NCBI RefSeq assembly: GCF_004337365.2
Contig: NZ_CP044016.1
Span: 1,426,001-1,490,000, forward strand
Direction of reading: 5' to 3'
Length of the DNA: 64,000 nt
From: Rhizosphaericola mali
GTDB lineage: Bacteria > Bacteroidota > Bacteroidia > Chitinophagales > Chitinophagaceae
Under the pieces are notes generated by a model. It was given only the letters and a program-made list of their open reading frames with translations. It was not told the origin of the DNA and made no database searches. Both the position numbers and the translations under genes were made by a program. This document shows positions 1 through 64,000 of the stretch, one piece after another. The stretch's first letter is position 1; every line of letters starts with the position of its first letter.

Positions 1-840
1 AATGCGGAAAATGCTAATGTGAGCAACATTCATAAATTTATCCATCAGGGCACGACAGATCTAAAGGAGAAAAAAGACTTATTGATTAACTCTGAAATCC
101 CACTGATTAATTTCTGGTACCCGTATTATAAGAAAATAGGTGTGTATAGCTATTTTACCCCTCAACAACAGGAATATGAAACCGGGTCATCAATAACAAA
201 GCATATTCGGTCAGATTATGGTCATCGAACAAGGATTAGTAATGACGCTATCACCATTCAAAACCTTTATATCCAATCATTTTTGTCCCGTACAGAGACC
301 AAAGATGAGTTGGCCTTTTCTAATGAACGGATTATCTGTAGGATAAAAGGTATTAAAAAGTATTATCTGGCAGATAGTAGTCATGCACAATTTACTTATG
401 ACCTGATAGCTGATAGTAGCATATCCCCTAAAACCATTTACCGGTATATGCAAGCTCAACTTGACTTGTTCCTCGGGGCCCAGTCTCATCTTGAAAAAAT
501 ACCAAGACCTTGTTTTGTCATCAAGGCAGATAAAAGCAAATTGCATATAAACAATGGCAATGTTAAGCGTTTCTCAAAAACCAATCAAAATGTTTATTCA
601 GCACAGAATTTTGTATGGTTATGGATAAAAGATATTATAACCAATAAGTATAATGGCCCCACCCATCAGGTTATTGACGAAACTGGAATAGCTCCTAATA
701 CCAAAATGGATTTAGTTTTCGACATGAACCACTGGGATAACCTGCCCTTGCTCAACAAGGAACTGGCAGCTTACGGACTGTCGGTGACTTTGGAGGACAG
801 AATGCTGGATTGTATTGTGATAGAAGATGCTGAGGAGTAA
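1..840 (+). CDS. C-terminal part of a DUF3738-like protein (5' end outside the window)
   Basis: The reading frame is open from base 1, so the true start probably lies to the left; the GTG at 19 is only the first possible start inside the window. The last ~70 residues (VIDETGIAPNTKMDLVF, then LPLLNKELAAYGLSVTLEDR and VIED) resemble the end of DUF3738/TIGR03435 proteins, where a D-TG-x-YDF stretch is followed by a long amphipathic helix and a 'vdvlVID' strand. In Bacteroidota this domain often follows a thioredoxin (TlpA-like) domain, which would lie outside the window. No enzyme motif is visible in what remains. The function is unknown; the family match is by eye and moderate. Confidence 0.5.
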   Translation, partial: NAENANVSNIHKFIHQGTTDLKEKKDLLINSEIPLINFWYPYYKKIGVYSYFTPQQQEYETGSSITKHIRSDYGHRTRISNDAITIQNLYIQSFLSRTETKDELAFSNERIICRIKGIKKYYLADSSHAQFTYDLIADSSISPKTIYRYMQAQLDLFLGAQSHLEKIPRPCFVIKADKSKLHINNGNVKRFSKTNQNVYSAQNFVWLWIKDIITNKYNGPTHQVIDETGIAPNTKMDLVFDMNHWDNLPLLNKELAAYGLSVTLEDRMLDCIVIEDAEE

Positions 841-918
841 GAATACCGAATAATAAAGGGTTGGCATTGTTTCTGTTCATTTAATTGATTAATTTTAATG
901 TCTAAAACAAATTTTACT

Positions 919-1218
919 ATGAACAAATCTGAATTAATAGACTTATTGGCTTCTAAAGCTGGCACAACCAAGACCGATGCCGGTAAAGTATTGGACGCTT
1001 TTACCGAAACTGTAACCGAAACTTTAGCCGGTGGCGACTCTGTTACCTTAATTGGTTTTGGAACATTTAGCGTGTCTGAACGTTCTGCCCGTAACGGTCG
1101 CAACCCGCAAACCGGTGAAACCATCAAAATCAAAGCCAGCAAAGTTGCGAAGTTCAAGGCCGGTAAAGTAGTTAGCGAAGCCGTAAATGCAAAGCAGAAG
1201 AAAAAAGCTACGAAATAA
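919..1218 (+). CDS. hup: HU-family DNA-binding protein
   Basis: This is a small nucleoid protein (99 aa) that binds and bends DNA as a dimer. It begins MNKSELIDLLASK, as bacterial HU proteins do. It carries the family signature GFGTFSVSERSARNGRNPQT in the beta arm and ends in a lysine-rich tail (KQKKKATK). An upstream in-frame ATG at 898 would add MSKTNFT, but HU proteins nearly always begin MNKxxLI, so 919 is preferred. It looks monocistronic, with a hairpin terminator just downstream. The family call is secure; the exact start is less so. Confidence 0.93.
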   Translation: MNKSELIDLLASKAGTTKTDAGKVLDAFTETVTETLAGGDSVTLIGFGTFSVSERSARNGRNPQTGETIKIKASKVAKFKAGKVVSEAVNAKQKKKATK

Positions 1219-1247
1219 TCCAGTTTTAATCTACTATTTTCTACAGT

Positions 1248-1275
1248 CCTCGTCTTATGGCGGGGATTATTATTT
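1248..1275 (+). terminator. Hairpin terminator after the HU gene
   Basis: CCTCGTC pairs with GGCGGGG (7 bp with G-U pairs) around a TTAT loop, followed by a T-rich tract. It lies 30 bases past the HU stop codon. Confidence 0.6.
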
Positions 1276-1475
1276 AAAGACATAAGATGATACACAAGGA
1301 GTGCAATGGTTTAAATAAATCCGTATACAGGCACTATTGGTACCCATATTTTAATAAAAATAAACCCAGAGGTATTAAATAGAAGTTGTAATCGATGAAT
1401 GCCCATTGCAATGCGAAATATTAAATCCACACTTCAAATTTTGTATCTTAGCCCAAAATCATTTAATGAAAAGAA

Positions 1476-2276
1476 ATGGCTGAAATTGGCATTACATACA
1501 AAAAACTTATAGATAATATTGGTTCTACTTTACAACGGACCCGTGACAACGCAGCTCGAGCTGTAAATAAAGAACTGTTAACGGCAAATTGGGAAATAGG
1601 AAAACATATTGTAGAATTTGAACAAAATGGAAAAGAAAAAGCTGAATACGGAAGCTCCTTACTAACTAATCTTTCCAAAGACCTTAAACAAGCTTATGGT
1701 AAAGGATTTGGGAAAAGCAACATCTATTTATGTCGCCAATTTTATTTGAAGTTTCCAATTTTCCAGACACTGTCCGGAAAATTGAGTTGGAGTCATTATG
1801 CAGAATTATTAACCATTTCTGACGATACATCACGTGCATTCTATGAAAAACAGTCCGAAATGGATAATTGGAGTTTTAGAGAGTTGAAACGGCAAATTGA
1901 TTCCTCCCTTTTTGAACGGCTTGCTTTGAGTAAAGATAAAGATGCCGTATTGGCATTGGCCGAAAAAGGACAAATAATAGCGGAACCTAAAGACATTATC
2001 AAAGATCCCTATATTTTTGAGTTCTTAGGTTTACCCGAACAAAATATTGTAAAAGAGCGGAAATTGGAAAGCAAACTGATTGACAATCTTCAACAATTTC
2101 TACTTGAATTAGGAAAAGGGTTTTCATTTGTTGCTAGACAATTTAAAATCACCGTTGACAATCAACACTTTTACATAGACTTGGTTTTTTATCACCGTAT
2201 TCTGAAGTGTTTTGTCCTTATTGACCTCAAAACTCAAAAAGTAAAGCATCAGGACATTGGGTGTAGAAACCGATGA
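1476..2276 (+). pseudogene. YhcG-type (DUF1016) PDDEXK nuclease gene, 3' truncated by a mobile element
   Basis: The N-terminal domain (WEIGKHIVEFEQNGKEKAEYG, then SWSHYAELLTI) is the DUF1016 N-terminal winged-helix region. The C-terminal part (GKGFSFVARQF, then DNQHFYIDLVFYHR and CFVLIDLKT) is the start of the PDDEXK nuclease domain with its core acidic and lysine residues. Intact relatives continue for some 70-100 residues after 'KHQDIG', but here homology stops exactly there and only CRNR follows. The break coincides with the left end of the 130-bp inverted-repeat element at 2261. The family is widespread and often linked to mobile elements or defence loci. The product is unlikely to fold as a complete nuclease. 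Confidence 0.85.
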
Positions 2277-2390
2277 AATTTCCCCCTTAATACCAAAATT
2301 GATTTGATCCCCGGAATGTATTAATAAACAATAAATTGCATTGGGTCTATAAAATTGGCGGAATGTGTCCATTGTCCTTGGTTTTTCCAA
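2261..2390. repeat. 130-bp inverted-repeat (MITE-like) element, copy 1
   Basis: This 130-bp unit has imperfect 13-bp ends, GTGTAGAAACCGA on the left and TTGGTTTTTCCAA on the right. It aligns without gaps, at roughly 78% identity by eye, with the reverse complement of 47097-47226. Its left edge is exactly where the YhcG-type gene loses homology, and its right edge is where a tyrosine-recombinase fragment begins. No target duplication is visible. It encodes no convincing protein. Confidence 0.65.
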
Positions 2391-2580
2391 TATGCTGCGA
2401 CATAGTTATGCCACTCATTTATTGGAAGATGGTGTCAATATCGTTACGGTGAAAAATATGTTAGGCCATGCCCATATAGAAACGACAATGGTATATCTAC
2501 ATGTTTGCCAAATACACGAACAGTTACCTCAAAGTCCACTTGACAATGTATTTGCCTTATGCAGTCGAACCATGAAGTAG
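2391..2580 (+). pseudogene. Tyrosine recombinase, C-terminal fragment
   Basis: Only the end of the catalytic domain remains. [17 protein letters not shown] holds the box II histidine, and [15 protein letters not shown] holds the second histidine and the nucleophilic tyrosine. The arginine of box I and the whole N-terminal core-binding domain are missing. In Bacteroidota such recombinases often travel just upstream of an IS91-type transposase, as here, and the transposase start codon overlaps the last 22 bases. The apparent upstream codons (MSIVLGFSN) come from the 130-bp repeat, not from the recombinase. It cannot be active as it stands. Confidence 0.8.
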
Positions 2581-3656
2581 CGGATGTAATACGTCATGTA
2601 AATTTATCTCAACTTAATCTAAATGTCCATCACGAGAAAACCTTACGTACCTTGTCTTTGTGTAGAACTGCGGCATTGGGTGGTCATGTGGACGGCTGTG
2701 ATAAATGTGGCAATGTCTCCATCAGCTACAATAGCTGTAGGAACCGTCATTGTCCCAAATGTCAAGGTCATAAACGATTGGAATGGATACACAAAAGAGA
2801 ACAGGATCTGTTGCCTTGTACGTATTACCATGTAGTGCTTACCCTTCCTGCAGAACTCAACAAACTAGCGCTGTACAACCCGAGTTTGGTGTACAAATCT
2901 TTGTTTGAAGCGGCGTGGGCAACCTTGTACCGATTTGGCAAGACACAGCAAGTTCAGTTGGGTATGACCTGTGTGTTGCACACATGGGGGCAAAACCTGA
3001 GTTTGCATCCTCATTTGCATTGCATTGTACCTGGTGGAGGTATCGACACAAATAGAAGATGGCAAAAACAAACTAGAAGCGATAAATATCTTTTTCCCGT
3101 AAAAGCGATGAGTAAGGTTTTTCGAGCAAAATATGTATCGCAATTACGTCAAAATGGAATTACAGACAAGAAGCTCCTCCATAGTTTATTTACCAAAGAT
3201 TGGATAGTGTATGCCAAACGTCCTTTTGGAGGACCGAAACAAGTGATTGAATATTTGGGTAGATACACACATAAAGTAGCGATCAGCAATCATAGAATAC
3301 AAAACATCACTCCTACCCATACGAACTTTACTTACAAAGACTATAAGGATCAAGGCAAGACGAAGGAGATGATACTGACTAACCATGAATTTATCCGAAG
3401 ATTTTCAATGCATATTTTACCTAAACGATTTGTACGAATACGCCATTATGGAATCTTGAGTAGTAGTTGGAAACGGGGCAAACTGCAACAACTACAAACC
3501 ATGCTATATGTTGCGAGACCCGAAGTCAAGCCCAAAACGATGCTACGCAAATGCCCTTGTTGTAAAATGGGAACATTGATCACTATAGAAGTCTTCGGCA
3601 AGCGAGGACCTCCCAAGATTTACATAGTGAAAAAAACATCTGCCGCACAAGCGTGA
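2559..3656 (+). CDS. IS91-family HUH (Y2-type) transposase
   Basis: This 365-aa protein should nick and join single-stranded DNA during rolling-circle transposition. An N-terminal zinc-binding domain has C47, C50, C60, C65 and C68 (the last three in CRNRHCPKC). The HUH metal site is HPHLH at 150-154. The catalytic tyrosines are Y232 and Y236 in [11 protein letters not shown]-terminal CPCC motif may bind a further zinc. Length and domain order match intact family members, so the protein could be functional, although its element has lost its left part. It overlaps the recombinase fragment by 22 bases. Confidence 0.93.
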
Positions 3657-3806
3657 GCCTTGTGGGTGGGGGATGTTTTGCCTATACAGACTATAAAAGC
3701 CCACCAACTAAAACGAACTACGACTATAAATGAAAAAAGCAGGTCTACAACCTGCTGACATCTCTAAAATCACAATTTGAAAAGTCCATAAGATTGTACC
3801 GGTTCC

Positions 3807-3861
3807 GTCCAACGGGAGTTTCATGTCTAGCCCTTCGGGCAAAACGAAACTCTAGTTATTG
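3807..3861 (-). repeat. attC-like site 1
   Basis: The left core GTCCAAC fits RYYYAAC exactly and the right core is GTTATTG. Between them GAGTTTC (3816-3822) pairs with GAAACTC (3846-3852), with an inner GCCC-TTC-GGGC hairpin. The 55-bp length is near the short limit for attC. It lies 10 bases past the stop codon of the alpha/beta hydrolase gene. It could alternatively be part of the IS91 terminus. Confidence 0.6.
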
Positions 3862-3871
3862 GCTGCTGTCT

Positions 3872-4840
3872 TTATTTTTTCACAATTTTTATCCAGTTTT
3901 CAATTTCTTGGAATGTTTCTTCTGAATTTTCAATCCAAGGAAAATGTCCCGCCTTGTCAATTAATACAAGTTTAGAATTTGGTAAAACGCCATGTAATTC
4001 TTGAGCGTATTTAGGCTGATTATTTGTGTCGTATTTTCCGTTTATAATCAAAATATTAGTTTTAATTTTGGGAAACAACGTTTGATAATTCAGATATTTT
4101 TTTCGTTCTTCTTCTGTTTCTACAGCATAAACATCTTTAATAGGTTTTCGTCTTCCTGCTTTCGAATTTTCTTTCACGATTGGTATTACTTTTTGGGCAC
4201 TTTCTTCATCATAACACCACCATTTTATTGTAGCATCAGAAATGTCTTTTCCTTCTTCATTTATTTGAGTTTTATGTTCAATCATATAATCCCAATCTTT
4301 TATTACTTGAGCGAACCAAGCAGATTCTTTGGATCTTTCATTTTCTGCTTTTTTTCTTCTTTCAATCATTTCTTTTTGAGTCCCAACATAGCTTGTTCCT
4401 GTTAAAATTATTCCAGATGTACTTTGTGGAAATTTTAATGCATATTCTAAAGCGATTGTACTTTGGTCCGAATGGCCAAATATCCAGATTTTATCAACAT
4501 TCAATTTCTTTCTTAAATCATCGATTTCCTGTACGATAGAATCTTGATTATACTCTTCTATCGTTTTTGGAGTTTCAGATTTTCCAGTTCCTCTTGGTTC
4601 GTAATATACTATTGTAAAATAGCTTTCCAGTGGTTTTAAAGTCAATTCATAACCAATTTTTCCAGAACTTAAATGTCCGACAATCATTATCGGACCATTT
4701 CCTTTAATTGTGTAGTTTAATTTTAAATCTCCAATTTTTTCAAAATAATTTCCATTTGGAATTTTGCTTTGACAACTTACAATTTTGGAAAAAGTCAAAA
4801 AGAGAATAAGTAAATTTAATATTATGAAATTCAATTTCAT
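3872..4840 (-). CDS. Exported alpha/beta hydrolase (cassette gene)
   Basis: This 322-aa serine hydrolase has an N-terminal signal with a possible lipobox (IVSC, Cys23), so it probably acts in the periplasm or on the outer membrane. The nucleophile elbow is GHSDQ with Ser124; the likely acid is Asp271 (NGKYDTNN) and the likely base His299 (AGHFPW). The oxyanion-hole region near residue 56 reads GHLSSG instead of the usual HG-G. A lid-like insertion rich in charged residues lies around 150-220. Proline iminopeptidase-like or esterase activity is possible, but the substrate cannot be read from the sequence. It is the sole gene of its cassette. Confidence 0.85.
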   Translation of the reverse strand: MKLNFIILNLLILFLTFSKIVSCQSKIPNGNYFEKIGDLKLNYTIKGNGPIMIVGHLSSGKIGYELTLKPLESYFTIVYYEPRGTGKSETPKTIEEYNQDSIVQEIDDLRKKLNVDKIWIFGHSDQSTIALEYALKFPQSTSGIILTGTSYVGTQKEMIERRKKAENERSKESAWFAQVIKDWDYMIEHKTQINEEGKDISDATIKWWCYDEESAQKVIPIVKENSKAGRRKPIKDVYAVETEEERKKYLNYQTLFPKIKTNILIINGKYDTNNQPKYAQELHGVLPNSKLVLIDKAGHFPWIENSEETFQEIENWIKIVKK

Positions 4841-4860
4841 AAACGGTTTTATAAGATTGC

Positions 4861-4997
4861 AGACAACGCACCTGGCTTGACGGTTTGTGACGAAAATAGT
4901 AATTGTTCAGTTCAAATTTAGTACAAAAGTTCAATAATGATATTTAGTTGAGCCGATATTCTTTCGCCCGTCACAAAATGTCAAACTTATGTTACAC
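4861..4997 (-). repeat. attC-like site 2
   Basis: The cores are AGACAAC on the left and GTTACAC on the right. Inside, TTGACGGTTTGTGACG pairs almost fully with the CGTCACAAAATGTCAA arm, leaving a long imperfect central stem. It shares most of its 137 bases with sites 3 and 4. It sits 27 bases past the stop codon of the DUF1877 gene. Confidence 0.72.
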
Positions 4998-5024
4998 GCC
5001 GTTGTGTATAGGGACTTTGGTTTA

Positions 5025-5549
5025 TCAACCTACAAAGACAAGAATGTAATCTTGTTCTTGCTTTGCTTTTTTAATGATTGATTTAAGTTCTTCAAAATCT
5101 TCTGATATTTGTCGCATATTGAACGCTTGTTCTGTTTCGTTATCATTATGCCAAATTTCAGGATAGATACCGTTGTTGTTTAGCTCATCTGCATTATATA
5201 AAGAAATCAAATCGGTCTCGGAAATATCCGTAATAATTTCATTCAACTTCGAAATATCCGAATTGTCTAAATAAGGAATAAAAAATCCACTTTCATAAGC
5301 CTCAAATTTTTCTTCTTCCGTTAAACTTTCGAACTCTTCCTGAGCAGTTAGTTTTTGAGGATTAAATATTTCGTTTACAACTTGGATAGTTGAATCGTCT
5401 TTTCCTTTAGATAAAATATATTCAAGAGCCATAAAGGAAGCTTGAAATGTTGAATAACCTTTGGCAGAATCTGCATCAAATTCTTGCTTATTATTTAGTT
5501 CGTCAAAAGTAACTTGAGAAATTCTGTAGAGGGTTGCGGCTTGGCTCAT
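5025..5549 (-). CDS. DUF1877 (YfbM-like) family protein (cassette gene)
   Basis: This soluble protein has 174 aa. It opens MSQAATLYRIS and ends with the family-like stretch FEELKSIIKKAKQEQDYILVFVG; YfbM of E. coli closes in the same way with a helix and a short strand ending VIVG. The open frame extends upstream to 5645, but those 32 codons lie inside attC-like site 3 and are not expected to be coding, so the start at 5549 was chosen. The biochemical role of the family is unknown. It is the only gene of its cassette. Confidence 0.78.
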   Translation of the reverse strand: MSQAATLYRISQVTFDELNNKQEFDADSAKGYSTFQASFMALEYILSKGKDDSTIQVVNEIFNPQKLTAQEEFESLTEEEKFEAYESGFFIPYLDNSDISKLNEIITDISETDLISLYNADELNNNGIYPEIWHNDNETEQAFNMRQISEDFEELKSIIKKAKQEQDYILVFVG

Positions 5550-5572
5550 ATTCGTAATCGCTTTGTAATGGC

Positions 5573-5708
5573 GTGTAACGCACCGGGCTTGACGGTTTGT
5601 GACGAAAATAGTGATTATCAGTTCAAATTTAGTACAAAAGTTCAATAATGATATTAAGCTGAGCCGATATTCTTTCGCCCGTCACAAATCGTCAAACTCA
5701 TGTTACAT
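5573..5708 (-). repeat. attC-like site 3
   Basis: The cores are GTGTAAC (5573-5579) and GTTACAT (5702-5708). The outer stem TTGACGGTTTGTGACG / CGTCACAAATCGTCAA has one mismatch. The right core contains the stop codon of the GNAT gene (minus-strand TAA at 5705-5703). Confidence 0.75.
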
Positions 5709-6266
5709 GTCGTTGTTTTCTAATTTTACAAAGTCTGAATGAAGTAGAGAAAACATTTTCATGTTAAAATATTTATCGTTCCAAAACATCCAGTCACGAA
5801 GAGTTCCTTCGTTTTGAAATCCTACTTTGTCAAGTACTTTTTCGGAAATGATATTGCCTTCCATTACTTCAGCTTCAATTCTGTTTACCTGAAGTTGATT
5901 AAAACCAAATTTTATTACAGTCCTTAAAGCTTCTGTTATATAACCATTGTTCCAATACTCTGATTGTAAATCGTAACCAATGTTTGCCCTATGTTTTGGA
6001 GTAAAGTTATTATATCCAATTGTTCCGATTATTGAATTGTGGTCTTTGAGAGAAATTCCCCAACGAATACCAAGATTATCCTTGTATCGATTATGAAACC
6101 AATCGACGATTTTTTGAGCTTCTTCGATTTTAGAAAGTCTTATTATATTATAGAACTCAGTTACTTTTTCGTCACTAAATAACTGAAAAATATCTGATAA
6201 ATGATTTTGTTTGATCTCAATAAGATTAAGTCTTCTAGTCTGTAGAGTTGGAAATTTTTCGAACAT
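5703..6266 (-). CDS. GNAT N-acetyltransferase, RimJ/RimL-like (cassette gene)
   Basis: This 187-aa acetyl-CoA-dependent transferase begins with the RimJ/L-style LQTRRLNLIEI strand. It has the mid-domain WGISLKDHNSIIGTIGYNNF and the acceptor-side segment RANIGYDLQSEYWNNGYITEAL, which includes the CoA pyrophosphate loop. NRIEAEVMEGNIISEKVLDKVGF is the usual C-terminal helix and strand. Relatives modify ribosomal-protein N-termini, small molecules or antibiotics; the substrate cannot be told here. The last codons (ENNDM and stop) run into attC-like site 3, so the cassette end supplies the stop codon. Confidence 0.9.
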   Translation of the reverse strand: MFEKFPTLQTRRLNLIEIKQNHLSDIFQLFSDEKVTEFYNIIRLSKIEEAQKIVDWFHNRYKDNLGIRWGISLKDHNSIIGTIGYNNFTPKHRANIGYDLQSEYWNNGYITEALRTVIKFGFNQLQVNRIEAEVMEGNIISEKVLDKVGFQNEGTLRDWMFWNDKYFNMKMFSLLHSDFVKLENNDM

Positions 6267-6309
6267 TTAATTTTTTATAGTTAGCTATGAGTTTAGATCG
6301 ACCAATGAC

Positions 6310-6447
6310 ATGTAACGTTCTCGGGGTTGATGTTTTTGTGACGAAAATAGTGATTATCAGTTCAAATTTAGTACAAAAGTTCAATAATGATACTCAGTTG
6401 AGCCGATATTCTTTCGCCCGTCACAAATCGTCAAACTAATGTTGGGC
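6310..6447 (-). repeat. attC-like site 4
   Basis: The cores are ATGTAAC and GTTGGGC (an exact GTTRRRY). Its central ~110 bases are nearly identical to site 3, including TTTGTGACGAAAATAGTG and CTTTCGCCCGTCACAAATCG. It lies 9 bases past the stop codon of the next gene. Confidence 0.75.
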
Positions 6448-6456
6448 GCAGGCTTT

Positions 6457-7164
6457 CTAATAATCAAGTTTCATTGGTGTTTTATTGTCAACTGAAAATT
6501 TAGCCAAGTCATATAAAATAGAAAAACCAAACTTTGCTTTTTCATCAAACGAATTTGTATTAGGGTCAATTTCTTTTCTCCATTCATTAATAATATTGTT
6601 ATCAGCTTTCCATGTGGCGTTATTTAATTTGTCAAGGTCTTCTAAAAGTCTTAGTGATGATGCAATTCCAACTTCCTTTTCTGTCGGGTCGCTATAACGG
6701 AAAGTAAACTGAATGTCTATTGGTAGCCATATTTCACAATCTTGTGTCAAGCTCGGATAAATTGTTTTGTAATCCTCTAAAAGAGATTTCTTGAAAATTT
6801 CTGATGATGTCCATTCTTTATCAAAGTCATTAGGTATTACATTTTTTTGTTCATTGTACAAAGCCCAAAGAATAACAGCGCCAAAACAATCCCAATCTGG
6901 TTTGTCGGTATGATAAGGCAAGTCATTACTTTCAATCCAAAATATTGAAGTTTCACTATGTGCTTTTAATGCATTAGCTAAGTGATCTCTCCAGACTTCA
7001 CTTATTTCTTGAATCTCACTAACATTTGTCAACACATCTTTTGGCTGATTTTGTCTTACCACTTCTACAGGCGTTCCTGTTCTATCTGACCATTGTTGAA
7101 TAACAGTTTTCCAATTACCTGAATAATACCTTGTAAATGTCCCAGCGTAAATATCTAAACCCAT
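6457..7164 (-). CDS. Uncharacterised cytoplasmic protein (cassette gene)
   Basis: This 235-aa protein begins MGLDIYAGTFTRYYSGNWKT. It has no signal peptide or membrane segment and is rich in Trp and acidic residues. The MGLDIY start and the DKPDWDCFGAVILWALY core give the impression of a conserved family of cassette-borne proteins, but no function is known to me. The flanking attC-like sites 4 and 5 show that it forms a cassette by itself. No catalytic motif is evident. Confidence 0.72.
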   Translation of the reverse strand: MGLDIYAGTFTRYYSGNWKTVIQQWSDRTGTPVEVVRQNQPKDVLTNVSEIQEISEVWRDHLANALKAHSETSIFWIESNDLPYHTDKPDWDCFGAVILWALYNEQKNVIPNDFDKEWTSSEIFKKSLLEDYKTIYPSLTQDCEIWLPIDIQFTFRYSDPTEKEVGIASSLRLLEDLDKLNNATWKADNNIINEWRKEIDPNTNSFDEKAKFGFSILYDLAKFSVDNKTPMKLDY

Positions 7165-7198
7165 AAATTTTGAAAGTTTAAGTTGATGGTCAGCTTGC

Positions 7199-7394
7199 GC
7201 CTAACGTGCCGCGGCTTGGCGCAGGAGCGGAAAAGAAAGCACAAAAGTTCAATTCAGTACAACTGCAAGCAAAACCGCTTGATGTTGCTAAATTACAAAA
7301 CCAAAAGCATAAATCAAGCGGTTTTTGCGTCCAAAATAGTACAAATGTTCAGCATTTATTCTCCAGCCGCACTTGCGCCAAACCGATGTTAGCG
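7199..7394 (-). repeat. attC-like site 5 (long form)
   Basis: The left core GCCTAAC fits RYYYAAC exactly and the right core is GTTAGCG. The outer arms GGCTTGGCGCAGGAGCGG and CCGCACTTGCGCCAAACC pair imperfectly. A strong inner dyad (AAAACCGCTTGAT / ATCAAGCGGTTTT) could also act as a terminator. At 196 bp it is long, and its centre differs from sites 2-4. Confidence 0.68.
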
Positions 7395-7403
7395 GTTCGT
7401 TTT

Positions 7404-7760
7404 TTATTTTTCTAATGTTGTTATCCATTTTATTTGTCCGTCTGTTTCGCTACAAATTTCAAAACCGCCCATTCCATAATCGTAGCTAAAACAATATTCA
7501 ATTTTTCTACTTTTTACAAAGTCTGTAAGTTCTGATGAAACAGAAATCATTTTATGGAACAGGTCTTTTATTTCGTCAAGTTCTGTCAAAGCTCTGTTCT
7601 TTGTCAAATATTGAAATTCATTGCAACGTGTCCAACCTGTTACTGAAAAATGAGAATTGTCTTTTGCTCCAAAAGTCAGGTCGCCAACTTTGAATGAGTG
7701 TCCGTCCGTCAATAAAACGATTGCATTTTTAATTCTATACTTCAATTCGTTTTCTGTCAT
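7404..7760 (-). CDS. Small uncharacterised protein (cassette gene, second of a pair)
   Basis: This 118-aa soluble protein opens MTENELKYRIKNAIVLLTDG. It has no signal peptide or recognisable domain; the end is beta-rich and aromatic (FSYDYGMGGFEI). It starts 3 bases after the stop codon of the 98-aa gene upstream, so the two are probably translated together and share one cassette. Such tight pairs in cassettes are often toxin-antitoxin or toxin-immunity pairs, but nothing in the sequence shows that here. Confidence 0.65.
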   Translation of the reverse strand: MTENELKYRIKNAIVLLTDGHSFKVGDLTFGAKDNSHFSVTGWTRCNEFQYLTKNRALTELDEIKDLFHKMISVSSELTDFVKSRKIEYCFSYDYGMGGFEICSETDGQIKWITTLEK

Positions 7761-7763
7761 TTT

Positions 7764-8060
7764 TTAGTCCAATGTTACACTACCAATAATGATATAATCA
7801 AAGTCGTCAGAGTTTTCTCTTACAAGTACGCCACCAACTGTTACGGAGTAATATTGTGAAAGAGGTTTAAATGTTGTCTTTTCGTATCTTGGTCTAAGTT
7901 CAAGCAAATCGCTTGTCATTTTCTTACCTGTCAATGGTTTTGTTAGTTTGACCAAAAGTTTGTCCCCGCCACGGTCAGAAAGAATTGTTCCAAAAAGATT
8001 TTCTTTCCAATCCCAAGGTTCGCTTACTATTATTCTAATTGTTTGTCCTTTTAAACTCAT
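7764..8060 (-). CDS. Small uncharacterised protein (cassette gene, first of a pair)
   Basis: This 98-aa protein opens MSLKGQTIRIIVSEPWDWKE and looks all-beta (alternating hydrophobic residues, GTILSDRGGDKLLVKLTKP, and VTVGGVLVRENSDDFDYIIIG near the end). It may be a small barrel, but no family is recognised. It is the gene at the promoter-proximal end of the array and sits 3 bases ahead of the 118-aa gene. No attI-like site or integrase gene is seen further upstream. Confidence 0.65.
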   Translation of the reverse strand: MSLKGQTIRIIVSEPWDWKENLFGTILSDRGGDKLLVKLTKPLTGKKMTSDLLELRPRYEKTTFKPLSQYYSVTVGGVLVRENSDDFDYIIIGSVTLD

Positions 8061-8230
8061 TCGTTGGTCAGTGTCGTGTCATGTCCTACTATAGGTTGAC
8101 TCTATTTTTGGGTTAATGAATCAAATTTAGTAATATTACAGTTCGGACAAAATCCTAACATTAATGTGTCAGACCAAACGGAAACGGGCTCTGCAGGGCG
8201 CAACCCGTTAGGGATAATCTGAACAGTGGA

Positions 8231-8260
8231 AATAAAAAATTGGATGCAAATCGTGCATCT
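8231..8260 (-). terminator. Hairpin terminator of the LytTR/kinase operon
   Basis: Read on the minus strand, GATGCA-CGATT-TGCATC forms a perfect 6-bp stem followed by CCAATTTTTT. It lies ~85 bases past the stop codon of the response-regulator gene. Confidence 0.65.
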
Positions 8261-8343
8261 GATTTTCTAAATTCATTTTTCATTGTAAATGCCTAAGAAA
8301 ACCCTTTTTGTCAGATTAAGTCTTAGTTATTACAATTGATCCA

Positions 8344-9072
8344 TTATCTCTTAAATATTCTTTTTTCTACATAAGCTTCATAAAAGGCCTCTCGGTAAAT
8401 GTTTCCTATTGGAATTTCATCATTTTGTATAAAAACGCTATTGTTGTCGAGTGCCGTAATATGTTGCACATTGATGATATAAGATTTACTGATTCTAAAA
8501 AATGTATTCTGAGGTAGTTGCTGATGAATCGTTTTGATATTCATTGCTGCAATTATTTTTTGACTATTGGTGTGTACGATAACGTAGTCTTTCAAACCTT
8601 CTATATACAAAACTTCGTTGTAGTTTACCTTATGAATTTTACGATCTGCACGTATAAAAAAATAATCTTCTGTATCAGAAATATTCGTTTCTATAGAGGA
8701 TATACTTTCTTCGGAATGTAATAGTTGATGATAATTGATGGCTTTTCGAATGGCTTTTTCAAATCGTTCCTTTACTATCGGTTTTACCAAATAATCAATC
8801 GCATCGACCTCATAACTTTCCAAAGCATATTCTTCGTAAGCTGTTGTAAATATAATTAAGGTGTCTGATTCTTTTATTTGCTTGGCAAAATCCAACCCAT
8901 TTACGCCCGGCATATTGATGTCTAGAAAAATCAAATCTATTTTATCCAAAACCTCTTTTGCCAATAGTGGACTGCTAAATTGTCCAATAATATTGATCTC
9001 TTTACAATCGCTCAGCAATTGCGTGATCGCTTCTCTTGCAAGAGGTTCGTCATCAATGATGATACAGTTCAT
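8344..9072 (-). CDS. LytTR-family response regulator
   Basis: This 242-aa protein has an N-terminal receiver domain (acidic pair at Asp7-Asp8, phospho-acceptor Asp51 in LIFLDINMPG, Thr76-Thr77, Lys97 in YLVKPI) and a C-terminal LytTR DNA-binding domain from about residue 135 (FFIRADRKIHKVNYNEVLYIEG, then FFRISKSYIINVQHI). Its start overlaps the kinase stop by four bases (ATGA), so the pair is translationally coupled. It should receive phosphate from that kinase and bind imperfect direct repeats. The divergent RND efflux operon is a candidate target by position only. Confidence 0.95.
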   Translation of the reverse strand: MNCIIIDDEPLAREAITQLLSDCKEINIIGQFSSPLLAKEVLDKIDLIFLDINMPGVNGLDFAKQIKESDTLIIFTTAYEEYALESYEVDAIDYLVKPIVKERFEKAIRKAINYHQLLHSEESISSIETNISDTEDYFFIRADRKIHKVNYNEVLYIEGLKDYVIVHTNSQKIIAAMNIKTIHQQLPQNTFFRISKSYIINVQHITALDNNSVFIQNDEIPIGNIYREAFYEAYVEKRIFKR

Positions 9073-10145
9073 AACAATAATTTTAGATTGATTTCATAGG
9101 TTTTGTCCTGCAATTCATTTTTGAGTAGGTATCTATTGGGGTAAATTAATTCTAATCTTCTTTTTACATTATTTAGCCCAATACCATGATTGACGGAATT
9201 ATTTTCTTTCTTAAAATTCAAGGGCAAACTATTTATACAACTAAAATACAACACTTTTCCTTCCTTTCTAAAATTGATATCTATAAAGGTCTCCGCCTCT
9301 ATGTCTGCACTATATTTTACCGCATTTTCTACGAAATTGGTAAATAACATGGGGGCTACTAGAAAATCTTCCATATCTCCTTCATTGCCAATTGTAAAAG
9401 TAAAATTGCTCCTTCTTATTTTTTCCAAGTTAAGCATGTCATTTAAAAACCTAATTTCAGATGATAGCAGCACTTGCGATCTTGCTGAGTCATATAATTG
9501 ATAACGTAAAATATTACTCAATCGCACTAATACTTCTGACGCTTTATCTGGATCTTTCTGGGTTAAAACATTCGCGTTGTTTAAGGTATTGAATAGAAAA
9601 TGCGGTGTAATTTGATTTTTTAATTGTTCTAATTCCGTATGTAAATTTTCTTTTTCTAACTCATTAATTCTTTCCGCATCGGTCAACCAGCGTTGAAATA
9701 GTTTGATCGCTGTAGTCGCCGCTATTAATACCAAATTAAAAAATGGAAACATAAATAATCCTTTGTGTAAAAGATTATAAGAGTCTTCCGCATTCACCAT
9801 ATATTTCTTAAACGTCTGATCATATAAGATCATGGCCAAATAAGTAATAAAGGTTGAAAGAAGGATTAGAAAAATGAATTGCGAATATTTTTTCTTGAAC
9901 AAATATTGCGGTATAAAAAAATACATATTCACGTAAAACATCGCAAACATGAAGAGATCCATCCATATCTGATGATAAGTATCAAACGGTTCTACAAATA
10001 TTTGTTTGCCTATATAGTTAAACAATATAATTACAATTAGGCAAAAGATATGTCTTGCCACACGCCAAGTTTTTCCTAGCATGATACTTTGTAAAAAATT
10101 GCTTTCATCGGTTTGTACTTTAGTTAAAGCCATAAACTTAACCAT
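9069..10145 (-). CDS. LytS-like sensor histidine kinase
   Basis: This 358-aa inner-membrane kinase has about four hydrophobic segments (near 30-50, 60-80, 88-108 and 130-148), a short coiled coil (ERINELEKENLHTELEQLKNQ) and the His_kinase motif ITPHFLFNTLNN with His182. The ATPase part has NFVENAVKYS as N box and GIGLNNVKRRL as G box. There is no separate sensor domain, so the membrane bundle probably senses the signal. It is first in a two-gene operon with the LytTR regulator and divergent from the RND genes, with 190 bases between the two starts. Confidence 0.94.
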   Translation of the reverse strand: MVKFMALTKVQTDESNFLQSIMLGKTWRVARHIFCLIVIILFNYIGKQIFVEPFDTYHQIWMDLFMFAMFYVNMYFFIPQYLFKKKYSQFIFLILLSTFITYLAMILYDQTFKKYMVNAEDSYNLLHKGLFMFPFFNLVLIAATTAIKLFQRWLTDAERINELEKENLHTELEQLKNQITPHFLFNTLNNANVLTQKDPDKASEVLVRLSNILRYQLYDSARSQVLLSSEIRFLNDMLNLEKIRRSNFTFTIGNEGDMEDFLVAPMLFTNFVENAVKYSADIEAETFIDINFRKEGKVLYFSCINSLPLNFKKENNSVNHGIGLNNVKRRLELIYPNRYLLKNELQDKTYEINLKLLL

Positions 10146-10335
10146 TTTAACAAAAATAGAAATATTCCCTTAGCATATTTCCATTATTATACTAAAGTAG
10201 TTCTTCTTTATACAAAATAAAAAATAGTAGCACCTAAAACAAATTTGCTATAAAAATTAGGCTCGTTGGTAGAATAATACCAAAATGCGTTTAGTTTTTT
10301 GGGAGTTTCGCTCTATTCGTAAAAATATAGACAAT

Positions 10336-11523
10336 ATGAAAGTCCGTTTTTCAGTCAACAGTTATCGATTCCAAATCGCCCTTCTGCTAGCTATAGCTGT
10401 TTTTTCCCTATGGAGTTGTGGTAGCAAACAAAATGCTCAAGACAATGCAACTACCGCAGCACCGAAATATAAAGTTTATAGCGTGATAGATACTTCTGCA
10501 CTATTATACACCGAATATCCTGCAACTTTAAAAGGAGTTCAAGACATAGAAATTCGTCCCAAAATTGATGGTTATATTGATAAAGTTTGGGTAGATGAAG
10601 GGCAAGCCGTTAAAAAAGGACAAGTGTTATTCACTATCCGAAATCCGGAGTACGAACAGTCATTGCGCTCTGCAGCTGCAGCAATAGAAAGCGCTAAAGC
10701 ACAAGTCGCTTCTGCGAAATTAGCCGTATACAAAACTATTCCTTTGGTCAAAAAAGGCATTATCAGCAACTATACTTTACAAGCGAATGAGTTGACCTTT
10801 GCTTCGCAAAAAGCGCTTTTAGCAGAGGCCGTTGCTACCTATAAAAATGCGCAAGTTAATTTGAGTTACACCACAATAACGAGTCCTGTAAGCGGTTACG
10901 TCGGCACATTGCCTATGAAATTGGGCAGTTACGTGAGTGCTACATCTACTGACCCTTTGACGACTGTTTCGGATATCAATAAAATCTATGCGTATTTCAG
11001 CATTAGTGAAAAAGATCCTTTGTTTTTGAGTCAAGACAAAAATTTATCTTTTGCAAAGAGAATAGAGCCTTTGCCTAATGCAAATTTATTATTGACAGAT
11101 AATGACATTTATCCCTTAAAAGGTAAGATGGAAACGGTGAGTGGCTTGATTAATACATCTACTGGATCCTTCAATATAAGAGCAGGATTTGACAATCCGC
11201 AACATACCTTAAGAAGTGGTGGTACGGGTACGATTCGTATTCCCGAGCAATTAAGCAATGCCATCGTCATTCCCCAAAGTGCTACGAATGATATTCAAGG
11301 AAAAATCTTGGTCTATGTTTTACAAAAAGACAGTTCTATCGTATCTGCAAAAGTCAGCGTAAAAGAAGTGCCTGGAGGTCAATACTATGTAGTCAATTCA
11401 GGATTAAAAACAGGTGATAAAATATTAGTCGAAGGCGTGGGAATTGTTGCAGAAGGAACTAAAATTTCTCCTAAATTAGTCGGTCCAAGCCAAGCATTGG
11501 CAGTAGATTCTACTTCATTATAG
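10336..11523 (+). CDS. RND efflux periplasmic adaptor (membrane fusion) lipoprotein
   Basis: This 395-aa AcrA/MexA-type adaptor links the inner-membrane pump to the outer-membrane channel. The start at 10336 gives a clean lipoprotein signal (FSLWSCGS); the frame also opens at 10285, but that adds 17 residues before the signal. The halves of the lipoyl domain are seen in IEIRPKIDGYIDKVWVDEGQ and in the stretch ending SPVSGYVGTLPMKLGSYVSA, with an alpha-hairpin of alternating Ala and Lys between. The beta-barrel and membrane-proximal domains follow. It lies 42 bases upstream of the pump gene. Confidence 0.95.
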   Translation: MKVRFSVNSYRFQIALLLAIAVFSLWSCGSKQNAQDNATTAAPKYKVYSVIDTSALLYTEYPATLKGVQDIEIRPKIDGYIDKVWVDEGQAVKKGQVLFTIRNPEYEQSLRSAAAAIESAKAQVASAKLAVYKTIPLVKKGIISNYTLQANELTFASQKALLAEAVATYKNAQVNLSYTTITSPVSGYVGTLPMKLGSYVSATSTDPLTTVSDINKIYAYFSISEKDPLFLSQDKNLSFAKRIEPLPNANLLLTDNDIYPLKGKMETVSGLINTSTGSFNIRAGFDNPQHTLRSGGTGTIRIPEQLSNAIVIPQSATNDIQGKILVYVLQKDSSIVSAKVSVKEVPGGQYYVVNSGLKTGDKILVEGVGIVAEGTKISPKLVGPSQALAVDSTSL

Positions 11524-11565
11524 TTAGGAATTGTTCAAATATATTTCAAATTAATTTTCGACAAG

Positions 11566-14500
11566 ATGTTCAAAGTTTTTATAAAAAATCCCGTACTATC
11601 AACGGTCATTTCCATATTGATTGTTATTCTAGGGATTATCGGAATCATATCTTTACCCGTGGCGCAATATCCAGAAATCGCACCGCCTACAGTTCAGGTT
11701 TCTACCACATATCAAGGTGCGAGTGCCGAGGTCGTGATGAATAGTGTTATCGTACCATTGGAAGAGCAAATTAATGGGGTGGAAAACATGAGTTACATGA
11801 CCTCCACAGCGTCTAGTGATGGTACCGCAACAATTCAAATTTATTTCAAATTAGGTACCGATCCCGATATGGCGACGGTCAATGTGCAAAACAGGGTTTC
11901 ACAGACATCAAGTTTGTTACCCGCGGCCGTCACTACGGCTGGAGTTACTACGCAAAAACAACAAAGTAGTAATGTATTAATTTTTGGTTTGTATAGTGAT
12001 AATCCAAACTATGATGCAACATTTATCCAAAACTATGCGAATATCAATATCATTCCTCAAGTAAAAAGGGTGAGCGGCGTTGGTAGCGCCTCTGCATTTG
12101 GTACGTTGGACTATTCTATGCGTATCTGGCTAAAACCAGATGTGATGGCGAGTTACGGTATCATTCCTGATGATATTAATACGGCGTTAGCAGAACAAAA
12201 TATCGAAGCTGCACCAGGCTCTTTGGGAGAAAGAGGCAAACAATCTTTTCAATATACTTTAAAATATAAGGGTAGATTAACGAGTGAAAAAGAATTTAGT
12301 GACATAATAGTTAAAGAAACATCCGACGGACAAATCTTACGTCTAAAAGATGTTGCTCGTATAGAATTGGGTTCTCAAACGTACAATTCTCTCCAAAAAA
12401 TAAATGGTCACCCCGCTATCGGTGTCGCTGTTACCCAAACTGCGGGTTCCAATGCGCAAGAGGTTATTGATCAATCCTTAAAAGTGTTAGAGGATGCGAC
12501 ACCAAACTTACCTAAAGGATTGCATTTCACTACCATGGTTAATATCAATAAATTCTTGGATGCATCTATTGAAAAAGTGATCCATACATTAATAGAAGCG
12601 TTTATCCTGGTATTTATAGTTGTATTCATTTTCTTACAAGATTGGCGATCAACATTGATTCCAGCAATTTCTGTCCCGGTAGCGATTGTAGGTACGTTTT
12701 TCTTTCTGAATCTATTTGGCTTTACGATAAATCTGTTAACACTTTTTGCCTTGGTATTGGCAGTGGGAATTGTCGTAGATGACGCCATTGTGGTGGTAGA
12801 AGCCGTTCATGCGAAAATGGATAAAGGCGAAAAATCTGCTTTGAATGCTTCATTAAATGCAATGAACGAAATCAGTGGTGCGATCATCAGCATTACACTA
12901 GTGATGGCGGCGGTATTCGTTCCGGTAAGTTTTATCAGTGGTTCCACTGGTGTATTTTACAAACAATTTGGTTTGACTTTAGCCATTGCGATTATACTTT
13001 CTGCGATTAATGCTTTGACTTTGAGTCCCGCATTATGTGCTATATTTTTAAAACCACATGAAGAAGGCGAACATAAGAAAAAAGGATTTTTACAAAGATT
13101 CTACGATTCTTTCAATACTGCCTTTGACGCAACTACGGCTAAATATAAAAAATCTGTTTCCTTTTTTGCCAAAAAGAAAGTATTGACATTAGGCGTTATA
13201 GTTGTATTTGGTGGGCTTTTATTTTACTTAATGAAATCCACACCTTCCTCTTTTGTACCCGATGAAGATATGGGAACAATTATGTGCGATATTAGTTTGC
13301 CTGCGGATGCTTCCATGGAAAGAACCAATGTAGTAGCAACAGAAGTAGAAAAATTAGCCAAAACATTGCCCGGCATTAATAATACCATGCGCATTGTAGG
13401 ACAAGGTATGTTGAGTGGAAAAGGAAGTAACTATGCAATGGTAATTATCGAGTTGAAAGATTGGAAATTACGTAGTGCGAAAGGGCAAGATGTAAATTCG
13501 CTTATTGGACAATTATTTGGAAAAGTGACCACTATAAAAAATGCGAAAGTAATTTTCTTCCCATCTCCCACAATCAATGGATTCGGGGTATCTGGCGGTT
13601 TTTCCTTCCAATTGCAAGATAAAACAGGAGGCGACATTCAAAAGTTCAATACGATTGCACAGAAATTTTTAGCAGCATTGAATCAAAGAAAAGAAATTCA
13701 ATATGCATCCACTTCATTCAACCCTAGTTTCCCACAGTATGAAGTGGAAATTGATGTTGCTAAAGTGAAAAAAGCAGGCTTCACCGTCAACAATGTTTTG
13801 GATGCGATGGAAGGTTATTATGGTGGAGTGTACGCATCGAACTTTAATAGTTATGGAAAATTGTTCCGTGTAACTTATCAGGCAGATGCAGACTATAGGG
13901 CAGATATCAACTCCTTGAATTTAATCAAAATCAGAAATACCAATGATTCTCTAGCTCCGATCAGCGCATTCGTTACTTTGAAAAAGATCTACGGACCACA
14001 ATCATTGAACCGTTTCAATATGTACACAGCTGTTTCCGTGAATGGTTCGCCCAATTCTAATTATAGTTCTGGTGATGCAATTAAAGCAATCAAGGAAGTC
14101 GCCGCAGAGACTTTACCTTCTGGTTATGGTTACGAATTCTCAGGTTTAACAAGAGAAGAGGTAAACTCTGGTACGCAGACGGTATATATATTCTTACTAT
14201 GTATCATCTTCGTTTACTTCTTGTTGAGTGCGCAATACGAAAGTTATATTTTGCCATTTGCCGTATTGTTGCCATTAACTATAGGTTTGTCTGGTGCATT
14301 CATATTTGCCAAAATATTTGACATAAGTAATAATATTTATTTGCAAATCACTTTGATTATGCTCATTGGTTTATTGGCAAAAAATGCGATTCTAATAGTT
14401 GAGTATGCCTTAGATCGTCGTCGATTAGGTATGCCTATAGTACAAGCTGCGATTGAAGGTGCGTCTGCACGTTTCCGCCCGATTTTAATGACTTCTTTTG

Positions 14501-14730
14501 CCTTTATTTTAGGATTGATGCCGCTGATGTTGTCCACTGGCGCGGGTGCAAATGGTAACAAATCCATTGGTACGGGAGCTATTGGTGGTATGCTCATCGG
14601 TACGGTGATTGGGATTTTTGTGATTCCTGCATTGTTCATTATGTTTCAGTCTTTACAGGAAAAAGTATCTAAAAAGAAGATTGTAGAAAATGTTGATGTA
14701 TCTAATAGTAATGCCGCTTTACCTGAATAA
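11566..14730 (+). CDS. RND multidrug efflux permease, HAE1 (AcrB/MexB) type
   Basis: This 1054-aa inner-membrane proton-drug antiporter has family-typical length and twelve expected membrane helices, with two large periplasmic loops. The N-terminus FIKNPVLSTVISILIVILG is characteristic, and the proton-relay pair Asp405-Asp406 lies in VVDDAIVVVEA. The second half carries LIGLLAKNAILIVEYA and the RFRPILMTSFAF signature. It is the middle gene of an adaptor-pump-channel operon. It appears intact, but its outer-membrane partner gene has an in-frame stop codon. Confidence 0.97.
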   Translation: MFKVFIKNPVLSTVISILIVILGIIGIISLPVAQYPEIAPPTVQVSTTYQGASAEVVMNSVIVPLEEQINGVENMSYMTSTASSDGTATIQIYFKLGTDPDMATVNVQNRVSQTSSLLPAAVTTAGVTTQKQQSSNVLIFGLYSDNPNYDATFIQNYANINIIPQVKRVSGVGSASAFGTLDYSMRIWLKPDVMASYGIIPDDINTALAEQNIEAAPGSLGERGKQSFQYTLKYKGRLTSEKEFSDIIVKETSDGQILRLKDVARIELGSQTYNSLQKINGHPAIGVAVTQTAGSNAQEVIDQSLKVLEDATPNLPKGLHFTTMVNINKFLDASIEKVIHTLIEAFILVFIVVFIFLQDWRSTLIPAISVPVAIVGTFFFLNLFGFTINLLTLFALVLAVGIVVDDAIVVVEAVHAKMDKGEKSALNASLNAMNEISGAIISITLVMAAVFVPVSFISGSTGVFYKQFGLTLAIAIILSAINALTLSPALCAIFLKPHEEGEHKKKGFLQRFYDSFNTAFDATTAKYKKSVSFFAKKKVLTLGVIVVFGGLLFYLMKSTPSSFVPDEDMGTIMCDISLPADASMERTNVVATEVEKLAKTLPGINNTMRIVGQGMLSGKGSNYAMVIIELKDWKLRSAKGQDVNSLIGQLFGKVTTIKNAKVIFFPSPTINGFGVSGGFSFQLQDKTGGDIQKFNTIAQKFLAALNQRKEIQYASTSFNPSFPQYEVEIDVAKVKKAGFTVNNVLDAMEGYYGGVYASNFNSYGKLFRVTYQADADYRADINSLNLIKIRNTNDSLAPISAFVTLKKIYGPQSLNRFNMYTAVSVNGSPNSNYSSGDAIKAIKEVAAETLPSGYGYEFSGLTREEVNSGTQTVYIFLLCIIFVYFLLSAQYESYILPFAVLLPLTIGLSGAFIFAKIFDISNNIYLQITLIMLIGLLAKNAILIVEYALDRRRLGMPIVQAAIEGASARFRPILMTSFAFILGLMPLMLSTGAGANGNKSIGTGAIGGMLIGTVIGIFVIPALFIMFQSLQEKVSKKKIVENVDVSNSNAALPE

Positions 14731-14791
14731 TCGAATACTAAACAACAGCATTTAGTGGAACAAACTAAGTGCTGTATTGAAAATATCAGTT

Positions 14792-16213
14792 ATGAAAAAG
14801 AAACAAATTTTCCCTTATATACTTGCCGCTGCCACCATCGCGTCTATGAGCCAAGGTTGCAAAGTGGTAAAACCTTATAGTCCGCCCAAGATGGACAGCT
14901 CTATAGTCAATAAATTATATCGTGATAGTAGTGTAACAGATACTTCTACTATGGCAAAAATTGCGTGGAATGATTTTTTCACTGACACACATTTGCAAGC
15001 ATTAATTGCAGAAGGATTGGCAAACAATCTGAACTTAAAAACCTATGTAGAAAAGGTAAACGAAGCTGCGGCAACGTTCAAAGAAAGTAAAATGGCTTTT
15101 TTGCCAACCCTTACCGCAGGCCCGCAAGTTACAGATACTAAAAATTCTAAAGCGGCGATGAACTATCCTGTTGGCGTTAATATTAATTTGAAAACGGTTA
15201 CGTATCAATTGGCATTAACCTCCACTTGGGAAATCGATATTTGGGGTAAGTTAAAAAGTTCCAAAAAAGCAGCCCTCGCTAATTTATTGGCTTCTGATGC
15301 CGCACAGCGTGCTATCCAAACACAAATCGTAGCAAATATTTCAACTTACTACTATGATTTATTGGCCTACGATCAGCAACTAAAAATCACCAATGAAAGT
15401 ATTGAACGCTATAAAAAAGATGTAGAATCTAACAAAGCGTTGATGGAATCTGGTACGGTAAATGGAGCCTCTATCGTACAAAGTGAAGCCAATTTACATA
15501 GTGCAGAAGTGACATTGCCGACGATAAAACAAAATATTCGTCAAACAGAAAATGCCATTTGTTTATTACTAGGAAAAGAACCTGGACCCATTGAAAGAGG
15601 CACATTGGCGGAACAAATTCCTTATCAAAATATCCAAACAGGTTTGCCCGCGTCTTTATTGCGCTACCGTCCTGATGTGCAACAAGCGGAGCTTTCCTAT
15701 CGCTATTATTTTGAAAATACCAACTATGCAAAAGCTAGTATGTATCCAAGTTTGGCGATTACAGCGGCCAGTGGAGGTTTGTCTACTTTGAAACTAAAGA
15801 ACTTCTTTAAAGAATCATGATTTTATAGTTTGACTGGAAGCTTGTTGGCACCAATATTATATAAAGGCACTTACAAAGCGCAATATAAAACGGCAATAGC
15901 ACAACAAAATGAAGCATTGTATACGTTCCAAACGGCAATGCTAACCGCAGGACAGGAAGTTTCCAATGCTTTATTTTCTTACCAAACAGCCCTTGAATTA
16001 CAAAAAGCGAGAAAAGCGCAAATTTTCTCTTTGGAAAAATCTGTTGATTTCACTAAAGATTTGATGGAATATACGCAAACCTACAATTTCACCGATGTAC
16101 TTACTTCTGAACAGACTTTATTGTCTGCACAGCTTTCTGGCGTTTCGGATAAATTACAAGAGTTGACCGCTTTAGTTACTTTATATCAAGCGCTGGGTGG
16201 CGGTTGGAAATAA
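14792..16213 (+). pseudogene. NodT/OprM-type outer-membrane efflux lipoprotein, interrupted by an in-frame TGA
   Basis: Two open segments (14792-15820 and 15821-16213) lie in the same frame, separated only by one TGA at 15818-15820. Reading through gives about 474 residues, the normal length for this TolC-like family. The N-terminus has a lipoprotein signal (MSQGCKVV). WEIDIWGKLK and RYRPDVQQAELSYR are family landmarks, and the part after TGA (SLTGSLLAPILYKGTYKAQY) continues the same domain. This is therefore a nonsense change, not a frameshift. The truncated product lacks the final strand and helices. The ATG at 14792 is preferred over 14777 because it gives the cleaner signal peptide. Confidence 0.88.
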
Positions 16214-16307
16214 TTCATTTATTTGCATAATATTTTCAGTAATTTTATTTACACCTTTATGCTATTTGGAATTTATTTGGAATAACATTTTTTAAATTAT
16301 CTTCACT

Positions 16308-16958
16308 ATGAAACAGATTGTAATATTTATCCTATCCGTTGCATTAATGTCTGCATGTATTGCATAAAGCCAAACGAAAGCATCGGCTTGGGACAATTCC
16401 TATGGCGGAGTAGATAAATTGTATGACAAATATCTATTAAAACTACGCGCAGCAATTGCACCAAAATTCAAAACACTCCAATTTAAAGATGCGGTTACGG
16501 GCAAAACAATGACCTATAATTTATTTATTCCCAAATATTATGACAAGAAAAAAAGCTATCCATTAGTACAATTTATTGCAGATGCGAGTACCGTTGGTAA
16601 AGGCGCAAAAGCACCGTTGATGCAAGGTTATGGCGGCATTATTTGGGCAACAGAAGAAAGTCAAAAAGCGAATCCTAGTTTTGTATTAGTAACCGCATTT
16701 GCGGGCCCAGATTGGGCTGTTAATGACAAACAAGAAACAAGTGATGAGATGGCTATTTCATTTCGCTTATTGAATAATGTAGTGGCGAACAATAGTATTG
16801 ATACGAATCGAATTTACACAACTGGTCAATCTATGGGAGGCATGATTTCCTTTTATTTAAATGCCACACATCCTAATTATTTTGCAGCATCATTATTTGT
16901 CGGAAGTCAATGGGATATTAATGTATTACAGCCCTTGGAATTGTTCAGTAGGAAATGA
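16308..16958 (+). pseudogene. Exported PHB-depolymerase-like / esterase gene, broken
   Basis: Starting at the ATG at 16308, a signal peptide (MKQIVIFILSVALMSACIA) runs into an in-frame TAA at 16365 where CAA (Gln) would fit, since the next residues are SQTKASAWDN. The frame then stays open to 16958 and shows an alpha/beta-hydrolase of the PHB depolymerase/feruloyl esterase sort, with LPLVQF-like strand YPLVQFIADAS, GPDWAVND, and nucleophile elbow GQSMGG. It ends early, soon after the elbow (LQPLELFSRK), without the acid and histidine part. A nonsense codon plus a truncated 3' end mark it as a decaying gene. Confidence 0.8.
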
Positions 16959-17268
16959 TTACAAACCCACCGAAATCTATATCAACTATTACTCTTGATA
17001 GATTTTCGTAATCTACTTAAAATTAGACCTGTGACTATAATCAAATACTTTTAAATCATTGTTGTCCAACAAACATCTAAAAGACATTGACCCTATTCAT
17101 CTACAAATATAGTAGACTTATTAATTAAATAAATACTTAATTATTTATGAGTCAATATAATATGTGACAATAATTTACACATCCTTTATACAAATTATTT
17201 AGTATATAAAAAATTATAAATCCATTTAAAATACAGACCCATATAAACAATCCATATTTTATCATCAC
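16959..17268. other. AT-rich gap between the broken esterase and the pectin operon
   Basis: No gene is seen. It contains the first copy of the 19-bp dyad (17099-17117) and is otherwise AT-rich sequence past the 3' ends of both neighbours. No clear terminator hairpin was found. Confidence 0.6.
17099..17117. promoter_or_regulatory. 19-bp dyad, copy 1 (ATCTAC-N7-GTAGAC)
   Basis: ATCTAC-AAATATA-GTAGAC matches copy 3 at 46795 in 18 of 19 positions. It lies beyond the distal end of the minus-strand pectin operon, where no downstream gene obviously needs it. Its minus strand reads TATATTTG, a Bacteroidota -7 box. Confidence 0.5.
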
Positions 17269-19893
17269 TTATTTCTTGTGTGTATCATTTTTTACAGGAA
17301 GTATGTAAGGAATTGGTGGCTCGCTCATACCAGTACCTAAATAAAAACTAACATATGGCGGCTGATTATAAGCCGTATTCTGCCACGCCAAAGCTAAACG
17401 ATATTGTGGATCATTGACTAAACTATACAATCTATGTGAAGTAGGTATTGTAGTAGAATAAATACGTAGCTCTTTACTATCTTCAGTACGAAATACAACT
17501 TCTTCTCGCCAATCACCTAAAATATCACCACTTATACATGGTGTTGCTTTTGTTCCATTATTACTAGCACATCCATCTGCCGAGAATATTGTCTCTTCTT
17601 TGTTTGTTAAATAATTCCATTTACGAATGCTAATATCATCTAACAATTCACGGCTTAAATCTCCATCCCACCAAATAGCAAAATTCATTGACGGTTTATT
17701 ACTTGAAATTATTTGTCCATCGGAACTATACAAATTTCCTTTGGCACCCCACATTTCAAGACCTTCATGCAAAGGATCTATATCTGCAGCTAGCGCCCTT
17801 CCGATATCTTTGGTTGTTTCTGGAATACCAAAAATGAGTGCGCCTGTTTGCGCATTATTTAATCCTAGTCCATAATTTCCATTCGTTTGGGGATTTTCAT
17901 AACATTCCCATATTTTCTGATAAGTATCATTCGGCTTAAACTTGGTAATATGCATTGCATCTCCATGTTGACGCCCATTAACCCATAGTGGATTTCCATC
18001 ATGATCGATAGCACTGGAGCCATTAAATATTTCATCTTTCCCATCATTATCTACATCCGCCACCATTAATTGATGATTACCTTGATCTTCAAAATCCTTG
18101 TGGCCATTTTTAGAATCAAATATCCATTTTTGAGATAATTTACCGTTTTGAAAATCCCAAGCAACACGTACTAATCGAGTGTAATAACCTCTACCTTCTA
18201 TCAAAGAAGGATGCATGCCATCAAGATAAGCAACGCTCGCTAAATATCGATCCACTCTATTGCCATATCGATCTCCCCAACTACTGACATCGCCCCTTGC
18301 AGGCACAAATGGCTTCGTATCTAAAGCTTTACCAGTAACACCTTCAAATACAGTAAGATATTCAGGACCATCAAGTATATATCCATTAGCATTACGATAG
18401 TCCGCTGACGCATTGCCTATTACTTTACCAACACCATCAACAGTACCATCTGCTGTTTTAAAAGCCACTTCTGCTCGACCATCCCCATCAAAATCAAACA
18501 CGGAAAATTGGGTATAATGTGCTCCTGCTCTTATATTTTTGCCTAAATCTATACGCCATAACCGTGTTCCATTCAATTTGTAGGCATCAATAAATACATT
18601 ACCGGTAACCCCAGATTGGGAGTTATCTTTCGAATTAGATGGATCCCATTTTAAAACAATTTCATATTCTCCATCTCCGTCTAAATCACCCACACTAGCG
18701 TCATTGGCAGAATAAGTAATGTCAGAAGTAGCAGATATTGGTGGCTCCAGAGGTATGGATAAATAAGATTTTATAGGTGCATTTGCCAATAGTTTAAAAA
18801 TAGAAGATTGGCTTTTTGTTTGTTCGACTCCATTTAATACAGGAATGACGTAATAAGCATTCGAATAACTAAAATCTGCATTTAGATCAATAAACCATGT
18901 GCGGTCGGATAATGGAGAATCATTAATTTTTATTGCGTTTAAATTGCCCGTCTTTCGATAAATATTAAACGAAATATTTTTATCATCATATGAAAATAAT
19001 CTCCAGCTGAGAAAAACAGAATCGCTTTTTTTTCGCATTGCGATTAAACCTCTGCCTAAATTTTCTGATTGTCTTGGTTTAATGATCTTTGTCTTTTTCA
19101 AATAATGGGCTAATTCATTTCCGAATTGATTCGTCTTTGACAAAACCCGAAGCCCTTCCACCACTTTTTGAGCATTGAAATCAGCACCTGCTTTATTTGT
19201 GTGTGTATGATCTTTAGGAAAAAAATGAGCTATTTTTTCTGCACCTAAACTATCATATGTATCTGCGATAAGTGTATTTAATGCGATAAAACCTGTTTTA
19301 TTATTTTTCGACACTTGCTGCGCCCACAAAGCATAATCCGTATCATTACGTCCTACTTTACCATCCTTCCATATATTTCGAGGAATCAAACTACAAACTA
19401 TGGGAGAAGCTCCAGATTTTATAGTTTCAGTAATTATTTTTGACAAATACCAACCATATGTGTGAACGAACTCCTTATATTTCAAATCTTTGTTATAAGT
19501 GAGTATAGAGTCCGCTGCCAGCCCCTTTAATGATGCCCGACTACTACCGCTTGACAGTCCACCAAGATCATTGGTTCCAAACTGCATTAGGACAAAATCT
19601 CCTGGTTTCAATTTTTCTTTTATTTCCTCCCATCGACCTTCATTTACAAAAGACCTACTGCTACGACCACCAATAGCTTTATTTTCAATAATAATTTGAG
19701 TAGTATCAAAATAATCGTTAATTATATTGCCCCAACCCCACAAAGCATCGGAATCCGAAGCTGTCGTATTTTTTACGGTTGAATCTCCAATAATATACAA
19801 AGTCGGCTTATCATGAGGCCTGCTAAATCCAACTAATGTAATAGCTACAGCGATTCCTAAAATTTTAAAAAATGGTTTCTTTTTTAAAAACAT
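17269..19893 (-). CDS. Fusion enzyme: rhamnogalacturonan acetylesterase (CE12) + rhamnogalacturonan lyase (PL11)
   Basis: This 874-aa exported protein joins two pectin RG-I enzymes. Residues ~31-255 are an SGNH esterase of the CE12/YesT type: GDST with Ser38, NKAIGG with Gly75, GTND 106-109 and Asp228-His231 in PKDHTHTNKAG. Residues ~275-865 are a PL11 endolyase: RGLIAMRKKSDSVFLSWR opens the N-terminal beta domain, and the propeller holds calcium-type repeats DLDGDGEYEI, DFDGDGRAEV and DVDNDGKDEI. Removing acetyl groups would free the backbone for the lyase. It is the last gene of the SusC/SusD/fasciclin operon and names its probable substrate. Confidence 0.92.
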   Translation of the reverse strand: MFLKKKPFFKILGIAVAITLVGFSRPHDKPTLYIIGDSTVKNTTASDSDALWGWGNIINDYFDTTQIIIENKAIGGRSSRSFVNEGRWEEIKEKLKPGDFVLMQFGTNDLGGLSSGSSRASLKGLAADSILTYNKDLKYKEFVHTYGWYLSKIITETIKSGASPIVCSLIPRNIWKDGKVGRNDTDYALWAQQVSKNNKTGFIALNTLIADTYDSLGAEKIAHFFPKDHTHTNKAGADFNAQKVVEGLRVLSKTNQFGNELAHYLKKTKIIKPRQSENLGRGLIAMRKKSDSVFLSWRLFSYDDKNISFNIYRKTGNLNAIKINDSPLSDRTWFIDLNADFSYSNAYYVIPVLNGVEQTKSQSSIFKLLANAPIKSYLSIPLEPPISATSDITYSANDASVGDLDGDGEYEIVLKWDPSNSKDNSQSGVTGNVFIDAYKLNGTRLWRIDLGKNIRAGAHYTQFSVFDFDGDGRAEVAFKTADGTVDGVGKVIGNASADYRNANGYILDGPEYLTVFEGVTGKALDTKPFVPARGDVSSWGDRYGNRVDRYLASVAYLDGMHPSLIEGRGYYTRLVRVAWDFQNGKLSQKWIFDSKNGHKDFEDQGNHQLMVADVDNDGKDEIFNGSSAIDHDGNPLWVNGRQHGDAMHITKFKPNDTYQKIWECYENPQTNGNYGLGLNNAQTGALIFGIPETTKDIGRALAADIDPLHEGLEMWGAKGNLYSSDGQIISSNKPSMNFAIWWDGDLSRELLDDISIRKWNYLTNKEETIFSADGCASNNGTKATPCISGDILGDWREEVVFRTEDSKELRIYSTTIPTSHRLYSLVNDPQYRLALAWQNTAYNQPPYVSFYLGTGMSEPPIPYILPVKNDTHKK

Positions 19894-19916
19894 GTATTAA
19901 GTAATTTTATAAATAT

Positions 19917-21650
19917 TTACAAACTAAATGGTAAATACCAATTTTGTTCATTTAGAAGTTTCGAGCGAATAACCGAAGCATTCGCATTACCATCCCTTAA
20001 TAATCTTGCGTATATTTTATCCGCAAGATAAGAAGGATCTTTCCTTCGGCGAGCAATACGAACTAAATCTTGCCATCTATTGCCCTCAAATGCTAATTCT
20101 CGAGCAGATTCTGACATGATGGAATCTTCTAATGCCAATGGTTGTGATTGTAAACTAGTGGGATATGAAAGTAGATATGCTCTTCCACGAATTCCTGCAT
20201 TTTTATACCAAGGGGACCTAAAATAGGGCAATTCACCCGTTCTTGCATCAAAGTCAAAAGGAGCTACATCATTTGTTTGCATTAGATTTGTTTTATTCGA
20301 TTGACTTGCGTCATCATAAGCGGAGCCAATACCCCAGTTGGTCACAGCCCAAGCAATTTTAGTACGACCTGCTCTATTTGCAGCTTCTGCATAACGTAGA
20401 TGCAGTAAAGCAGCACGATATAAAAACCATTTACCGTTTTTTAATAATGGAGTAAGTGGATCGAAATAATACCCATATTTTGCTATCGCTGGCTTACCAT
20501 AAGAAGTATCAACAGAAAACACTTTTCTTGCATCGAATGGAACTCCATTTTGCTGCATTACTCCATTCCAATTGTCCAATGCAACTTGCGATGGACGAAT
20601 TAGATATTTCCCACCAGATATAGAAAACAAGTCAATGAATGGATTTTTGGGCGTAAATGATGCATTAAACGGCAAAGACCAAATCCACTCACTATTCCAT
20701 AAATCATCTATTGATCTACCAAATATAGATTTCCAACCTTGCGTCGTACTATTGATTAATGTATTATAATTCTGTGTTTGATATCTTGTATACCCTACCG
20801 AAAGATCTTCATGAGTTACCACTTCTGCATATCCAATTTTATAGTAGGAAAATACATCACCAACTCCAGTAAGAGTCGCCGTTTCCATTACTTCTCTATA
20901 AGTCGTAGCAGCTTTTATGTAATCATTATTCCATAAATATAAATCACCAAGTAATGCTTTTCTATTAATAAAAAACTTATCAGTAGGATATCCATCCAAG
21001 GTCAAAATCAAACTACTTGAGCTTGCTGAATAGGAATTTAAATCAGGTAGCGATTGCGTAAAGGAAATTAATTGTACAATAAGAGAATCTAGTCCAATCT
21101 TTGGAAATTTAGTATTATCTGATAATGAGTCTATATTGGATAACCGATCAGTGACATAAGGTATCGATCCGTATTGGATGCCTAATTGTAAATACAACCA
21201 GGATCTTAATGCGCCGATATCGGAATATCTTGCTTGATATTCTTCTAAAGTGATCCTTTTCTCTGTATACATTTTTTCAAAATGATATAAGGCATCATTA
21301 CAGTTGAGAATCACACTATAAAATGGTCGGGGATCGGCATATTTGTTACCACTTTTAACATTATGCAAAGCAATTTCGGATAAATCAGCATTTGCATTTT
21401 CGGTAATATCTGTTAAGTCTCCACGTAGTTCATTCAAGACAATATATTGTTCTGCAAGTTGTGTTAACTGACCATAAATCCCAATGACAGCGGCATCCGC
21501 ATCATGAATATCTTGATAAGCATTTTCCTCACTTAAAAGATCTTCTGGATTTACATTTAATATTTTTTTACAACCCGCAAAACAAAATAGTATAATAGAT
21601 ATTCCTATAATTATTTTCATTCTATTTCTATTTTTAGATAGTATATTCAT
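19917..21650 (-). CDS. SusD/RagB-family glycan-binding lipoprotein (pair 2)
   Basis: This 577-aa surface lipoprotein should form the lid on the SusC channel encoded just upstream (22 bases). It has the lipobox FCFAGCKK and the SusD start motif LNVNPEDLLSEENAYQDIHDADAAV, then helical TPR-like repeats (LYLQLGIQYGSIPYV). It ends with ESARELAFEGNRWQDLVRIARR, the family's C-terminal signature. A second ATG at 21620 gives the tighter signal peptide and may be the real start. It lies 23 bases before the CE12-PL11 gene, so its ligand is probably an RG-I fragment. Confidence 0.95.
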   Translation of the reverse strand: MNILSKNRNRMKIIIGISIILFCFAGCKKILNVNPEDLLSEENAYQDIHDADAAVIGIYGQLTQLAEQYIVLNELRGDLTDITENANADLSEIALHNVKSGNKYADPRPFYSVILNCNDALYHFEKMYTEKRITLEEYQARYSDIGALRSWLYLQLGIQYGSIPYVTDRLSNIDSLSDNTKFPKIGLDSLIVQLISFTQSLPDLNSYSASSSSLILTLDGYPTDKFFINRKALLGDLYLWNNDYIKAATTYREVMETATLTGVGDVFSYYKIGYAEVVTHEDLSVGYTRYQTQNYNTLINSTTQGWKSIFGRSIDDLWNSEWIWSLPFNASFTPKNPFIDLFSISGGKYLIRPSQVALDNWNGVMQQNGVPFDARKVFSVDTSYGKPAIAKYGYYFDPLTPLLKNGKWFLYRAALLHLRYAEAANRAGRTKIAWAVTNWGIGSAYDDASQSNKTNLMQTNDVAPFDFDARTGELPYFRSPWYKNAGIRGRAYLLSYPTSLQSQPLALEDSIMSESARELAFEGNRWQDLVRIARRRKDPSYLADKIYARLLRDGNANASVIRSKLLNEQNWYLPFSL

Positions 21651-21672
21651 TTTCTCCTTTTTTTAGTATTAA

Positions 21673-24600
21673 TTATAGTCCTACTTGTATACCAAAGTTG
21701 ATGGTTTTGTACAATGGATTTAGGCCTGCATCTACACCTTGTCCATATATACTTTCAGAGGCACTGAATTCGGGATCAAATCCTTTATATTTAGTCCAGG
21801 TAAATAAATTGGATGCGCTAGCATAAATATGAAATGATCTAAATTGCTTTTGAAATATATCAAGATCATATCCTAGGCTAAGTGTTCTAAGTCTTACATA
21901 GGAACCATCTTCGATCCATCTTGTAGAAAATCTATTATTGCCCGCGGGATCACCATAGGTAACTTTCGGAATGTCTGTATTTTGACCTTCAATACGCCAT
22001 CTATTTTGAAGTGTACTTAGTTGATTAGAATAGTTTAGGTTAGATTCTAATTCTTGTCTTACGTAGTTGTATATTTCATTACCTTGAGAAAACGAAAACA
22101 ATGCATTCAAACTAATTTTTTTATAGGTAAAATTTTGTGTAAAGCCACCTACCCATTTTGGATTAGGATTTCCAATAATTTTTCTATCCGCATTATCGAT
22201 TATATGATCTCCATTTAAATCTGTAAAATGAGCATCCCCTGCTTGAAAGAAATTTAAATGGCCTTTTTCATCATAGTATTGTAGGCTTGCAGCATTGGCT
22301 TCTGTCGTAGTACGAAATATACCATTTGCCTCATAGCCATAAAATGAGTTGGCAGCATACCCTACAGAGGTTATAAAGCTACCCCCTGCAAAACTATTTT
22401 CAATTGCTCCATTTGGCAAACGAAGTACCTTATTTTTATAGGAAGAAATATTTACTCCAGCATCCCATACAAATGCACTATTTAGTATTCTATATTGAAA
22501 ATCTAATGAAAAACCTCTATTAGATAACGCTCCTCGATTTTCAGCGAGATATTCAAGCCCACTAGCTGCAGGAAGAGATCGGTACGTAAGTAAATTATTT
22601 GTTCGATTATTATAGAAATCAAAGGAAATTTGTAGTTTATTATCTAATGCCGCCAAGTCTACGCCGATAGTAAACTTTCGATTTGTCTCCCATTGTAAAT
22701 GACTATTTGCAATGTTTCCTCGTACAATACCTTGATAACCTAATAAGTTTTGGGTTGTATAATATCCTTTAGAGGAATAATCTCCTATATCATCATTTCC
22801 AGCGAGACCAATACTCGAACGAATTTTTAATAAATTAATCCAGGTAATTTTTTTCCAAAATTGTTCAGATGATATAATCCATGTGGCACCGAATGAGGGT
22901 AGTACGGCAAAACTGTTACCACCTATTCGAAGTGCATTAGCAACCTGCTTTCCAAAACGGGAGGAAGCGTCCACATTTAAATTCCCTTGAAAGATATATT
23001 TTTGACGTATAGTATAGTTGAGTTGCATATAGTTGTTTATCCAATGAGCATTTCCAATTTCACCGAATACTTCACGCAAGGCGTTCGTTCCATTTCCAAC
23101 GGAAGTAAAATCATCCGTACTGGAATTATAAGAACGAATTGACATATTTTCATCTTTAAAGCGTTGGTATCTTATACCTAGCATCCATTGTAGATGTTTT
23201 TGACTAGAGTGATTGTCATAATTAATTCTAGTATCATCGTATAAGGATGAATACCGCTGTACTTGATTGCCCAATCGACTATAAGCAATAGCATTAAAAA
23301 GCGTATCACTTGCTACGCCCAGACGTGGCACAAAATATTTAGAACGGCTTTTGTCAAAGGTAATTCCAAACTGTGTTTCCAGATTCCAATGTTCGTTTAT
23401 CTGATATTGAATTTTCAAATTACCTAAAAATCTATAGTTTTTGGAATTTGTATTTCCATTTTGAAGAATAGCAAGTGGATTACCAATACCAAATGTATCT
23501 ACACCAGAAAGATTGGGAGAAACTTCCCCATTATCTCCGCGTTCATTCACCGAAACTAATGGGGATTTTAACAATGCTAACCATAATGGACTTGTTTTTA
23601 AAGTAAGTCCTTGATCAAATAGATTTTGATTATTATGTGTAAATGCAATATTAGTAGTTGCTTTTACTTTTTTTGAGATATTAAAATCTGCATTGAAGCG
23701 GGTAAAATACCTTCCCCATCCAAAATTGCCAGTATATACATCATCATTTTTCTGATATCCCAATGACAATGCATACTTAGCAATATTATCACCTCCAGCA
23801 ACACTCAAGTAAACATCTTTTCCAAAAGAAGGATGAAAAACTTGGTTTTGCCAATTCACAGAATTATGATACATATAATAATCTGAATTTTTAACTTCAT
23901 CATTCAGAAAGGATATATCATTTAAAGATTCATTATCATTTCCTTGAGATTGTACAAGATCAGCAGCATATAATCTATATTGTTTTGCATTCAGTAGAGA
24001 TAGGTTTTGTGGTTGAATATTATAGGTACCAGATACAGCAAAATTTATAGTTGTCGCTTCTTGATTCGCTTTCTTTGTATTAATGAATAAAACGCCATTC
24101 GCCGCCTTAGTTCCATAAGTTGACAATGCATCTCTTACAAGTGTCACAGACGCTATATCGCGTATATCAATGTCTTTTAAGGGATTAAAAAAATATCCCT
24201 CAATCAATTGTTGATTATTAGATGGACTATTGTAGATCACTCCATCTAATAATATCAATGGCGTATTGGTTCCATATAGCGAATTTATTCCATATAATTG
24301 AAGATTTGAACCTATACCAGGAGTTCCAGAACGTCTTACTACCTTCAAACCAGCCACTCTCCCTTGTAAATAATTATCAACGGTCTCAAATGGCAAATTC
24401 CTCGTTTCCGACATTTCTTCATTTATAACTGAAGACGCAGAATATCTATTTTTTAATCTTCCCCATGGAAAAATATGTTCATCCTCAATGGCAGAAAAAT
24501 GTGCTTCCCAAAGATTGATCACTAACTGTTGTTTACCACTCAATGCATAATCTATAGATTGATAATCTGCCGCGGCGATACTAATCGTAGCATATAAATT

Positions 24601-24813
24601 GGAAACCTTTATTTTAAAATTTCCATTAATATCCGTTATTGTTACACTTGAATCGCCAAAACTTACATTGGCACCGGCTACACTTTTATGAGAGCGTGCA
24701 CTTACTACCTGCCCAGTAACTTCAATCTTATCTTGTTGTGCTATACCATCTATAGAGAAAAGAAAAGCAACTATCAACCATGAAAGTGGTAAAAATTTAT
24801 ATATATTTTTCAT
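21673..24813 (-). CDS. SusC/RagA-family TonB-dependent outer-membrane transporter (pair 2)
   Basis: This 1046-aa protein has a signal peptide, a carboxypeptidase-like regulatory domain (~30-105, VTGQVVSARSHKSVAGANV), a plug domain (DNYLQGRVAGLKVVRRSGTPG, then DIASVTLVRDALSTYGTKAANG) and a large beta-barrel ending in FGIQVGL. The plug is shorter and more divergent than in the other two SusC proteins of the window, and a linker (~110-130) replaces the usual clear TonB box. It pairs with the adjacent SusD to import oligosaccharides, powered by TonB. Confidence 0.95.
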   Translation of the reverse strand: MKNIYKFLPLSWLIVAFLFSIDGIAQQDKIEVTGQVVSARSHKSVAGANVSFGDSSVTITDINGNFKIKVSNLYATISIAAADYQSIDYALSGKQQLVINLWEAHFSAIEDEHIFPWGRLKNRYSASSVINEEMSETRNLPFETVDNYLQGRVAGLKVVRRSGTPGIGSNLQLYGINSLYGTNTPLILLDGVIYNSPSNNQQLIEGYFFNPLKDIDIRDIASVTLVRDALSTYGTKAANGVLFINTKKANQEATTINFAVSGTYNIQPQNLSLLNAKQYRLYAADLVQSQGNDNESLNDISFLNDEVKNSDYYMYHNSVNWQNQVFHPSFGKDVYLSVAGGDNIAKYALSLGYQKNDDVYTGNFGWGRYFTRFNADFNISKKVKATTNIAFTHNNQNLFDQGLTLKTSPLWLALLKSPLVSVNERGDNGEVSPNLSGVDTFGIGNPLAILQNGNTNSKNYRFLGNLKIQYQINEHWNLETQFGITFDKSRSKYFVPRLGVASDTLFNAIAYSRLGNQVQRYSSLYDDTRINYDNHSSQKHLQWMLGIRYQRFKDENMSIRSYNSSTDDFTSVGNGTNALREVFGEIGNAHWINNYMQLNYTIRQKYIFQGNLNVDASSRFGKQVANALRIGGNSFAVLPSFGATWIISSEQFWKKITWINLLKIRSSIGLAGNDDIGDYSSKGYYTTQNLLGYQGIVRGNIANSHLQWETNRKFTIGVDLAALDNKLQISFDFYNNRTNNLLTYRSLPAASGLEYLAENRGALSNRGFSLDFQYRILNSAFVWDAGVNISSYKNKVLRLPNGAIENSFAGGSFITSVGYAANSFYGYEANGIFRTTTEANAASLQYYDEKGHLNFFQAGDAHFTDLNGDHIIDNADRKIIGNPNPKWVGGFTQNFTYKKISLNALFSFSQGNEIYNYVRQELESNLNYSNQLSTLQNRWRIEGQNTDIPKVTYGDPAGNNRFSTRWIEDGSYVRLRTLSLGYDLDIFQKQFRSFHIYASASNLFTWTKYKGFDPEFSASESIYGQGVDAGLNPLYKTINFGIQVGL

Positions 24814-24832
24814 TTTTAGTTCTATACTTTTT

Positions 24833-26242
24833 CTAATTATCTAATTCCATTTTAAGATAGTCTAAGGATATTGTACCTGCCGTATTCGCATTATCAGAAA
24901 CAATATATACATCCAATGTGCCATAATGATTTATAGTATAGTCTCCGATGTATACTTCATTATAGTTATTAGCAGAAACTGTCGTATAATTAAAATCTGT
25001 GGCATTCCAATATCCAATAGCCAAACGTTGCCGAAATGAGAGCAAACCATCGTAACCGCCAATAACTGATCTCCATGATATACGATACTTTCCTGAGTAA
25101 ACATTTGGAATTGAATAATGAACGTAAAATTGGGCTACTCCTACACCATTGATTAATAAATCTCTAAATGTAATCCCATTAGGATCTTGCTTTATTCTAT
25201 AAAATATAGCGGAAGAATGAGATAAATCAGTAAACCCAGTAGGATATTCTCCTTGAGTATAAATTGTAGGTAAAAGTGTTTTTAATGGTACCGTCCAATT
25301 ATTAAGATGATAAACAATTCCATTGCTCGCATTATATGATTTTGTTACCGCATTTTTATCAATATGAAACTTTATTCCATTTACAGCGACTATACTATCC
25401 GGAAGATTTTCCAAATTTGTATAAGCACTATCTATCGTTAAAAATTTCAAACTATGAAATGCTGCAAGATTATTCGTACTATCTTCTGTGCTTGTTTTAA
25501 AATATGGTTGTAATTGGCTCAGATTTGTCTCCCATACGCCATCGTCTAATATAAAAAATGTATAGTTGCTTTTTTCATTAGAAAGATCTCTTACTTGTTC
25601 GGTAAATTTATTCCCCGATAATAAAGGCCCAGTATAATTATATAGGGGTTTATCATTTAAAGTATCATAACCCACAACTTCCCGAATACTTGAGTCTCTA
25701 TATGTATAAGTAATGGAGTTTAAATAGTCCCTTTCTTTTATATCAGTAGTTAAAGAGTTGAGATATTCTGAGATATTCATTTTGGTTAGTATTGCCCTAG
25801 ACAATATATGCAAAAGTCCATTCTCCCCTGGAATATCCCCTTGTGATATGGGAATATATTGAAAACTATCTTTTCCTAATGTCGCGTATTTTCCATTTAA
25901 CAATTGTATCTTGTCATTATATCCAACTTGAGTATAAATTTGTCTTGATATATAATTACCGACAAATTCTCTAAGTCCAGCACTATCAGTCGGAATCTCT
26001 GAAGATATTTGTGCAATAGCATCATTACTAGGAGCCCAAACTGTATAATTTTGAGACGATTTTAATATATCAGAATACCCAGTTTTATTTATTAAGTTAG
26101 TGAATAGTGATAATTCCGTATTACTACTCAAAATCGTATATATTGATTCTGATGATGCTGGCACATTAGCATCTTCAGATTTGCGACAACTAATCAATAT
26201 TATGAGCAAAAGGATTGCTATCCGAAATAGTATTTTAGTCAT
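24833..26242 (-). CDS. Fasciclin-domain lipoprotein (third of three)
   Basis: This 469-aa lipoprotein (lipobox ILISCRK) carries a fasciclin fold at ~30-155 (YTVWAPSNDAI, then ENGLLHILSRAIL) and a second, weaker one at ~170-310 (YTFFILDDGVW, GIVYHLNNWTV). The last ~130 residues are a beta-sandwich (YSGKYRISWRSVIGGYDGLL) similar in look to the C-terminal part of the first fasciclin gene in this operon. Such domains mediate adhesion; next to SusC/SusD they are likely surface glycan-binding accessory proteins. It lies 19 bases ahead of SusC 2. No catalytic motif is seen. Confidence 0.85.
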   Translation of the reverse strand: MTKILFRIAILLLIILISCRKSEDANVPASSESIYTILSSNTELSLFTNLINKTGYSDILKSSQNYTVWAPSNDAIAQISSEIPTDSAGLREFVGNYISRQIYTQVGYNDKIQLLNGKYATLGKDSFQYIPISQGDIPGENGLLHILSRAILTKMNISEYLNSLTTDIKERDYLNSITYTYRDSSIREVVGYDTLNDKPLYNYTGPLLSGNKFTEQVRDLSNEKSNYTFFILDDGVWETNLSQLQPYFKTSTEDSTNNLAAFHSLKFLTIDSAYTNLENLPDSIVAVNGIKFHIDKNAVTKSYNASNGIVYHLNNWTVPLKTLLPTIYTQGEYPTGFTDLSHSSAIFYRIKQDPNGITFRDLLINGVGVAQFYVHYSIPNVYSGKYRISWRSVIGGYDGLLSFRQRLAIGYWNATDFNYTTVSANNYNEVYIGDYTINHYGTLDVYIVSDNANTAGTISLDYLKMELDN

Positions 26243-26256
26243 ATTCAGCGCGTATT

Positions 26257-27738
26257 TTATTTATAGAAATTGTTTTGCTCTAAATTTTTATCTACGAGCA
26301 ATTCGGCAGAATTAATCGGGAAATAATGAAAATTATAATCCTTATATTTATTAATAAGGGACTGTTGTTTATTAGCCGGAGCTGTACGAGATGCTAAGTC
26401 TATTAACAATTCTAACTTGGCATAATTATTTCTTTTTGCATTGCGCAATATGTCATACCAACGTTTACCTTCATAAGCAAACTCCCTTTTTCGTTCATTT
26501 AAAACATAATCAGAAAGTCCGTCCTTATCAGCGTCCGATGGAGACTCTTCAGTTGTAACAAGAGCATGTGCTCTATTTCGAATTTGACGAATAATTTTTA
26601 GCGTTTCGGTACCTTGTCCTACTTGAGCACATGCTTCTGCTTTCATTAATAATACATCAGCATAACGATAAACGATCCAATGTGCATAAAAACCACTAGA
26701 AGCTCTCGAGACTGAAGCATTGACACCTGTATATTTCCAAATTGCATTGTCACTACTTCGAATAGCGGCATCCATTCCGCGAATATCAACCGAATCTACA
26801 TTATCATAATCAATACCAAAGACATCGTCCATTACGGTCTCTCCAGCTTGCAATGCACGTCTAGATGTAGTAAACAGACTATAAAATCCATTTAGTTTTT
26901 GTGCATCAAATTGAAACTCGAAAATACTTTCAGAAGAATTGCCAATATAATATAGTGTATTAAACCACGTTGCATCCCCATTTACTAAGGAATACTTTCC
27001 TGAATAAATTACTTTATTGGCATATATAATTGCACTATCATATTTTTCTTCCCATAAAAAAACATCCGTTAAGGTCGCATCAATTGCATATTGTGTCAAT
27101 CTGCCTTTATTCGAGGCATTGTCACCAAAATCAGTAGGCACAGAAGTCTCTACAGATTTTAATTCTGAAGCTATAAATGCAAAAATAGTTGACTGTGTAC
27201 TTTTGGGAACAGAAGCGATGTCTTCATCTGTAGAGGTTGCTCTAAGTTTTAATGGAACATCCCCAAAACTCCTAGCTAAATAAAAATACATTAATGCGCG
27301 TAATCCTCTTATTTCGCTTATATAATTATCTAATGCAAGTTGTGTCAGTGTAGGATCATTGTCAAGTACTTTATTGGCATTATCAAGGATTACATTGCAA
27401 TTATTAATTGTGGTATAGACTTTTGCCCAAGAAGTAATACTATTGGTTGCCAAAATATCTCCATTGAGTATATTTTGCTGATCGGTAGTTGCACCCAAAC
27501 CAGCAACAACCATATCTGCTCTTAATTCTCCCCATAAAAATAGATTTGTAGCTAATGGATCATCCAAGAGAGACGCATATGCTCCTATTACAGAAGAATA
27601 CAATTGTTCTTTGGTTTTCCAATAATTTTCCTTCACAATGCCATCATTAGGCTCAAGATCCATCCATTTATTGCAAGATGACAAAAGCAATAGCCCAATA
27701 ATCGGAACTAAATATATTTGGAGTATTTTATTATTCAT
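26257..27738 (-). CDS. SusD/RagB-family lipoprotein (pair 1)
   Basis: This 493-aa lipoprotein has a lipobox within LLLSSCNKW, the start motif MDLEPNDGIVKENYWKTKEQ, and the family end NERKREFAYEGKRWYDILRNAKR. GLRALMYFYLARSFGDVPL is the conserved helix pair near residue 140. It follows its SusC partner by 20 bases and precedes the third fasciclin gene by 14. The lid-and-channel role is as for other SusD proteins; its ligand may be the same pectin polymer or a side chain. Confidence 0.96.
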   Translation of the reverse strand: MNNKILQIYLVPIIGLLLLSSCNKWMDLEPNDGIVKENYWKTKEQLYSSVIGAYASLLDDPLATNLFLWGELRADMVVAGLGATTDQQNILNGDILATNSITSWAKVYTTINNCNVILDNANKVLDNDPTLTQLALDNYISEIRGLRALMYFYLARSFGDVPLKLRATSTDEDIASVPKSTQSTIFAFIASELKSVETSVPTDFGDNASNKGRLTQYAIDATLTDVFLWEEKYDSAIIYANKVIYSGKYSLVNGDATWFNTLYYIGNSSESIFEFQFDAQKLNGFYSLFTTSRRALQAGETVMDDVFGIDYDNVDSVDIRGMDAAIRSSDNAIWKYTGVNASVSRASSGFYAHWIVYRYADVLLMKAEACAQVGQGTETLKIIRQIRNRAHALVTTEESPSDADKDGLSDYVLNERKREFAYEGKRWYDILRNAKRNNYAKLELLIDLASRTAPANKQQSLINKYKDYNFHYFPINSAELLVDKNLEQNNFYK

Positions 27739-27758
27739 ATAAATTTCTGATTTTAATA

Positions 27759-30700
27759 TTATAATCTAGCGGATATTCCAATAGTGACAGTTCTTGTTGG
27801 TGGAGTTACAGAATTGTCTGTTGCAACGCTAAAAGGGCTTGTTATCCTTGTAGTAACTTCGGGATCTTGACCTATATATTTTGTCCATGTAAATATATTT
27901 TCTGCGGTAAGATAAAAGCCAAGAGCATTCAACCCCAATCTTCTAGAGGTATTTGGAGCCAAATCATATCGAACTGTAATTGTACGCCAACGTAAATAAG
28001 ATGCATCTTGAACATATCGACTAGACCCTAACCAATTGTATCCATACCCATAAACCGCACGAGGTATGTCAGTCACATCTCCATCTTTACGCCATCTACG
28101 CAGTACGGCTGTACTTTGATTGTCAAAACTGTACATATTTGTAGTATACATTTCTGTAGCATTGATTAATTTATATCCAGTGCGGAAAGAGAAAAATGCA
28201 GTAATTTTTAATCTGTCTTTATAAGTTATAGTTGGACCAAAACCTCCTGTTAATTTTGGATTGGTATTACCTAGGTAAACAATATCTCGATAATCGATAT
28301 TTCCGTCATGATTTATATCTTGGTATTTGGCATCACCAGGTTGAAATGTATAATCTACAGACGGATAATAAAAACGCATATATTTATTTTCCCCATCTGG
28401 TCCAATAATTGGGCTGCCATTTTTATCTCTAGCAATTGTTTCCGAAGCATCTTTATATACTCCTTCATATTTGTAGCCATAAATAGAACCGAATGGATTA
28501 TTTTCTTGAATCATGCTTTTAAACACCCCATTTTGTGTCAAATCTTGTATATTCTCTCTAGGATATAAATCAGAAATGGTACGTATAATATTCTCATTAT
28601 GTGCAAGATTTACATTAAATTCAACTTTCCAATCTTTACTCTTAATTGGGGTAGAAAAAAAGCCAATCTCCCATCCCTGATTATCCATAGTACCCGCATT
28701 AAGATAAGAAATACTACTATAACCACTATAGGACATGAGTGATAGATTTGGATAGATCATGTCTTTCGTCCTATTTCGATATATATCAGCAGTTAAAGAA
28801 ATTCTTGATTTAAACAATGAAATATCTAATCCAATATTCTTCCCAATAATGGTCTCCCATTTAAGATTATTCAATTGAATATTTTGTTGATATGAACCAG
28901 ACTGTTCAAGATAATTCCAAGTATAGTTACCATAGGTACTATAGTATAAATAATCTGCATTGGGCATATTACCGCTTTGTCCATAACTTGCACGAAAACT
29001 AAAATCATCCAACCAACTAAATTTCCGCATAAATGGCTCCCCAGAAAGACGCCACCTTGCGGATGCCGATGGAAAGTAACCGTATCTATGATCTTTTCCA
29101 AAACGAGAACTTCCATCTTGACGAATACCTAAATTTATAAGATAGCGATCCAAAAAGCCATATTGTCCATTTAGTAGAATTGCAGCGGATCGTGTTTGTG
29201 TATTGGTCGTATTATTGATTAATTCGTCATTGGATGTTCTAGAAGCCACTATGGGGACATCTAAATATGATGATGCAGTATTAGAAGCCATTAATCCTTG
29301 GTTTAAAAAACTATAATCATTTGTTTGAAATGAAATAAGAGTTTGCAAAGAATGCTTTTCTCCAAGATTAGGAGTATAGAGCAGATTTGTTTTCGTTGCT
29401 AAAGTGAATCCATCATAGTCTGCATCAGAGGCTCTATTGACCGTTGTTTCAGTAACAGGTCTCCCCGTCGCAATTTGAGGTAGAATTGTTTTAACTTTTC
29501 CGCTATTAATGTCAAATTGGACATCAGAGACAACTGTTAATAATCTTGGAATAATTGTGTATTGGATATTAAAATGTGGTGTAATCCTATTACCGATTTG
29601 TTTATTTGAAGCATTGTTGACAAATGCGACTGGATTGTACGTTCCAGGATATTGACCCTGAATATTTGATTCTGGTGAAAAATAATTGGGCGTTTTCTCT
29701 CCATAAGCATTATATTCATATATACTCATATTGGGCATTTTCCTATAGGCAATATTCCTAACTGTACTAGCGTATAATTGGTCATTATCCACAAAAGTAT
29801 AAGCAAAGTCGGCCGAAAATTTTAGATTCTGGGCGACGTTATAATCTAAGTTAATTCTGGTAGAGATACGTTGTAAGTTAGTACCAATAGTAGTACCAGT
29901 CTGCCCAAAATAGCCTATGGAAGCATAATATTGCGCTTTACTCCCTCCACCTCTTATCGAAAGTACATGATCTTGCAATATACCCGTCCTTGTGATGGCT
30001 TTAACCCAATCGGTATTATTACTATAATTATAATACCAATATGGATCTGTTGGGTCATAAGCAAATTCCTTATTTGTTTGCGTATTAAGAGTCGCCCCAG
30101 TCCTATTCATATAAGCTTCTGGTATTAATTGAGAGTATTGATCTCCAGATAACATGGGAATCCCTGACGGATTCTTTGAAATAGTACCTTTAAAAGTATA
30201 GGTAATTTGAGGGTCACTTTTAATACCTCTCTTTGTATTTATAACTAATACTCCATTTGCGCCTCGAGCACCCCACACAGCTGTAGCGGCGGCATCTTTA
30301 AGTACGGTAATATCTTGTATGTCTGCTGGAGATATATTTAATAATTGTGCGTATCCTTGTTCATCTGAAGAGGCAAAATTAAAATCACTAGGAATAGTCG
30401 TACTATATGGCATCCCATCTAAAACAATTAAAGGATCTGATCCGGCATTAATGGAAGATGTTCCTCGTATTCTGATTTGCATACCGACACCTGGGTCGCC
30501 AGAGACGGCAGCGATATCAACACCTGGTAAACGTCCTTGAAGCATCTGATCTATTGATGCTGCTTGCATCTCCTGCATGACACTTGCATTGATCGTCGCT
30601 ACAGAAGTCGTCACATCTCTTTTCTTTATTTTCATTCCAGAGCCATTAGATATACCATTATCTTTTATGGCAACAATTGAAACATCTTCTAATGATTTTT

Positions 30701-31052
30701 TAGTATGGTCATTTATTAGTCTAAATACAATTACAGTATCCTTTATAGTAGATATTGATTTTGATTGAGAAATATATCCAATAAAAGATACAACTAACTT
30801 ATTTTTTAAACTATGTGCATTGATTGCAAAATTTCCGTCCGCATCTGTCAAAACACTACTGACTACACGTTCATTTTCATTAATTTCTGTCACACTAACA
30901 TCAGACAAAACGAATTTTTTTTGGCCATCTAAAACAGAACCACGTATAAAATGCTTGCTATTACTTGAATCAAATTGACCAAAACTGGTAAATCCAAAAA
31001 TTATAAAAAGAAATATTAAAAATAGGGAGAATATATTGGTTTTGAGTTGCAT
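27759..31052 (-). CDS. SusC/RagA-family TonB-dependent transporter (pair 1)
   Basis: This 1097-aa protein has a signal peptide, a carboxypeptidase-like domain at ~36-113 (IRGSVLDGQKKFVLSDVSV, then TDADGNFAI), a LEDVSIVAI stretch at ~121-129 as probable TonB box, and a canonical SusC plug (IDQMLQGRLPGVDI, IRIRGTSSINAGSDPLIVLDG, DITVLKDAAATAVWGARGANG). The barrel closes with TVTIGISARL. It starts 8 bases after the fasciclin gene upstream, so the fasciclin proteins and this transporter are one transcription unit. Confidence 0.97.
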   Translation of the reverse strand: MQLKTNIFSLFLIFLFIIFGFTSFGQFDSSNSKHFIRGSVLDGQKKFVLSDVSVTEINENERVVSSVLTDADGNFAINAHSLKNKLVVSFIGYISQSKSISTIKDTVIVFRLINDHTKKSLEDVSIVAIKDNGISNGSGMKIKKRDVTTSVATINASVMQEMQAASIDQMLQGRLPGVDIAAVSGDPGVGMQIRIRGTSSINAGSDPLIVLDGMPYSTTIPSDFNFASSDEQGYAQLLNISPADIQDITVLKDAAATAVWGARGANGVLVINTKRGIKSDPQITYTFKGTISKNPSGIPMLSGDQYSQLIPEAYMNRTGATLNTQTNKEFAYDPTDPYWYYNYSNNTDWVKAITRTGILQDHVLSIRGGGSKAQYYASIGYFGQTGTTIGTNLQRISTRINLDYNVAQNLKFSADFAYTFVDNDQLYASTVRNIAYRKMPNMSIYEYNAYGEKTPNYFSPESNIQGQYPGTYNPVAFVNNASNKQIGNRITPHFNIQYTIIPRLLTVVSDVQFDINSGKVKTILPQIATGRPVTETTVNRASDADYDGFTLATKTNLLYTPNLGEKHSLQTLISFQTNDYSFLNQGLMASNTASSYLDVPIVASRTSNDELINNTTNTQTRSAAILLNGQYGFLDRYLINLGIRQDGSSRFGKDHRYGYFPSASARWRLSGEPFMRKFSWLDDFSFRASYGQSGNMPNADYLYYSTYGNYTWNYLEQSGSYQQNIQLNNLKWETIIGKNIGLDISLFKSRISLTADIYRNRTKDMIYPNLSLMSYSGYSSISYLNAGTMDNQGWEIGFFSTPIKSKDWKVEFNVNLAHNENIIRTISDLYPRENIQDLTQNGVFKSMIQENNPFGSIYGYKYEGVYKDASETIARDKNGSPIIGPDGENKYMRFYYPSVDYTFQPGDAKYQDINHDGNIDYRDIVYLGNTNPKLTGGFGPTITYKDRLKITAFFSFRTGYKLINATEMYTTNMYSFDNQSTAVLRRWRKDGDVTDIPRAVYGYGYNWLGSSRYVQDASYLRWRTITVRYDLAPNTSRRLGLNALGFYLTAENIFTWTKYIGQDPEVTTRITSPFSVATDNSVTPPTRTVTIGISARL

Positions 31053-31060
31053 GATTAGAA

Positions 31061-33295
31061 CTACATATTAAAATGAAGAAAATGATCGATTTGGTGAATG
31101 ACAGTTCGGTTGGATAAAATATTGCTATTATCCAATATAATAGTTGCATTTGGTGAGGATTGAATAGCGTCTTCTATAGAAAGATTGTTCAGGGAATTGG
31201 TTATTTTGACTGTAGCATTCGTTCCATCTGTGTTTTTAAGTAACGTTACATATGTGCCACTTTTCTTGCCATCAGGAACGATAGTATTTTTATCAAGGAT
31301 ATGATATTGAATAAATTTAGTTACAAGCTCTATATCGCTTGTTGCAGTTGGATTAAATGTCGGAGTAACTAATCCATTTGAAGAAACTGTACCAGGCAGG
31401 TAACCCTCTTTCACGGCTTCTAATATTGCACTATTAGTAGGAATAAAAACGGTATAGTTTGACCCAACAGATGTACCTGTGATCTGTCCTGTGGATGAAT
31501 TATATAAATATGAATTTAATAGATATTGATAAAAATAATAAAAAGGAGCAGTTGTATTTAAAGCATAATCAGAAATATGATTTCCAATATTTCTACTTGT
31601 AGAAGTTAGTAATCCATTTATAAAATATACTTTTCCATTCGTACGATCAGTAATGGAAGAATCTATTTGAACGTATTTTTTGTCAGCAGAAATAGCATCT
31701 AAAGTGCCAGACGAATAAACTTTAAAATTGTCATATTTAATATATTCACCATCATAGGATTCGACAATCCCTTTGCCACTTAAATCCAAATTACTAGATC
31801 CAGTAGTATAAACTGTTTGATTATTAGCCGCTGACTTTAAGTTTGTAGTTGCAATACCACCTATAGTTGTTGTACCATTACTAGATGTATATTGAAACGT
31901 GCTATTTAGTTGATTCCAACTATAACCTAAATTATTTAAAACATTATCTGGGGTTATTAATAAGGAAAATTCCAAATTGGGATTTCGTAACGATACATAT
32001 AATTCTTGATCTAATACTTTTGTAAAAAGTGAATATGCAGGATGTAGAAAAGGAACACCATAAACAGTATGAAAAATATTTGCTTTTTGAAGTGCATTTG
32101 TTCCATAGAAAAAACCATTAGTTAGTATTTTTTTATCTACTATATTATTACTCGGATTCAATCTAACTTCTTCTCCTAATGTATTAAACGTAGAGGTAAA
32201 TTTGGACGGCCAAACCGTTTTATCCCACATTTGTGCATTGATAAGATTGGTTATTACAGCGATTGGCAATTCTTCAATCTTTTTTCCTGGATAATATTTA
32301 AGCAAAAAAGAATTTTCATAGTCAAGTAAAACATTATTCGTTGGTACGAACAAGGTCCAGCCCTGCTGTTGACCATCATTATCTTGAGCCTTAAGATAAT
32401 TTTCATTATTTAATGCAAATACAACCGAACTACTATAATTTTTAATGTAAACGGATGACGCACTTCCAGATAATATTTTATAGTTGGAACTTGCGGCTTC
32501 ATTATAATCATATGTTACGAAGAAAAGATTTAATAATCGTTTAAATTCACTATACTCAGAATGTGCTGATAAATATTGGTCTAAATTCAACGGTATTGAT
32601 ATGACATGATCTGTTGTGTGAATAATTCCATTTTCAGCATTTATATCTTTTTCTGTTACAGTAGCATCCATTATATTAAATCCATTATAGTATGTACTAG
32701 GAAAAAAATAATTATAGTCGTAAGTAGTAAGATTATTTGCACCTAAGTAAGCATCCGTAAAATATGAAATATATTTATTGTTATTATCCCCATCAACATA
32801 GCTCCCATTCCTATTAGAAGCAAGTACTTGTAATATCTTACCATCTATCGTATCATTATAAACATAATCATAATAAGCCGTTCTTCTTTTATAAGCTTTA
32901 TTCGTAACCCAACCAGCACTCGATTGATAATCTGAAATATGATCCGTCCCATAGCTATTATACACTAAAGAATATCGAACTAATTTTACCGCCGCACTGC
33001 TATCAATATTGTCAGTGCTTGACAAATTTAGTGATGCAAGATAAGAGGCAAATGCATCATCTGTAGGAACAAATGCAGTCCAATAACCTTGAGCGCTTAA
33101 TATATTTTTATAGTTGGCTTTATCTACAAGTTTCAAGTAATTTTTAAAATTGCCACGATTCTCTAGCACTTGATAAATAGGTGCTGATAAACTATCAGGA
33201 CGACCATAAAATTTATCAAAAGCATCTTTTCTACAAGCATTAAATTGCACAATGACACTTAGTAAGAATATCATACGAAATATTAGACTTCTCAT
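31061..33295 (-). CDS. Multi-fasciclin-domain lipoprotein (second of three)
   Basis: This 744-aa lipoprotein (lipobox FNACRK) consists of about four fasciclin-type units, each marked by a short 'FVPTxxA'-like motif: YWTAFVPTDDAFASYL near residue 70, GWTLFVPTNNVLLDYE near 315, a diverged unit near 460-590 with LLITPDNVL, and YTVFIPTNSAILEAV near 620. Each is closed by a segment like NGIIHTTDHVISIP or VIHQIDHFLHF. It is Tyr- and Ser-rich and probably exposed at the cell surface. It sits between the first fasciclin gene and SusC 1. Confidence 0.87.
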   Translation of the reverse strand: MRSLIFRMIFLLSVIVQFNACRKDAFDKFYGRPDSLSAPIYQVLENRGNFKNYLKLVDKANYKNILSAQGYWTAFVPTDDAFASYLASLNLSSTDNIDSSAAVKLVRYSLVYNSYGTDHISDYQSSAGWVTNKAYKRRTAYYDYVYNDTIDGKILQVLASNRNGSYVDGDNNNKYISYFTDAYLGANNLTTYDYNYFFPSTYYNGFNIMDATVTEKDINAENGIIHTTDHVISIPLNLDQYLSAHSEYSEFKRLLNLFFVTYDYNEAASSNYKILSGSASSVYIKNYSSSVVFALNNENYLKAQDNDGQQQGWTLFVPTNNVLLDYENSFLLKYYPGKKIEELPIAVITNLINAQMWDKTVWPSKFTSTFNTLGEEVRLNPSNNIVDKKILTNGFFYGTNALQKANIFHTVYGVPFLHPAYSLFTKVLDQELYVSLRNPNLEFSLLITPDNVLNNLGYSWNQLNSTFQYTSSNGTTTIGGIATTNLKSAANNQTVYTTGSSNLDLSGKGIVESYDGEYIKYDNFKVYSSGTLDAISADKKYVQIDSSITDRTNGKVYFINGLLTSTSRNIGNHISDYALNTTAPFYYFYQYLLNSYLYNSSTGQITGTSVGSNYTVFIPTNSAILEAVKEGYLPGTVSSNGLVTPTFNPTATSDIELVTKFIQYHILDKNTIVPDGKKSGTYVTLLKNTDGTNATVKITNSLNNLSIEDAIQSSPNATIILDNSNILSNRTVIHQIDHFLHFNM

Positions 33296-33395
33296 AATTT
33301 AGAATTATAAATAAAACTTTATATAGTAGGCAATAACTATCTCCTACTACTAAATAAGATTCTCAAAATGCTAATTATCAATAATTAATAAATAA

Positions 33396-35072
33396 CTATT
33401 TATAATATACAGAACCATCCTTATTGAACCTTGGCCATTGTTGATCTTGATCAGCAGGGATAAACTGTACCATATCAACATTAAACCTATTAGCTGCACC
33501 TCCTGTAGTATTAGAAATGGCAACAAAGCGAACTTTATGAGTAGAAGACGTAGTAATATCAACAGTACCAACAAGCTTGGATGTATTTGTAGTCGCTGTA
33601 TATGGATAAGACATGTATCTTTTATAACCTTGAGCTTCTGCTACATCTTCCGCAAGTCCAGCTGGATAATATTCACCATAGTCAAAAAGCTTTGGTAATG
33701 AAACACTATCTACAAGCGTCTGTGTAGTCTGATTACGTCCTCCTCTTCTATAACACACCCATACTTTATACTTTCCTTTTACAATAAACGGCGTAGTAAA
33801 TTCAACCCATTGTACAACGGAAGAGCGGAGTTCAATAGCAAAATAATCATTATAAACAAAATAATCTGCTGATGAAGATGGGGCACAAGTATATGTAATA
33901 GAACCTCCATTCCAATTAATACCACTAAATTGAGTAGGATCTGTGAATTCTTGACTTTTACCTTGCTTTCTAAACAATGCAACGATCTTTCTCAACTCTG
34001 GTTGATCTGCTACATCAAAATATACTGCTGTTGGCTGACGTATTTTTATGTATAAATCTCCCTGTAGATCATGTATTGTACCGTTTTCAGCCAACACATC
34101 ACTATAATTTCGTGATATTCCTATCCCAGGTTCTATATTTCCATTAAATTCATCTTCATTTAGTAATACTGTTTGACCATCTGTTTTTACAGTTACTACT
34201 TCCGACGATGTATATGTTGGAAGTGAAGTGGATGTAACAATATCTGCCAAGTACCTTAGACCTGGAATCAAATGATAACCAATGTACATATGTAAAGAAT
34301 CATAATAGAGTTTTGGATTTCCAGTATTTGAATATTTCTTATATAATTGATCATAGGAAGTGATACCTAGACTATTGTATACACTATCAGACTCAGCTAA
34401 AACAGTTACCCAATCTCTTGTTGTGTCTTGTGAATGATAAAAATTAAGACTATCGATTAGTCCAGTAGAAATGAGGGACGCATAAAATATAGAATAACGA
34501 GGATCGTTTTTTAGACGATCAGCAAGATTATTTTTTTCGGGAACTATAACGTGATCTATTTCATGTACTAGACCATTTCCTAAACGATTATCTACGCTCG
34601 TCACTAAAGCTCTTCTATTAATTCTATAATAAGCTTTACCTGATTGCAATGTGACATCTGTAATTAAATATTGACCGTAAAGAGTAATAGAAGGCAATTT
34701 TCCATCTGTAAAATCAGAAGAGGAAAGTGTATCTTTAACTAGATGAATTTTTACAAAATCATTTAATGTATTTACAGGAACCTGATCAATAGTACTATAA
34801 CTACTATCTTTTAACCACAGATTTATTGCATCGTTTGTGGGCGCAAAGAAAGTATAAGTTCCATATGCATTGAGATAGCCATCCGTATTTGTTTTTTCCA
34901 ATATATTTATTAACAAAGAAAATCTAGAGGAATTATCAACTAAATAATCAACTATATTTTTGTCTGTTGAAGTTGTTTCGATTATATTATTTTTCGAACA
35001 ATTAAAATTTAGAAAAAATAAAAAACATATCGAGATTGGATATAAAAATTCTTTTGCAAAATTATTTCTCAT
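33396..35072 (-). CDS. Fasciclin-domain lipoprotein with C-terminal beta-sandwich (first of three)
   Basis: This 558-aa lipoprotein (lipobox LNFNCSKN) is first in the operon. It has a fasciclin unit at ~40-180 (YTFFAPTNDAINLWL, then NGLVHEIDHVIVPE) and a second at ~185-345 (NGTIHDLQGDLYIK). The last ~200 residues (VEFTTPFIVKGKYKVWVCYRRGG, then HKVRFVAISNTTGGAANRFNVDMVQFIP) look like a carbohydrate-binding type beta-sandwich. This layout fits a surface glycan-binding protein that hands substrate to the SusC/SusD complexes. A 100-base gap separates it from the next gene. Confidence 0.86.
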   Translation of the reverse strand: MRNNFAKEFLYPISICFLFFLNFNCSKNNIIETTSTDKNIVDYLVDNSSRFSLLINILEKTNTDGYLNAYGTYTFFAPTNDAINLWLKDSSYSTIDQVPVNTLNDFVKIHLVKDTLSSSDFTDGKLPSITLYGQYLITDVTLQSGKAYYRINRRALVTSVDNRLGNGLVHEIDHVIVPEKNNLADRLKNDPRYSIFYASLISTGLIDSLNFYHSQDTTRDWVTVLAESDSVYNSLGITSYDQLYKKYSNTGNPKLYYDSLHMYIGYHLIPGLRYLADIVTSTSLPTYTSSEVVTVKTDGQTVLLNEDEFNGNIEPGIGISRNYSDVLAENGTIHDLQGDLYIKIRQPTAVYFDVADQPELRKIVALFRKQGKSQEFTDPTQFSGINWNGGSITYTCAPSSSADYFVYNDYFAIELRSSVVQWVEFTTPFIVKGKYKVWVCYRRGGRNQTTQTLVDSVSLPKLFDYGEYYPAGLAEDVAEAQGYKRYMSYPYTATTNTSKLVGTVDITTSSTHKVRFVAISNTTGGAANRFNVDMVQFIPADQDQQWPRFNKDGSVYYK

Positions 35073-35401
35073 AATTGCAGTATAAAATGTTAAGTAAGGA
35101 TATTAATTGGGATACAACCCTGCGTTATGCAAATACATTATAGTTTTACTTTCTTTCTCACAAAAAGTAAGTACTTAATTTTATTTGAATTTTATTAAAA
35201 TCGCGGTTTGAATTGCACTATTATATGCAACAACAAGAGGTAAATAAAGTGTTAATTTTAACGTTTATCAATTGGAAATGAATTTTCATTGATAATTCTT
35301 GTTTAATTTTGGCTTGTCTAAGAAATTGTAAGATCTCCATTTTATTGTTTTTTAGATTTTGGTGGAAGTGTTCCCGCACTTCCACATTTTCTCACTTATT
35401 A

Positions 35402-35420
35402 GTCTATAAAAATTGTAGAC
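35402..35420. promoter_or_regulatory. 19-bp dyad, copy 2 (GTCTAT-N7-GTAGAC)
   Basis: GTCTAT-AAAAATT-GTAGAC has the same half-sites and spacing as copies 1 and 3. It lies ~330 bases upstream of the first fasciclin gene, just past the terminator of the preceding operon. Confidence 0.5.
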
Positions 35421-35431
35421 AAATATCAAAT

Positions 35432-35468
35432 AAAAAAATGGTTTAAAAAAATTTTAAACCATTTTTTT
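35432..35468. terminator. Strong two-way terminator between the two SusCD operons
   Basis: A perfect 17-bp stem (A7-TGGTTT-A4 pairing with T4-AAACCA-T7) with a 3-base loop. Poly-A and poly-T flanks make it work in either direction. It lies ~40 bases past the stop codon of the DUF1684 gene. Confidence 0.85.
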
Positions 35469-35509
35469 GTATAAAATACTATTAATAAGAAAACTTGATA
35501 GTTTAATTG

Positions 35510-36400
35510 TTATAAATGAATATTTTTTTCTCCAGCATCTATTCTTATTGGCAAGATATTTTTATCAGGAGGCAATGGACAAGTAGCAAAATCAGAAAAC
35601 GCACATGGTGGATTGATTGCTTTATTAAAGTCAATAAAAGTTTGATTATTAGCATCTACATTTTTTACACTTAAAAATCGTCCTGCAGGGTAACTTTCCT
35701 CTCCACTTGTCATATCACCGAAAACTATAAAATAACCATCACTTGATTTACTCATAATTTCCAATGAGTATTTTTTTTCATGAATAATAAATTCAAGAGA
35801 TCCTACTGCCTTATTCTGAAAAGATTGCCCTATTTTATTTTCGAATCCATATATATCATCTTGTTCAGCAGGTACAAATGTTGCAGGAAATATCCAATTA
35901 GAATCCAAAGGAAAAGACGGAATATCATGAAAATCAATTAGTTTTTTTAGTTCAAAATTTCTTAATCTAACTCCAAATTTTTCCTGACGTTGAATAATAG
36001 ACCAACTAAAATTACTGAACCTAGACTCTACATAATCTTTTGGATATTTAGTATTGAATAAAATAGTATCTTTTGTTTCTTGTTTATTTTTGAATAACTT
36101 AATTTGATCAGATGGTGTTCTTATTGAAACGATACCATTATGCAAATTAAAAACGCCACCTTTTACTAAAGGAAAATCTTTAGGAAATATAATATCATTA
36201 CTAGTATCCCTTCCAAATGTATTAATGCCGAATTGCAACCAATACAATCCGACTAGATTTATCCATCCATGAGGAGCTTTCAAATCCTCAATTCTTTTCT
36301 TTTTCCATGAATTAAATTCATTAGCATATTCTTTAGATACTTGAGCTGATAATATGGCCGTGAAAAAACTAAAAATAGCCACGATAATTATTTTTTTCAT
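35510..36400 (-). CDS. DUF1684 family exported protein
   Basis: This 296-aa protein has a signal peptide (SFFTAILSAQ). It starts with the family hallmark FNSWKKKRIEDLKAPHGWINLVGLYWL and later has the metal-site-like stretch FIDFNKAINPPCAFSDFATCPLPP, in which conserved Cys and Pro residues cluster. In intact relatives the ending is often followed by a few more residues, so it is essentially full length. The activity of DUF1684 is unknown. It is last in the TlpA-S9-M28-SusC-SusD operon, 10 bases after SusD, and precedes a terminator. Confidence 0.9.
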   Translation of the reverse strand: MKKIIIVAIFSFFTAILSAQVSKEYANEFNSWKKKRIEDLKAPHGWINLVGLYWLQFGINTFGRDTSNDIIFPKDFPLVKGGVFNLHNGIVSIRTPSDQIKLFKNKQETKDTILFNTKYPKDYVESRFSNFSWSIIQRQEKFGVRLRNFELKKLIDFHDIPSFPLDSNWIFPATFVPAEQDDIYGFENKIGQSFQNKAVGSLEFIIHEKKYSLEIMSKSSDGYFIVFGDMTSGEESYPAGRFLSVKNVDANNQTFIDFNKAINPPCAFSDFATCPLPPDKNILPIRIDAGEKNIHL

Positions 36401-36410
36401 ACTGAATTAT

Positions 36411-37853
36411 TTATAAATCTTTATTAGTGGATATTTCATTATTGGGTAATGGAAATATATAATTTTCATCAGTTGGCGCTACTGAAGAGGCTTGCAAAGA
36501 ACTACTACCTTTTGCAGGAATAGTAAGTAGATTTCTCAACAAGTCATTGGAACGAAAACCTTCTCCCAATAATTCAATTCTACGTTCTTTCCAAATAGTT
36601 GCAATTAAACTGTCTTTTGTAGATACTAAAGAATTTGCAAATTGATAATTAGCATCTGATCTTTGATGTACCGCATTTAGTAGGTTTAATGCCAAACTAA
36701 GATTACCCAATTGCGCTTCCGCCTCTGCATAATTTAATAATACTTCAGAAAAGCGAATAACTGGTATATAATCTACATATGGACTTGACTTCGAATACTT
36801 TTTTAATAAATACTGACTACCTGATAAAGAAAGTAAATTTCGTCGATTATCTGTACTACTCCAAATGGAAGTATTTAATATTCCAGATGGATTTAGATAA
36901 TATTCTTTATTTACATAGTAGATATATCCAATTGCAGACTGACCACTATAAGAATCTGATGTCGTAGATGGCGTAGAAAATATAGATTCCGTGGTGGTAT
37001 AATTAGAGGAAAATATATTTGTTATATCACTTTGTAATGCATGAAGTACCCCAAATGTAGTGGAAAATGGAGCTGATGTCTGAGGTACTAATTTTTGGGC
37101 TTCTTTAATTGTATTGTCAAAATCATTTTGATTCAAATAAACTCTTGTCTTTAATGCAATAGCCGTACTTTTATGTGCATGAGTTGTATTGAGTAAGTCT
37201 GTACTATATTTATTTGGCAACAATAGTTCTGCACTATCCAAATCAGACAATATTTGCGTATACACTTCTTTTACAGTACTTCTCGCCAAATTATTATTAT
37301 CAGAATTAACTTCTGCTTCTAATCTTAAAGGTAAGCCTGCAGAAGCGCCCTGATCTTTATTATACGGTTCTGCGTATATCGAAACCAAACTATAGTATGA
37401 CAATGCTCTTAAAAATTTAGCCTCCCCTATATATTGTAATTTCAAAGAATCAGATATAATACCCTCAGATAAGCTTCCCAAACCGTTCAAAATAATATTA
37501 GCGTCATTAATAGTACTGTAAGCCGCAGTCCACAAATTATTGACATCATTAGAACCGGAGGTGTAAGAATTGGTCCAACTTTCATATGCTGTATAAACAT
37601 TCCCAGTAACATTGATAAAATCCTCACCACGAACATCCAAATACAATAAATATCTACCACCATAAAGACTTGCAGATTTTAAGGCATCATAAGCGCCATT
37701 GACAAGACCATCTATTCTTTTAGCAGTTGAAAATATTGTACTGGAGCTTAAACTACTTTCTGGAGTAGTATCTAACAAAGATTTTTCACATGAAAAAAAA
37801 AGTATAGAAGAAAATAAGCTTCCGAAAATTATTTTTTTAAATATTATAGACAT
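36411..37853 (-). CDS. SusD/RagB-family lipoprotein (pair 3, peptidase operon)
   Basis: This 480-aa lipoprotein has the lipobox LFFSCEKS and the SusD opening LDTTPESSLSSSTIFSTAKRIDGLVNGAYDAL. It ends with WKERRIELLGEGFRSNDLLRN and PLPNNEISTNKDL. The frame is open to 37895, but that start would overlap the SusC gene and put 14 residues ahead of the signal peptide, so the ATG at 37853 was chosen. With its SusC it probably takes up peptides or protein-derived ligands, as the neighbouring genes are peptidases. Confidence 0.94.
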   Translation of the reverse strand: MSIIFKKIIFGSLFSSILFFSCEKSLLDTTPESSLSSSTIFSTAKRIDGLVNGAYDALKSASLYGGRYLLYLDVRGEDFINVTGNVYTAYESWTNSYTSGSNDVNNLWTAAYSTINDANIILNGLGSLSEGIISDSLKLQYIGEAKFLRALSYYSLVSIYAEPYNKDQGASAGLPLRLEAEVNSDNNNLARSTVKEVYTQILSDLDSAELLLPNKYSTDLLNTTHAHKSTAIALKTRVYLNQNDFDNTIKEAQKLVPQTSAPFSTTFGVLHALQSDITNIFSSNYTTTESIFSTPSTTSDSYSGQSAIGYIYYVNKEYYLNPSGILNTSIWSSTDNRRNLLSLSGSQYLLKKYSKSSPYVDYIPVIRFSEVLLNYAEAEAQLGNLSLALNLLNAVHQRSDANYQFANSLVSTKDSLIATIWKERRIELLGEGFRSNDLLRNLLTIPAKGSSSLQASSVAPTDENYIFPLPNNEISTNKDL

Positions 37854-37872
37854 AAAATAACAATTTAGATAA

Positions 37873-40800
37873 TTAAAAACTAGCATTGATTCCAAAAGTG
37901 AAAGTCCGACCTTGTCCTACAGAATTTCTTTCTACGCCAATAGACGTATTCGAATTTCCATTGGAAGAAATCTCTGGATCTAAACCTGTATACTTTGTAA
38001 TTAAGAAAAGATTCGAGGCCTGAACGTATAATCTTAAACTAGAAATCCAGTCAGCTTTTAAGGTATTCTTACTAAACCTATATCCTAACAATATATTTTG
38101 CAATCTTATGAAATCACCCTTTTCAACATTAGAAGAAACAGGAAAGGACGTTCCATTGGAAATAACGTCATTATACACTAATCTTGGAATATCTGTTTGT
38201 TGACCTGCATGCGTCCATCTATCTAGTATTCCTGTATAATTATTATAGGCTGTTTGATCTCGCAAAGTGGCTTTCGTACCATTCATAATATAGTTGCCTC
38301 CAGCATAAGTAATATTTACATTCAAATCAAGATTTTTCCATGAAAATGAATTATTCCATCCACCATAATATTTGGGTAATGCATTTGCTAATAAATAATA
38401 ATCTGAAGTACCAATAGCAGGAGCGGTAGACCCATCCAAATAAGTCCAATGACTTTGCCCATTTTCAACTGCAGCACTATATTGAACCTTCTCTCCTTCT
38501 GCATTAATGAATATTCTTTGACCATTTGCGGGGTTTACACCATCCGTTTTAGCACCATATAAACTACTAATAGAGTAACCAACCCTAGTTACATTGTTTG
38601 AATTTGCAGAGGTATGCGTGTATCCAATAATATCGGCATCATCAGCCAGTGCAGTTACTTTATTTATTATATGCGAATAATTCAGTGAAGAATTCCAACT
38701 AAAAGTTTTGGTTTGAATAATTTGACCACTAATCGTTAATTCAATTCCTCGATTATACATAGAACCAATATTTTGCAAAATAGTATTATCAGGTATACCT
38801 TTCGATGCTGACTGTGGTACACTTAAAATGAGCCCATCCACATTATTGTTAAAATATGTAAATTCTAATTGATACTTATTATTCAAAAAAGAAACGTCAG
38901 CTCCGACATTGGTTTGTTTACTTGTTTCCCAACTTAAATTATTATTTCCTACTTGACTAAGTGACCATGTTGAACTCGAACCATATAAGGATGCAGAATA
39001 TAAATTCATAGCAGCATAATTACTACTAAGATTTCCATTTCCTACTTTACCATAACTACCTCTTAATTTCAAATTGGATACAACTTTGCTTATACTAGAA
39101 TTTGTAAAGAATTTCTCTTTGGAGATAGCCCAACCAGCAGAAACACCTCCGAAATTTCCATATTTATGACCATCGGCTAGAGCAGAATTACCATCTCTAC
39201 GAACATTTGCTGTAAAAAAGTATTTGTGATCAAAATCATAATTTAAACGTCCAAAACCAGATACAAAAGCCTGTGTACTTAATGCATTACCAGTAGCGAC
39301 AACGTTTGTCCATCCACCTTGGTAATATTGAAAATAATCATCAGATGCTACACTAGCAGACGCACCCCATATGGAGTTTTTAATTTGTTGATTATCAGTA
39401 CCAACTAAAATATTTACATCATGGTGGCCCCAACTATTATTAAAATTAATCGTATTTGTCCAATCCCAGTTATTAATAGTTGTAGAGATATTGGCAGCAG
39501 AGCCTCCACTTGAGTACGCAGAAGATCCAATCTCAGGTCCTTGATAAGATTGATTTTCAACTTTTAATCGATCAATAGAATATAATGTAGCGAATTCAAA
39601 ATGTTTCAAAAATTTTACATTAGCTCCAACATTGGCAATTATATGATCATTTTCGCTGGTAAATCTGCTATAATCAAATAATGCTAATGGATTATATAGT
39701 GTTGATGTAGCCGTATTATTTCCCATTCCGATAGTTCCTGTAGAACTTAAATTAAAACTACCATCTTCATTGTAAGCGGAAACATTCGAAGGTAAAGCCA
39801 TTGCTAATCTGGCAGCACCCACCAACAATTGTGCAGTATTGGGTAAAGAACCTGAATTATAGGATTTATTAAATGAATTGTTATAATTGGCTCCAGCTTT
39901 TAGCTTAATAAAACTAGTCAGATTATGTTCTAAATTGAAGCGTATGGATTTACGTTTAAAATTATTTCCAACTAAAAATCCATTTTGATTTGAATAATCT
40001 GCAGATAAATAATAATTCGTTTTTTCAGAAGCACCAGAAACATTAATGCTATTGTTCTCAGATACACCCGTCTGATATACATAATCATACCAATTCGTAT
40101 TCACAAGCGATCCATCTGAATTATATGAAGGAAAAAATAATGCAGAGTCTACAGAATTATTATTTGCGTTGCCAGTAAGAATTTTTGAGTTATTTACTGC
40201 TTCATTTTTAATATCCATATATTGTTGTGCATCCAATAATTTGGGTAATCTTACTGCTTTAGTAATACCAATCCAACTATTATAGTTGGTTGATATTCGT
40301 CCTTTCTTTCCCCTTTTGGTAGTCACTATTAAAACACCAGCTGCAGCCCTAGAACCATAAATAGCCGTTGAAGCAGCATCTTTAAGTACATCCACCGAAG
40401 CAATATCATCGGGATTAATATCTCCTAGTGGATTATTTACAACATTTGTACTTGTAGAAACATTCCCAGTATTTATGGGTATACCATCTACAACAATTAA
40501 AGGATAAGAACTAAGAGAAACGGAATTAATCCCTCTTATCCTTATAACTGGAGGTGCGTTTAAAACACCATTAGGCAAAGCAACACTGACGCCAGCGGCT
40601 TTACCAGAAAGAGTTTGATCGAAACTTTGAACGGGCATATTCTCCAAGGCAGAACCATCAATATGGGCAATCGAACCTGTTACGTCTTTTCTATTCTGTT
40701 TGCCATATCCCACAATTACCACTTCTGTTAAATCATGTGAGTTAGAATCTAACCATAATGTTGTATTTGCTTGCTCAATCAAATAGTTCTTAATCGGATA

Positions 40801-41049
40801 CCCTTTTACAGAAACTTTTACCTTGAGTGGAAATTCATTTAATGATTTAAATATAACATTTCCAAAATCATTTAATTTCGTAATGCCTCCATCCCACTCT
40901 ACAGTTCCTTTATTTAAAGGCTCTTTCGATGCACTATCACGTATTGTTAGCTGGATTTGAATGGAATCTTTTACTTGCGCTTCGGTAAAATTGGGGACGA
41001 CAAATCCCAACAGGGCGAGCGATATCGCCATGTGAAGTTTTCTCTTCAT
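37873..41049 (-). CDS. SusC/RagA-family TonB-dependent transporter (pair 3, peptidase operon)
   Basis: This 1058-aa protein has a signal peptide, a short N-terminal carboxypeptidase-like domain, a clear TonB box (LTEVVIVGYGKQNRKDVTGS), a plug with FDQTLSGKAAGVSV, IRIRGINSVSLSSYPLIVVDG and SVDVLKDAASTAIYGSRAAAG, and a barrel closing FTFGINASF. It is the fourth gene of the operon, 52 bases after the M28 peptidase gene. By context its substrate is more likely peptide than glycan. Confidence 0.97.
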   Translation of the reverse strand: MKRKLHMAISLALLGFVVPNFTEAQVKDSIQIQLTIRDSASKEPLNKGTVEWDGGITKLNDFGNVIFKSLNEFPLKVKVSVKGYPIKNYLIEQANTTLWLDSNSHDLTEVVIVGYGKQNRKDVTGSIAHIDGSALENMPVQSFDQTLSGKAAGVSVALPNGVLNAPPVIRIRGINSVSLSSYPLIVVDGIPINTGNVSTSTNVVNNPLGDINPDDIASVDVLKDAASTAIYGSRAAAGVLIVTTKRGKKGRISTNYNSWIGITKAVRLPKLLDAQQYMDIKNEAVNNSKILTGNANNNSVDSALFFPSYNSDGSLVNTNWYDYVYQTGVSENNSINVSGASEKTNYYLSADYSNQNGFLVGNNFKRKSIRFNLEHNLTSFIKLKAGANYNNSFNKSYNSGSLPNTAQLLVGAARLAMALPSNVSAYNEDGSFNLSSTGTIGMGNNTATSTLYNPLALFDYSRFTSENDHIIANVGANVKFLKHFEFATLYSIDRLKVENQSYQGPEIGSSAYSSGGSAANISTTINNWDWTNTINFNNSWGHHDVNILVGTDNQQIKNSIWGASASVASDDYFQYYQGGWTNVVATGNALSTQAFVSGFGRLNYDFDHKYFFTANVRRDGNSALADGHKYGNFGGVSAGWAISKEKFFTNSSISKVVSNLKLRGSYGKVGNGNLSSNYAAMNLYSASLYGSSSTWSLSQVGNNNLSWETSKQTNVGADVSFLNNKYQLEFTYFNNNVDGLILSVPQSASKGIPDNTILQNIGSMYNRGIELTISGQIIQTKTFSWNSSLNYSHIINKVTALADDADIIGYTHTSANSNNVTRVGYSISSLYGAKTDGVNPANGQRIFINAEGEKVQYSAAVENGQSHWTYLDGSTAPAIGTSDYYLLANALPKYYGGWNNSFSWKNLDLNVNITYAGGNYIMNGTKATLRDQTAYNNYTGILDRWTHAGQQTDIPRLVYNDVISNGTSFPVSSNVEKGDFIRLQNILLGYRFSKNTLKADWISSLRLYVQASNLFLITKYTGLDPEISSNGNSNTSIGVERNSVGQGRTFTFGINASF

Positions 41050-41101
41050 TTGGTTGTTTTAAAATTTTAAAATATTTGTTTTATACTAGTAGAAGGGAAT
41101 G

Positions 41102-43282
41102 CTATTTATTAGTGAGATTCGATATATATTGATTAAAATCTTGAATTCGAGATTCTAGTACGATTAATTGCTCATTGGCTTGATCCCATTTTTTCTGTTC
41201 AATTGCTTCTCGGACTCCAGGTATTGTTTTAACTCCATATCCTGTATAGAAACCAGGAGCATATATTACATGTTTATACCAAGACCTATTTGGTAGACCA
41301 CCAGGGTTTAACAATACTTGTTCCGCTTGATAAAGTTTCTCATTTAAAATAGCTAAATCTTGTTTGGACAAATTAGTGGTATTTTTCAAATATTGATTCA
41401 GTTGATCTGCATGTAAAGACAATGCGCCGATTAAGGAATCCAATTTATGGAAATTAATTTTGGGTAACGTATCTTGTCTAGTTATAGGATAAATCGATTC
41501 ATCCGTGCCTGCATAGGCATAAGCACTATCTTTCAACAATTCATTTTGTCTCAAAATGGTATTTTGAGTACGATTAATATACGATTTTAAGTCTTTCACA
41601 TATGATTCAATAGCATGCCCTAATTCTTTAAAATTAAATGGAAGCAATCTATCTTCTGATAATTGAAGAACCGCATGACCTCCAACTTTAGATAACGCTT
41701 CAGCATATAAAAAGCCTGGATCTTTAAATCTTATAAAGTCAGCATATGTATCAAAATCTGTATGATACTCACCTCCAGGATCTTCTCCTTGGAAACTAAG
41801 ATTCAAGGACGGAATACCTAAATGTTGTAAAAACGCAGAATAATCTGATCCTGTTCCTAAGGCTCCTATTTCCGTTGAAAATTTTTCTGTCGTATCTGAT
41901 TTAGGCCTTTTTAATTCTGAATGCAACTTTTTTCTTTCCAATAAACTAATTGGATGAACAGGATCGCTTATATCGTCTGCGACATGATTGATAAAGCCTT
42001 GTAACGCATGTGAACCTCCAACAGATAAAAAGCCTTTACCATTGTTATCGGAATTAATATAAGCAACCGTTTTCTTTTGCAATTCATCCGCATGACGTTC
42101 TACCCATTCGGTTGAACCAAGTAAAGAAGGCTCTTCGCCATCCCAAGCCGCATAAACTATAGTTCTATTTGGTTGCCAGCCAGCTTGATGTAATTGCCCT
42201 ATAGATTTCGCCTCTTCTAACATTGCAGAGAGACCACTGACAGGATCCGAAGCCCCATTTACCCATGCATCATGATGATTACCTCTAATCACCCATTCAT
42301 TCGGAAATTCTTTTCCTTCTATTTTGGCAATCACATCATAGGCAAGTACTATTTTCCAATCAAATGAAACACTTAAATGCACTTTATCATTTTCTCCTCC
42401 AATATGATATGTTATGGGCAAAGCACCTTGCCATTCACTTGGAACCACTTTTCCTGATAAGGCTTGTAATAAATTCTGTGCATCTCTGTAATTTATTGGC
42501 AAAACGGGTATTTTCAACAAATTGGTAGCATCCTGCCTTTTTATTCTTTTGGCATCTTTTACCGCACCCTCTCCTGGTGTAAGTGGATCTCCTGGATAAA
42601 CGACCATGTCCATGACAGACCCTCGCTGCACACTCCATTCATTTTTATAAGGGCCTTTGGGATAGGTATCTCCCTTAGTAAAACCATCATCTGAAGGATC
42701 AGAATATAATATCGTACCTATAGCTCCATGCTCTTGTGCGATTTTTCCTTTAATGCCACGCCAAGCCTTTCCATATTTTGCAATGACGATTTTTCCTTTG
42801 ACATCTACGCCAAGACGATCTAAGATTTCATAATCCTCTGGTAGTCCGTAATTTACAAAAACTAAATTACCTGTAACATCGCCGTCTGCACTCCATGCGT
42901 TATAAGGTGGCAACCCTCCATTTGCTTGATTAATACTGTCATCTACAAATGTTTTTTCCAATAAATTGGCATTATATTTAACTGGAGATAATAAAGTCAA
43001 TGCTCTATGTTTTGGCGTCGGAAATAAAACATAGTAAGTTTCAATGGAGGAATTCCAGCCCCATTGTTGAAATAATGCGTTAATTTTTTCTGCAATTTCT
43101 TTAGTTCTTTTTGAACCAAGATGATGCGGAGTAGCAGAAAACTCTTTGATTAATTGGCCAATATGTTCTTTAGATAATTGGTTATCAAATTTTTTCTCAA
43201 GTTCCGCATTTTCAATCTGTGCATGTATTCCCACAGTAAATAGAGTACTTAGAAATAGTAAATTTCTTTTAAGCTTTCTCAT
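41102..43282 (-). CDS. M28-family metallopeptidase, glutamate carboxypeptidase II-like
   Basis: This 726-aa exported enzyme has the full domain order of the PSMA/NAALADase group: a PA domain inserted at ~130-290 (NLVFVNYGLPEDYEIL, KGKIVIAKYGKAWRGIKGKIA), the M28 zinc core at ~310-530, and a C-terminal helical dimerisation domain (ELGHAIESYVKDLK onward). The zinc ligands are visible: His337 (GNHHDAW), Asp346 (SDPVSG), Glu383-Glu384 (WDGEEPSLLGS), Asp412 (NSDNNG) and His507 (GEYHTDFD). It should release C-terminal amino acids, often Glu or Asp, from peptides in the periplasm. Confidence 0.95.
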   Translation of the reverse strand: MRKLKRNLLFLSTLFTVGIHAQIENAELEKKFDNQLSKEHIGQLIKEFSATPHHLGSKRTKEIAEKINALFQQWGWNSSIETYYVLFPTPKHRALTLLSPVKYNANLLEKTFVDDSINQANGGLPPYNAWSADGDVTGNLVFVNYGLPEDYEILDRLGVDVKGKIVIAKYGKAWRGIKGKIAQEHGAIGTILYSDPSDDGFTKGDTYPKGPYKNEWSVQRGSVMDMVVYPGDPLTPGEGAVKDAKRIKRQDATNLLKIPVLPINYRDAQNLLQALSGKVVPSEWQGALPITYHIGGENDKVHLSVSFDWKIVLAYDVIAKIEGKEFPNEWVIRGNHHDAWVNGASDPVSGLSAMLEEAKSIGQLHQAGWQPNRTIVYAAWDGEEPSLLGSTEWVERHADELQKKTVAYINSDNNGKGFLSVGGSHALQGFINHVADDISDPVHPISLLERKKLHSELKRPKSDTTEKFSTEIGALGTGSDYSAFLQHLGIPSLNLSFQGEDPGGEYHTDFDTYADFIRFKDPGFLYAEALSKVGGHAVLQLSEDRLLPFNFKELGHAIESYVKDLKSYINRTQNTILRQNELLKDSAYAYAGTDESIYPITRQDTLPKINFHKLDSLIGALSLHADQLNQYLKNTTNLSKQDLAILNEKLYQAEQVLLNPGGLPNRSWYKHVIYAPGFYTGYGVKTIPGVREAIEQKKWDQANEQLIVLESRIQDFNQYISNLTNK

Positions 43283-43335
43283 ATTGATTATTTTTAGCTT
43301 TAATATTTTTTATATAATTTTTTTGAGTCGTACAA

Positions 43336-45561
43336 TCATTTATATAGATACCTGTAAAAAAATTCATAGGTTCGTAACATCTGATCTATCCTTTGGGTAT
43401 TATCCCCACTACGTGTTAACTCGTGATCCGCATTGGGATGTCTAACATACTCAACATGTTTTCCTAATAATCTCAAACTTTTGTAAAGCATATCACTTTG
43501 AGTGGTTCCAACTCTAGTATCATGCTCTCCTATAAATATTAATAAGGGTGTATTGATATTTTGTACATAGTTGATAGGAGATTGATTTTTTAATAATTCT
43601 CCAATTTTGTTAGTCCAAGGATAGCCCCCGAAATATCTAGGAACAATATTCCAGACATCACCTTCACCTAAAAATGTATTAAAATCATATACACCTCTTT
43701 GACTACTAGCGGCTAAAAATCGATGATCGTGAGATAAAATCCACGCAGTCAAATATCCTGCATATGAACCGCCACTTAATAATAATTTGGAAGAATCAAC
43801 CCAATCCTCAGATATTGTCTTATTCAAATAAGACAATACATCCTTTGCAGGACCTGTGCCCCAATCTTTTTCATTCGCTCGTAGAAATTTTTCGCCATAA
43901 CCATTAGACCCACGAGGATTACCATAAACAACCCCAATACCTTTCCCCGTAAAAAATTGAAACTCATGCCACATACTTTCTTCTCCAGGTCCCCACATAG
44001 AAGCTGGACCTCCGTGCATTTCCAACAATAATGGATATTTCTTATTTGACTCAAATCCCTTTGGTTTCATTACCCAAAACTCTACTTTTTGTCCAAGTTC
44101 ATTTACTATACTATGTTTTACGGGTATACTTATAAATTTATTTTCCAACCATTTATCATTCAGATGAGATAGTTGCTGTTCTTTATTTTCTTCAAGATTC
44201 TTTATGTATAGTTCGGAAGGATTACTTATCGTAGTTTTGGCGTATATAATTTTTTTATCTAATACAGAAAAACTTAAAACGCCATCAACAGAGTCTGTAA
44301 GATTTTGAAACGTTTTAGTACCAACTCTAGATTTTGAAACTACAGAGCCACCATTTCCACTTTTGATAAAATAGATATAATTTTCATCTGAGGAAAATTG
44401 TATTTGACTCAAATTTCGATCTATTTCTATAAGATAGTCGTTACTTTTTTGATCTATAGTATTATAGATGTATATTTTTGGAATGTTGACCTTACCCAAG
44501 ACATTTCTTTGATATGCTAAATATTTACCACTTTTAGATACAGATTCTATACTATAGGAAAAATGAGTATCTTGTTTTAGTGGAAATATTTCATTCGAGT
44601 CTATGTTTATTTCATATATACTTGATTTTGTTAACCCATATAATGAAGAATCTTCCACGACAGGTGTACTATTAACTATAATTTTATTTCTATTTATAAA
44701 ATAAGGACTACTATAATTATTTAAACCTTTCGTCAATGCTATTGGAGTCGATCCAAAAGATGTATCTAAAATAAAAATATGAGAAAGATTGACGGCTGTG
44801 TTTATACCTGCTTCGGTTTGATATTGAATTTTACGAATTACTTTTGCTTTTTGACTCAATTCATTTCTATACAAATAAGACCTTATATTTTCTATCGTTC
44901 CATCTGGATTTGGAGAGTCATAATGTAGATAATTTGAAATAAATAAGCTATCTCGAGAACTTATATTTGCAACATTGCGTATTGATTGTAACGTAGTGTC
45001 GTATAAATACGCCATTATGGGAATTGCAGTTGTAAAAACTAAACGATTACCATCCCTATTCCATATTATATTATTAATATTATAGGAAAAAAAACTTACT
45101 TGTTTGGATATCTTAGTCTTTAAATCATATTTAAAAATTTGAGATAAGCCGTCTACTTTTTTCAAATAAGCAATTTCATTTCCATTCGGACTAAAAACTA
45201 CTTGTGATATTTCACTTTTTGCGGAATCTAATAAATATGGAATGGAATTCTCTTCAAGATTAAGATTCCAAAACCTCTTTTTATAGGAATAGTTCATATT
45301 TGGTAAAACCTTATCTAAAATATAGGAAGGTAATAATTCTTTTTTAGTTTCTTTTTTGTTTAAACTGTCGTCTTCAATACTTTTTACGGAATAAATAACC
45401 CATTTCCCATCAACACTTGTCGATATATTAGTGATACTTCTGATCTTCAAAAGATCATCCACTTCAATTGGATTTTTATTTAAATTTTGGCTATGGGATA
45501 AATTCGTAAATAGTAGTGCTAACACTATCATTAAATGATACTGTAATTTTAAAAATTTCAT
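43336..45561 (-). CDS. S9-family prolyl-oligopeptidase-like peptidase
   Basis: This 741-aa exported protein has an N-terminal beta-propeller rich in TolB-like strands (ISQVVFSPNGNEIAYLKKVDG, QIQFSSDENYIYFIKSG) and a C-terminal alpha/beta-hydrolase. The catalytic triad is Ser599 (GGSYAGY), Asp681 (GEHDTRVG) and His713 (NADHELT). HGGPASMWGPG forms the oxyanion region. It resembles acylaminoacyl peptidases and DPP-type enzymes that cleave short peptides. It lies 53 bases upstream of the M28 gene, which fits stepwise breakdown of imported peptides. Confidence 0.95.
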   Translation of the reverse strand: MKFLKLQYHLMIVLALLFTNLSHSQNLNKNPIEVDDLLKIRSITNISTSVDGKWVIYSVKSIEDDSLNKKETKKELLPSYILDKVLPNMNYSYKKRFWNLNLEENSIPYLLDSAKSEISQVVFSPNGNEIAYLKKVDGLSQIFKYDLKTKISKQVSFFSYNINNIIWNRDGNRLVFTTAIPIMAYLYDTTLQSIRNVANISSRDSLFISNYLHYDSPNPDGTIENIRSYLYRNELSQKAKVIRKIQYQTEAGINTAVNLSHIFILDTSFGSTPIALTKGLNNYSSPYFINRNKIIVNSTPVVEDSSLYGLTKSSIYEINIDSNEIFPLKQDTHFSYSIESVSKSGKYLAYQRNVLGKVNIPKIYIYNTIDQKSNDYLIEIDRNLSQIQFSSDENYIYFIKSGNGGSVVSKSRVGTKTFQNLTDSVDGVLSFSVLDKKIIYAKTTISNPSELYIKNLEENKEQQLSHLNDKWLENKFISIPVKHSIVNELGQKVEFWVMKPKGFESNKKYPLLLEMHGGPASMWGPGEESMWHEFQFFTGKGIGVVYGNPRGSNGYGEKFLRANEKDWGTGPAKDVLSYLNKTISEDWVDSSKLLLSGGSYAGYLTAWILSHDHRFLAASSQRGVYDFNTFLGEGDVWNIVPRYFGGYPWTNKIGELLKNQSPINYVQNINTPLLIFIGEHDTRVGTTQSDMLYKSLRLLGKHVEYVRHPNADHELTRSGDNTQRIDQMLRTYEFFYRYLYK

Positions 45562-45669
45562 CTATTTTAGTTTAGTTTCCTGAAGATTATTTTAAATATA
45601 ATCTCAACAGAATAATTCTTAGGAAATGCTCTAAAAATTTATTCTATTTCATTTTTTCTCGAAAACTTG

Positions 45670-46656
45670 TTATTGCAACAATTCCGCTAATTTGTTATTC
45701 AAATCTTCGCCCCTAAGATTTTTCCCAACGATAATACCATTTTCGTCTAATAAAAAATTAGAGGGAATGGCTCTCACTCCATAGTCATGGGCAATTTCAC
45801 TACCCCAATACTTCAACTCAGATACCTGTAACCAATCTAAATGATCATTTTTAATTGCAGCAATCCAATTATCCTTACTTTTATCTAAAGAAACACCAAA
45901 TACACTAAATCCTTTTGCCTTATATTTTTGATAAGCAGCAACCACATTGGGATTTTCTCTTCGACAGGGACCACACCAAGATGCCCAAAAATCAACAAGT
46001 GTATATTTAGTTAAATTATTCGCTAAATTGATAGATTTCCCATCAGGAGAGAGTGAGGTGAAGTCTGGTGCTTTTTTACCTATGCTAACTTTATCCAATA
46101 TACCTACATAATTATGCAATAATTGTACATATTGCGAATTCTTTAAAGACCCATCCAACAATTCAATATTTGTATTTATTTCTTCAGGGGTAAGTCGATA
46201 AGCATAGTTTCTATACAAAATGTACGCAGTTACAAGGGACGATGGATTAGATTTAATATAATCACTGATAGGCTCTTTAGAATGCTCTTTATATTCTTGA
46301 AATTGAGTTTGCAATTGAGAACCTATTACGGCTGATTTTGAGTAAAATTTGGTAGAGTCTAAATCGACAATTGTTTTACTATTATCCAAAAAAATATATA
46401 ACGGAGTTTTTGTCGTATCAACACTTAAACCATACAACTCAGGAAGTTTTAATTTAGTTTTAAATTGAAATTTAGAATCTTCAATCGAAGAGGAATCAAT
46501 TGTCTTAAATATTTTGTCTTTAAACTGTTGTAAATAGACTTTTTCAGACTTAATTTGAGGAGTGGTTCCAGATAATTGTAAAGATTTCTTTTCCTGCGCA
46601 TTTGTAGATAAAATCGTCGCTAGACCAATAAGGCCGAGAATTGTTTTAGTTATCAT
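45670..46656 (-). CDS. TlpA-like thioredoxin with N-terminal DUF4369-type domain
   Basis: This 328-aa exported thiol-disulfide protein carries a DUF4369-like beta domain at ~25-125 and a TlpA/AhpC-TSA thioredoxin domain at ~190-328. The active site is WASWCGPCRREN (Cys228, Cys231), with a cis-proline at Pro298 (IPSNFLL). It is the first gene of the peptidase/SusCD operon; such proteins often open SusCD loci in this phylum and may keep periplasmic enzymes reduced. A 108-base gap follows. The third dyad lies ~140 bases upstream of its start. Confidence 0.94.
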   Translation of the reverse strand: MITKTILGLIGLATILSTNAQEKKSLQLSGTTPQIKSEKVYLQQFKDKIFKTIDSSSIEDSKFQFKTKLKLPELYGLSVDTTKTPLYIFLDNSKTIVDLDSTKFYSKSAVIGSQLQTQFQEYKEHSKEPISDYIKSNPSSLVTAYILYRNYAYRLTPEEINTNIELLDGSLKNSQYVQLLHNYVGILDKVSIGKKAPDFTSLSPDGKSINLANNLTKYTLVDFWASWCGPCRRENPNVVAAYQKYKAKGFSVFGVSLDKSKDNWIAAIKNDHLDWLQVSELKYWGSEIAHDYGVRAIPSNFLLDENGIIVGKNLRGEDLNNKLAELLQ

Positions 46657-46794
46657 TTTTTGTTTTAGATTAATTTGATTAAAGATTTAAATATTTATTA
46701 ATCGGAATAAATAATCAAACCATATCATACTTTAATATATATTAAAGTATTTCCTATTGTTAAATAATTAGTCAATAACTAGTGTTATTTATTT

Positions 46795-46813
46795 GTCTAC
46801 AAATATAGTAGAC
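46795..46813. promoter_or_regulatory. 19-bp dyad, copy 3 (GTCTAC-N7-GTAGAC)
   Basis: GTCTAC-AAATATA-GTAGAC is a perfect 6-bp inverted repeat with a 7-bp spacer. It lies ~140 bases upstream of the TlpA-like gene. The minus strand across its centre reads TATATTTG, which fits the Bacteroidota -7 element, so a protein bound here could block that promoter. Confidence 0.55.
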
Positions 46814-47096
46814 AAATAAATAAAAAAAAAGAAAATATAAATTTTACCTAAATTTTTCTAACACTGGAGATTATTGATTCCTTATTTAAAAAATTAATTT
46901 CATAAAAATATAGGATGCAATTTAGATCTATTACATTCATTGCAATAGAAACACCTTATTTGTGTTAAAAAACCAAATAGAAATTTTTATCTAAATACTT
47001 GAAGATAACATCTTTTAACATCCCAACTTGTGACGTCCTTGTGATATAACCTACACGAATTTAGCACTTTTGCTCTGACAAAATTGTAGTAATCAT

Positions 47097-47226
47097 GTGG
47101 AAAAACCGACGACAATGACCCCTTCCCGCCAATTTTATAAATTCAATGCAACATATTGTTTGTCAACACATTTCGGGGATCAAATCAATTTTGGCTTTAG
47201 AGCGCTAAACTGATCGGTTTTTCCAC
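47097..47226. repeat. 130-bp inverted-repeat (MITE-like) element, copy 2
   Basis: Its ends are a perfect 13-bp inverted repeat, GTGGAAAAACCGA and TCGGTTTTTCCAC. It is the same length as copy 1 (2261-2390) and matches its reverse complement without gaps, best in the block CCAAAATTGATTTGATCCCC. It stands alone in intergenic DNA with no transposase nearby and no clear target duplication. Confidence 0.7.
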
Positions 47227-47526
47227 TTTAGTATTCATTAATTTTAATTTTTGTATTTGACGAATTTCACTCATTTGAAAATCAAAAGGCTAAAAATAGT
47301 TTTATTCCTTTTCATTCTTCGTAAATGCCATTTTCAGTTTTTTAGACTAACATTACTGTAGTGAAATTTTTAAAAAGTACAATCGTTTGCAAGATGCTTT
47401 AGTAATGTATTCACGCTATTACCAAAACAGATTTAGTTTAAATTGAAGAAATGGCTAAGATAATCAAAGATTTGGCTACATATAACTTACAATTTAAATT
47501 GAAATTTGTTAAATAATAAAAAAAAA

Positions 47527-48507
47527 ATGAAAATAGTGATAACTGGATCTTTGGGTCACATTAGTAAACCACTTACTACGACTTTAATTAAAAATGGTCA
47601 TTCAGTCACAGTCATTAGTAGCAATACTGACAAGCAAAAAAATATTGAAGTAATAGGTGCAAATGCCGCAATTGGTAATATAGAAAACCTTGATTTCTTA
47701 ACAAAAACTTTTACTGATGCAGATGCAGTTTACACTATGCTTCCACCTTTTAAATTTGAAGAAAACCCGAGTCTTGATGCAAGGGAAGAAGCACGAAGGC
47801 TTGCAAACAATTATGTTACGGCAATCCAGAGATCAGGGGTCAAAAAGGTAATTCACCTCAGTAGTATTGGTGCACATACAGATAAAGGGAATGGATTGTT
47901 AGCGTTTCATTTTATAGCAGAGCAGGTATTAAATTCGCTGCCTAACGATGTTGCAATTAGCTTTATACGACCTGTTGGATTCTATTACAACCTATACCAA
48001 TTTAAGGATATTATTAAAGGTGAGGGGTTTTTGAAAGGCTTTATCGGTATGTTTATGACACTCCGTTATTATGGCTTAATAGGTTTTATAAAAGGTAAAA
48101 AAGGACTTATTGTATCCAATTATGGTGCTGAAGATAAAATGCCCTGGGTTTCGCCCATGGACATTGCAACCACGGTGGCTGAGGAACTGACGACAATATT
48201 AACTGGCCGTAAAGTGCGCTACGTAGCAAGTGAAGAGTTAACTTGCCATCAGGTCGCCACTTTTCTTGGTACAGCCATAGGCAAACCTTATCTGAAATGG
48301 GTGGCCATCAGTGATAAACAAATGTTGGACGCTTTAATCAAATTAAAATTGCCAATATCGCTAGCAAGAGATATTGTTGAAATGAATGCTAGTATGCGTA
48401 ACAGCGGAATATTATTTGAAGATTATTATAGAAACAAACCCGCTCTTGGTAAAGTAAAAATGATAGATTTTGCTAAAGAATTTGCCTCTGTTTACTTTTC
48501 AAAATAG
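47527..48507 (+). CDS. NmrA-like NAD(P)-binding oxidoreductase
   Basis: This 326-aa atypical short-chain dehydrogenase of the NmrA/NAD(P)H-quinone reductase sort begins MKIVITGSLGHISKPL, whose GSLGHIS is the dinucleotide loop. AVYTMLPP and KKVIHLSSIGAH are the following Rossmann strands, and VSPMDIATTVAEEL is the usual C-terminal landmark. The start at 47527 was preferred over 47506 because the upstream codons are an A-rich run before the Rossmann strand. It is followed 23 bases later by an AraC regulator. Its substrate is unknown. Confidence 0.88.
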   Translation: MKIVITGSLGHISKPLTTTLIKNGHSVTVISSNTDKQKNIEVIGANAAIGNIENLDFLTKTFTDADAVYTMLPPFKFEENPSLDAREEARRLANNYVTAIQRSGVKKVIHLSSIGAHTDKGNGLLAFHFIAEQVLNSLPNDVAISFIRPVGFYYNLYQFKDIIKGEGFLKGFIGMFMTLRYYGLIGFIKGKKGLIVSNYGAEDKMPWVSPMDIATTVAEELTTILTGRKVRYVASEELTCHQVATFLGTAIGKPYLKWVAISDKQMLDALIKLKLPISLARDIVEMNASMRNSGILFEDYYRNKPALGKVKMIDFAKEFASVYFSK

Positions 48508-48530
48508 GTTAATTAAAATGAAGTAAAAAC

Positions 48531-49448
48531 ATGGAGCCTTATAGAATTAAAACCATTAGCAAGTATCACCAGATTTTAGGGATATCTAAACCCGAACATC
48601 CGTTATTTAGTGTTATCAGTCTGGATGATTTCAGACCTCCAGAAGAAAATCGTCGTATCAGCGTCATTTTTGATTTTTACATTATATCGTTGAAAAAGAA
48701 TTTAGAAGGTACAGTAAAATACATATATGGCCAGCAATCCTATGATTTTAATGAGGGCACCATGTTTTTTATAGCTCCCAAACAGGTCTTTTCATTTGAT
48801 TCGGACCAAAATTTCAAAAGCTCTGGCTGGATGCTGCTTATTCACCCAGATTTTCTTTGTGGAGTTCCTTTGGCAAAAACAATCAGGCAATATGGATTCT
48901 TCAGCTATTCGATGAATGAAGCCCTGTTTCTTTCAGAGAAAGAAGATGCAACCATTGCAAGTATTGTTCAACTTGTTAAACAAGAATATCATTCCAATAT
49001 TGATAAATTCAGCCAAGGGCTTGTAATTGTGCAAATTGAACTATTGTTACAATACTGCGACCGGTTTTATAACCGCCAGTTTTTGACCCGAAAAATAAAT
49101 AGCCACCAAATACTTAGGCGTTTAGAAGAGATTCTCGATGATTTTTTTAGCAGTGATAGATTAGAGAATAAAAAAATCCCAACAGTACACTCCATTGCGG
49201 TTGCTTTAAATATTTCACCAACCTACTTAAGTACACTATTGACGGCTCTGACAGGACAGAGTACGCAGCAACATATTCACGAAAGGTTGATTGAAAAAGC
49301 AAAAGAGAAGTTATCTATTAGCGGCTTATCGATAAGTGAAATTGCCTATGACTTAGGTTTTGAACATCCTCAATCTTTCAGTAAATTATTTAAAAGTAAA
49401 ACAAAACTTTCACCATTGGAGTTCAGGTCTACTTTCAATTCGAACTAA
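48531..49448 (+). CDS. AraC-family transcriptional regulator
   Basis: This 305-aa regulator has an N-terminal cupin-like sensing domain (YDFNEGTMFFIAPKQVFSF) and two helix-turn-helix motifs at the C-terminus: IAVALNISPTYLSTLLTALTG at ~225-245 and the signature ISEIAYDLGFEHPQSFSKLFK at ~270-290. It is co-directional with the NmrA-like oxidoreductase and probably regulates it, an arrangement common in Bacteroidota. Downstream lies a decayed membrane-protein gene that may once have belonged to the unit. Confidence 0.93.
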   Translation: MEPYRIKTISKYHQILGISKPEHPLFSVISLDDFRPPEENRRISVIFDFYIISLKKNLEGTVKYIYGQQSYDFNEGTMFFIAPKQVFSFDSDQNFKSSGWMLLIHPDFLCGVPLAKTIRQYGFFSYSMNEALFLSEKEDATIASIVQLVKQEYHSNIDKFSQGLVIVQIELLLQYCDRFYNRQFLTRKINSHQILRRLEEILDDFFSSDRLENKKIPTVHSIAVALNISPTYLSTLLTALTGQSTQQHIHERLIEKAKEKLSISGLSISEIAYDLGFEHPQSFSKLFKSKTKLSPLEFRSTFNSN

Positions 49449-49465
49449 TTATCAAATGTAATTCT

Positions 49466-50169
49466 ATGATTGAATTTTTGGATGTTTTAAAATCAAAAAA
49501 TTTGCCCTTATTTTATTTTGGTCTTATATGCTTGGTTGGCGCTGTTGTACTGTTCATTATTGCAAAATTAATGGTGTGAATGCTTGGTATAAACCATTAA
49601 AATTTGCTTTATCTATTGGCACGTTTAGTTGGACAATGTGCTGCTATACCGGCTAGCTTCAGACTCCAAGGGTAACAGAAATATATCGCTGGTCGATAAT
49701 TATCTTACTTGGATTTGAATTATTTTATATAACCTTGCAAGCGGGTCGCGGTCAACTATCCCATTATAATGTAAGTTCAACTTTATAGACATACCTTACC
49801 GTAGCAATGGCTGTAGCTGCGATAGCTGCTACTTTGTATACAGGCTATATTGGCATTTTTTCTGTACGAGTAGATTTTCCTAACTTCCAGATTACTATGT
49901 TTGGGCCATACGTATCGGCATATTTTTCTTCGCCATATTTGCCTTTGAAGGAGCTATAATGGGTGCTTACGGTCCTCAACTAGAGTCGTGCAAATGGGGA
50001 TTTGCGAATAGCCCACTTTATAGGTATGTATGCCTTGCAAATATTACCATTGGTTGCTTTCTATGTTTTTAGAAATGTAAAGATGATTTTTATATTAGGA
50101 GCAATGTACGGAGTTTTGGCACTTTTTTCTTTTATACAAGTATTAAACGGCAAGCCGCTATTAAAATAA
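49466..50169 (+). pseudogene. Decayed membrane-protein gene
   Basis: Starting at the ATG at 49466, translation gives a membrane segment (LPLFYFGLICLVGAVVLFII), then stops at TGA. Coding continues in other frames: NAWYKPLKFALSIGTFSW, then IIILLGFELFYITLQAGRGQ and LSHYNVSS, interrupted by at least two TAG codons and further frameshifts, ending near 50169. The pieces look like an uncharacterised multi-pass membrane protein family in which 'KPLKFxLS' and 'QAxRGQLSHFN' motifs are kept. No single product can be made. It follows the AraC gene by 17 bases. Confidence 0.7.
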
Positions 50170-50373
50170 TCTAAGAAAGAATTTATTGTCTCTAAACACT
50201 TAATTGTCAATTAATTCAAAATGTCCAACCTATTTATCGTTTCATAGTATATTTTCCAAAAAAATCATATTCATTAATATTAGGAATAAGTATGTGTATT
50301 TAGTTTAAGTAGTGACTGTTAAAACTTTTTTTTTTGATCACACTTAAAAGTAACCTATAATTCTAAAATTTAG

Positions 50374-50381
50374 TATATTTG
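50374..50381 (+). promoter_or_regulatory. -7 box (TATATTTG) upstream of the carotenoid operon
   Basis: TATATTTG fits the Bacteroidota TAnnTTTG element and lies 38 bases ahead of the MarR-type gene start. A clear -33 TTTG at standard spacing was not found. Confidence 0.45.
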
Positions 50382-50418
50382 TAATCTTTATTATTATTAA
50401 TTAGTATATATATACACT

Positions 50419-51078
50419 ATGATAAATTATAATCTTGTTCAAAATATCATTGAATTAATTGCTCAATTTGAACTATCAAATAGCAAAAATCAATATCTCA
50501 ATAATGTTGAGGGTTTTAAACAATGGATTGTAAATAGTTATGATGAAAAACGCATTATAAACGAAACTAATTGGGAATCAAAAGCAATTGGCAGAAGTGC
50601 TGAAAGCGTTATTAGTACTTTATTAACGCATCTTGGAAGGTATGCAAAAAGTTATTCTAAAGCAGCAATTATTGATTCTGAATTTTCTACTCAAGAAGAG
50701 TTTATCTACCTAATAACGTTGAAATCTTTTGGAAAGATGACTAAAATGGATTTAATAAAAAAGAATGTGCATGAAAAACCAGCAGGAGTGCTAATTATCA
50801 ATCGATTAATGGAAAATCGTTGGATACAACAGGAAAATTCTACCATTGATAAAAGAAGTAAACTCATCAATATTACTGAAAAAGGTCTACAAGTTTTATC
50901 GCGACAGATGGACAAAATTCGTAAAGCTACTAAAATTGTGAGTGGTAATCTTACCGAAAATGAAAAATTAGAATTGATCTATTTGCTCAACAAACTAAAT
51001 GATTTTCACTTAGATATATATAACAAGAACATCGATAGGCAACATCTTTTAAATGAAGCATTGATCTTATCCAAATAA
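50419..51078 (+). CDS. MarR-family transcriptional regulator of the carotenoid operon
   Basis: This 219-aa winged-helix regulator has its recognition helix and wing at ~105-160 (FGKMTKMDLIKKN, GVLIINRLMENRWIQQENS, DKRSKLINITEKG), flanked by dimerisation helices. It is first in an eight-gene run that makes carotenoids and lies 11 bases ahead of crtI. MarR-type proteins head similar crt clusters in other Bacteroidota, so it probably represses its own operon; the signal is unknown. Confidence 0.88.
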   Translation: MINYNLVQNIIELIAQFELSNSKNQYLNNVEGFKQWIVNSYDEKRIINETNWESKAIGRSAESVISTLLTHLGRYAKSYSKAAIIDSEFSTQEEFIYLITLKSFGKMTKMDLIKKNVHEKPAGVLIINRLMENRWIQQENSTIDKRSKLINITEKGLQVLSRQMDKIRKATKIVSGNLTENEKLELIYLLNKLNDFHLDIYNKNIDRQHLLNEALILSK

Positions 51079-51089
51079 ACCAAAAAACC

Positions 51090-52565
51090 ATGAAGAAAAA
51101 AATAGCAGTTATTGGAAGTGGATTTTCGGGACTGTCAGCGGCTTCTTATGCTGCGAAAGCAGGTTTTGAAGTGCATGTATTTGAAAAAAATAATCAAGCT
51201 GGAGGAAGAGCGCGACAATTTATAACTAGCAATGGTTATGCTTTTGACATGGGACCAAGTTGGTATTGGATGCCAGATATTATTGAGGGTTTTTTCCAAG
51301 ATTTTGGCTGTGGCACTGCGGATTATTTTAAATTGATATCCTTAAATCCACAATTTGAAATGATTTTTTCAAATGAGAAATTAACTATTCCCAAGAATTA
51401 TGAGGATTTAAAAAGGCTATTTGAAAAGATTGAAAAAGGTGCAGGAATACAATTAGATAAATTCATGGACTCGGCTAAATACAAGTATTCGGTTGGAATG
51501 AAAGAATTTGTCAAAAAACCTTGTTATAGTTGGTTAGAATTTGCACAACCAAAAATATTGAACAGTGCTGTAAAGCTAAATTTGATTAGCAATTTTAGAA
51601 ATTATGTACAAAAATTTTTCAAAGATGCTAAACTGCGATCCTTGATGGAATTTCCTATTATATTTTTAGGAGCTTCTCCCCAAAATATTCCCGCGTTATA
51701 TAGTTTGATGAATTATGGTGGTTATGTTTTAGGAACGCATTATCCTATGGGTGGATTTTATCAATTGGTGTTGGCAATGAAAAACATTGCAGATAATCAA
51801 GGTGTTATGTTTCATTTCGACCATGCAATTGATTCGATAAATATTGTAAAGAATAAAGTGACCTCTATAGAAATAAAAGGAAAAAAACTGTCTTTTGATG
51901 CGATAATTGCTTCCTCCGATTATCATCATACAGAGCAATTATTACCTGAAAAATTTAGAAATTATGATGAAAATTATTGGAATAGTAGAACTTTTGCGCC
52001 TTCTTGTTTAATTTATTACGTTGGTATAAAAGAGATTATTCCAAATCTGAAGCACCATACCTTATTTTTCGAGAATGATTTAGATGCGCATATTGATTGC
52101 ATTTATGTAGAAAAAAAATGGCCTGAAAAACCATTGTTTTACGTTTGTTGCCCATCAAAAACAGATGAAAAAGTGGCGCCTAAAAATTGCGAAAATTTAT
52201 TTCTATTAATGCCTATCGCTATTGGAATAAAAGATGATGAAAAAATTAGAGAACAATATTTAGGTGAAATGCTTGGTCGTATTGAAAAGCTAACTGGCGT
52301 AAAGAATTTAAAAGATAAGATAGAATATAAGCGTAGTTATTGTGTGGCGGATTTTCAAAATGATTACAACGCATTTGGTGGTAATGCTTACGGATTAGCA
52401 AATACATTACAACAAACGGCGGTCTGGAAACCCAAAATTTTTAATAAAAAGGTACAGAATTTATTTTATACAGGTCAATTAACGGTGCCAGGTCCAGGCG
52501 TACCACCATCCATCATTTCTGGTAAAATTGTAGCCGACGAAATCTATAAATATCTAAAAAACTAA
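51090..52565 (+). CDS. crtI: Phytoene desaturase (CrtI type)
   Basis: This 491-aa FAD-dependent enzyme should introduce double bonds into phytoene to give lycopene. The N-terminal dinucleotide motif is GSGFSG (9-14), followed by VFEKNNQAGGRARQF, and YAFDMGPSWYWMP is a strong CrtI landmark. The C-terminal carotenoid-oxidoreductase signature is TGQLTVPGPGVPPSIISGK. It lies 2 bases ahead of crtB, so the two are co-translated. Confidence 0.96.
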   Translation: MKKKIAVIGSGFSGLSAASYAAKAGFEVHVFEKNNQAGGRARQFITSNGYAFDMGPSWYWMPDIIEGFFQDFGCGTADYFKLISLNPQFEMIFSNEKLTIPKNYEDLKRLFEKIEKGAGIQLDKFMDSAKYKYSVGMKEFVKKPCYSWLEFAQPKILNSAVKLNLISNFRNYVQKFFKDAKLRSLMEFPIIFLGASPQNIPALYSLMNYGGYVLGTHYPMGGFYQLVLAMKNIADNQGVMFHFDHAIDSINIVKNKVTSIEIKGKKLSFDAIIASSDYHHTEQLLPEKFRNYDENYWNSRTFAPSCLIYYVGIKEIIPNLKHHTLFFENDLDAHIDCIYVEKKWPEKPLFYVCCPSKTDEKVAPKNCENLFLLMPIAIGIKDDEKIREQYLGEMLGRIEKLTGVKNLKDKIEYKRSYCVADFQNDYNAFGGNAYGLANTLQQTAVWKPKIFNKKVQNLFYTGQLTVPGPGVPPSIISGKIVADEIYKYLKN

Positions 52566-52567
52566 CT

Positions 52568-53404
52568 ATGAAAAAAATATTCGAAGAATTAGCATACGAT
52601 GTAAGTAAGAGAACGACGGTGAAATATAGTACGAGTTTTTCCTTAGGTATTTTGGCATTAAAACCAAGTATTCACAAAGGTATTTATGCCATTTACGGCT
52701 ATGTGCGATTGGCAGATGAAATTGTTGATAGTTTCGCTGGTTATGATCAAGAAAAACTATTAAAAAGATTTCAAATGGAAACGGAAATAGCTTTATCTGA
52801 AAGAATTTCATTAAATCCAATTCTACAATCTTTTCAAGAAATTGTGTATAAATATTCTATTGATACGACATTGATACATCAGTTTTTGTATAGCATGTCT
52901 ATGGATTTACAAAAAATAGATTACAACTCTGATTTATATAACCAATACATTTTTGGTTCTGCAGAAGTGGTCGGATTGATGTGTCTTCAAGTATTTACAG
53001 AAGGAAATAAGGAACAATACGAACTATTGAAACCATATGCTATGACTTTAGGATCTGCGTTTCAAAAAATTAATTTCTTGAGAGATATTAAAGAGGATTA
53101 TCAAATATTGGGACGTACTTATTTTCCCAATATTAATATGATTTCATTTGATAATGACACTAAATATCAGATTGAAAAAGAAATAGAACATGAGTTTAAA
53201 GAAGCTTTAATTGGCATAAAAAATTTGCCACACACTTCCAGATTTGGTGTTTATTTGGCCTATAGTTATTACAATATTCTTTTTGCAAAAATTAAGAAAA
53301 AATCATCTAAAGAAATTTTATCTAAAAGAATTAGAATACCTAATGCAGAGAAGTTATATATAGCATGTAAAAGTTATATTCGTTACAAAGCGGCCTTTCT
53401 ATGA
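52568..53404 (+). CDS. crtB: Phytoene synthase (CrtB type)
   Basis: This 278-aa enzyme joins two geranylgeranyl diphosphates into phytoene. Its two Asp-rich motifs are RLADEIVDSF (Asp50, Asp54) and FLRDIKEDYQ (Asp173, Asp177), which bind magnesium-diphosphate. YSTSFSLG near residue 20 is also conserved in the squalene/phytoene synthase family. It overlaps the following gene by four bases (ATGA). Confidence 0.96.
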   Translation: MKKIFEELAYDVSKRTTVKYSTSFSLGILALKPSIHKGIYAIYGYVRLADEIVDSFAGYDQEKLLKRFQMETEIALSERISLNPILQSFQEIVYKYSIDTTLIHQFLYSMSMDLQKIDYNSDLYNQYIFGSAEVVGLMCLQVFTEGNKEQYELLKPYAMTLGSAFQKINFLRDIKEDYQILGRTYFPNINMISFDNDTKYQIEKEIEHEFKEALIGIKNLPHTSRFGVYLAYSYYNILFAKIKKKSSKEILSKRIRIPNAEKLYIACKSYIRYKAAFL

Positions 53405-53850
53405 AATTTATTTTTTGTTTATTGTTCTTTTTCTGTACCATAATTGCAAGCGCTCAAATCAATTTAGATGAAATCAGAAGTAATTATACCATAGCGCTTT
53501 TCGAAAAATCGATATGTATTAAAATGATAAAAGTATTAAGTACTCAAAAATCACAAGCGATATATTTAGGTTATTTGGGTGGTTTTCAGACGATGATGGC
53601 AAAGCATTATAGTAATCCATTTTCAAAATTAAAAACATTTAATCAAGGCAAGGTAAATATTGAATCAGCTATTCTAAAAGATAATGACGATGTAGAATTA
53701 AAATATATACGTTATTCTGTACAGAAAAATGCACCGCTTATTTTAGGATATCATGATAATTTAGAAATGGATAGAAAATGTTTAGAAGAAAATAAGTGTA
53801 AAATTAAGTCTAACATCGTCGTAAAAAATATCAATCAACTATTAAAATAA
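53401..53850 (+). CDS. Exported protein of unknown function in the carotenoid operon
   Basis: This 149-aa protein has a clean signal peptide (FFCTIIASAQ) and no lipobox. The mature part is helical and has Cys38 (EKSICIKMI) and a late pair (KCLEENKCK). YLGYLGGFQTMMAKH followed by NPFSKLKTFNQGK is its most distinctive stretch. It overlaps crtB by ATGA and lies 6 bases ahead of the SRPBCC gene, so it is made together with the pathway enzymes. No family is recognised; it might handle the pigment in the periplasm or envelope, which is inference from position only. Confidence 0.75.
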   Translation: MKFIFCLLFFFCTIIASAQINLDEIRSNYTIALFEKSICIKMIKVLSTQKSQAIYLGYLGGFQTMMAKHYSNPFSKLKTFNQGKVNIESAILKDNDDVELKYIRYSVQKNAPLILGYHDNLEMDRKCLEENKCKIKSNIVVKNINQLLK

Positions 53851-53856
53851 GGCTTT

Positions 53857-54315
53857 ATGAAATATCAATTATATAGAGAACAGCGACTAAATTGTAGTTT
53901 AGAAAAAGCTTGGAATTTTTTCTCATCTCCTAAAAATCTTTCTACAATTACCCCTGCAGACATGGGCTTTGTAGTAGTTTCTAGCAATGAAAATGAACCG
54001 ATTTATGAAGGAATGTTGATTGAATATAAAGTATCGCCATTATTGAAAATTCGATTAAAATGGATTACCAAAATAACGCATGTAGATTTTGAAAAAAGCT
54101 TTACTGACTTTCAAGAAAAAGGACCTTATAAATTATGGAATCATTTTCATGAATTTGTAGCCGTAGAAGGTGGAGTTTTGATGAAAGATACCGTGACTTA
54201 TGAATTGCCATTTGGATTTTTAGGTACGATTGCGCATGGTTTATTTGTATGTAAAAAGTTGGAATCCATCTTTAACTATAGATATAATGTTTTAGAAAAA
54301 ATGTTCAATAATTAG
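53857..54315 (+). CDS. SRPBCC-fold (START-like) protein
   Basis: This 152-aa protein has the helix-grip layout of polyketide cyclase/dehydrase-like proteins: an opening strand YREQRLNCSLEKAWNFFSSP, NLSTITPADMGF, and a closing long C-terminal helix. Such proteins bind lipids or hydrophobic ligands in a central cavity. In carotenoid clusters it may carry or present the pigment or its precursors, but an enzymatic role cannot be excluded. It stands between the unknown exported protein and crtZ. Confidence 0.85.
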   Translation: MKYQLYREQRLNCSLEKAWNFFSSPKNLSTITPADMGFVVVSSNENEPIYEGMLIEYKVSPLLKIRLKWITKITHVDFEKSFTDFQEKGPYKLWNHFHEFVAVEGGVLMKDTVTYELPFGFLGTIAHGLFVCKKLESIFNYRYNVLEKMFNN

Positions 54316-54322
54316 TACGCTG

Positions 54323-54781
54323 ATGAATATTCTAATAATGATACTTACGTTTTGCTTGATGGAAGGCGCTACTTGGTTAATACACAAATATATCATGCAT
54401 GGTTTCTTATGGATTTTGCACAAAGATCACCATGATCATAGTAATGAAGGTGCTTTAGAAAAAAATGATTATTTCTTCGTGATATTTGCGCTGCCAACTA
54501 TTGCGTTAATGTATTTTGGATCATTGCATCATTTCAACTATTTGTTTTTTATTGGTTTGGGAATTATGCTGTATGGTATGGCCTATTTCTTTGTGCATGA
54601 CATATTTATCCATCAAAGAATAAAATTATTTGCCAATACCAATCATCGTTATTTTTTAGCCATGAGAAGAGCACACAAGCAACATCACAAGCATTTATCA
54701 AAAGAAGAAGGCGAATGTTTCGGTTTTTTGTTTGTACCCTTTAAATATTTGAAAATGTATCACAATTCATCTAAAAAATGA
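54323..54781 (+). CDS. crtZ: Beta-carotene hydroxylase (CrtZ type)
   Basis: This 152-aa integral membrane di-iron enzyme adds 3-hydroxyl groups to beta-carotene, giving zeaxanthin. All the histidine boxes are visible: HKYIMH (21-26), HKDHH (33-37), HDIFIH (92-97) and HKQHH (118-122). Hydrophobic segments lie between them. It overlaps the lycopene cyclase gene by four bases. Confidence 0.94.
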   Translation: MNILIMILTFCLMEGATWLIHKYIMHGFLWILHKDHHDHSNEGALEKNDYFFVIFALPTIALMYFGSLHHFNYLFFIGLGIMLYGMAYFFVHDIFIHQRIKLFANTNHRYFLAMRRAHKQHHKHLSKEEGECFGFLFVPFKYLKMYHNSSKK

Positions 54782-55485
54782 GGCAATATACTTATATATT
54801 AATCCTTTTTTTTACAGTCATTGTATGTTTTATTGCATCTTTTGACAAGAGAATTAAATTCGATCAATATTTTCTTCCTTTTTTGAAAGCCGCAATTATT
54901 GTGGCTATTCCATTTATTTCTTGGGATATTTGGTTTACGTTAAAAGGAATTTGGTGGTTTAATTTTGATTATACTTTAGGCATTCAATTATTTGGTTTGC
55001 CTATAGAAGAATGGCTTTTTTTTATCAGCATTCCTTTCGCTTGTGTATTTACGTATTATTGTATGAATAATTTTTTTCGCTGGGAGCATTTAATTGGATT
55101 CAATAATATTTTGGTATTTACTAGCATTATAGTTTGTTCAGTTATTGCTTTGTTACATCCACATCAAACCTATACATTGGTTACGGCGATATCAACCACT
55201 GTAACTTTGATATTTCTTCATTTTATAGTACGAGCAACTTGGATTAGTAAAGCTTCATTGACTTATCTTATTTTAATGTTGGGCTTTTTGCCTGTTAATG
55301 GAATACTTACCGGCACAGGCATTGATCATCCTGTAGTAAATTATAATTCTAAAACTTTTTTGGACATTCGCATACTCACAATACCCATTGAGGACGCTGT
55401 TTATGGATATACACAATTCTTATTAGTGATTTATTTTTTTTATCAATTTAGAAAAAAACGAGATCAAAAATTACCTCTAAAATAG
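54778..55485 (+). CDS. crtY: Lycopene cyclase, fused CrtYc-CrtYd type
   Basis: This 235-aa membrane protein has about seven hydrophobic segments and two copies of the cyclase-domain motif: LPIEEWLFF near residue 75 and IPIEDAVYG near 210. In this family the heterodimeric CrtYc/CrtYd of actinobacteria and the fungal CarR domain share the PxE(E/D) motif, and many Bacteroidota have a fused form. It should convert lycopene to beta-carotene. The reading is by motif; there is no flavin domain, so it is not the CrtY/CrtL type. Confidence 0.92.
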   Translation: MRQYTYILILFFTVIVCFIASFDKRIKFDQYFLPFLKAAIIVAIPFISWDIWFTLKGIWWFNFDYTLGIQLFGLPIEEWLFFISIPFACVFTYYCMNNFFRWEHLIGFNNILVFTSIIVCSVIALLHPHQTYTLVTAISTTVTLIFLHFIVRATWISKASLTYLILMLGFLPVNGILTGTGIDHPVVNYNSKTFLDIRILTIPIEDAVYGYTQFLLVIYFFYQFRKKRDQKLPLK

Positions 55486-55492
55486 ATTAATT

Positions 55493-56008
55493 ATGGATAG
55501 AAATCATGTGATTATAGTAGATGAAAATGATTGTCAATTAGGAGTGATGGATAAACTTGTCGCACATAAAAAAGGGATTTTACACCGCGCTTTTTCTATT
55601 TTTATTTTCAATAATTCTGGAGAATTATTGTTGCAAAAGCGTGCGAAAAATAAATATCATGGCGCTGGCTTATGGACCAATACTTGCTGTTCGCATCCAC
55701 AGATGGACGAAAATATTATGGAAAGTGCGGTGGAAAGATTGAATTTTGAAATGGGTTTACATTGTACAATAAATTTTTCTCACACTTTTATATATAATTC
55801 TGCGGTCGAAAATAATTTAATAGAACATGAATTAGATCATGTATATATTGGTTATTCAGAATATAATCCCAAAATAAACGAAGAAGAAGTGCAAGATTTT
55901 AAATGGGTAGATAAAGATTTCGTAATAAAAGATATAATTCAAAACCCAAATTCTTATACTAGCTGGTTTAAATTGTCACTACCAATTGTTTTTTCCCGCT
56001 ATTATTAG
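55493..56008 (+). CDS. idi: Isopentenyl-diphosphate delta-isomerase, type I
   Basis: This 171-aa Nudix-fold enzyme interconverts IPP and DMAPP, supplying the prenyl precursors of the operon. HRAFSIFIFN opens the core. LWTNTCCSHP contains the catalytic cysteine (Cys66 by alignment with E. coli 'TNSVCGHP'), and NLIEHELDHVYIG holds the glutamate of the second site. Size matches the bacterial family. It is the last gene of the carotenoid run. Confidence 0.94.
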   Translation: MDRNHVIIVDENDCQLGVMDKLVAHKKGILHRAFSIFIFNNSGELLLQKRAKNKYHGAGLWTNTCCSHPQMDENIMESAVERLNFEMGLHCTINFSHTFIYNSAVENNLIEHELDHVYIGYSEYNPKINEEEVQDFKWVDKDFVIKDIIQNPNSYTSWFKLSLPIVFSRYY

Positions 56009-56318
56009 TATTTTATTTATTATAATGTAACGTTTAGATTTGTACTGAATTTTCATTCCTTTTACCCTAGTATTTCTTATAACTTCTTTATTTTCAACAT
56101 TGACCAATTAGTCGGCAAGGAAAACCAAATCATATAGCAATTTTCTTGAGTCTGTATAAGGTATTTGAATCATCAGTTACAAATTTCAATATCTTACGAT
56201 AGTTACATTTTTCAATAATATAAATTTAAAATCTCAATATATTCAGAAAAATCTGGGTCAAAATTTAATCAGTTATTGGTCTAAATATTAGATTTTTTGA
56301 TTACAAATAAAACAAATA
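56009..56318. other. Gap between the carotenoid and sigma-factor units
   Basis: This AT-rich sequence lies between convergent 3' ends. No gene, repeat or convincing terminator was seen. Confidence 0.6.
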
Positions 56319-57125
56319 TTAAAGTTTTCCAGCTACATACATTTGTTCCATAGTTGGGGATTTGCTTCCGCCTTTAGGCTCCATCGTAATTGCAAACATA
56401 TCTGCGTGTAGTACATTTTTCAATTTTTGAATATGATTTATTGTAGTTTCACTATTGTAAAGCCCTGCATCAATTGGTTTTCCATCAACGAGTGCCCACA
56501 ATTGATATTGCTTGTCTGTTGGAGGTTGTGGTAGATTGTTTAAAACTAAATATGCAGCTTTTGATATACTATCCCAATAAACTGTAGCCATATTATTAGC
56601 ATGGGTTGCTACACCGTTCAACACGACTTTATTGACGGTTGGCAAGGATATCAACTGTAATATATTATTTTCTTCCTCTATTTTTTTCCCTTTATACTTT
56701 AATTTGCCTATTTGAAGAGCATATTCTTTATTCTGTTTTTGATAGTTATATATAAAACCAAGACAAATTAATATCCCAATAATTGAAGCTGCAAGTAGCC
56801 ATTTATTCCAAATCGATACAGTGGATTGTTGAGTTGGAATTTGTGAAGATATTTCGCTTTTCTCTGAAGTGACAGATATATCACTTTCATTAACCATATT
56901 ATCTTTCGTTATTTCAGACCAAATTTTTTCCTTCAATCCTATTGGTGGCTCAATTGGATTTTTCAATAATGCATTTTCGAAATTCGATTCACATGCATCT
57001 ATAGCCAAACGTATTTCAGGATATTGAGCAGCAAGAGATAGCAACTCGCTCACTTCCGATTCGGTTGCAATACCAAGTACATAAGTTTCAATTATGCCAG
57101 ATAATATGTATGCTTTAATATCCAA
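56319..57125 (-). CDS. Anti-sigma factor (RskA-like)
   Basis: This 268-aa single-pass membrane protein has a cytoplasmic N-terminal sigma-binding part (YVLGIATESEVSELLSLAAQYPE), one membrane helix near 109-127 (WLLAASIIGILICLGFIYNY), and a periplasmic anti-sigma-K (RskA) C-terminal domain at ~155-265 (ATVYWDSISKAAYLVLNNLPQPP, YQLWALVDGKPIDAGLY, FAITMEPKGGSKSPT). It directly follows the sigma gene and should hold that sigma factor inactive until a signal arrives. Confidence 0.93.
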   Translation of the reverse strand: MDIKAYILSGIIETYVLGIATESEVSELLSLAAQYPEIRLAIDACESNFENALLKNPIEPPIGLKEKIWSEITKDNMVNESDISVTSEKSEISSQIPTQQSTVSIWNKWLLAASIIGILICLGFIYNYQKQNKEYALQIGKLKYKGKKIEEENNILQLISLPTVNKVVLNGVATHANNMATVYWDSISKAAYLVLNNLPQPPTDKQYQLWALVDGKPIDAGLYNSETTINHIQKLKNVLHADMFAITMEPKGGSKSPTMEQMYVAGKL

Positions 57126-57126
57126 T

Positions 57127-57696
57127 TTATGCCTTCAATATGGTTCTTAATTCAATCATAGCATTTCGTATTCTTGTTTTAATAGTCCCAAGTGGAAGAT
57201 TTAGTTCTTTTGAAATCTCTTCATGGGTATATCCTTTTAAATATGCCAAATTTATGATTGTTTTATATTCCTCTTTCAACTGTTGCAATACCTTAATAAT
57301 CCCAATATGATCTACAGATAAAGATGTAGCGTCTCGTACATCATTAAATACGTCATTTTCTAAATGCTGGTTTTGTTTTTCATTTTTATAATCCTTTGAT
57401 CGTATAATATCAATGCAATAATTTCTTGTGATATGCAACATCCAAGTAAATAATTTTGATTTATTGGGATCATAAAGATGAATGTTTTTCCAAATTTTCA
57501 AAAATGACTCTTGTAACGCATCTGCAGCAGACTCTTCTGGACTTATCATTTGCCTTACTACACTGTATAACGCTCCGCTATAATTATCATAAAGATAACT
57601 ATAGCCTTTCTCGTCTTTGTTTTGCAACAATAAAACAAGTTCGTTTTCAGAATATTTAGTAGATAGAGGCAAATAAAGTGGTATTATTTCGATCAA
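57127..57696 (-). CDS. ECF-type RNA polymerase sigma factor
   Basis: This 189-aa sigma-70-family factor has region 2 at ~25-95 (YSYLYDNYSGALYSVV, DALQESFLKIW, KLFTWMLHITRNYCIDIIR) and region 4 at ~130-185 (LAYLKGYTHEEISKELNLP, GTIKTRIRNAM). It lies one base ahead of the anti-sigma gene and is divergent from two exported-protein genes, which are natural candidates for its regulon. Confidence 0.96.
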   Translation of the reverse strand: MIEIIPLYLPLSTKYSENELVLLLQNKDEKGYSYLYDNYSGALYSVVRQMISPEESAADALQESFLKIWKNIHLYDPNKSKLFTWMLHITRNYCIDIIRSKDYKNEKQNQHLENDVFNDVRDATSLSVDHIGIIKVLQQLKEEYKTIINLAYLKGYTHEEISKELNLPLGTIKTRIRNAMIELRTILKA

Positions 57697-57824
57697 AGTT
57701 ATAAGAATAATGGATTGGAATTCTTTTTTGTAAAAAAAATGTCATTTTCCGAAATCCAAAAGAAAAGATTTTTCGTAAATAATTAGAGCTTAAAAATAAT
57801 TGTTTGATTTTAAATCCCTTTAGT

Positions 57825-58259
57825 ATGAAAAAGAAATTAAAAATATTCGCATTGAGTCTAATTGGTATCGCCGTTTTGTTGTTCGCTGTATTAATCATCC
57901 ACATTATAGTAATGGTAAAAAAGGAAGGCCAAATTCCAAATGCGACAATGCAATTAGCAAGAGTAGATTTTGGACAACCTATTGATTCTTCTTCACTTAT
58001 TAATATACAAAACAAAGTAAAAAATATGAAAGGTGTTAAAAATACCTACTATAACGCTAAGGCAAATATTTTAGTTTATGGGTATGATAATAGACTAAAT
58101 AATGCCAAAAACATATTTAACCTAGCTATTAAAAACAATGGAGTTATTGCCCAGCCACATGTCGTCTCGTCAAAACAAGCAAATACAGGCTGTCCAGCAA
58201 TGGGAGGAAATTCATTTTATTCAAAAATTACAAAAATTATCTACAAACTAGTTTATTAA
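57825..58259 (+). CDS. Membrane-anchored small protein with an HMA-like periplasmic part
   Basis: This 144-aa protein has an N-terminal membrane helix (IFALSLIGIAVLLFAVLIIH) and a soluble part. SLINIQNKVKNMKGVKNTYY, ANILVYGYDN and NIFNLAIKNNG suggest a beta-alpha-beta layout like heavy-metal-associated domains, but without the CxxC. Near the end GCPAMGG keeps one cysteine. The start at 57825 gives the positively charged signal anchor directly; 57804 would add MILNPFS. It is divergent from the ECF sigma gene and 29 bases ahead of the globin-like gene. The function is unknown. Confidence 0.75.
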   Translation: MKKKLKIFALSLIGIAVLLFAVLIIHIIVMVKKEGQIPNATMQLARVDFGQPIDSSSLINIQNKVKNMKGVKNTYYNAKANILVYGYDNRLNNAKNIFNLAIKNNGVIAQPHVVSSKQANTGCPAMGGNSFYSKITKIIYKLVY

Positions 58260-58288
58260 CATTTATCCCAATCTTTAAATTTAAAATT

Positions 58289-58900
58289 ATGAAGTCTAAA
58301 TTATTCATTATTTGTGCATCATTATTATCATTCAGTTACGTAATTTCTTCTTGTAAGAAGAGTGATGACACGATGCAGGCAGCAACCTTATATGACACTT
58401 TAGGTTGGTTTGTTCAGGGTGCTAGTTCTAGTATGTCTATTACAGGACAAGGTACTAAGTTAATCAATGATCCAGCTAATTCGGGAACTACAATTCAAGC
58501 TGGTAGATTAGCTATACGTACGGTAGTGGACTCCGCGATATTCGTAATTGCAGGTGATCCGCAAATGGATCCTTATTTTGCTACACTTTTAACGGAAGTA
58601 GGTGCAGGAAATCTAACTGGATTTACCGCACTTTCTAAAACATTTACCGACTTTTTAGAACAAGCAATTAGTGGTCAACAAATCTACAAAGGCTTGTCCA
58701 TGACTGCTGCACATAACCATAGTACAAATGTACGTTTTGGATCTACAACAACGCCTACAGCAGACAGTTCTGATTTTAATCAGTTTGTATCTGATATCGC
58801 TACTGCAGCCACTACTCAAGTGGGTGTTCCTTCTGGAGTGGTTAAAGAATTAGGCGCATTACTATATACTACAGAAGGAGCAGTTGTTCAGAGTAAGTAA
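58289..58900 (+). CDS. Exported lipoprotein resembling group 1 truncated haemoglobin
   Basis: This 203-aa lipoprotein (lipobox VISSCKK) shows the landmarks of truncated globins: TLYDTLG at ~33-39, IRTVVDSAIFVIAGDPQMDPYFA at ~76-98, and FTDFLEQAISGQQIYKGLSM followed by AAHNH, where His142 sits as the likely proximal haem ligand. SDFNQFVSDIATAATTQVGVP and KELGALLYTTEGAVV match the last globin helices. A ~30-residue insertion lies after TLYDTLG, and a distal Tyr or Gln is not obvious. It sits next to the ECF sigma/anti-sigma pair. Haem binding is inferred, not shown. Confidence 0.65.
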   Translation: MKSKLFIICASLLSFSYVISSCKKSDDTMQAATLYDTLGWFVQGASSSMSITGQGTKLINDPANSGTTIQAGRLAIRTVVDSAIFVIAGDPQMDPYFATLLTEVGAGNLTGFTALSKTFTDFLEQAISGQQIYKGLSMTAAHNHSTNVRFGSTTTPTADSSDFNQFVSDIATAATTQVGVPSGVVKELGALLYTTEGAVVQSK

Positions 58901-58969
58901 ATGATGTGTATAAAAAGTACTATATCTTAAAATGTGTTGTTGGCTTCCCCGTTTTAGTACAAGTTAAAA

Positions 58970-59857
58970 CTAAACTATTTTCTTTTCACCAGCCAAAGAA
59001 TTTTGAAGGGGTGAGTGTAGCGCAGGCCTAGCAGAAGCGGAACGAGCCCCTTCAAAATTTGCGACCGAATTTTTGCGATAATTTACCGGTGATATTCCTC
59101 CTAATGCATAATGGGGTCGTTCATGGTTATAGTCCTTCACAAAATCATCTGTAATTGCCATTACATCTTCCAAACTTTCAAATATATAAGCATCCAATAC
59201 ATTTTTCCTGTAGGTTCTGTTAAAGCGTTCTATAAAACCATTCTGCATTGATTTGCCTGGTTGCATGTACTGAAAATGGATATCGTTGGACTGACTCCAG
59301 CTTTGCATCAAACCTGCAATCAATTCCGGGCCATTGTCCATGCGGATGCTTTGTGGTTTTTCGTCGCATGCTATTAAATGCTATAATACCCATTCTACTC
59401 GACAACTTTTCAAACTATAGTCCACTTCGATAAACAAAACTTCTCTGTTATAGTCGTCTATAACATTAAAACTTCTAAATTTTCTCCCATTGGATAATTC
59501 ATCAATAGTAAAATCTATGTTCCATCCTTGTGTAAATCCTTGCGGAACAAATAAGGGTTACTTTTCCCGTTGCGGGAGTCGTTTCTTGCATTTTCGCCTA
59601 AGCGTTAATCCTATGGCTTTATAAATACGGTACAACTTCTTGTGGTTCACCACAACGCCTCAATTGCTAAACCGATGGAAACATTACCCAAAACCTTCCC
59701 TAGTGGGTCGTTCCGACAAGCTGCGCAAGGTTTCTATATAAGTCCTCTCGTCCTTGTCCGACTTATAATGCAAAACACTTCGGCTTATATGTAACAACTT
59801 ACATGCCTTGCTCACTACCCTAGAATATTCTTTACGAAATTACTCTATCAGGGCTCT
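58970..59857 (-). pseudogene. IS3-family transposase OrfB (integrase core), broken
   Basis: Pieces of the OrfB product appear in several frames: VSKACKLLHISRSVLHYKSDK near the 5' side, then [20 protein letters not shown] with the first catalytic Asp, then MDNGPELIAGLMQSW with the second Asp, and QNGFIERFNRTYRKNVLDAY with the catalytic Glu. Stop codons and frameshifts separate them. The last ~120 codons (58970-59341) stay open. It cannot supply active transposase. Confidence 0.85.
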
Positions 59858-60139
59858 CTAGTGGCAAGGCTTTAGAGCTTTTTTTCGATGATGTATTTGG
59901 CTACGTCCAACTCCATTGCCAGATAAGGCATACATGTGCTTTAAACTTTGATTTTCCTCCTCCCGTTCCTTGATGCGTTTCATTTCACTAGCGTCCATTC
60001 CTCCATATTTCTTGCGCCAGTTATAAATGGTCACTTTGCTTACACCATATTCCCGGTTAAGTTCTTCCACACTTTTTCCGTTGGAATACTCTTTTAATAC
60101 CTGGGCAATCTGTGTTGCCGTAAATTGTTGCTTCCTCAT
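59858..60139 (-). pseudogene. IS3-family transposase OrfA, frameshifted near its end
   Basis: The helix-turn-helix part is intact (MRKQQFTATQIAQVLKEYSN, then GVSKVTIYNWRKKYGGMD). After KHMYA the open frame reads LSGNGVGRSQIHHRKK, while another frame gives LAMELDVAKYIIEKKL, which is the normal OrfA ending, so a frameshift lies near 59940. The ATG at 60139 fits the family start; the open frame also extends to 60163. Confidence 0.85.
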
Positions 60140-60210
60140 ATTATACAATTTGAAATTAAACATTTTTTGTTCAATTCTTAACCGTACTAAATAAGGGGGA
60201 GCTTACAACA

Positions 60211-60812
60211 TTAACACATGTACAGTGGGAAAAAGATATTCAAAAAAAGGTTTATAATGAATTATATAATTTATATAATGTTAGTAATTCAAAACTAAAT
60301 AAAGAGCTATTGTAATAGCCCATATTAAAATATAAAAATTTATCATGAGTTTTTAATTTATCTCTTCGGTAAATTAAAATAATGAATTATGAATATATTT
60401 CTAGAATATTTGCTTAAAAATGTGGTGCTGTGAAGATATATTTCAGTTTGAAAGAAAAGTATTTATTATCCTTTCGAAAAACCTACATGCATACATTTCT
60501 AATCTGAGGAATAACACAGATATACGTTTGTGATTTTGTAAAAAGAAAATATTAGCATGTCCAAAACCGTTTAGATTATCGGTAACCTTGAAAAGGAAAT
60601 CTTCGAATCCACTATCTTTTTAATCTTTAATCCATCATCCTCAAAATGGAACTTTCGTTCTTTACAATACAAATAAAAGTATAACTTTTTTTCTTAACCT
60701 AATTTAAGCCTACTACTAAATAAATAGTTTCATAATTAAATTAGAATTTTCTCTGACTTAAAAAAATAATTATATCCATACGATAGACAACTTATCCTGA
60801 GGGAGTTGTCAA
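60211..60812. other. Gene-free stretch after the IS3 element
   Basis: About 600 AT-rich bases with stops in all frames. No RNA gene, repeat or regulatory motif was recognised. Confidence 0.6.
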
Positions 60813-61130
60813 GTAACAACTTCACTTGTAAAAGCACTGGTAATTAGGAAAATAGGACAAGTAGAACCATCTAAAACATACATCTCGCTATTTTGCTTCT
60901 CAATGGATGAGCGGGAGCTTTTAAAGTCATTTTTTGAATAATTAAAACTTCTTAAAGTAGAGTTTAGAATTGATGCAACAATAACATTAAAGATTTTGGA
61001 AAAGAGAATCAATACATTGTTGTTGAGGGGTGTTGAGAATGTTCAAATCACAACATTTAAGAACGCTATAGTTGGTATGCAAAATATTGAAGCAGTTTTG
61101 AAAGACACAATAAATGTATATCTTCAATGA
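60813..61130 (+). pseudogene. Remnant of an unidentified gene
   Basis: One plus-strand frame reads VTTSLVKALVIRKIGQVEP, then SKTYISLFCFSMDERELLKS and FFE, meets a single TAA, and continues in the same frame with LKLLKVEFRIDATITLKILE and VENVQITTFKNAIVGMQNIE to a stop at 61130. The sequence reads like real protein on both sides of the stop. No start codon or family is recognised. Confidence 0.35.
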
Positions 61131-61376
61131 ACTAATTAATAGTGAATACGATTTATTGCCCTTTGCATTTTTATGTAGAAGACTTGTTATGTAAACTACT
61201 TTCTATAATAGTCGCTAAGTAAACACACAGCGACTCAACCCTAAACCCTTGAAATTTGTCATGAAAGTATTAAATTATTTTTTAATAGATAATAATTGTA
61301 AGTTACATGAAAGAAAATATAAAATTTACGTCATAGTGTATTTACACTAAGACTCAAGCCTAATACAGAATGGATA

Positions 61377-61408
61377 AATGCAAGTGTTTCTACATTTAGA
61401 TTTTTTAT
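61377..61408 (+). repeat. Degenerate member of the 7-12-7 hairpin family
   Basis: AATGCAA, loop GTGTTTCTACAT, then TTAGATT followed by TTTTATT. Two of seven stem pairs are lost, but loop and T-tract match the three hairpins downstream. Confidence 0.4.
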
Positions 61409-61527
61409 TATGGAATATTTTCATTTAAAATGATGGAAATAAAAAAGCTCCTGAATTTTCAAGACCTAGTGCTAAAATATACAATACCGTAATTATGCTT
61501 AATAAAAATAATTATAAATATTTATAT

Positions 61528-61590
61528 ATTTGCGCACCTTCTAAATCATTAAGTGTTGGTCTGATTGTTTCTACATTCAGACCATTTTTA
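61528..61590 (+). ncRNA. Possible short transcript: -7 box followed by a terminator hairpin
   Basis: TATATTTG (61525-61532 region, fitting TAnnTTTG) is followed ~26 bases later by the hairpin GGTCTGA-TTGTTTCTACAT-TCAGACC (61558-61583) and ATTTTTATT. A transcript of about 50 nt would result. No coding sequence lies between. Whether it is transcribed cannot be told from sequence. Confidence 0.35.
61558..61590 (+). terminator. 7-12-7 hairpin with conserved loop, member 1
   Basis: Perfect 7-bp stem GGTCTGA/TCAGACC, 12-base loop TTGTTTCTACAT and a T-tract. It has terminator form, but no gene ends just upstream. Confidence 0.6.
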
Positions 61591-61685
61591 TTGACAGTTG
61601 TTAATAATTGTTAATAATTTCATCGAATACATGTTAGTAAAATAATTAATCTATATTCACAAAGCAAAAATTAAAAAAATATCTA

Positions 61686-61717
61686 AGTCCGATTGTTTTT
61701 ACTTTTGGGCTGTTTTT
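61686..61717 (+). terminator. 7-12-7 hairpin with conserved loop, member 2
   Basis: AGTCCGA pairs with TTGGGCT (two G-U pairs) around the loop TTGTTTTTACTT, followed by GTTTTTA. It has the same geometry as member 1, 128 bases on. Confidence 0.55.
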
Positions 61718-61750
61718 ACGTAGTTAGTTTACTCCCTAATTTAAAAATCT

Positions 61751-61782
61751 TGCCTGTATGTTTCTACATTCGGGCATTTTTA
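61751..61782 (+). terminator. 7-12-7 hairpin with conserved loop, member 3
   Basis: TGCCTGT pairs with TCGGGCA at six of seven positions around the loop ATGTTTCTACAT, followed by TTTTTAA. It lies 65 bases after member 2. Confidence 0.55.
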
Positions 61783-61783
61783 A

Positions 61784-62159
61784 TCTGGCTGCAAAATATT
61801 TTAAACATTGAAATATTTTTTTATGTATTCAATACCTTTGACCTTTAGTTCTCATAATCTCCATATAATCATATTGTGTCGTAAGTCTTCGAGTGTAGTT
61901 GCCTTTATATAATTATTGTGTGAAATTCTATCGATATAATCAACATAGCTTTGATATGGCTTTTAAGTAAGTAAAAGCTACATTCTATTTTTTTATAATA
62001 TTAAAATATAAATATTGTTATTATATTCAATTGAAGAATATTTGCTATTGAATACTTTAAAAGGAAATTACAAGGTTTAGTTATCCGAAATTTACTGATC
62101 AAGACTTGCGACAAAAAGTGACTACTTTAAGATTTATTTAGTTTATTTAAAAAATAAAA
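61784..62159. other. Gap with a faint minus-strand coding trace
   Basis: No intact gene. On the minus strand around 61860-61970 a short frame reads IDRISHNNYIKATTLEDLRH, which looks protein-like but is isolated by stops. It is probably debris; no family is recognised. Confidence 0.4.
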
Positions 62160-62185
62160 AAGTTCCGAATAAAAATTCAGAACTT
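62160..62185 (-). terminator. Hairpin terminator downstream of the decayed epimerase gene
   Basis: AAGTTCCGAAT and ATTCAGAACTT pair (one mismatch) around AAAA. On the minus strand a T-rich tract (TTTTTTATTTTTT) follows, so it would stop minus-strand transcripts. Confidence 0.6.
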
Positions 62186-62400
62186 AAAACGTCAAAATAT
62201 TCAAATCAATCAAATTTTCCAAATGAAGATAAAATATTTTTCCAATATAATATAGATAATTTCGATATTATCTATATTATTCAGTACTTCATTATTACAA
62301 AATTATATCATAATAAAATTTTAATATCCTATACAGATATATTATTTATACAACTACTATATAAATAATTTATCCTCATTAATTATTTAAAAATAATCTT

Positions 62401-62890
62401 ATTATTTATTATCAAACCATTCGTCATTCACCATTAAATCAAAACTTTCATACACAGTTTCAAGTAAACCATGCCGAGGCGAATAATTAAGTAGCTTTTG
62501 GGCTTTTTCAATACTGAAATGCCCACTACGTAAAATGTTGTAGTTGATATGGTCACTATACTTTTTATCATTTATATGAACACACCATGCTTCTCAAGGC
62601 ATGAATTTGATATTTTCTCATGACCAAAGTATCTGTATAAGGCCTGTGCAAAACCATATAAGGTTATCGACACTGAACCCGTCTCATGAAACGATTCGTC
62701 CAATGCAGCCTTTGGATGGGTAATTGCCTTAAAAAACACCTGTGCGACATCGTCACCATGTACGTGATGTAATGTTTCTATTTCGAAATTTGGAAGAGCA
62801 ATTTCCTTTTCGTCTCTAATCTGTCCAAAAAAAATGGTAGTCATTATTACCCTGATGATTAAAGATCTCCCAACCAGCGCCAGAAATCAA
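62401..62890 (-). pseudogene. NAD-dependent epimerase/dehydratase, N-truncated and frameshifted
   Basis: The minus strand gives GWEIFNHQGNNDYHFF, then after a run of T bases at ~62830 a shifted frame IRDEKEIALPNFEIETLHHV and HGDDVAQVFFKAITHPKAAL. A further shift near 62600, and an in-frame TGA where Trp would fit (KFMP-stop-EAW), lead into YSDHINYNILRSGHFSIEKA and DLMVNDEWFDNK with a normal stop at 62401. This is the C-terminal ~60% of an extended short-chain dehydrogenase. The N-terminal Rossmann part is missing. Several independent lesions make it a clear pseudogene. Confidence 0.8.
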
Positions 62891-62919
62891 AAAATGGAAT
62901 TTTGATCATTTTCTTTTAA

Positions 62920-63290
62920 TTATATAATATGTAAATTTATAGATATAATTTTGTCATTCTTAGATTTTAAAAACTCAAGATTTTTATACTTTGGATTAGG
63001 ATAACTATAAAATCCTGCACAACTACTAGTACGTAGTTTACCTTTATCAACAAACTCCGTTTGAAGCCTATCAATAAGTTTTTGGAAAAAAGAATCATCT
63101 GGATACTGTTTAGCTTGTAATTTAGATGTATTAATTATCGTGTTCATCCCACTAACATCGATAATACCAAAAGAACCTATCGGCATCCATTGTTAATAAC
63201 ATCCAAGTTTTATCTATCATCTCTGGATCTGCTATACCATTAATCCAAAGTTTCAATGCCGCTACATTAAATGGTATTTGTAATGAGTTT
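62920..63290 (-). pseudogene. 3-hydroxyacyl-CoA dehydrogenase, C-terminal fragment
   Basis: The minus strand reads NSLQIPFNVAALKLWINGIA and DPEMIDKTWML, then, after a frame change near 63180, PIGSFGIIDVSGMNTIINTS and FVDKGKLRTSSCAGFYSYPN. These are the C-terminal substrate-binding helices of 3-hydroxybutyryl-CoA dehydrogenase (FadB/PaaH type), where 'GPFGxxDxxG' and 'GxxxGxGFYxYPNP' are hallmarks; here GSGF has become SCAGF. The NAD-binding half is absent, cut near 63290 where plus-strand DUF6496 sequence begins. Confidence 0.78.
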
Positions 63291-63531
63291 AAAATTTATC
63301 CAGGTTGTCCTTTATGTAAAGAAATGGCTAACAAAATCTAAAGTCATAACAAAATACACTGATAAGAGTGCTGAAAAAGTGGAAGAAGCACTACACAAAA
63401 TGCATGAAGGAAAATTAAAAATAGGGAAATCTAAAAAAATAGTTAAAAGTCCAAAGCAAGCAATAGCTATAGGAATTTCTCAAGCAGATAAACTAACAAA
63501 ACCTTCTAAAAACTCCAAAACGAAAAGCTAA
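63271..63531 (+). CDS. DUF6496-like small basic protein (start uncertain, possibly frameshifted)
   Basis: The open frame gives 86 aa. The last ~55 residues (KSAEKVEEALHKMHEGKLKI, then KSKKIVKSPKQAIAIGISQA) match DUF6496-type proteins, small Lys-rich proteins with an AIAI(A/G)xSxA motif. The first ~25 residues do not fit and lie over the junction with the dehydrogenase fragment. An ATG at 63326 in another frame gives MANKI and would join the conserved part if one base were removed, so the original start may be there. The function is unknown. Confidence 0.6.
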   Translation: MVFVMSLKFIQVVLYVKKWLTKSKVITKYTDKSAEKVEEALHKMHEGKLKIGKSKKIVKSPKQAIAIGISQADKLTKPSKNSKTKS

Positions 63532-63601
63532 TATCCTTTATCAATTTATAACAAAAAAGAAAGACGATGAATAAGACATACGAACAAGTAAAAAACATGA
63601 T

Positions 63602-63780
63602 ATGATAGAGTACAATTTGTATAAAGAAGCATTAGAATATTTTTTACAGACCAATGGCGCAGACATTGCGCCTAATATAAAAGAACGCATAAGGGATAAT
63701 CCTGATGAATATGTTCTTTGGAGAAAGTGAAGATGGCTTAGAAGTGAGTCTGAAAGATACAAATATATATGTACTATAAT
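63602..63780 (+). pseudogene. Small unknown gene, probably frameshifted
   Basis: From the ATG at 63602 the frame reads MIEYNLYKEALEYFLQTNGA, then DIAPNIKERIRDNPDEY, and stops at 63730 after VLWRK. The next frame continues protein-like: GESEDGLEVSLKDTNIYVL with a stop at ~63780. One lost or gained base near 63715 would make a ~60-aa product. No family is recognised. Confidence 0.4.
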
Positions 63781-63907
63781 ATGCAAAATAAACGACCGAA
63801 TTATTATATGAATTTGGTAATAATTATCAAAAAGTAAACTTAATACTAGTAAGCAAAAATAGTATTAACTTAGTAAATGCTAAAACTTGCTTATGCCAAA
63901 AGAATTA

Positions 63908-63940
63908 CTCCTTTATATTTCTATATAAAGGGGTTTTTAT
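63908..63940 (+). terminator. Hairpin terminator near the right edge
   Basis: CTCCTTTATAT pairs with ATATAAAGGGG (11 bp, including G-U pairs) around TTCT, followed by TTTTTATT. The 120 bases before it hold no clear gene. Confidence 0.6.
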
Positions 63941-64000
63941 TATAATCTAATAGCTTAATGAAAAATTCTAATTATAATCATTCCACCATTTTAATGGAAT

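Follow-up and report, generated by a model that had tools for sequence, protein, structure and literature searches.

The window, by which we mean the whole 64-kb stretch of Rhizosphaericola mali DNA analyzed, contains a run of minus-strand genes organized as gene cassettes. Cassette a (7205-8135) holds two small genes (7404-7760 and 7764-8060), neither with a Pfam family, followed by the attC-like site S5; its head is missing, and in a scan for chains no start fitted the R'' of S5. Cassette b (6316-7204) consists of a gene for a 235-aa protein without a Pfam family (6457-7164) and site S4, its start and end being complementary at 6 of 8 bases. A GNAT acetyltransferase gene (5703-6266; PF13302, E 1.1e-28) and S3 make up cassette c (5579-6315), and a DUF1877 gene (5025-5549; PF08974, E 2.7e-12) and S2 make up cassette d (4867-5578), each with complementarity at 7 of 8 bases. 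Cassette e (3867-4866) carries an alpha/beta hydrolase gene (3872-4840; PF00561, E 4.2e-20), and its attC seems to have been cut by an IS91-type element directly after the R'' core. Upstream of cassette a, positions 8136-8342 are 91% identical to C2:22216-22423, a stretch that overlaps an IS orfA-like ORF; this is likely an IS remnant that truncated the head of the array, the IS label coming from the look of the ORF without a family search. A PADLOC search with six cassette proteins found no defence family at E<=0.001, and a search of plasmids with the 235-aa protein returned a single distant relative (34% identity).

attC-like sites and the IS91-type element

Site S5 (7199-7394, minus strand) is of a subtype B with a long nested palindrome and, in gene orientation, the cores R' = GTTAGGC and R'' = CGCTAAC; the same subtype is present after C1:327819 and C1:345704. 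Sites S4 (6310-6447; R'' GCCCAAC, R' GTTACAT), S3 (5573-5708) and S2 (4861-4997), also on the minus strand, belong to subtype A and score 152.9, 161 and 161.3 bits, respectively, with an attC model (R1). This model derives from 18 sites of subtype A in a single genome, and sites of other subtypes probably escape it; one round of genome scoring used stricter filters. The original prediction had described three of the sites as near-copies, and over 109 bases S2 and S4 indeed share 81% and 96% identity with S3; the exact motifs it named, GCCTAAC at 7199, GTTGGGC at 6441 and GTCCAAC at 3807, are likewise present. Counting S3 itself, the genome contains 23 matches to it at E<=2e-13, of which 20 near-copies lie beyond the window in four other places. 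An exact pattern scan of the genome_contigs collection for a subtype-A stretch gave no match, and Rfam returned for positions 1-14000 of the window two matches, both under the gathering score.

The IS91-type element (2365-3866, plus strand; PF00589, PF14319 and PF04986) comprises a C-terminal tyrosine recombinase fragment of 71 aa (2365-2580), which lacks part of the catalytic domain, an overlapping Y2 transposase gene (2559-3656) and the 3' end of the element. Its terminal palindrome, S1 (3803-3866, plus strand), abuts GCAGCCAA, the R''-like end of the last cassette. The same terminus recurs on C2:7998-8246 together with about 250 bp of the 3' end of the element (84%), and shorter, degraded copies occur at C1:348136 and C1:4061367. 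S1 was rejected as an attC because the same terminus and element end are found on C2; with S1 as its attC, cassette e would show complementarity at 3 of 8 bases only. With S1 accounted for as an IS91-type terminus, four attC-like sites remain in the window (S2-S5), each lying 3' of its gene in the minus-strand series, instead of the five originally proposed.

Folding of the bottom strand gave -37.4 kcal/mol for S5 (z -4.1 against shuffles). The z values were -2.3 (plus strand) and -3.0 (minus strand) for S3, -0.7 and -1.1 for S2, and -1.7 (bottom strand) for S4. The predicted folds of all four sites contain a stem but clearly beat shuffles in S3 and S5 only. As proof of attC identity, bottom-strand folding alone is too weak for two of the four sites. 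The extracted sites carry a conserved imperfect dyad when aligned (four of 22 having been set aside beforehand); covariation in the stem is modest, with two of 16 pairs changing on both sides, a figure reached by 38 of 500 shuffles.

Cassette topology and sharing between arrays

No chain in the window is longer than S5-S4-S3-S2, which comprises three self-matching cassettes. A chain of three arose in one of 20 block-shuffled windows, and the 19 single matching pairs are no excess over the 19-46 of the shuffles, so within the window chain length alone is weak evidence. A large array elsewhere in the genome has 23 junctions. There the start and end of the same cassette are complementary at 6.73 of 8 bases (22 cassettes), whereas the two ends belonging to a single physical site agree at 3.29 of 8 (21 sites) and match poorly beyond GTT/AAC. 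None of 20,000 shuffles reached so high an own-cassette value in this count, which left out site s9 (no clear R'). Among cassettes with both ends readable, 13 of 13 in the relative G068 match at 6 of 6 bases (0 of 20,000 shuffles), as do 6 of 6 in G080 (27 of 20,000). A cassette start complementary to its own end is, at the level of sequence, the topology of an integron.

In integrons, cassettes cross over at G^TT. A second copy of cassette b lies 1.1 Mb away at C1:312238-313124, identical at 880 of 894 aligned bases (98%) and with both edges at GTT, and altogether two cassettes recur among three arrays of the host genome, with edges at or near GTT and in differing neighbourhoods. A fixed gene order, named at the outset as an observation that would count against an integron, is not what the host genome displays, where one window cassette has other neighbours in a second array. 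Features of an integron array found here are the shared orientation of successive genes, an attC-like site behind each of them (for four of the five sites first named), G^TT edges with start/end complementarity, and the same cassette in different surroundings.

Recombinases and attI-like sites in the host and its relatives

With TIGR02249 at a cut-off of 265 bits, canonical integron integrases were found in none of 147 genomes of the family, the host included, and in 93 of 345 genomes of a phylum sample, one of which (G180) is from the same order. The 71-aa fragment of the IS91-type element, whose best NCBIfam match is an integron integrase (61 bits), was rejected as the integrase of the array, being incomplete and at the wrong end. 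The absence of an integrase claimed for this DNA holds for the array itself and not for the chromosome: at 4.35 Mb (C1:4350541-4351620) lies a 359-aa recombinase of the array-linked clade, which is not a canonical IntI and lacks the IntI insertion described below. This protein, the only intact member found in the host, groups in the tree as sister (100/97) of an integrase linked to attI. Its gene stands alone: the 1.5 kb on either side contain no attI-like motif and its locus (L073) has no cassette chain, so it would act in trans.

In relatives (G068, G080, G015, G072, G128, G012 and others) such integrases occur together with an attI-like site, an array, or both. The attI-like core adjoining them is TTGCGTATATTT-N(3-4)-GTT or a variant, and some of these loci continue into long arrays; the integrases mostly read towards the cassettes, the G012 and G015 loci being divergent. 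The motif stands beside the integrase at 11 of 30 inspected loci (those with fetched sequence out of 73 matches), compared with 0.05 expected from base-shuffled flanks; five of the 11 were previously known and used in profile building, and six are new. It is absent at the other 19, a contig end explaining only some. The integrase lies within 3 kb of an attC-model match in 5 of 22 cases (0.07 expected). Across the family, the core TTGCGTATATTT was located 30 times, in 20 of 147 genomes and 19 of 100 genera; the reversed pattern has two matches. In another count, which lacks a shuffled control, first-cassette ends came to 16 of 30. The integrase is present in 13 of the 20 genomes with the attI core (p 0.013) and in 18 of 35 with attC-model matches, the latter no significant enrichment (Fisher p 0.11). 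Co-occurrence at the genome level was weaker than expected.

In the host, an attI-like leader, exemplified by C1:310189-310351, heads two arrays in copies that are 94% alike. Its recurring part is the 3' core; the full leader was not found outside the host genome, and partial matches were limited to three relatives. The window itself holds no complete platform of integrase, attI and array. Chains of three or more cassettes were absent from 10 of 14 regions scanned (two regions yielded no recombinase ORF in the motif search) and present in 5 of 13 further loci; chains beside insertion-less enzymes occur in other families too.

The array-linked recombinases lack the insertion of about 40 residues found in IntI. 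Their KDR-RHS spacing is 64-67 residues in each of the 16 rows, compared with 106 in 25 of 28 canonical IntI, the other three having no measurable KDR motif; each distinct protein counts a single time, and the motif search detected no recombinase ORF in L177, L190, L078, L086 and nine loci of the host. Between aligned blocks there are 29 residues versus 72 in IntI, the IntI-specific additional domain near patch III being absent. The missing stretch, IntI residues 179-250, holds helix alpha-I2 and the VchIntIA residues K209, Y210 and W219, which contact the second extrahelical base. The original prediction had not noticed this absence. The proteins of G068, G080 and G015 and the 359-aa protein score 179-201 bits with TIGR02249, all below 265, model positions of about 180-240 remaining unmatched; with NF040815, three full-length proteins score 202-219 bits, slightly below the cut-off of 220. 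R214, K239, H303, R306, H329 and Y338 are invariant in 8 of 8 proteins, their catalytic assignment being our own. The enzymes are of Xer length and have an extra N-terminal beta-beta-alpha-beta-beta domain, for which Pfam gave sub-threshold matches only (DUF5710 for six of eight fragments, best E 0.0015; HARP for one of eight, E 0.08; and three other families); no identity is claimed for it. In alignments, their SPLD tail falls at the end of the 2a3v IntI chain. Foldseek with the 359-aa model placed this IntI structure first (E 3.6e-14) and an archaeal Xer next (5.6e-14); VIA-align put an archaeal Xer at the top (Z 23.2, rmsd 9.2), followed by 2a3v (Z 20.3, rmsd 3.7). In the tree, from which eight IntI rows and eleven further host recombinases were omitted, canonical IntI forms a separate clade, and the linked integrases do not form one exclusive clade.

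Related systems and interpretation

With the sedentary chromosomal integrons and CALINs of Vibrio, Xanthomonas and others the arrays share one-direction cassettes, GTTRRRY/RYYYAAC-type attC cores with a G^TT crossover, ORF-less cassettes and several arrays per genome; they differ in an integrase without the IntI insertion and in the recurrent attI core. The textbook attC core comprises seven bases, whereas cassette start and end here match over about ten (GTTRNNNGCAA-like). The linked enzymes resemble Xer recombinases (XerA, XerC/D) and NF040815 in the length between catalytic motifs but are distinguished by the N-terminal domain, the SPLD tail and the linkage to attI-like sites and arrays; the first Foldseek match and the TIGR02249 scores of 179-201 bits connect them with canonical IntI, from which the sub-cut-off scores, the unmatched positions and the tree separate them. 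A passage in PMC3607928 describes intI of Treponema integrons as reading towards attI; compared with the systems of that passage, the integrase here is insertion-less, and two loci are divergent. Bacteroidetes integrons are few according to PMC9024848, which names only In0 from the authors' earlier survey and a later complete one in Salinibacter ruber, and also reports integrons of Chlorobi and Ignavibacteriae; passages in PMC2426708 and PMC8618304 mention intI in the Bacteroidetes/Chlorobi group and Bacteroidota among integron phyla, respectively.

We consider it quite likely that the window holds a headless and tailless fragment of a cassette array, belonging to a Bacteroidota integron lineage whose integrase lies outside canonical IntI and lacks the IntI insertion. 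The central idea of the original prediction, that of an integron-type array lacking an integrase close by, is supported more strongly than the sequence alone allowed by the shared GTT-edged cassette, the end complementarity and the 23-junction array, and further by the leaders heading two arrays and the platforms in relatives. Each complete cassette would be a gene plus its attC that exits as a circle and enters an attC or attI by recombination at G^TT; the recombining enzyme would be an integrase close to, yet outside, canonical IntI. The insertion-less enzyme may recombine these sites and may do so on folded single strands, and the 359-aa copy may serve the window array in trans.

It is possible, and compatible with this explanation, that the layout is that of an integron and the chemistry another, with Xer-like action on double-stranded palindromic sites. 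The enzyme has Xer length and is devoid of the stretch holding K209, Y210 and W219, and circularized cassettes would have near-perfect palindromic ends; within the array, however, the ends of one site match poorly past GTT/AAC, and the conserved imperfect dyad is more in keeping with sites that form hairpins than with symmetric cores in double-stranded DNA. An ordinary CALIN, its canonical IntI lost or a plasmid-borne visitor and the insertion-less recombinases mere bystanders or Xer-like housekeeping enzymes, seems unlikely. CALINs are described as common in bacteria in a passage of PMC9668308, and canonical IntI is known from the phylum and the same order, yet the family, without a single IntI over the cut-off, has platforms of attI-like sites, arrays and insertion-less enzymes, and other families have chains beside such enzymes. 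Mobilization by the IS91-type element beside S1 is very improbable: in three arrays the last cassette ends at its terminus, and its recombinase fragment resembles integron integrases, but that fragment is incomplete, and internal cassette edges and the arrays of relatives would be left unexplained. MITE-like or REP-like insertions behind genes, which the near-identity and internal dyads of S2-S4 might suggest, can practically be dismissed, as the two ends of one copy ought then to match, whereas they do so at 3.29 of 8 bases and the ends of one cassette at 6.73 of 8; moreover, a complete unit of gene and site has been relocated with GTT at its edges.

Returning to the integron explanation, we lean towards a distinct and widespread Bacteroidota lineage whose integrase recombines without the IntI additional domain, perhaps with the N-terminal domain recognizing folded attC, and whose arrays may have been overlooked because integron searches demand the IntI domain. 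According to PMC9024848, one extra domain separates integron integrases from other recombinases and is said to accompany the use of folded single-stranded DNA. If our explanation is true, a working integron without this domain would mean that the domain is not required, and the origin of integrons from Xer-like enzymes would become directly testable. A search for cassette chains with complementary start and end is suggested as a rule for finding such arrays. Elsewhere, gene-cassette arrays of this kind spread antibiotic resistance, and those described here would amount to an unnoticed reservoir of mobile cassettes in a large phylum.

Attachment-like sites in the window and across the host genome

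The original prediction of five attC-like sites between 3807 and 8060 holds for four, S2 (4861-4997), S3 (5573-5708), S4 (6310-6447) and S5 (7199-7394), each lying 3' of a minus-strand gene; its remark that some sites are near-copies is borne out by sequence comparison, in which S2-S4 are closely alike. The fifth candidate, S1 (3803-3866), is rejected as an attC site; it forms one end of an IS91-type element (2365-3866), in which a tyrosine-recombinase fragment overlaps a Y2 transposase. The terminus, together with some 250 bp from the 3' end of the element, recurs on the second contig (C2:7998-8246). A degraded copy of this terminus lies at C1:348136-348251. Reading by eye, the element's end abuts the last cassette's putative R'' in three places (the window, C2 and C1:348136), and a fourth, shorter terminus copy (C1:4061367-4061424) likewise abuts an R''-like TTAGCGGTAG. 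Because its termini abut R''-like cores, the IS91-type element seems to land in, or target, attC sites, in the few cases observed. The array head is also cut: the stretch at 8136-8342 recurs on C2, where it lies over an ORF resembling part of an insertion sequence.

The window spans C1:1426001-1490000 of the host genome (two contigs, 4.70 Mb), which holds 23 copies of S3 at E<=2e-13, counting S3: three fall in the window, 15 from C1:310898 to C1:346486, two at C1:1764849-1766223, one at C1:1192784 and two on C2. The large array among these loci also contains subtype B (S5-like) and subtype C sites, and an ORF-less cassette (GTTGGTACGCAAG...) present twice (C1:311925-312278, L021; C1:328467-328924, L022) with a different preceding site each time. 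Two similar proteins of about 190 aa adjoin two of the site loci (C1:309582-310157 and C1:1193400-1193972). Two subtype-A attC-like sites (C2:10612-11312, L025) are on the 30-kb contig C2, which has genes that look ParA-like and relaxase-like, so the cassettes may be carried on a plasmid too.

Shared cassettes and the attI-like leader

Cassette b of the window, comprising S4 and a 235-aa gene (6457-7164), has a second copy at C1:312238-313124, with 880 of 894 aligned bases identical. The shared span begins at CGTTAGGC in the site upstream, takes in the gene with its own site and ends at the next GTTA; the preceding site and the following gene both differ between the two loci. A second cassette, with a 137-aa gene, is shared between C1:325409 and C1:1765673 (96%), its left edge about 7 bases or less from GTT. 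The copies of cassette b diverge mostly in the attC (window 6310-6447 versus C1:312995-313130), and the window copy ends ACATCAACCCCGAGAACGTT, as do two other large-array sites; it is as if attC halves recombined.

For 22 cassettes of the large array, start and own end are complementary at 6.73 of 8 bases; the match between both ends of a single physical site is 3.29 of 8 (21 sites); shuffled start/end pairings gave a mean of 3.45, with none of 20,000 as high as observed. These tags were read by eye, and site s9, whose R' is not clear, was set aside. The window cassettes b, c and d (with S4, S3 and S2) score 6, 7 and 7 of 8, and S1 scores 3. Own-end complementarity of this kind is the expected outcome for circular cassettes and contradicts a reading of the sites as MITE copies.

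A 157-base leader heads two arrays (C1:310189-310351 and C1:344782-344938; 94% alike); outside the host, a search of 147 family genomes returned only partial matches, in three relatives. Its last part, an attI-like core of TTGCGTATATTT, a few bases and GTTRNNNG, occurs at 30 places in 20 of the 147 genomes, against two matches for the reversed pattern. Within 1.5 kb downstream of the core, an end matching the start tag was found, by raw count, with at most one mismatch in 16 of the 30 cases, with two mismatches in five and not at all in nine. The TATATTT part of the core also resembles the -7 box of Bacteroidota promoters and may therefore serve as a cassette promoter as well.

Integrase-attI-array platforms in relatives

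No integron integrase exceeds the TIGR02249 cut-off (265 bits) among the 24 tyrosine-recombinase matches of the host or in the 147 family genomes. In a phylum sample, 93 of 345 genomes pass; among the above-cut-off matches listed, G180 alone is from the same order, the rest being marked as same phylum only. The standard tool IntegronFinder requires the IntI-specific profile (PMC9668308), and the group behind it reports that Bacteroidetes have few integrons (PMC9024848); intI from the Bacteroidetes/Chlorobi group (PMC2426708) and integrons of Bacteroidota (PMC8618304) are listed in other papers. Integrases reading towards attI are already known from Treponema (PMC3607928).

Downstream of a 385-aa recombinase in one relative (G068) come an attI core and then 13 self-matching cassettes in a chain; in another (G080), a 406-aa recombinase precedes an attI-like motif and an eight-cassette chain; in G015, a divergent, shortened recombinase adjoins an attI core and attC-model matches. 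Cassette ends match at 6/6 bases in all 13 readable cassettes of G068 (same site 3.25; 0/20,000 shuffles) and in all six readable ones of G080 (same site 3.8; 27/20,000 shuffles). Profile A3, built from eight array-linked-type proteins, gave 73 matches at E<=1e-60 in 57 of the 147 family genomes, including the host. An attI-like motif flanks 11 of 30 inspected integrase loci (0.05 expected from base-shuffled flanks), downstream in the same direction in ten (84-542 bp) and divergent in one; five of these loci (G068, G080, G072, G128, G012) had been linked beforehand and used in the profile, and six (G100, G062, G059, G060, G046, G025) are new. Of 22 integrases from genomes with both features, five lie no more than 3 kb from an attC-model match (0.07 expected) and eight no more than 15 kb (0.33 expected). 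Over whole genomes the association is weak, an integrase being present in 13 of 20 attI-core genomes (p 0.013) and 18 of 35 attC-model genomes (p 0.11).

Outside the family, four of 14 inspected regions (L243 in G312, L235 in G326, L242 in G479 and L240 in G219) carry a self-matching chain of three to five cassettes directly beside the recombinase, starting 87-240 bp from it; the longest chain in three shuffles per region was two. These chains indicate that the integrase-cassette system extends beyond the host's family. The best plasmid relatives of the host's 359-aa recombinase (C1:4350541-4351620) include Chryseobacterium and Rufibacter, in agreement with the Bacteroidota label.

An insertion-less integrase and its proposed role

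Catalytic residues are intact in the array-linked-type recombinases. The KDR-RHS distance is 106 residues in 25 measurable of 28 canonical IntI rows, 64-67 in all 16 array-linked or related proteins, the 359-aa protein among them, and close to that, 68 and 72, in the host's own Xer-like enzymes. Alignment to the IntI structure 2a3v is interrupted between its residues 178 and 251, a stretch of 72 residues opposite which the insertion-less query has 29. Published work names K209, Y210 and W219 as contacts of the second extrahelical base, with P232, H240 and H241 holding the first (PMC3053210); all six fall in this stretch if the chain numbering of 2a3v is that of the paper. No listed paper on insertion-less integron integrases in Bacteroidota was seen in literature searches that covered neither subscription journals nor preprints.

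In the midpoint-rooted recombinase tree, canonical IntI fall into a single clade (100/100). The 359-aa protein is sister (100/97) to the attI-linked integrase of G012, inside a group (98/96) to which all but one of the six linked enzymes belong; the exception, from G015, stands apart. The predicted structure of the 359-aa protein (mean pLDDT 80.9, pTM 0.60) retrieves 2a3v first in Foldseek, with an archaeal Xer almost tied; VIA-align places 2a3v (Z 20.3, rmsd 3.7) second, behind the archaeal Xer (Z 23.2, rmsd 9.2). Its extra N-terminal domain (residues 7-60) resembles DUF5710 and HARP, but only at scores below threshold.

We propose that cassettes would be excised as circles and inserted at attI or another attC by a G^TT crossover, for which the insertion-less integrase is the candidate catalyst. 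Predicted hairpins lend support to a possible use of folded single strands by the enzyme for S3 (z -2.3 against shuffles) and S5 (z -4.1), and less for S2 (z -0.7) and S4 (z -1.7); attC stem covariation is slight. The window array, its head and tail lost to insertion sequences, would then be either served in trans by the chromosomal integrase copy or frozen.
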